From a virus, in IMG/VR virus record IMGVR_UViG_3300042987_002574, positions 1 through 23,453 of that record: a DNA stretch of 23,453 bases, one strand, 5' to 3'. Both the position numbers and the translations under genes were made by a program. The notes under the pieces were generated by a model. The model ran no database searches. It had not been told where the DNA came from and worked only from the letters and a program-made list of their open reading frames with translations. Below are positions 1 to 23,453 of this stretch, piece after piece (the first letter of the stretch is position 1; every line of letters begins with the position of its first letter).

Positions 1-838
1 ACCGTCTCTCTGCGTAGTATCTCTTCGCGATGTCGATGTACGGCTCTCTGTCGTTTGGAGCCTCTCGCATAGCCTGGTGAAGCCAATACTCGTATTCCGC
101 GGGGCGGCATCGTGCCATGAACCTGTATGCGGCCGCGCGCTCTGATCCCCACGTTGCTGTCGGCAGCAGCAAGAATCTTTGCAACTCTTTCATCGCCTCT
201 TCGTACCGACCGTAGTAGTACAGTTCTCTGCCGTAGTAGTACGCATTCCTGTCGTCGTGCGGATCTTCTTTGACGGCGAGCTCGAGAAGGTGAAGATAGC
301 TCGAGCGAGACTTTGTCAAGTCTGCGAAGTGATGCACCTCGAAGTCGCACCACGAGTGCTTTTCTTGAAAGTTAGCGTACGGAGTTATCGTCTCGTGGAC
401 CGGGTGCTTCCACCTGTAGTTCGCACGTGTGTGGATCTTGTCTGCTCCGTACTGAAGTCCTGGCTTTCCGTCTTCTGTCCAGTTCCACGTAAACTTGTAC
501 CGAGGGCGAGTCACGTCGTTTAGCTTCGCGATCTCGAGCTCTCTCCGCCAGTTTCCAACCATCACCTCGTCCATGTCAAGCGCTACGCAGTAGTCGATGT
601 CACGCGGTAGAGCAGCCAGAGAAGCGTTGCGGGCGACGTCAAAGCGCCAGGGCATGACGTTGACTTGGATGACGTTTATTCCAAGCCTGCGCGCGGTCTC
701 CTGCGTGCCGTCCGTAGATCCTGTATCAGCGATCAAATGATAGTCGCCGTCTTTGCACGACTCGTACCACCGCTCGACGAAGTGTTCTTCATTGAGCGCG
801 ATTGTGTAGAACGCAACTCTTACGTTAGACTCTCCCAT
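1..838 (-). CDS. Glycosyltransferase family 2 with C-terminal TPR-like region (3' end off window)
   Basis: The reading frame is open from an ATG at 838 to the left edge, giving 279 codons without a stop. The N-terminus reads as a GT-A fold family 2 glycosyltransferase: TIALNEE near residue 12, the nucleotide-sugar motif DTGSTDGT at 38-45, PWRFDVARNASL near 63-74 and a DMD metal-binding motif at 88-90 followed by E. Residues from about 195 on are helical and tetratricopeptide-like (YYYGRELYYYGRYEEAMKEL). The family transfers a sugar from a nucleotide-sugar donor; the acceptor cannot be read here. It follows the fiber genes, so virion glycoprotein or host envelope are possible targets, by inference. 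There is no Shine-Dalgarno sequence before the ATG, but a -10-like element ends 6 bases upstream, which suggests leaderless translation. The C-terminus is missing. Confidence 0.88.
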   Translation of the reverse strand, partial: MGESNVRVAFYTIALNEEHFVERWYESCKDGDYHLIADTGSTDGTQETARRLGINVIQVNVMPWRFDVARNASLAALPRDIDYCVALDMDEVMVGNWRRELEIAKLNDVTRPRYKFTWNWTEDGKPGLQYGADKIHTRANYRWKHPVHETITPYANFQEKHSWCDFEVHHFADLTKSRSSYLHLLELAVKEDPHDDRNAYYYGRELYYYGRYEEAMKELQRFLLLPTATWGSERAAAYRFMARCRPAEYEYWLHQAMREAPNDREPYIDIAKRYYAERR

Positions 839-875
839 GCGGCAATTGTATCACCGCGACCGCAAAAATGCGGTA
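839..875 (-). promoter_or_regulatory. Extended -10 promoter for leaderless glycosyltransferase mRNA, with small upstream hairpin
   Basis: Reading the minus strand, TGATACAAT runs from 853 to 845, matching an extended -10 (TG-n-TAnnnT). Six bases separate it from the ATG at 838, so transcription would start at or beside the start codon. A 5-bp hairpin (CCGCA, TTTT loop, TGCGG) at 873-860 lies between the upstream fiber stop codon and this element. It has no U-run, so it is at best a weak terminator. The same nine bases recur at 17999-17991 before another minus-strand gene. Confidence 0.55.
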
Positions 876-3212
876 CTAGAAGTAGATGTTTGTGAGCAGT
901 CGCGGATAGTTGAAGCGATAAGCAGTCTGTGTAGCATAACCTGTTGAATCGCCGCCCGCCGGGTTCCAGCCTTCATAGTCATTGTAGCCGCAGGCAAAAA
1001 CTTCACCGTTGCTGTAGCGCAAGAACCACGCTTGCGAAGATGAGCTGACCCAGAGCGGGTGCACGTCTACAAGACCGACGCCTGCGTAAGGAAGGTTTGT
1101 CGTGATCTCGAACGGCTCGCTTCCTGTTTCCCAAGGATCTTGGTTTGGTCGCTGTGAGTGAGTGATTGAACCGCTGCCGTACCAACCCCACGAGAAGTAC
1201 CGGCCTGCAGATGTCGCGCACCACACTGTTGTGTAGCTGTTGTCTCCTTGAGCCCAGACGTTCGTGATCGTGCCTTGAATGCCTGCCGGCAAGTTCGAGC
1301 AAAGAGTAGGCTCGAGACGGTTTGTTGTCGAGTTGTCGCCGATCTGACGATAGTTGTTCAGGCCCCAAGCGTACAAGAACCCGTCGCTTGTGAGACCGTA
1401 CAACGTCGCAGATTCGCCACCAGCCGCGACAAGTCGTGTGAACGTCTTGCCGGCGGGACGGTTGACACGCGCCCAGATGAATGAGTCGGTAGACGCCGCT
1501 ACGTTTGTTCCAAGCTGACCGTGGTTAGAGCGACCAGACGTGTAGATGTGGCCGTCGGACATCAAGATCGCGTTGGTGTAGCGAGTTGTTGACGTTGTTG
1601 TGTTCGAGCGGTTCATGATCACGTCGACCGGAGTCGATCCAACGGTGATCACGCTCTCGAACTGTGACATGCGGGTAGGAACGGCCACCGCGTTTTGGTT
1701 AGTAAATCCAAGCTCGCCGGACTGGTTGTCGCCCCACCCGTAGTACTCGTTGTTTGAGTTCCACGCGATGACGTTGCTGCCGTACGCTTCAGCTTGAGAG
1801 AACGCAAAGCCTACGCACGCGTAGCCAAGACGGTTGATCGTTGACTCACCGATGCGGGTGAAGACCGACCGGTTCGTTGTGTCGTTCTGGCCAAGAACTC
1901 GCCAGGCGTTGTATCCTGCGCCCCAGAGCTCGCCTTCAGCCGTGAGACAAAGAATGGCTCCGTTGTTGCCGTCGCTTCCTGAGAAAGAGCGTGTGTGCTG
2001 AATGTCGACGACGGTGCGGCCCTCTGTGTCTCCAAAGAACGCGTTGCGAGTAAAGATCATTCGGTTGTTCGTGTCACCGAAACCGAACTGACCGTAACCG
2101 TTGTATCCTGTGAAGTACACACGACCGCGGTTTGTGACGATGCACGCGCCAGAGCTCCAGCGCGTGATGTAGTTGATTCGCTCGTCATCTGCGAACTTCT
2201 CAAAGAACTGCACGTATTGCGGAGTGCTCCATCGCTGACCTGGGTACGTTGTTGTGTTGAGAGTGTCTGGATAGTGGTGAAACCCGAGTCCGTTCTGGCG
2301 GTTCCAACCAGAAGACTTAGCAGAACGACGATCTGGCATGACCCAGAACGACGGACCCCAGCCGTGCATACGACCACGTCGTGTGATCAAGTTAGCAGAT
2401 GTTGTCTGCTCGGTGCCGAAAGGCAGAGGAGAAATTGTGGACATCTGTACGATGTTGTGCTCACGGCCTGTCTGGTCTGTCCACGTAGGATCAGCAGAAG
2501 AACCTTGAGTTGTAAGAATCTGGTTATGAACGCCGGCAGGAAGACGGGTTGTGTCACCTGCGTTACGGAACACAAGATCGCCGCGGGTTGTAGTGAAGCT
2601 CTCAGAATCGCGAGCGATGACGCTCCAGAACGCAGAGTTGACCTCGACGTACGACGGATCAATCAAAGTGATTGTGCCGAAGTTCGAGGTGTTGTCAACC
2701 GACACGTAGTACAGCGTGCTGTACGCTGCAGAGTCTGCAAATGGGACAGTGTACGTGATGACCTTGTTCGCCGTCGAAAAAACCTGTTTAGCGTAAGTCG
2801 CGGTGTACTCGATCGATGATGTGTCGAAGCCGACGTCGACGCGGTTCGGCGATGCGCCCATGACCGTGTCCGTCGAGTTGGTGACGCCAAGACGAAGAGC
2901 GAAAGAGTGCGATGTTGGGACAGCAGAAAAGTCAAAGTAGTACGTTCGGCCGCGAACAAGCGTCAAGTTCGGCGTGTCGCCTGTACCTACGCCAGCGGCG
3001 GTGAGACGGTACTTAGAGCCTACGACGGTGACCGTGATACGTGTTCCGTCAGCAAGACCTGGGCTTGTGAGAGGAGCCTGACCGAGAGCTGTTGTCTTCG
3101 CCGAGAACGAGCTGCCTTGAAAGAACACGGCGTCATTCTTCGTGTAAGTTGTGGCTGCAGAGTAGTCTCCACGCCAGTTCAACTTGATGTTGCTCAGATT
3201 TACAGTTGCCAT
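876..3212 (-). CDS. Tail fiber/adhesin with RCC1-type beta-propeller (778 aa)
   Basis: This is a predicted virion adhesin and the last gene of the fiber block. Residues 1-46 form the shared N-terminal module (LNWRGDYSAATTYTKNDAV). Residues about 53-187 are an extra beta-sandwich with a GRTYYFDFS motif and a LYYV...FGTI end, resembling the cupredoxin-like domain seen in marine phage structural proteins but lacking its usual C..H..M ligands. Residues 208-245 hold a short GDLVFR...TTQGSSADPTW linker module shared with the 646-aa protein. From about 280 to the end come RCC1-like repeats (GRVYFTGYNGYGQFGFGD, GELWGAGYN, YYGWGDNQSGELGF, GHIYTSGRSNHGQLG, GFLYAWGLNNYRQIGD, GRYFSWGW, GEVFACGYN), enough for a seven-bladed propeller. 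A-rich, purine-rich sequence (AGAAAGAAGAAAAGAG) precedes the ATG. It is a paralog of the 646-aa gene. The receptor is unknown. Confidence 0.88.
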   Translation of the reverse strand: MATVNLSNIKLNWRGDYSAATTYTKNDAVFFQGSSFSAKTTALGQAPLTSPGLADGTRITVTVVGSKYRLTAAGVGTGDTPNLTLVRGRTYYFDFSAVPTSHSFALRLGVTNSTDTVMGASPNRVDVGFDTSSIEYTATYAKQVFSTANKVITYTVPFADSAAYSTLYYVSVDNTSNFGTITLIDPSYVEVNSAFWSVIARDSESFTTTRGDLVFRNAGDTTRLPAGVHNQILTTQGSSADPTWTDQTGREHNIVQMSTISPLPFGTEQTTSANLITRRGRMHGWGPSFWVMPDRRSAKSSGWNRQNGLGFHHYPDTLNTTTYPGQRWSTPQYVQFFEKFADDERINYITRWSSGACIVTNRGRVYFTGYNGYGQFGFGDTNNRMIFTRNAFFGDTEGRTVVDIQHTRSFSGSDGNNGAILCLTAEGELWGAGYNAWRVLGQNDTTNRSVFTRIGESTINRLGYACVGFAFSQAEAYGSNVIAWNSNNEYYGWGDNQSGELGFTNQNAVAVPTRMSQFESVITVGSTPVDVIMNRSNTTTSTTRYTNAILMSDGHIYTSGRSNHGQLGTNVAASTDSFIWARVNRPAGKTFTRLVAAGGESATLYGLTSDGFLYAWGLNNYRQIGDNSTTNRLEPTLCSNLPAGIQGTITNVWAQGDNSYTTVWCATSAGRYFSWGWYGSGSITHSQRPNQDPWETGSEPFEITTNLPYAGVGLVDVHPLWVSSSSQAWFLRYSNGEVFACGYNDYEGWNPAGGDSTGYATQTAYRFNYPRLLTNIYF

Positions 3213-3228
3213 TTTGCTCTTTTCTTCT

Positions 3229-3244
3229 TTCTCCGACCGGAGAA
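3229..3244 (-). promoter_or_regulatory. Perfect hairpin in the leader of the 778-aa fiber gene
   Basis: TTCTCCGACCGGAGAA is a perfect 7-bp inverted repeat with a 2-base centre, between the stop of the 76-aa gene and the start of the 778-aa gene. One arm contains GGAG. No U-run follows in either direction, so it is not a convincing terminator. It may shape the ribosome-binding region or protect an mRNA end. Confidence 0.35.
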
Positions 3245-3252
3245 CCTAGCGG

Positions 3253-3483
3253 TTAGGCTTGGTACTCTGGCAGTGTCCCGAGTGCTTCGATTTCTTCGTT
3301 TGTCGCCTCACGGAAGTCCATGCTGTCCTCTGGCAAAGCCGACTGAACTGCTTCTGCCGACGGAAACCGGAGGTACATGCGTCCTCCGTGAAAGCCGAGG
3401 TCCTGGATCGGACCGCCTTCCCACGGCGCCATCTGGAGGTACGAGATGTTGACCAGATCTGGAATATATGTGTAGATATGCAC
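3253..3483 (-). CDS. Small protein of unknown function between two RCC1 fiber genes (76 aa)
   Basis: I do not recognise this protein. The start is a GTG at 3483 chosen because AAGGAG sits about 7 bases upstream; that Shine-Dalgarno sequence overlaps the TAA stop of the preceding fiber gene, implying translational coupling. The product has a hydrophobic, aromatic first third (HIYTYIPDL, YLQMAPW), a Gly-rich middle and an acidic C-terminal third (EDSMDFREATNEEIEALG). No signal peptide, membrane segment or catalytic motif is evident. Its position between two adhesin genes would suit a fiber-associated structural protein or an assembly factor, but that rests on context only. Confidence 0.7.
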   Translation of the reverse strand: MHIYTYIPDLVNISYLQMAPWEGGPIQDLGFHGGRMYLRFPSAEAVQSALPEDSMDFREATNEEIEALGTLPEYQA

Positions 3484-3494
3484 CTAATCTCTCC

Positions 3495-5435
3495 TTAGAA
3501 GTGCGTGATTTGACGTGGGTAGAATGTTCGGCTGACGACGTTTGTTCCGTCGTTTGTTCCTGACCACAAGTTGCCGTCGTCGTAACCCATGTGGAACGTT
3601 CGGCCGTCGTTCATCAAGATGTAGATTGACGACGCAGTTGTTGTGATGTAGCCAGGCACGATGTTGATGATGTTCGCACCGAAGTCTGGAAGCTGCGCGG
3701 TGATCTCGCGCGGATCAGACGATCCGTTTGAGCCGTCGAACAACGTCGAGATCGGAAACTGAGCTTGAGCGATCGTGCCCCAGCCGTAGTAACCCCAAGA
3801 GGCCCAGCGGCCCGTCGTTGTGCGAGCCCACGCGAGGTGGAATCCAGTCGGTGATGTGTTCGAGTCGCCCCATGTCCAGACGCTCTCGATCGAGCCTTGG
3901 AATCCCGCAGGAAGACCGGACACCAGCGTCGGAACCTGGCGGTTCGTCGTCGTTGTGTCGCCGATTTGACGGTATCCGTTGTAGCCCCAGGCGTACAAGA
4001 AGCCGTCCGTAGTTACAGCGTAGAACGTCGCAGATTCGCCGCCTGACGACCAAAGCTTAGACCATGTCTTACCAGCAGGCTTTGTGACGACCTGCCAGAT
4101 CGCGGACGTCTGCCCGTCAGCACCACCGATACCAAGCTGACCGTGGAGCGACTGGCCTGCCGTGTAGATCTCGCCGTTGGTCATCAAGATAGCAGTGACG
4201 ACACCGTTGTTGTCGTTTCCGCCGACCGGCATGCAGATGTCGACCGGAGTGACGCCTGCACCGATGAGAGACTCGAGCTGCGTAAGACGCTGCGGAGTGT
4301 TCTGCTGCGCTGTTGTGTTCAGACCGAGCTGGTTGCGCGTCGGTGCGCCCCAGCCGAAGATCTGACCCGCAGAGTTCCACGCGATGATGATCGCGTTGTT
4401 GATCGCGCACTTGTTGCTGAACTGGTACCCGGTGATCGTCGCGCCACCAGAGTTGAGCGTCGCGGCGCCGATGCGCGTCCACGACGTGCGGTTCGTGGTG
4501 TCGCCTTGTCCGAGAAGACCTGCGCCGTTGTAGCCTGCGCCGTACATCTCGCCTTCAGACGTGCGAACAAGGAACGGAGTCGTGAGGCCGTCCGAGCCCG
4601 AGAAGATCTTGCCGATCTTGACGTCGACCGCGGTGCGGCCGGTGCTCGGACCAAAGTACGCCGAGCGCGTGAAGATCTGGCGTGTTGTCGTGTCACCGAA
4701 ACCGAACTGGCCGTAGCCGTTGTACCCTGTGAAGTAGAGACGACCTTTCGTCGTGACCGCGACGGCCGAAGCGTAGTTGCGGACGACGTATGCGAAATAC
4801 TCGTCTGCGTCAAGCGCGGTATCGAACTGGCAATACTGCCCGGTAGTAGCGCGGCTTCCTGGATAGGTAGAAGTACTGATCTGGTCTGAGAAGTGACCGA
4901 AGCCGAGGCTCTGGTACCACTGGTAGCCGACAGCCTTGATGTTCTTGCGGTCTTGAGTGATCATGAACAAGTTGCCGTAGCCAGGATTTGCGCCGTTGTT
5001 GCACATGTGCAAGCCGCCGACCGCATAGCCTGCAGTCTGTCGACCGTACTGTGACGCGCTGTTCAGCAAAGAAACAGCTCCGGTGTACGTCGAGTAGTTC
5101 GGACGACCGCTCTTGTCCTGCCAGTACGGATCGCCTGTTGTGCCCTGCGTTGTGAGGACCTGGCCAGCAGTGCCAGCCGCGAGTCGTGTGAGACCAGAAG
5201 CGCCGCGGTAGACGATGTCACCGCGTGTTGTGACGACGCTTGATGCGCCGCGCGACAGGTAGTTCCAGTTCGCGTTGAGCGCGCCGCCAGAAAGCGGCTG
5301 AGCGTTTGTGTTGTCGGCTACAGCAACGAACGAGTCGCCGTTGAGGTACACCGCGTCATTGACCGTGTAGGCCGTAGCGCTCGACCACGTGCCACGCCAG
5401 TTGAGACGGATTTTTCCAAGATTGATCGTTGCCAT
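3495..5435 (-). CDS. Tail fiber/adhesin with RCC1-type beta-propeller (646 aa)
   Basis: Paralog of the 778-aa protein without the extra beta-sandwich. Residues 1-60 are the shared N-terminal module (LNWRGTWSSATAYTVNDAVY), then GDIVYRGASGLTRLAAG...LTTQGTTGDPYW at about 72-106, a module widespread in phage structural proteins. From about residue 155 to the end, seven or eight RCC1-like repeats are visible (IKAVGYQWYQSLGFG, GRLYFTGYNGYGQFGFGD, GEMYGAGYNGAGLLGQGD, IFGWGAPTRNQLG, GEIYTAGQSLHGQLG, GFLYAWGYNGYRQIGD, WASWGYYGWG, TFHMGYDD). RCC1 repeats fold as a seven-bladed beta-propeller; in a phage fiber the propeller is likely the host-binding tip, which is inference. AAGGA 7 bases before the ATG is a good ribosome-binding site, and the stop codon overlaps the next gene's Shine-Dalgarno sequence. 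Confidence 0.88.
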   Translation of the reverse strand: MATINLGKIRLNWRGTWSSATAYTVNDAVYLNGDSFVAVADNTNAQPLSGGALNANWNYLSRGASSVVTTRGDIVYRGASGLTRLAAGTAGQVLTTQGTTGDPYWQDKSGRPNYSTYTGAVSLLNSASQYGRQTAGYAVGGLHMCNNGANPGYGNLFMITQDRKNIKAVGYQWYQSLGFGHFSDQISTSTYPGSRATTGQYCQFDTALDADEYFAYVVRNYASAVAVTTKGRLYFTGYNGYGQFGFGDTTTRQIFTRSAYFGPSTGRTAVDVKIGKIFSGSDGLTTPFLVRTSEGEMYGAGYNGAGLLGQGDTTNRTSWTRIGAATLNSGGATITGYQFSNKCAINNAIIIAWNSAGQIFGWGAPTRNQLGLNTTAQQNTPQRLTQLESLIGAGVTPVDICMPVGGNDNNGVVTAILMTNGEIYTAGQSLHGQLGIGGADGQTSAIWQVVTKPAGKTWSKLWSSGGESATFYAVTTDGFLYAWGYNGYRQIGDTTTTNRQVPTLVSGLPAGFQGSIESVWTWGDSNTSPTGFHLAWARTTTGRWASWGYYGWGTIAQAQFPISTLFDGSNGSSDPREITAQLPDFGANIINIVPGYITTTASSIYILMNDGRTFHMGYDDGNLWSGTNDGTNVVSRTFYPRQITHF

Positions 5436-5453
5436 TGCTATCCTTTTTTGCTA

Positions 5454-8400
5454 CTACGAGGTGAGTACCAATTGACCGGAGGCGTTCACCGACACTGTCA
5501 TCTCCGCTGGGAGAATGCCATAGTCGGTGTAGTCTCCAACATTATAGGTTCCGTCCGGACCTGTGACAGCCGTGAGGTTGCCATCGTCGTCGGTCGTGAA
5601 ACCGAGGAACACCGGACCGAGAGCCTTCCATCCGCTAGAAGTGTAGCGGTTGATGTAGTCAGTGTCTGTTTCAAAGATCAACTGACCAATGGAAGGAGAT
5701 GCTGGACGAGAGGTCGAAGCCGTGACTTGGACTGCGCCAAGAACGGTGTCTGTCGCCAAGCTTGTGTACTTGAGGCCAGTAGCTTGAGCGCTGTCGGCCT
5801 GAATGAACGTCGTGTTAGATCCAACACCAAGTCGAGTCATCGCGTCTGGCGCGGTAGCAACAATGATGTCGCCCTTCGCGTTCGCGATGTCGTTTGTCAG
5901 AACATCGTGGTTATTCTGCTTGAGAGTACCTGTGACGGCGACGTTGCCGACCGCGGTGATGTTGCGGAGCTGGAGGTCGTCGTAGCGGACACCAGCTTCA
6001 GAGAAGTTTACTGTGTTCGCTGGCTTGGTACTCGCGTCTGCGAACAGCTTCCAGATTCCGTCTGTTGCGTCTTTCGCAAGACCTGAGTACTTCGCTCTGT
6101 TGGAAACAGTCGCTGTACCAGTAGCAGACGCCGCTGGAACGTTTGTTGCAGTCTTGGCAAAGCTGAATGACGAGGCCGTCGGAAGATCTGTGATCAAATG
6201 AGTTCCGTTGAATGTCGCATCGACGCCTGCGACGACGACGTAGTCGCCCTCTTGGAACGTGTGCGCCGCCGAGACCGTCAGCGTGGCAATGTTGTCGGTG
6301 AGGACCTTGTTTGTCACGGTACGAGCGATCGGAGTGATCGGGAACGCTGCCTCGCCGACGAACGCAAAGTCAACTGCGTTGTCCGAGTTAGACTGCGCGA
6401 CGTAGATCATTGGGTCAACGACTGCGAGGTTTGCGGTGTCGAATGTTGTTCCGCCGCCTGCGATCGTGATCTGGCCTTGGATGTCGACGTTACCGACAAT
6501 GCCGACGTTTCCGCCGACGTTCAAGTTACCAGTGAGACCGATACCGCCGTCTACAGTGAATGCTCCAGTAGTAGCGCTTGTAGATTCTGTAGCGATCTCG
6601 ACATGCACCGACTGGAACGGTGTGATGATCATTTGTTCGTTACCGGACGTGAGACCGCCGGCAGCAAAAACGATCTTGTTCTCGACGCCGTTTGCGCCTG
6701 TAGCCAAGACGAGGTTTCCTGCGCCGCCAGAGCCGGTCGGAGCGTTCATGAAGATGTAGCCGTCGTGTGCTCCGGTCAGAGTGAACTCTGGGTCGGCAAA
6801 GTTGCTCGACGTGATGCCTATGTCGATGTAGCCGTCGTTGTCAGAGCCATCGTCGGCGTACGCGATGAAGTCAGTTGACGCGTTGACGGCGTCACTGATG
6901 TTCCTAAACGCAACCTGTGCGTAGTCATCTGCGTCGATCTGGAACGTCGCGATCGGGTTAGTCAACGTAGCGCCGAATGCCGCTGCTCCGTCACCGACAC
7001 CGATATAGTCAAGACCGCTCAATGCGAGGTTACCGATGACGTTGAGGTCACCTTGGACATTCATGTCACCTTGGACACCGACGCCGCCCGCGACTACGAG
7101 CGCTCCTGTTGTAGTGCTCGTCGACGCAGTCGCGATCTCAATGTGCACGCTTGTGTCTGGAATGATCTCCATCTGGGTGTTGCCAGATGTCAAACCGCCG
7201 GCTGCGAAGACGATCTTGTTAGCTGTTCCGGTGTCTCCTGTGGCCAAGACAAGGTTGCCCTCGCCGGTGGTTCCTGTCGGAGCGACCATGAACAGGTAGC
7301 CGTCGTTCGGTCCTGTGATGCCGTACGTTTCGCTGTCAAAGTTCTCGCCGGTAATACCGATGTCGATGAAGCCGTCAGAGTCTGTAGCATCGTGCGTCTG
7401 CACGATGAGGTCGGTCGAGGCTAGACCGTCAGTGTTCTTGTTCCAGACGACGAACTGAGCGTATTCATCAGACGATCCGCCAGCGTCACCAACCGCCAAA
7501 CCGATGAGGTTTGGAAGAGCGACTGCTGTGGCGATTGTGTACGCGTCTTGGCCAAGATAGAGAACTCCGCCCGCCTGAACGTCGCCAGAGATGTCGATGT
7601 TCGATGACCAGAACGGGTCTGTTCCGTCAGTCGAAAGAAGCTTGTTCTCGTTGCTTACCTGGGCCGGGAGGTAGTCGGCACCAAGCGCAAAGACCGACCA
7701 GTACGCGTCGTCAAGAATGCTTGTAGCACCAGACGTAAAGTCTGCGCTTGAGACAAACGTCGAGTTTCCGTCAGAGACAAGGTCGTTGACCAAGTAATCT
7801 GTTTCTGGAGTCCAGATACCGCGGAAGCGGAATCCTTGGCTGTAGACAGACCACTTCAGTGCTGTCAGATCTGCGTTGAATGTGCCGGCAGACGTGTGCG
7901 CAAGAATACAGATGTACGCGTTGCCGCCGCGAAGGACGATGTCGTTCAGTTCGTAGCGAGTTGCTGTGTTCCAGTTGCTGCGGAACTTGAGACCGTCGGC
8001 AAAGACCGCCCAGTCTGATCCGCTCCCGGTGGCACCTGGTTCATCGCCTACCGTGTCACGAAGCGCGACGTACGTACGACCGCCGAGGTAGACGACGTCG
8101 TTCTTTTTGTATTCGGTCGCGGCGTTGTAAAGACCAAGGCTCGCGAGACCGTCTGCAAAGACCTGCCAGTACGAGGTGTTTGTCGGAAGATTTCCTGTCG
8201 TCGTAGCGGTGGCGATGTACGCGCGTGCACCATAGGTGACGATGTCGTTCTTTTGGTAAGGCGTTGCGTTGTTGTAGTTGCCTTCATATTGAAGACCGTC
8301 AACGAACTTTTCCCAGTAGGTTGTGTTAGTCGGGACGTTATTTGTGCTGTTCTGGATGCAGGTGTAAAGAATGCCGCCGAACGCAACGACGTCGTTTACC

Positions 8401-8627
8401 GCGTACGGTGTGACTGCATTGTAGTTACCGCGGAAATTGATGCCCTCGACCATGACCTGCCAGTGCGAGGTTGCGGTCGGAAGAGTGCCTGTCGTGGCAA
8501 CTTCATTTGTGTAGACATACACGTTGCCGCCGTAGCGAACGCAGTCGTTCAGCTCGTATTCAGTCGCGGTGCTGTACTCTCCGGCAAAATAGAAGCGGAG
8601 CTTTCCAAGATCGATTAGTTGTGCCAC
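5454..8627 (-). CDS. Large tail fiber with six CBM5/12-like repeats and a duplicated beta-rich module (1057 aa)
   Basis: The N-terminal third, about residues 8-325, contains six degenerate repeats of roughly 50 residues with the pattern W/Y-x5-Y-x-x-NDxV-x-x-GG-x-x-Y ending in W-x-V-x-x-x-G. These resemble carbohydrate-binding module family 5/12 folds. The first repeat matches the N-terminal module of both RCC1 fibers. Residues about 340-720 hold two copies of a beta-rich module (GYIDIGIT, NLVLATG, KIVFAAGGLTSGN, TTGAxxVxGGxG, then GNLNVxG repeats), a type seen in long phage tail fibers. Around 912-955 comes NAKGDIIVATAPDAMTRLGVG...ATGLKY, a module also present in the 426-aa fiber. The GTG start directly follows the previous gene's TAA, with GGAGGT 8 bases upstream. 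It is probably a trimeric carbohydrate-binding fiber; the ligand is unknown. Confidence 0.87.
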   Translation of the reverse strand: MAQLIDLGKLRFYFAGEYSTATEYELNDCVRYGGNVYVYTNEVATTGTLPTATSHWQVMVEGINFRGNYNAVTPYAVNDVVAFGGILYTCIQNSTNNVPTNTTYWEKFVDGLQYEGNYNNATPYQKNDIVTYGARAYIATATTTGNLPTNTSYWQVFADGLASLGLYNAATEYKKNDVVYLGGRTYVALRDTVGDEPGATGSGSDWAVFADGLKFRSNWNTATRYELNDIVLRGGNAYICILAHTSAGTFNADLTALKWSVYSQGFRFRGIWTPETDYLVNDLVSDGNSTFVSSADFTSGATSILDDAYWSVFALGADYLPAQVSNENKLLSTDGTDPFWSSNIDISGDVQAGGVLYLGQDAYTIATAVALPNLIGLAVGDAGGSSDEYAQFVVWNKNTDGLASTDLIVQTHDATDSDGFIDIGITGENFDSETYGITGPNDGYLFMVAPTGTTGEGNLVLATGDTGTANKIVFAAGGLTSGNTQMEIIPDTSVHIEIATASTSTTTGALVVAGGVGVQGDMNVQGDLNVIGNLALSGLDYIGVGDGAAAFGATLTNPIATFQIDADDYAQVAFRNISDAVNASTDFIAYADDGSDNDGYIDIGITSSNFADPEFTLTGAHDGYIFMNAPTGSGGAGNLVLATGANGVENKIVFAAGGLTSGNEQMIITPFQSVHVEIATESTSATTGAFTVDGGIGLTGNLNVGGNVGIVGNVDIQGQITIAGGGTTFDTANLAVVDPMIYVAQSNSDNAVDFAFVGEAAFPITPIARTVTNKVLTDNIATLTVSAAHTFQEGDYVVVAGVDATFNGTHLITDLPTASSFSFAKTATNVPAASATGTATVSNRAKYSGLAKDATDGIWKLFADASTKPANTVNFSEAGVRYDDLQLRNITAVGNVAVTGTLKQNNHDVLTNDIANAKGDIIVATAPDAMTRLGVGSNTTFIQADSAQATGLKYTSLATDTVLGAVQVTASTSRPASPSIGQLIFETDTDYINRYTSSGWKALGPVFLGFTTDDDGNLTAVTGPDGTYNVGDYTDYGILPAEMTVSVNASGQLVLTS
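6440..7570 (-). repeat. Two direct copies of a beta-rich fiber module inside the 1057-aa gene
   Basis: Approximate limits. The protein segments encoded by about 7022-7570 and 6440-7022 align along their length. Both contain YAQ(F/V), DG(F/Y)IDIGIT, DGY(L/I)FM, APTG, GNLVLATG, NKIVFAAGGLTSGN, (T/Q)SVH(I/V)EIAT and TTGA, in the same order, followed by short Gly/Asn/Val beta-helix-like repeats. This is a tandem module duplication within the gene. Confidence 0.75.
7650..8605 (-). repeat. Six tandem carbohydrate-binding-like repeats at the start of the 1057-aa fiber
   Basis: Approximate limits. Translated repeats of about 45-55 residues each contain an NDxV core (NDCVRYGG, NDVVAFGG, NDIVTYG, NDVVYLGG, NDIVLRGG, NDLVSDG) and a closing W-x-x-(F/M)-x-x-G. 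DNA identity between copies is low, so the duplications are old. Confidence 0.75.
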
Positions 8628-8885
8628 TTACACTACCTCCACCAAAAGGTGTCCTGTTGTATTATCCCACGAAAACCGCAATGTGTTGCTGGTCCAGACC
8701 CATGCGCGGTAATCAGACGGCTTACGAATGTAAGGATCGCCTTCCGTCGTGAGTTCTGGCAGCTTCACTGGAGTTCCGTCATTTACTTTTACTGCCGTAA
8801 GTGTCCCTGTCGATGGAGCAAAACGCAGGCCGTAGAACGTCTTGTCTGCGATGTCCTCAACGTTGTAATAGTCTGGAGCTGGCAC
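8628..8885 (-). CDS. Small virion-type protein (85 aa)
   Basis: Not assigned to a named family. The GTG start overlaps the TAG of the preceding gene by one base (TAGTG), so translation is probably coupled. The C-terminal half (DYRAWVWTSNTLRFSWDN...HLLVEV) is beta-rich and resembles short proteins beside fiber genes in other phages. No signal peptide or membrane segment is seen. The stop is followed at once by the GTG of the 1057-aa fiber, and the last codons carry that gene's GGAGGT ribosome-binding site. A minor structural role such as a fiber connector is plausible from context only. Confidence 0.75.
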   Translation of the reverse strand: MPAPDYYNVEDIADKTFYGLRFAPSTGTLTAVKVNDGTPVKLPELTTEGDPYIRKPSDYRAWVWTSNTLRFSWDNTTGHLLVEVV

Positions 8886-9229
8886 TAGACGAGTCCTTCC
8901 ACCGCCGAAACGATTAGATCAAATGAATCTTCCACTGGACAAACTGCTTCAAGAACGTCGCCAGCTTGGACAATAATACCGTTGCCGGCAAGCTCTCTAT
9001 TCTCTCCGTTGGGCACTCGATGGTCCTTGACGACATAGTGTGTGTCTGCGCCCCGCGTGATCTTCACCGTCAAAGGCAGCGTTCCGCCGGTGCGGTTAGC
9101 GGCGATCAGCGACGTGACACGACCCTTTTGAGTCGGAGAATAGACCGCGGTGTCCGTGTCAGCGTCCTCGACGGTGACCACAATTGTCCGTGGAACTCCG
9201 TCGGTAGATCTTCCTGTAAATCCTGGCAT
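8885..9229 (-). CDS. Small beta-sandwich virion-type protein (114 aa)
   Basis: The pattern YSPTQKGRVTSLIAANRTGGTLPLT, then VKITRGADTHYVVKDHRVPNGENREL, then QAGDVLEAV...SFDLIVSAVE is that of a compact beta-sandwich family common next to tail fiber genes in tailed phages, with no established named function that I can cite. AGGGG about 7 bases upstream supports the ATG, and it overlaps the stop of the preceding gene. It probably belongs to the tail tip or baseplate periphery, by inference. The 112-aa neighbour has a related layout. Confidence 0.8.
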   Translation of the reverse strand: MPGFTGRSTDGVPRTIVVTVEDADTDTAVYSPTQKGRVTSLIAANRTGGTLPLTVKITRGADTHYVVKDHRVPNGENRELAGNGIIVQAGDVLEAVCPVEDSFDLIVSAVEGLV

Positions 9230-9238
9230 CTGTTACCC

Positions 9239-9577
9239 CTAGACTGACGTGATTTCGTTGATCTGGTCGATACCGACGACGGTGAAAGTGACGTCAGAAG
9301 TAGACGCCTCAACCATGATCTCGTCGGTGTTCATGACTGGAAACCGATACGTTTCATAAGAATCTTTGAGATTGAGTGGAAGGTTGAATGCGACGTGCGA
9401 CGGAATCAAAGCTTCGTTTCCTGCGGGGATTACCCACACGGTGAAAGTCGCGTTGTCGGTCTCTGAGACGTTTGTCGCGATCACCGACACGAAGAAGTAG
9501 CTTGTGGATGTGAACGCGAGCATAGGAGTATCTGCCGTCGGTCGGACGATACCAAGTCGTCGAATCGGTGTTGCCAC
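9239..9577 (-). CDS. Small beta-sandwich virion-type protein (112 aa)
   Basis: The GTG start has AGGAG 7 bases upstream, overlapping the TAG of the 153-aa gene. The protein reads as alternating beta strands (SYFFVSVIATNV, ATFTVWVIPAGNEALIP, YETYRFPVMNTDEIMVEAS, VTFTVVGIDQ). It has the same general layout as its 114-aa neighbour: strand, ITG/ATN turn, polar strand, then a domain-closing D-x-(I/V)-x-V. A virion structural role at the fiber attachment region is inferred from placement. No enzymatic motif is visible. Confidence 0.78.
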   Translation of the reverse strand: MATPIRRLGIVRPTADTPMLAFTSTSYFFVSVIATNVSETDNATFTVWVIPAGNEALIPSHVAFNLPLNLKDSYETYRFPVMNTDEIMVEASTSDVTFTVVGIDQINEITSV

Positions 9578-9587
9578 TATTCAGCTC

Positions 9588-10049
9588 CTATGTTGCTAGC
9601 CACCAGTTTGTTGCGAATCCAAGTCCGCCGCCACCTTCTGGACCTTGAGGACCTGTAGGACCTGTTGGACCAAGAGAGCCGACTGGACCGGTAGGTCCAA
9701 GAATATTGCCCGAGTTATTCCACGACGAAGTAGATTGTATCCAAACGTAGAGATCGCCATTGTCAAGAAGATAGGCGTCTCCCACTGAACCAACTGGATG
9801 CGCTGTGACAAGGTCGTTGTACGTCTCAAACTGCGCGAGGATGAGAGTCGGAACTCCTTGAGGTCCAGTTGGCCCGAGTGGGCCAGTCGGCCCAAGTGGT
9901 CCAGTTGGACCTAGTGGACCTGTAGGTCCTGTAGGACCCACAAGCTCTGTGACAACAAGGTCCCAAGTGACGCCTGTCCATGTCCATTTCTGCGTGCCGT
10001 ATACGTATTCGTCACCTGGCGTTGGATCGAACGGAAAATCAATAGCCAT
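9588..10049 (-). CDS. Short collagen-like fiber protein (153 aa)
   Basis: Residues 1-35 are the shared N-terminal module (AIDFPFDP...[10 protein letters not shown]), also at the start of the 426- and 584-aa fibers. Then comes a [10 protein letters not shown] collagen-like tract (about 38-65), a globular insert (about 66-118; [25 protein letters not shown]) and a second Gly-X-Y tract ending in a short WWLAT tail. The insert matches three inserts in the 1091-aa fiber. It lacks a large C-terminal tip domain, so it may be a short spike or a partner for another fiber. The ATG shares an A with the previous stop (TAATG), which suggests coupled translation. Confidence 0.85.
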
Positions 10050-11329
10050 TACGACAACCTAGCCCACGGTGTTGACACGGTGTTTGAGTATGTTGTGCGC
10101 GACGTTGGAAGGTCTGCTTGTGATCCAGCAGCGCCTGTCATACGAGGTGGAAGAGAGTTTATTGTTGTGATTGGACTTGCGTAGTTCATGTACACAGAAC
10201 CTGCACCTGTAGCCACCATGATGATCGCGACTGCGTACCGCTGTCCTGCTTCTAGTGTGTATGACGCCGGGTAGCCGCTTAGCACAGAAAACGGCTTTGT
10301 GTACGCAGTGTTTGCAGAAGAAAGAATACCAGTATCATTGTCTGTTCGCGCGACAAGCGTCGCGTTGTCGCTTGCATCGACTGTGTAAAGACCAAATCGT
10401 GCGATTGATACGCCGCTTGAGACAATCGTGCCTGAGACATAAGTGATATTTGACACCGTCAATGTGTACAGAGGAGTGAAGAACGTGAAGAACGCGGTTC
10501 CAGTTGCGAGGTTTGTTGTTGTGTTGACAGTTCGCGGAGCGGTGTCAATCGCGTTTGGTGAAAGATGGAAGTGGCCTTGAATCGCCGTGAGTGACGGAGC
10601 ACCGATGTGGTACGGACTAATAGCCACGCCGGTAGAGTCTTTGACGACGCTGCCAGAATAGTAGACAAGATTTGACGTGTTCGAGATACCGTGCACTGAC
10701 GTTGACGCCGCAATGTGATCGCCAACTGTAGTTGACCACTTGATTCCAGTAGCTTCTGTGTCGTCTGCCTCGAGAGTAGTGCCGTTTGCTCCAACTCCAA
10801 GACGCGCAACAAGATTGTCAGCGGTTCCGGCGATCAAGTCACCTTTTGCGTCGACCATTGTTCGAAGAACGACATCTGCGGTGTTTGGAATGCCGTGAAC
10901 GTCTGTTGTGTCGATACGGTGCGCTTCCGTCGAGGCAGCGGCTTCATTCTGCGCTTTTTCGAGAGCGCCGAGCTGAGTCTCAAGTTCTTCGACATCAAAG
11001 ATTCCGTGGACGTTTGTTTGCTGCGCATTGTGCGCCGCGACTGCGGCGGCCGCGGCTGCATCGGCCTTGCTCTGCGACCCGGACACCGTCTCGATTGTCG
11101 GGCCTGACAGCGTCTGAGTACCGGCGTTCCACACGAGCGGAGCGGAGGTGTTGATCGTTTGAGCAGGACCAGTAGGCCCTGTCGGACCGAGCGGTCCTGT
11201 TGGTCCAGTTGGGCCTGCCTGGCCAAGACTTGAGTCTTGGTCCCACGACGTACCAGTCCATCGGTACGTCTTGTTTCCAACGACGACTGTTTGGTTCAGT
11301 ACTGGAGAGTTAGGAAAGTCTACTGCCAC
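10049..11329 (-). CDS. Collagen-like/VHGI tail fiber (426 aa)
   Basis: The frame is open from 11413, but the GTG at 11329 is preferred. It begins the shared AVDFPNSP...YRWTGTSWD module and follows the previous gene's TGA by a few bases, whereas the extra 28 residues are Arg/Cys-rich and lie inside the upstream gene. After a short [10 protein letters not shown] tract (about 44-56) come Ala-rich helices with three VHGI motifs, typical of trimeric coiled-coil fiber shafts in actinobacteriophages. Next is a [21 protein letters not shown]...ATGIKW module and a C-terminal beta-sandwich (about 270-426; [12 protein letters not shown]-type strands, [15 protein letters not shown]) that may bind a ligand. 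It ends TAATG into the 153-aa gene. Confidence 0.85.
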
Positions 11330-11336
11330 GATGCGC

Positions 11337-13091
11337 TCACAGTTCCGCCGACGAAGTGAATGTATACAACGAGCCAGCTGAGTGGTTGCCGGTCTGCACG
11401 TGACCGTCGGCACTTACCGTGAACGACGCACCTGTACCGACGTTGAATGTTGGAGTGAGAATAGGAGTTGCTCGCTTGCGTACCTTGTAGAACACCGTCG
11501 GAAATGACGAAGATGCCGCTGTGACAACAGCATGCGAGTTGCCGGCAGACTTTTCAAAGTACCGCATGCAGCGAGCGAGCTCAATTGAGAGTGGCCGAAC
11601 ATCAAATGGACTTGCTACAGTATTGACCTCGAGCTGCGCCTGAGTAAAAGCGATGTACTGTGACGCAGATGACGCAAGATTTGTTTGACCGACAGCTCTG
11701 TTCGCCGTGACAGTTGCTCCCCACGACGACGCAAGCGTGCCGCTTGTGTAGTCAGTCCCAGCGCCGAGGTACCAACCGACAATCAACGAAGCGTTGTTGT
11801 CATTGTCGAACTGACCGACTGTGTCGCCAGCAAAAGTGATCGTCTTCTTTTCCCATGTGTCTGCGACGTTGATACTGTACGCGGCACTGACCGAGCGGGT
11901 GTTGTCGTTGTCGTACAGTTCTGCAATGTAAGTGCCAATGACGTTAGACTTTACGTAAAATGAAAGTGTCAGTGCAAGAGCATCAGCTGTTCCTTTCTTA
12001 GCAGACTGAACGTCAAATCCTTCAAGCTTCTGCTCAATGCGAGAAAATGAGTTTGGTGTTGGCGCTGGTGATGCGGCTGTGCAGGTGAGCTTCAACGCGC
12101 TTCGAGAAACGTCGACAGCGTCACTTATTTGTTCTGATGTCCAGATACCTATGCCTGAGATCACATGATTGAACCTGTCAACAGTGTAGTAGTTGGTCGA
12201 TGAAATCGACGCGACTGAAGTAGAACGCTGCGCTACGCGCATGTCTCCATTTGTCAGCAAGTTTCGGAACGGGACAAGTGCAAGACCTGTTGGTCCAGTT
12301 GGACCGGTTGGTCCAGTAACTCCAGGTCCTGTGGGTCCTGTTGGTCCAGTTGCGCCGCGAGGTCCTGTAGGACCAGTTGGTCCGCCTGACGGACCAGTCG
12401 GACCTTGCGGACCTTGCGGACCAGTTGGGCCTGTGATCGCTTCGCCTTGCGCGCCTGTCGGTCCAGTTGGACCTTGCGGACCGGTTGGTCCGGGAACTTC
12501 AGGACCAGTAGGACCAGTCGGACCAGCGTCGTTCGCTGAGACCTCGACCCAGAATCCATCGTAATAGACGTATGTCTTCAAGTTGATCGTGTTGAACCAA
12601 GCGTCACCTTCTTCAGGCGTCGGGTTTGGATACGTCTCTCCAGCAAGATACTTGCCATTTGTTCCCGCTGGACCTGTCGCGCCTGTGACTGACTCGCCAG
12701 CTGGACCAGTAGGTCCCATCGGTCCGGTGACATTTGATGGAAGTCCTTGCGGTCCAGTTGCGCCTGTAGGCCCAAGAGGACCTGTAGGACCGGTTGCGCC
12801 GACAGGCGCGGCGCCGACCTCAACCCAGAAGTCGTCATAGTAAACGTAAACTTTTCCAGTCACACCGTTGAACCACGCCTGACCTAGTGACGGTGATGGC
12901 GGCGGAGTCTCAGTTGCGATTGAAAAGATTCCATACGGGCCGGTTGGTCCGAGCGGTCCAGTAGGACCTGTCGGACCTGTAGGAGTAATACGCAGCGTCT
13001 CCCAAGCCGTACCGTTCCACACCCACTGAGAGTTTCCTCCGGTGTGAACCTGCCCAACTACTGGGTCATTTGGAAAATCAATCGCTGACAC
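11337..13091 (-). CDS. Collagen-like tail fiber with carbohydrate-binding-like C-terminus (584 aa)
   Basis: The GTG start has GAGGAG about 7 bases upstream. Residues 1-32 are the shared module (AIDFPNDP...WVWNGTAWE). Gly-X-Y tracts lie at about 37-53, 97-145 and 189-270, separated by two copies of a PSxGxAWFN...YVYYDxFWVEV insert (about 55-95 and 147-187). Residues 272-584 form the tip: [16 protein letters not shown] opens a jelly-roll-like domain similar to carbohydrate-binding C-termini of phage fibers, and a [13 protein letters not shown]...[17 protein letters not shown] segment closes it, as is frequent in such proteins. A short final domain follows. It is probably a receptor-binding fiber; the sugar or surface ligand is not predictable here. 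Confidence 0.88.
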
Positions 13092-13133
13092 TAAAGCTCC
13101 TCGGCTTCAAGAACTTCCTAAATCTTACTACTT

Positions 13134-13298
13134 CTACAACGACTCCAAGCCTGCGTTTAGGCGTGAGACCATGAGCATCGCCCAGTCTGCGGCAGCAGAC
13201 ACCGACTCCCACGGCCCTGAGTTGTCTATAAGACTTCCATCTTTATAGATCTTCGCCATCGGCGGAGTCTCTTGAATCTCATACGTGTACATGTCCAT
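13134..13298 (-). CDS. Very small protein between fiber genes (54 aa)
   Basis: The frame extends upstream, but the ATG at 13298 is chosen because AGGAG lies 4 bases before it and overlaps the TAG of the preceding propeller gene (TAGGAG). The product MDMYTYEIQETPP...KIYKDGSLID then GPWESVSAAADWAMLMVSRLN looks like a beta-hairpin followed by an amphipathic helix. I do not recognise a named family. Its place between two fiber genes suggests a virion accessory or assembly protein, by context only. Confidence 0.72.
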   Translation of the reverse strand: MDMYTYEIQETPPMAKIYKDGSLIDNSGPWESVSAAADWAMLMVSRLNAGLESL

Positions 13299-13305
13299 GT
13301 TTCTC

Positions 13306-14150
13306 CTATCCAGACGACGTCGCGATCTTTCCAGCCTGGCCGACCGCGACGAACGTACCAGATCCAAACACCACTGAGTTGATTGGTGTTGTGCCAAACG
13401 ATGATGTTTGCTGAACCCACGCGTCGTTGCTGACCGAGCTCAAGATTCTAGAAGTTCCGAGCTTGCCTGAAAAGCCTGCCGCTACAAGCATACCGTTACC
13501 GCCGTACGACACTGCCTCAAGAGTTGAAGACAAGAACGTGTTTGCCTGTTGTGTCCACGCGGTTCCATCTGGACTTGTAGCGATCTTTCCGTTGTTTCCA
13601 ACGATGACTGCGTATCCAGTAGGTGTGTGCGCGATCTCTCGGATTCTGTCTGTTCCAAAAGATGACGTACGTTGAGTCCAAGAGATTCCGTCTACAGATG
13701 TCGCGAGCTTGCCAGCGTCTCCAACAGCAACCCACTTTCCGCCTCCGTATGAGATGTCATAGATGTAAGTCGTGCCGAACGACGAAGTGCGCTGCGTCCA
13801 GTTGAGACCGTCGATGCTCGTCGCCAACTTACCTCCGACTCCTGCGGCGATCCAAAATCCTTCGTAGTACGCAACAGTAAGAATAGTAGTTGTGCCGAAC
13901 GAAGACACGCGCTGAAACCAGTTCACGCCGTCTACCGACGTTGCCATCTTTCCAGTACTGCCAACAGCAACCCACAAGTTGTTTCCGTACTGTACGCTCC
14001 AGATGTTGCTTGTGCCGAACGACGACGTCAGCGACGACCACGTCACGCCGAGGTCTTGAGACACGGACATCTTTCCTGAGTCGCCAACTGCTACAAACAC
14101 CGAGTTACCATAGGTGACGTGGTTGATGTTTGACGATCCAAACGTAGATG
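13306..14150 (-). repeat. Seven tandem blade repeats of the 305-aa propeller
   Basis: Approximate limits. About 120-base units encode repeats ending in GK(I/L/M)(A/S)TS. Repeats 2-5 are the most alike (TSSFGT, VAVG, ATSVDG), while repeat 6 carries a short insertion (GTSRILSSVSN). Recurrent TGTGCCGAACGACGA-like DNA on the plus strand marks the SSFGT turns. Confidence 0.75.
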
Positions 14151-14223
14151 TGCGCTGCGTCCATGTCTCAGGCACAAGAGCTCGTTTGATTGAGCCAATA
14201 GCTCCGTGAACAGATATCAGCAT
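13306..14223 (-). CDS. Seven-repeat BNR/WD-like beta-propeller adhesin (305 aa)
   Basis: The ATG at 14223 is two bases beyond the stop of the 1091-aa gene. The 24 codons upstream in the same frame lie inside that gene and look non-native. After about 16 residues, the whole protein is seven tandem repeats of about 40 residues. Each has the pattern W-x-Q-R/Q-T-S-S-F-G-T-x-x-I-x-x-V/I-x-Y-G-x-x-x-x-V-A-V-G-x-x-G-K-x-A-T-S-x-D-G, which corresponds to one propeller blade with an Asp-box-like SxDGxxW turn. Seven blades make a closed propeller. Sialidase-type catalytic residues are not evident, so binding is more likely than hydrolysis. It lacks the N-terminal anchor modules of its neighbours and might cap another fiber. 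Confidence 0.85.
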   Translation of the reverse strand: MLISVHGAIGSIKRALVPETWTQRTSTFGSSNINHVTYGNSVFVAVGDSGKMSVSQDLGVTWSSLTSSFGTSNIWSVQYGNNLWVAVGSTGKMATSVDGVNWFQRVSSFGTTTILTVAYYEGFWIAAGVGGKLATSIDGLNWTQRTSSFGTTYIYDISYGGGKWVAVGDAGKLATSVDGISWTQRTSSFGTDRIREIAHTPTGYAVIVGNNGKIATSPDGTAWTQQANTFLSSTLEAVSYGGNGMLVAAGFSGKLGTSRILSSVSNDAWVQQTSSFGTTPINSVVFGSGTFVAVGQAGKIATSSG

Positions 14224-14225
14224 GG

Positions 14226-17200
14226 CTAGTCTACCAAGCTGCCGAAGAGAACCCACGTATTTGCAGCGCGCTTGATCAACGATACACCTGACCACTGCTG
14301 CGAAAGCTTTCGTCTATTTTGTTCTGAGTTCAACGTCACGCCTACGGCAGGAGCAACGGACGCCTGACCGAGACCAACCTGAACAATCACAAGCTGTGTG
14401 CCTACTGCAAAGTCGTACGTCGAGTCGGCAGGAATTGTTAGCTCGACTGCAAGTGCTGAGTCGACCTCGACAAGCTTGCCAGCGTCGCTTGCACCGAGCG
14501 TGTGCGACGACGTAATGATTGAAGACGTGAGATTGTAGAACCCAGGACCGGTCGCACCGACTGGACCTGTTGGGCCTTGCGGTCCAGTTGGACCGGTGAC
14601 GTTAGACGCCAGTCCTTCAGGACCTGTTGGGCCTTGCGGTCCAGTTGGACCGGTGACGTTAGACGCTGGACCCTGCGGGCCGGTCGGCCCGGTCGGTCCA
14701 ATGACGCCTTGCGGACCAGCGACTGTTGATGCAGGACCAGTAGGACCGGTGGGTCCAGTTGCGCCTTGCGGACCTTGCGGTCCAGTCGGACCAGGAGTTG
14801 TTGAAGTTGGACCTGTGACGCCTTGTACGCCTTGCGGACCTTGCGGACCAGTTGGGCCAGTGATACCTGGACCTGTTGGACCTTGCAATCCTTGAGGACC
14901 AAGTGGGCCAGTTGGACCGGTGGGACCAGTAGGTCCAAGCGGGCCGGTTGGACCTGTGACTGTTGACGCAGGACCTGTCGAACCAGTAGGACCTGTCGGA
15001 CCAGTCGAGCCGCGCGGGCCTGTGACTGTTGACGCAGGACCTACTGGACCTGTTGGGCCAGTGTCGCCTTTGTTACTTGACGCTGACTCAATCCAATAGC
15101 CGTCGTAATAGACGAAGATCTGGCCTGTTGAAGAGTTGAACCAAGCGTCGCCGATATCAGCAGAAGGTGGAGGTGTCGCAGAAGAGATCGCAAACTGACC
15201 GATGTCACCCGTGGGTCCAGTTGGGCCAGTTGGACCTGTGTCGCCAATAGGTCCTGTAGGACCTGTAACCTCAGGACCTGTCGGGCCTGTAGGACCGACG
15301 TTGCCTTCAATACCTTGCGGTCCGGTTGGACCAGGTTCACCTTGCGGTCCTGTTGCACCTGTTGCGCCAACTGGACCTGTAGGTCCTTGAATGTTTCCGA
15401 CGTTTACCCATGTCGAACCGACAGCATTCCAGACATACAGGTCGCCGTTCTCAACAAGATACCCGTCGCCTGCGTTACCAGTTGGGTGCGCAGCTTGCAG
15501 CGCAGCAAGATCGGCGTATTCGCCTAGAATTGTTACAGCCGAGCCTTGAGGACCTGTCGGACCAAGATCGCCCTGCGGACCTGTAGGTCCTAGTGGACCT
15601 GTCGGACCGACGTTTCCTTGAGGACCAGTCGGGCCAAGATCGCCTTGCGGACCAGTTGGACCGAGGTCACCTTGCGGACCAGTTACACCTTGCTCACCTT
15701 GCGGACCAGTTGGACCCAGATCGCCTTGCGGGCCTGTTGGGCCAAGCGGACCAGTTGGACCTACTTCACCTTGAATGCCTTGCGGTCCAGTTGGACCAAG
15801 ATCACCTTGCGGACCAGTTGGACCGAGGTCACCTTGCGGACCAGTTACACCTTGAATGCCTTGTGGTCCTGTGGGACCAATGTCACCTTCAGGTCCTGTC
15901 GGTCCTTGAATTTGACCAACGTTGACCCACGAAGACGACGTTGCAGACCACACATACAAGTCACCGGCAACAAGATAGCTGTCACCTGGATTTCCTGTCG
16001 GCTGAGCTGCGATGAGTGCTGCGTATGAAGCATACGAACCAAGAATGGTGACGCCAGTTCCTTGGGGACCTGTTGGACCAAGCTCGCCTTGCGGTCCTGT
16101 TGGACCGAGCGGTCCAGTTGGTCCAATGTCTCCTTGCGGACCAGTCGGGCCAAGATCACCTTGCGGACCAGTTGGACCGAGGTCACCTTGCGGACCAGTT
16201 GCACCTTGCTCGCCTTGCGGACCAGTCGCACCGACTGCGCCAACAAACGAGTATGGGTTCCAGTAGACTCCAAGATTTCCACCTGTCGGAGGAAGCGCGT
16301 CGTTTGTCGCAAGACAGATGAAGTAACTTCCACTATAGAAGATGATCTCACCCGGCTGATACGCGTTTTCAAACGCGCGCAACGGCGAGTACTCGAACGC
16401 ATCGAAGCCTTGCGGTCCAGTAGGACCGGTTGGACCTAGGTCACCCTGAGGTCCTGTAGGACCTGCATCGCCTTGCGGACCAGTTGCGCCTTCAGGCCCA
16501 GTTGGGCCGAGGTCACCTTGCGGACCTGTCGGACCCTCTGGACCTGTCGGACCAAGATCACCTTGCGGACCAGTTGGACCGAGGTCACCTTGAGGACCGA
16601 CGTCGCCTTGCGGGCCTGTAGGACCTGCGTCGCCTTGAGGACCTTGATCACCTTGTGGTCCGGTTGGACCAATGTCGCCTTGTGGACCTGTCGGTCCTTG
16701 AATACCTTGCGGACCAGTCGGACCTTCAATGCTGCCGACGTTGTCCCACTCTGAACCAACGTTGTCCCAAACGTACAAGTCACCGTCAACAAGATATCCG
16801 TCACCAGGATTTCCTGTCGGGTGCGCCGCAATGAGTGCGTTATACGTAGCGTATGAGCCAAGAATTGTGATTGACGTTCCAGCAGGACCTGTAGGTCCGG
16901 TGTCGCCAACAACACCTTGAGTGCCTTGAATACCTTGCGGACCTGTCGCACCTGTTGCTCCGGCGGGTCCAGTTGGTCCGACGTCACCTTGCGGACCTTG
17001 CGGACCAGTAGGACCGCCTGAAGGTCCAGTTGGCCCGAGTGGACCGGTTGGTCCTGAAGGACCTGTAGGACCTGTCGCACCTTGCGGTCCAATAGAACCA
17101 CGAGCGGCTGCACCTGCAGTCGCGTCAGAGACAGGAGAAAGACTGCCAAGTTGAGAGAAAATATCGACAGGGCTTCCGTCACCTATTGGAAGGAAGATCC

Positions 17201-17501
17201 AGAACTTTGTCGGCTTGACGCCGTTGATACGCACTTGAACTTCGTACGCCCAACCTGTCGGCTTGAGCGCTGGGTTGTCTGTTGTCGGAAGAGTGATGCT
17301 GAATGCGCCTGCTCCGTCAAGAGTAGCCACAACAGGATCTGTTACGATGACATCATCGTTCTCATCGACGACCGTGCTGGTCGGAGTAAACGTGACTGTG
17401 CCTCGACCGGCAGTTCCGCGCGCGGTAATGTAGCTACCGGTTACAACACGGGTTACAATGTCCTCTGACCAACTCACCGACGAATCCACCTTGTCCTGCA
17501 T
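14226..17501 (-). CDS. Giant collagen-like tail fiber with interspersed globular inserts (1091 aa)
   Basis: Residues 1-135 are an N-terminal beta domain ([52 protein letters not shown]) of a type common at the start of actinobacteriophage minor tail proteins. From about 138 to 987 the chain alternates Gly-X-Y tracts (mostly [16 protein letters not shown]; very roughly 200 triplets) with inserts. Three are copies of an ILG(S/E)YA...[11 protein letters not shown]...DLYVW...WxNVG insert, one is CBM5/12-like ([17 protein letters not shown]), and one is an ADIGDAWFN...YYDGYW insert also found in the 584-aa fiber. Residues 988-1091 form a C-terminal domain ([23 protein letters not shown]) frequent at the ends of phage fibers. 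It heads the fiber operon. No strong Shine-Dalgarno sequence precedes the ATG. It probably forms a long flexible trimeric fiber. Confidence 0.9.
14541..17095 (-). repeat. Collagen-like Gly-X-Y coding repeats
   Basis: On the plus strand the tract shows dense repeats of 9- and 18-base units such as GGACCAGTTGG and CCTTGCGGACCAG, broken by the globular inserts near 15065-15195, 15385-15540, 15905-16055, 16240-16410 and 16735-16885. Similar but shorter tracts occur near 9630-9705, 9850-9945, 11160-11220, 12270-12530, 12665-12805 and 12935-12990. Such sequence is prone to slippage and recombination. Confidence 0.85.
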
Positions 17502-17529
17502 TGCTCGCAGGGTGCAACAATGCTAAAAC

Positions 17530-17560
17530 TACTGGAGAATAATACCAACGGTAGACTACT
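17530..17560 (-). promoter_or_regulatory. Extended -10 promoter candidate for the fiber operon
   Basis: Minus-strand TGGTATTAT runs from 17547 to 17539 and fits TG-n-TAnnnT. The predicted transcription start is near 17532, leaving about 30 bases of leader before the ATG at 17501. No good -35 box is seen, as expected for extended -10 promoters. It lies just after the stop of the DUF6378-like gene. Confidence 0.45.
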
Positions 17561-17939
17561 CCTCATTCCTACGGGAAGCCACAAATCCAATGGTCGCGGA
17601 CTCAGAACTCTTAGGCTTTTCATCTTCTAGAACTGTTAGTTCTTTCGGTTGAACTGGTTCTGTAGCGTCAGCTATAGCCGCGTACGCCGCGGCGCTGACC
17701 CAGTGCTCATGAGCGTCGACCAAAGTCGTCGCTCTCACTAGGTCGTAGGCACTGAGCATCGCCGCTACTTCAGACGGCGGGATCGGTCCTTCTAGGTCCA
17801 AGATTCCAGACCACACAACGCCGACTCTTGAGAGATCGGTGTGTTGCTGATCTGCCATCTGCGCGGTGACAACAAGCTGTGCGGTCTCGAGCACTTTGCT
17901 CTTGTGGGAGTCCTTCAAGATGCGACGAGACTTGGCCAT
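17556..17939 (-). CDS. DUF6378-like protein (127 aa)
   Basis: The order is VLETAQLVVTAQ, then a short polar loop with DLSRVGVVWSGILDL, then IPPSEVAAMLSAYDLVRAT and finally HEHWVSAAAYAAIA. It follows the helical pattern of the DUF6378 family found in many phages, whose helical layout recalls MazG-like nucleotide pyrophosphohydrolases. The usual acidic metal-binding residues of MazG enzymes are not clearly conserved here, so an enzymatic role is not assured. The last 35 residues are polar and probably unstructured. GGAG 6 bases before the ATG sets the start. It has its own extended -10 element and sits between DNA-metabolism-type genes and the fiber operon. Confidence 0.7.
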   Translation of the reverse strand: MAKSRRILKDSHKSKVLETAQLVVTAQMADQQHTDLSRVGVVWSGILDLEGPIPPSEVAAMLSAYDLVRATTLVDAHEHWVSAAAYAAIADATEPVQPKELTVLEDEKPKSSESATIGFVASRRNEE

Positions 17940-18020
17940 TCACGACTCCAATACAGTCATGTCCTACCGGGGGCACGGCGGGATAGCCAAATTGTATCAA
18001 CGCATTGAGAGTGTGACCAC
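17940..18020 (-). promoter_or_regulatory. Intergenic region with extended -10 promoter
   Basis: Minus-strand TGATACAAT at 17999-17991 is identical to the element before the glycosyltransferase gene. A GTCACA at a 15-base spacing upstream is a possible weak -35. The predicted leader is about 45 bases and ends in the GGAG ribosome-binding site. No terminator with a U-run is visible after the metallophosphoesterase stop. Confidence 0.5.
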
Positions 18021-19037
18021 TCAGTCGAGCCAGATGACGTATTCTGCCGTCACTCGACCTTTGTCTGGATCGACGAAGTGAATACGTTGCGACGGTCTGC
18101 CGATCGCGGCGACGAACTCTCGAGCGTACTCGTTGCCGGACTCAGGAGAGCCAGTCACGAACACTCGACCGCCGTTCGCCATCGTCAGCGCCATCGGCGT
18201 GTGCCAGTGACCCATGTAGACGTCTTGGAAGTCTTCGACCACTCCTGTCGCCCAGGCATTCGCCTTGCGGAGAATACCGAACGCCGGCGTGTTGCCGCCG
18301 AAGCTCTTGATCTCGTCGCCGTGCACCAGCAACGCTTTGTAGTTGCCGATAGTGACGATTTGATACCAGTCACCTGACATCTGCCACGTGACGTTCTTCA
18401 GATCTTTTGTTCTGTCTTGACAGATCCGGTACGCCATCGCGTCGATGTTGTCACCTGACGGAAGTTCTCCCTTACGACCGAGACGACCGTGGTTGCCGAA
18501 CTCGCAGACGATCGAGACCTTCTCGAAAGTCGATGAAAACGAGCGGACCATCTTTTCCATGATCCGCGCGGCTTCGAAGAGCTGCTCGAACAGATGCGCC
18601 TCTACTTCCCAGGCTTGCCCGGGAAAGATCGTGATGCCTTCGACCATGTCTCCGCCGAAAAGAAGACATAGCTCTCTGACCGGGTGATGGCTCTGCTGGA
18701 TCGTCGAAAGTTCGTTGACCTTCACGATCATTTGATCCATACGAGCGGCGCAGGTAGTCATGCCGTACGAGACGGTCTTCTTTCCAAGCTGCCAGTCGGT
18801 GGCGTGAACTACTGCAACCTCGCCTTTGCCTTTGCGAGGATCTTTAGCTGGTGGCTTTTGCTTGTCTGGGATCCCTCGGCCGGCGGCGATGCCTGCATCG
18901 TACGCTGCCTTATAGACTGCTTCTACAAGTTCTTCGTTCTTGCGCTTGGCCTTGTATTCAGAAGCCTGGGCGGTCTTTAGAGCTCTTCGGAGATCTGCTA
19001 TCTCTTCCTCGAGCTTGATCTCATCCTCAAGACTCAT
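18021..19037 (-). CDS. Calcineurin-like metallophosphoesterase with N-terminal coiled coil (338 aa)
   Basis: Residues 1-45 are a charged heptad-like helix (EDEIKLEEEIADLRRALKTAQ), followed by a Lys/Pro-rich linker (57-72). The catalytic domain shows the metallophosphoesterase motifs in order: D81-W-Q83 (DxQ in place of the usual DxH), GGD130, GNH (181-183), HGD (239-241) and GHWH (276-279). The family binds two metal ions and cleaves phosphodiester or phosphomonoester bonds. Phage members are often predicted nucleases or phosphatases, and the substrate here is unknown. The ATG overlaps the previous gene's stop (ATGA), so the two are probably co-translated. The protein is likely cytoplasmic and acts on nucleic acid or nucleotides, by inference. 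Confidence 0.88.
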   Translation of the reverse strand: MSLEDEIKLEEEIADLRRALKTAQASEYKAKRKNEELVEAVYKAAYDAGIAAGRGIPDKQKPPAKDPRKGKGEVAVVHATDWQLGKKTVSYGMTTCAARMDQMIVKVNELSTIQQSHHPVRELCLLFGGDMVEGITIFPGQAWEVEAHLFEQLFEAARIMEKMVRSFSSTFEKVSIVCEFGNHGRLGRKGELPSGDNIDAMAYRICQDRTKDLKNVTWQMSGDWYQIVTIGNYKALLVHGDEIKSFGGNTPAFGILRKANAWATGVVEDFQDVYMGHWHTPMALTMANGGRVFVTGSPESGNEYAREFVAAIGRPSQRIHFVDPDKGRVTAEYVIWLD

Positions 19038-19273
19038 TTGATCTTCGTCGAGAGTTCTCCTCGACGATACCTCGAAATGACTGACGAGGCGAGCTTATGT
19101 CCTCTGCGCGCCATTGCCTTTGAGATTCGCGAAGCCGAGATCGCGTGGTCGTCGAGCGCTGCCAGCAGATCTTTTCTGTCTGACGGCTCGAGTGCCTCTA
19201 GTATCTCGGCGATTCGTGACCTGTTTCCAGGGTGAATCTCCGTTTCTTGGATCTCCTTGAGAAGATCGCCCAT
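19034..19273 (-). CDS. Small HTH-like DNA-binding protein (79 aa)
   Basis: The frame is open to an ATG at 19309 (91 aa), but the ATG at 19273 has a strong GGGAGG Shine-Dalgarno sequence 7 bases upstream and is preferred. The longer form could still be made from a leaderless transcript. The product is helical and basic at its C-terminus: SRIAEILEALEPSDRKDLLAALDD, then ISASRISKAMARRGHKLASSVISRYRRGE. The second part fits a helix-turn-helix (RISKAMARRG..LASSVISRYRR), as in small DNA-binding proteins found beside phage replication or packaging genes. It overlaps the metallophosphoesterase start by four bases. A regulator of the divergent promoter region is possible, unproven. Confidence 0.72.
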   Translation of the reverse strand: MGDLLKEIQETEIHPGNRSRIAEILEALEPSDRKDLLAALDDHAISASRISKAMARRGHKLASSVISRYRRGELSTKIK

Positions 19274-19309
19274 AACCGTACCTCCCATGATTTGGCCGGT
19301 GTTTGTCAT

Positions 19310-19430
19310 TAGTCACTATATCATACTCATTGTCATCGCGTGTGAACTATCAACAAATTCTTTGTAAGCTCATCTATGTCTTCTTTTTTGTCCACATTCA
19401 CGCTTCAACGCGAAGCTTGGTGTATTATGA
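19310..19430. promoter_or_regulatory. Divergent promoter region between HTH-like gene and primase-helicase
   Basis: On the minus strand TGATATAGT (19323-19315) is an extended -10 for the HTH-like/metallophosphoesterase pair, with an overlapping TATGAT alternative. On the plus strand TATTAT (19423-19428) is a -10 candidate for the primase, with no clear -35. A short inverted repeat, GCTTC and GAAGC separated by five bases (about 19402-19416), lies just upstream of that element and could be an operator. The region is notably AT-richer than the flanking genes. Confidence 0.5.
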
Positions 19431-22118
19431 ATGACCTACACAACAAATAGCGCGGCCAGAAGCTTCGCACATCTCTCAACCGAAAGAAGATCTCTCGCTT
19501 CAATGACAACATGGGAATCAGCAACTGGTAGACTGGGTTCAGCTGCCGAATGGTACGCACAGCAGGGCTGGTTCGTCATGCCTTGCTACGGCATTGTCGG
19601 CGGACGCTGCACGTGCGGCGGATCGCACCCCGAGCCGAAAGACGTAGGCAAGCATCCTCGCGTAAGCGAGTGGAACGTGCAGGCGACTGCGAACATCGAC
19701 GCAGTCAAAACGTGGTGGACACAAGACCAAGACAGCAACGTCAGCGTGTACTGCCGACCGAGCGGATTCTTTGTCATCGACATCGATCCGAGAGCGGGTG
19801 GGCCTGACTCGTTTGAAAAGTTTGAGTCTCTTGTAGAAGGTGCGCTTCCGCCAACAGTTGAGGCGATCACTGGCTCGTACACCGCGAACGGCAAGATTAT
19901 TCGAGGCAGACATCTTTTCTACAAGTGCGACGAATCAGAGTCGCTAGTTGGCAATCTCAAGAAGTCTGGTCTAAACGGCATCGACATCAAGCACAACGGT
20001 TACGTGCTTATCGCGCCGTCACGACATTTCTCTGGCGTGTGCTACGAGTGGGTGCAAGGCAAAGCGCCTTGGGAGATCCCAGTCGCGCAGGCACCAGAAG
20101 AGCTGCTGTCGGCGCTAAGAAAGCGCGGAAAGCGAGCTACATCCAAACTGGGCGAAGGCGATTGGACTTGGCTCGAAGACGCAGACTTCTCTGGCGAGAG
20201 AGTCGACGTTGACAGGCTTCTTACTGAAGGCATCGACGAAGGCTCTCGCGCCGTTGACATCTACGCACTCGCGTGCGCTCTCGCTAACAAGTTTCCTGTG
20301 AACACCGAGGCAGGTCGCCTAGCAGTTGAGACAATGATGATTCGCTTCAACGCCGAGAAAGTACGTCCACCGCTCGAGCTCGAAGGACAGGGCGGACTGT
20401 TGATGCATGTTCGTCGCGCTATCCAGTTCGTTGTTGACAACCCAAAGACAGAGAAGCTGTGGCCAGGTCTGCAAGACTGGGCGATCAAGTCGCAGGAAGA
20501 AACGCGAGCTAAGTCAGGCATGACAACGACGTCAATCGTCGCACGGCCTCCTACTCAGTCGGACACAACTTACTTGCCTGGCACGATCGGCGGGACAGTG
20601 TCCGCGGCATTACAAGACGGTGACTCACTTGCAAAGGCGACAAGCCTGACGAACATCGACGTACCGCAAGACCCAGACGCGATCAGCGAAGAAGAAGGCG
20701 GCGAACCTGGCAAGCGAACGCTCACCGACACCGGCAACGGTCGTCGACTCGTCGACTCGTTTGGCGCCGCGGTCAGATACACTCCAGGTCTAGGCTGGTT
20801 TCACTGGGACGGCGGATACTGGAAGCCAGACGTCGAGAGCCTTGAGATGCAAGAACTTGCAAAGAAGATCGCGCCTATTGTCGCAAGCGAGGTTGTCCAC
20901 TATCTCGACGACGCAGACAAGCAGTCAGAGGTAATCAAGTGGGCGCAGCAGGCGAAGTCAAACTCGCGCATAACGTCTTGCATCGAGAGCGCCACTTCGG
21001 ACCCGCGAATCTTGGTTGGCGTCAACAACTGGGACTCTGACGAGACTCTTCTTGGCGTAGCCAACGGAGTGATCAATCTCCGCACCGGTGAGCTCTTGAA
21101 AGGACGCCCGGATCTCTACATCACTCGCCGCGCGCCGGTCGCGTACAATCCTGGAATACGCAATATCCGCTGGGAACAGTTCATTGACTTCGCGACAGGA
21201 GGCGACAAAGAGCTTCAGGAATGGCTGCAACGAGCGGCTGGATACTCGCTTACTGGACTGCGCACATACGACGTTATGTTCCTAGTCTATGGTCCTCCAG
21301 GATCAGGCAAGAACACGATGGTTGAAGCGCTGGTGAAAGCTCTCGGTACTGCGCAGTACGCGTGGCCGTTAGACTCAAGTATTCTTGCTCAAGGCGACGG
21401 ACAGGCACACGGAGCCGACCTGTATCACTGGGCAGAGCTTCGCGGACGCCGCATGGTGTGGGTCGACGAGTTGCCAGAGTCAGAGCGCATGAAAGAGAAC
21501 TCGGTCAAGAAACTGACAGGCTCTTCTGAGATCTCAGCGCGTTCGCCAGGCGAAAAGCCGTTTACGTTCCAGTCACAGGCGAAGCTGTGGGTCACCACAA
21601 ACCACAGGCCGATCATCAGCGACGACGCGATGTGGCGCCGACTTCGTCCGATACCGCTCACAAACATTCCAGAAAATCCAGACCCAGACCTCAAGCACTA
21701 CATCTTTGATCCAGAAGGCGCACTGCCGGCGGTGCTGTCGTGGGCAGTCGAAGGCGCGATCAAGCTTCTTAGTTCGAGCGCACGCGATGCTCTTGGCTGG
21801 TGCACCGCAGTCAGCGACGCTGCTGAGATCTACCGTAAGAACGAAGACCGCATCGGATTCTTCTTGAACGAAGAGACCAAAGAGTCAGAAGGCGCGGCTA
21901 CACCTGTAAAGTCACTGTACGCGGTCTACCGTATCTGGTCAGAAGAACGAGGCGAGAAGCCAATGACACAGATCGCATTTCAGCGCAAGTTGCAAGACAG
22001 AGGCATCGCCGTTGAAGGCCACGGATCACGCGCGCAGTTGATGGGCCGTTTGCTGATGCCGAGAGTGGTGCCGCAAGGTGAGGTTGACTGGGGAATCGCT
22101 ACAAGATTCGCTAGATAA
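19431..22118 (+). CDS. Bifunctional prim-pol / SF3 (D5-like) primase-helicase (895 aa)
   Basis: The N-terminal part (about 30-240) is an archaeo-eukaryotic primase-type prim-pol domain: AAEWYAQQGWFVMP, the catalytic pair D117-I-D119 in FFVIDIDP, GRHLFYK, and GIDIKHNGYVLIAPSRH with YEW after it. A linker and a D5_N-like region follow. The C-terminal superfamily 3 helicase has Walker A GPPGSGKN at 621-628, Walker B VWVDELPES, and a motif C-like LWVTTNHRP, then RRLRPIPL. The enzyme would prime and unwind phage DNA during replication in the cytoplasm. No ribosome-binding site precedes the ATG at 19431, and a -10 candidate ends two bases before it. The ATG at 19503 (residue 25) is therefore a serious alternative start giving 871 aa. 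This is the only plus-strand gene I accept. Confidence 0.92.
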   Translation: MTYTTNSAARSFAHLSTERRSLASMTTWESATGRLGSAAEWYAQQGWFVMPCYGIVGGRCTCGGSHPEPKDVGKHPRVSEWNVQATANIDAVKTWWTQDQDSNVSVYCRPSGFFVIDIDPRAGGPDSFEKFESLVEGALPPTVEAITGSYTANGKIIRGRHLFYKCDESESLVGNLKKSGLNGIDIKHNGYVLIAPSRHFSGVCYEWVQGKAPWEIPVAQAPEELLSALRKRGKRATSKLGEGDWTWLEDADFSGERVDVDRLLTEGIDEGSRAVDIYALACALANKFPVNTEAGRLAVETMMIRFNAEKVRPPLELEGQGGLLMHVRRAIQFVVDNPKTEKLWPGLQDWAIKSQEETRAKSGMTTTSIVARPPTQSDTTYLPGTIGGTVSAALQDGDSLAKATSLTNIDVPQDPDAISEEEGGEPGKRTLTDTGNGRRLVDSFGAAVRYTPGLGWFHWDGGYWKPDVESLEMQELAKKIAPIVASEVVHYLDDADKQSEVIKWAQQAKSNSRITSCIESATSDPRILVGVNNWDSDETLLGVANGVINLRTGELLKGRPDLYITRRAPVAYNPGIRNIRWEQFIDFATGGDKELQEWLQRAAGYSLTGLRTYDVMFLVYGPPGSGKNTMVEALVKALGTAQYAWPLDSSILAQGDGQAHGADLYHWAELRGRRMVWVDELPESERMKENSVKKLTGSSEISARSPGEKPFTFQSQAKLWVTTNHRPIISDDAMWRRLRPIPLTNIPENPDPDLKHYIFDPEGALPAVLSWAVEGAIKLLSSSARDALGWCTAVSDAAEIYRKNEDRIGFFLNEETKESEGAATPVKSLYAVYRIWSEERGEKPMTQIAFQRKLQDRGIAVEGHGSRAQLMGRLLMPRVVPQGEVDWGIATRFAR

Positions 22119-22148
22119 GTTTCTTCGCTCGGGGAGAGACGGGCGCTG

Positions 22149-22195
22149 AAAAAACGAGCCGGGATTCTGAGACGAGAGACTCAGGGTCCCGGCTC
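22149..22195 (-). terminator. Rho-independent terminator of the recombinase gene
   Basis: The hairpin at 22156-22195 has 9 perfect outer pairs (GAGCCGGGA with TCCCGGCTC), a two-base internal mismatch, 5 more pairs (CTGAG with CTCAG) and an 8-base loop. On the minus strand it is followed by GTTTTTTC, a U-run. The recombinase stop codon lies inside the hairpin. On the plus strand no T-run follows, so it is best read as a minus-strand terminator, though it may also slow convergent transcripts from the primase gene. Confidence 0.9.
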
Positions 22196-22903
22196 AACTA
22201 CTTTGTTGTGCTTTCCTTTGAGAAGTACGTGAGACACGCTAGACGCATACCACTTCTTTCCGCCGTTGCTAGTTGAGACCTCAAGCTCGTTGAGCTTTCG
22301 CGCGATCTCTGAGTAGCTGATCCCAGAAGCTCGCCACTGTGTCATCACGTTGAGGACTTCGGCAGGGATCTTTGTCTTAGGACCTTTGTCCTTGCCCCAG
22401 ACAACTCCGTTAGCTCGGCGATCTTTATGGACATCTTTCTGCCGCTCGGCGATAATCGCTCGCTCCATCTCTGCAAGAGCTGACATGATTGTGACAACAA
22501 ACCGTCCTTGGTACGTAGAGGTGTCGAGGTTGAGGTCGAGCATGACCACGCGCCAGTTGTTCTTATTCGCTCGGTCGATGATCGACAGGAAGTCTTGAGT
22601 AGACCTGGCAAGTCGGTCGACCCTTGTGACGATCAGCGCTTCTGCCTCGCCGCGGTCTAAGCGCTCGAGAGCAGACGAGAGAACTGGACGGCCTTTGATA
22701 CTTTTACCAGATCTGCCCTCTTCCCTGAGAAGCTCTGTCTTCTTGTACCCGATGTCGCTAGCAGCCTTCTTGAGAGCTCGCTCCTGCACGGCAAGAGACA
22801 TTCCGTCGTTTACTTGCATAGAAGTGGACACTCTTGTATACAGTAACGCGACTTTCTTTGATGACTTGCTAGTTTCCATATCCAGTAAGGCTTTCCGGGA
22901 CAA
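22181..22903 (-). CDS. Serine recombinase, resolvase/invertase family (about 232-240 aa)
   Basis: The N-terminal catalytic domain is clear: YTRVSTSMQ with the nucleophile Ser26, TRVDRLARST with the active-site arginines 97 and 100, EEGRSGKSIKGRP, and the long E-helix GRFVVTIMSALAEMERAIIAERQ. The remaining 70 residues hold a short Recombinase/HTH-like segment (GISYSEIARKLNELEVST...KKWYASSVSHVL) that would bind DNA. The length is between small invertases (about 190 aa) and large integrases (over 450 aa). A TTG at 22903 gives 240 aa, but the ATG at 22879 (232 aa) has GGAAAG upstream and is as likely. It cuts and rejoins DNA at short dyad sites; resolution, inversion or insertion cannot be told apart here. 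Confidence 0.9.
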   Translation of the reverse strand: MSRKALLDMETSKSSKKVALLYTRVSTSMQVNDGMSLAVQERALKKAASDIGYKKTELLREEGRSGKSIKGRPVLSSALERLDRGEAEALIVTRVDRLARSTQDFLSIIDRANKNNWRVVMLDLNLDTSTYQGRFVVTIMSALAEMERAIIAERQKDVHKDRRANGVVWGKDKGPKTKIPAEVLNVMTQWRASGISYSEIARKLNELEVSTSNGGKKWYASSVSHVLLKGKHNKVVEPGP

Positions 22904-22986
22904 TCTTGTACAAAACTCGTTGGCTACACTCTAACACACCTAAGTTTAGGCGTGTACACAGGAAACCGTTGTCCAGTATGGACTTT
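22904..22986 (-). promoter_or_regulatory. Recombinase leader with 22-bp dyad and extended -10
   Basis: At 22934-22955 two 10-bp arms, ACACACCTAA and TTAGGCGTGT, form an inverted repeat with one mismatch around a central GT. On the minus strand TGTTAGAGT (22936-22928) fits an extended -10 and abuts the dyad, so the dyad would occupy the spacer of the recombinase promoter. It could be an autoregulatory operator, a recombination site, or both. A second small dyad, GTCCA-GTA-TGGAC (22971-22983), is followed by five T on the plus strand. Confidence 0.45.
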
Positions 22987-23453
22987 TTAGGCAAATCCGC
23001 CGGCGTTTGTAAAGTTGGCCGAGTTCAACGAAACCTTCTGCCAGGTGTTAGTTGCTGTGCAAATGTACAAAGTTCCACTGGCATCGTCAATACATATTTC
23101 ACCAAGTGTGCCTGTTGAAGTCTTTGATGCTGGATACCCAGATTTATAGGCAATGCCAGTTACGGCAATGGCATTTTTGTTCTTCCAAAGACTTGTAGCA
23201 GTTTCATATACCAACAGTTGCTTGTCTTGTAAACCATTGATCAAGACGTTGTGAAGTTCTTGCACTTCAAAGCCATTCTGTGGCCTGACAAAGATCTCTC
23301 CGTTGTTCTGCTGCTTTCGAGTAACAATACCGATAAATACAAGATGATTAGGCGCGACTGGTTTGTTTGCGAGACCAAAAATCAGATTTCCATCATCACC
23401 GAGCCAAATTGGATCTCCAGCGGCGTTGGCAGCAGAAGTGTCAAGTCCTTCAA
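22987..23453 (-). CDS. Phage virion structural protein, C-terminal part (5' end off window)
   Basis: The frame is open from the right edge to a TAA at 22987, giving 155 visible residues. Features include DPIWLGDDGNLIFGLANKP, APNHLVFIGIVTRKQ, NGEIFVRPQNGFEVQELHNV, KNKNAIAVTGIAY and a C-terminus GEICIDDASGTLYICT...WQKVSLN. The segment around QNGFEVQELHNV is characteristic of virion structural proteins in marine and freshwater phages, where it sits in large tail or fiber-associated proteins of unassigned biochemical role. Codon use and base composition are AT-richer than in the rest of the window (more ATT, AAT, AAA, TTT). No internal ATG is a convincing start; the gene must begin outside the window. 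Confidence 0.82.
   Translation of the reverse strand, partial: EGLDTSAANAAGDPIWLGDDGNLIFGLANKPVAPNHLVFIGIVTRKQQNNGEIFVRPQNGFEVQELHNVLINGLQDKQLLVYETATSLWKNKNAIAVTGIAYKSGYPASKTSTGTLGEICIDDASGTLYICTATNTWQKVSLNSANFTNAGGFA

Follow-up and report, generated by a model that had tools for sequence, protein, structure and literature searches.

Phage P1 carries a single lox site per genome, beside the gene for the tyrosine recombinase Cre, and plasmid res is likewise a single-site system; res and lox join sites on different genome copies. Hin, Gin and Cin act at hix, gix and cix sites of 26 bp, in which 12-bp arms flank a 2-bp centre. For small serine resolvases, our basis of comparison is the architecture of Sin and Tn3 res as given in PMC9943657. 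In the large serine integrase LI, the recombinase domain spans half-site positions 1–12, helix αH contacts positions 9–11, and productive alignment of serine-integrase sites hinges on the central dinucleotide, according to PMC3783163.

We analysed 23,453 nt of viral DNA (IMG/VR record IMGVR_UViG_3300042987_002574, positions 1–23,453; hereafter the window), in which a compact serine recombinase gene adjoins a 26-bp dyad. We read this dyad, with a probability of about 0.7, as the adjacent enzyme's own core recombination site, a res/lox-like site I. The locus comprises:

19431–22118, plus strand: Prim-Pol/D5 primase-helicase gene, convergent with the recombinase gene
22181–22879, minus strand: serine recombinase gene from its ATG start; the open reading frame can begin at TTG 22903
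22871–22894, minus strand: second B-like box, AAAGCCTTACTGGATATGGAAACT, at the recombinase start codon
22907–22913, minus strand: putative accessory motif TTGTACA, separated from the dyad by 18 bp towards the recombinase
22932–22957, minus strand: 26-bp dyad, predicted crossover site (site I), with 12-bp arms and core GT at 22944–22945
22962–22985, minus strand: B box, an imperfect dyad, AAGTCCATACTGGACAACGGTTTC, 4 bp beyond the 26-bp dyad
22987–23453, minus strand: 3' end of a collagen-like tail gene, which is complete in L002 and replaced by unrelated genes in close relatives

The recombinase consists of a resolvase catalytic domain (PF00239, E = 3.5e-35) followed by the first ~50 positions of an LSR-type Recombinase domain, where it ends at ~230 aa. 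The DNA-binding part matches positions 4–49 of the 102 in PF07508 (Recombinase) and no other family; a C-terminal resolvase HTH domain is absent, and the protein shows neither a zinc-ribbon family match nor a coiled coil. R24, S26, R94 and R97, which we take to be the nucleophilic Ser and the Arg residues of the resolvase catalytic domain, are invariant in 19 recombinase sequences. In an AF2 model (pLDDT 74.5, pTM 0.54), residue 221 (S221 in numbering from TTG 22903) is the second residue of the final helix, 220–230. The recombinase matches 1gdt, 1zr2, 5cy1 and 2r0q in the PDB, with fold matches of the large-serine-integrase type to 9y66, 9dxd and 9iu2. The closest annotated phage is Actinomycetia phage DSL-LC01 (71% recombinase identity), which was assembled from a lake metagenome, with a predicted Actinomycetia host and a lysogenic call by BACPHLIP, as stated in PMC10611076.

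This combination resembles each of the described systems in part. The lone site beside the recombinase recalls Cre/lox, although Cre, as a tyrosine recombinase, has unrelated chemistry. In its 26 bp, 12-bp arms and 2-bp centre the window site is like hix, gix and cix; unlike Hin, Gin and Cin, the present enzymes usually have one site per genome, and an inverted pair was not found. The resolvase catalytic domain and compact protein are shared with Tn3/γδ and Sin resolvases, as are the placing of the dyad, here a predicted crossover site, upstream of the gene, additional elements at fixed distances from it and the 26–28-bp dyad with a 2-bp centre typical of resolvase and invertase sites, these site likenesses being ones of sequence. 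In contrast to res systems, the DNA-binding part here is an LSR-type recombinase domain instead of a resolvase HTH, and the accessory sites are putative. With large serine integrases (LI/A118, Bxb1, SPbeta YokA) the enzyme shares the start of PF07508, related folds and, on the evidence of PMC3783163, a 12-bp half-site, contacts ~9 bp from the core and a central dinucleotide that sets alignment. It differs from them in its ~230 aa with no zinc ribbon or coiled coil, in a 26-bp instead of a ~50-bp site, and in that no prophage was found among the genome matches listed.

The initial annotation had described a dyad at 22934–22955 with 10-base arms, one mismatch and a GT centre, and we confirm it as ACACACCTAA GT TTAGGCGTGT. 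It forms the core of a larger unit, 22932–22957 (two 12-bp arms plus GT), and these 26 bp are the predicted functional unit; on the recombinase strand the core reads AC. The distance given earlier, 31 bases upstream of the gene, was counted to TTG 22903, and relatives indicate ATG 22879 (METSKSSKKVALLY...) as the likelier start. The bare dyad is only mildly unusual, because three dyads with 10-bp arms, at most one mismatch and a 2-bp centre occur in the window against a simulated mean of 0.6 (0.0026 per 100 bp) and maximum of 3 (30 Markov simulations); its weight rests on its place beside the recombinase and on conservation, not on rarity. The annotation had also proposed looking for a second copy, whose absence it counted against a crossover site. 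A search of the window allowing three mismatches returned only 22934–22955 itself (0 expected), and most long relatives lack a second copy as well. We do not take the lone copy as a refutation, because single-site systems exist.

Of 152 viral loci that encode a recombinase relative, the best 80 were sampled, and sites were scored with a weight matrix seeded with 17 of their dyads. One strong dyad (score ≥16) is present in 43 of these best 80 loci, in which the matrix was itself seeded; a strong dyad is absent nearby in 37, four loci having weak matches only (score 12–15). DSL-LC01 holds a dyad of the same family. The family consensus is GTAYAyMCTTAA CN TTAAGGgTGTAC, and in AT-rich clades GTATAAACTTAR NN TTAAGTTTATAC (AT-rich and GC-rich being our own loose clade labels). 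Some dyads lie ~1–1.5 kb upstream of the recombinase with other genes intervening, and in six contigs with no dyad nearby (G023, G027, G028, G029, G030 and G032) one heads another operon elsewhere in the contig. A pattern search for distant dyads matched 7 of 22 records, among them all of these six except G028. A pattern scan returned 91 stretches, and 79 new loci were examined: 31 have a recombinase, which always lies downstream of the dyad and shares its strand, and the remaining 48, L160 excepted, look like chance matches. A second pattern scan gave 44 stretches, of which 39 were examined; in L204 the recombinase is on the other side. Among the papers listed in a literature search, none concerns this recombinase and site family, which does not prove that earlier reports are absent.

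Most genomes carry the site once. A whole-site scan of 16 contigs or contig sets (G017 and G021 over their first 39.9 kb) found one site in 14, weak in G022 and G031, two in G026 and none in G019, with three matches in reversed controls. A looser pattern matched 10 of 12 records (controls, three matches), seven of them at one place and three at two: G048, G026, in which the cores differ, and DSL-LC01, whose second match looks like chance. The looser pattern missed G023 and G028, each of which has one site in the 16-contig scan. Cores also differ within each pair of dyads in G048 (G048:80980 and G048:112479) and G026 (G026:50637 and G026:65587), and such unlike cores may keep paired dyads from recombining together. 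A 29-base pattern spanning the B box and left arm has a single match in each of the close relatives (6/6); with this pattern, and a whole-site scan of two of them, no inverted partner or second copy was found in these six contigs.

Arm sequences follow the DNA-binding domain of the enzyme. In partial Mantel tests (n = 34), dyad distances correlate with those of the DNA-binding domain given the catalytic domain and GC content (r = 0.38, reached by 0 of 3000 permutations; r = 0.37 given the catalytic domain without GC), and not with those of the catalytic domain given the DNA-binding domain and GC (r = −0.04) or of the primase given the DNA-binding domain (r = −0.11). At the level of single positions, residue 221 and base 4 of the arm rank first of 888 residue–position pairs (normalised MI 0.77, next 0.44; APC z 9.8). 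Among half-sites in 36 pairs, Ser goes with C in 25/26, Thr with T in 35/36 and Ala with A in 7/8, while Gly occurs with both T and C; five of the Thr dyads lie at a distance from the recombinase gene. Base 4 of the 12-bp arm is the ninth base counted from the core, within the half-site positions 9–11 contacted in LI integrase by the helix that corresponds to the one bearing residue 221, and positions 4 and 23 are complementary in 41 of 46 unique sites (shuffle mean 20), in contrast to certain other dyad positions, where complementarity does not exceed the shuffle.

The residue-221 prediction, written down beforehand, was carried to another 149 loci, part of them on contigs seen before; the scan was masked at base 4 and the core. 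With no dyad in the locus in 78 of these, 27 pairs were obtained whose dyads lie outside the first 36. Thr was again paired with T (27/28 half-sites); Ser gave C in 12, T in 8 and A in 4 of 24, and Gly gave A twice. Thr gives a robust rule and Ser a loose one, Ser221 being a poor out-of-sample predictor. On the recombinase tree, residue 221 changes at least 8 times and the base pair at least 10 times; a phylogenetic contrast test on this poorly resolved tree yielded four independent contrasts (one on well-supported branches) and had neither significance nor power. Because the arms co-vary with the DNA-binding domain, and residue 221 with base 4, the recombinase very likely binds the dyad, with S221, in the recognition helix, as a predicted specificity residue.

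The central dinucleotide bears on whether the dyad is also cut. Cores in the 46 unique sites are CC (11), GT (9), CT (7), AC (6), CA (4), AG (3), TG (2), GA (2), TT (1) and TC (1). None is palindromic (expected fraction 0.23; naive P = 6e-6, or 0.006 over 24 clusters), nor is any of the 27 in the new pairs, where AA and GG appear newly. Read strand-blind, the 70 distinct kept dyads represent all six non-palindromic core classes and none of the four palindromic ones, a pattern expected once in 210 by our own arithmetic if classes were drawn equally. Before this count, 11 low-similarity matches with no recombinase had been set aside as chance; 4 of these 11 have palindromic cores. Under criteria independent of the core, palindromic cores number 0/35 where the locus holds a recombinase; 0/40 at a core-blind score of at least 22, against 4/18 below it; and 0/31 with a recombinase against 6/48 without one among the 79 pattern-scan loci. 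DNA-binding-domain covariation, never-palindromic cores and a phased TTGTACA favour a crossover site over a plain operator, and the recombinase probably cuts at the dyad.

TTGTACA (or TGTACA) is separated from the kept dyads by 8–9, 18–22 or 30–33 bp and by nothing between, in scans that allowed 0–35; L040, with a gap of 10, was left out of these statistics. Circular R is 0.78 at 10.5 bp and 0.85 at 11 bp (n = 32), with p = 0.0002 for distinct values only. The clusters thus appear roughly one helical turn apart, with gaps of 32–33 departing from strict 10.5-bp phasing. A matrix for the B box, seeded from the window locus, places its best copies mostly at the locus and gives similar scores elsewhere, for example at G023:46035 and G025:33444, so that uniqueness to the locus is not absolute. 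L158 and L128 share every base between the left arm's outer edge and +79. Their right flanks have 93.6% identity across 3.7 kb, while on the left both the B box and the gene diverge. Because this identity starts at the 12-bp arm edge, constraint would begin there. The dyad heads an operon and has the accessory motif on the side facing the genes; certain clades have no recombinase in this operon. We also considered a simple sigma-70 promoter and set it aside: no promoter call falls at the dyad, and the extended −10-like TGATACNTT is limited to AT-rich clades and DSL-LC01.

The site family, its coupling to the DNA-binding domain, the non-palindromic cores, the spacing and the copy number are read from sequence; strand exchange, accessory binding, repression and biological purpose we infer. 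A recombinase dimer would occupy the 26 bp, each subunit reading one 12-bp arm by its helix-turn-helix, with residue 221, where the recognition helix starts, reading arm base 4, nine from the core. The enzyme would cut around the 2-bp GT core, whose asymmetry would set the polarity of the site. Helically phased TTGTACA, together with the flanking B boxes in some clades, may hold a further recombinase dimer or a helper protein. The TTGTACA element lies in the promoter region, and the enzyme probably represses its own operon too, an autoregulation suggested by the promoter-proximal site. The likely job would be joining or resolving sites on different genome copies, as in dimer or concatemer resolution or the circularisation of terminally redundant DNA; between-copy joining is the best remaining use, given that there is usually one site per genome and no close relative in the listed genome matches.

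The initial annotation had proposed either a crossover site or an operator. Recognition by the recombinase, common to both, is well supported by the covariation; the crossover half gains support from the non-palindromic cores where a recombinase is present, recombination itself being unseen, and an operator function may coexist. That the dyad is solely an operator or promoter, bound by the recombinase as an autoregulator of its operon with no strand exchange, we consider unlikely. The position at the head of operons, including recombinase-less ones, the gene-side accessory motif and the −10-like element of AT-rich clades and DSL-LC01 all suit such a role. However, an operator needs no asymmetric centre by our reasoning, and unconstrained central bases are found in the set-aside matches (4/11 palindromic) instead of beside a recombinase (0/35) or in the 70 kept dyads; one or two copies per genome are few for a regulon, and the catalytic residues are invariant.

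An attP through which the phage inserts at a host attB is less probable again. It would explain a lone site beside an enzyme with an LSR-type domain, the intact site in phage contigs and the lysogenic BACPHLIP call for DSL-LC01 in PMC10611076. Yet the best 80 of 108 related stretches, drawn from 84,980 species genomes of bacteria and archaea, reach just 29–41% identity, and the matches listed include no prophage of the lineage, although hosts may be missing from the genome set. An ordinary integrase is disfavoured because these listed matches contain no close relative, and the missing zinc-ribbon match also counts against it. Inversion at a hix/gix-like site, switching the adjacent tail genes, is very improbable: the 26-bp dyad with its 2-bp centre does adjoin variable tail genes, but the flanks vary in gene content, not orientation, the window and six close contigs (whole-site scan of two) lack a second copy, and one site per genome is the usual number. 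Least credible is a role for the dyad in tail-gene RNA, as a transcription terminator or a hairpin. The dyad could fold as a stem-loop downstream of the tail stop codon, but no terminator call or Rfam match coincides with it and its conservation follows the recombinase DNA-binding domain.

Beyond the single site, we put forward as a tentative proposal, more doubtful than the reading of the dyad as site I, that the DSL-LC01-related lineage of large phages uses compact serine recombinases (catalytic plus bare LSR-type domain) as a resolution or circularisation system of the Cre/lox type with one site, mostly next to a replication primase. Dozens of enzyme–site pairs would then have diversified naturally in their half-site codes (residue 221) and in every non-palindromic core class. 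If true, this would provide a collection of compact serine recombinases, diversified in nature and paired with their 26-bp sites, together with an initial rule of specificity, all useful for genome engineering. It would also make testable the question of why large phages with no prophage among the genome matches listed retain a serine recombinase and a single site beside the primase.

Of 81 loci, 75 have a primase relative after the recombinase, and three of the other six end less than 1 kb from the recombinase. GC-rich contig sets have the dyad packed closely with the genes for the recombinase, the primase and the terminase small subunit (DSL-LC01 127932–2844; window 19034–22957). A P1-like site near pac was considered and rejected: as in Cre/lox, the site lies 3.6–6 kb from the terminase small subunit in nine GC-rich contig sets, and only in these; in contrast, AT-rich contigs have no small-terminase match near the site.

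On the opposite side, the sequence of close relatives turns unrelated just outside the B box, with the upstream tail genes replaced, and L007 lacks 2–3 kb of these genes. The breakpoints fall ~25–30 bp outside the dyad, at gene ends and away from the core. No recombined junction at the core, sought as a synteny break, was found in near relatives, where both dyad halves are intact; L002 and L003 differ by three bases in and beside the left arm. The L107 and L118 contigs end inside the left arm, 10–11 bases left of the core, eight other contigs end within ~160 bp left of the dyad and at least one (L191) near its right side. These ends, suggesting population variation of the left flank, fit a variable flank without showing recombination at the core.

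Genes between dyad and recombinase also vary. Compared with L009, L008 (dyad L008:728, recombinase L008:1902) retains the dyad and ~76 bp of an older recombinase 5' end, followed by a cargo gene and then a recombinase with a start like that of L019, in what appears to be a cargo insertion with a 61-bp overlap. Cargo genes differ among L017, L019, L025, L049, L074 and L146 and were named by eye as dioxygenase-like, methyltransferase-like, dNMP-kinase-like and a small HExxH protein; a family search on the last found no family. A strong stem-loop at 22156–22195 of the window, between the convergent recombinase and primase genes, is perhaps a bidirectional terminator. In the tail region of the window, a large protein encoded at 876–3212 matches RCC1-like beta-propeller repeats, and another at 3495–5435 resembles, by eye, its paralogue.
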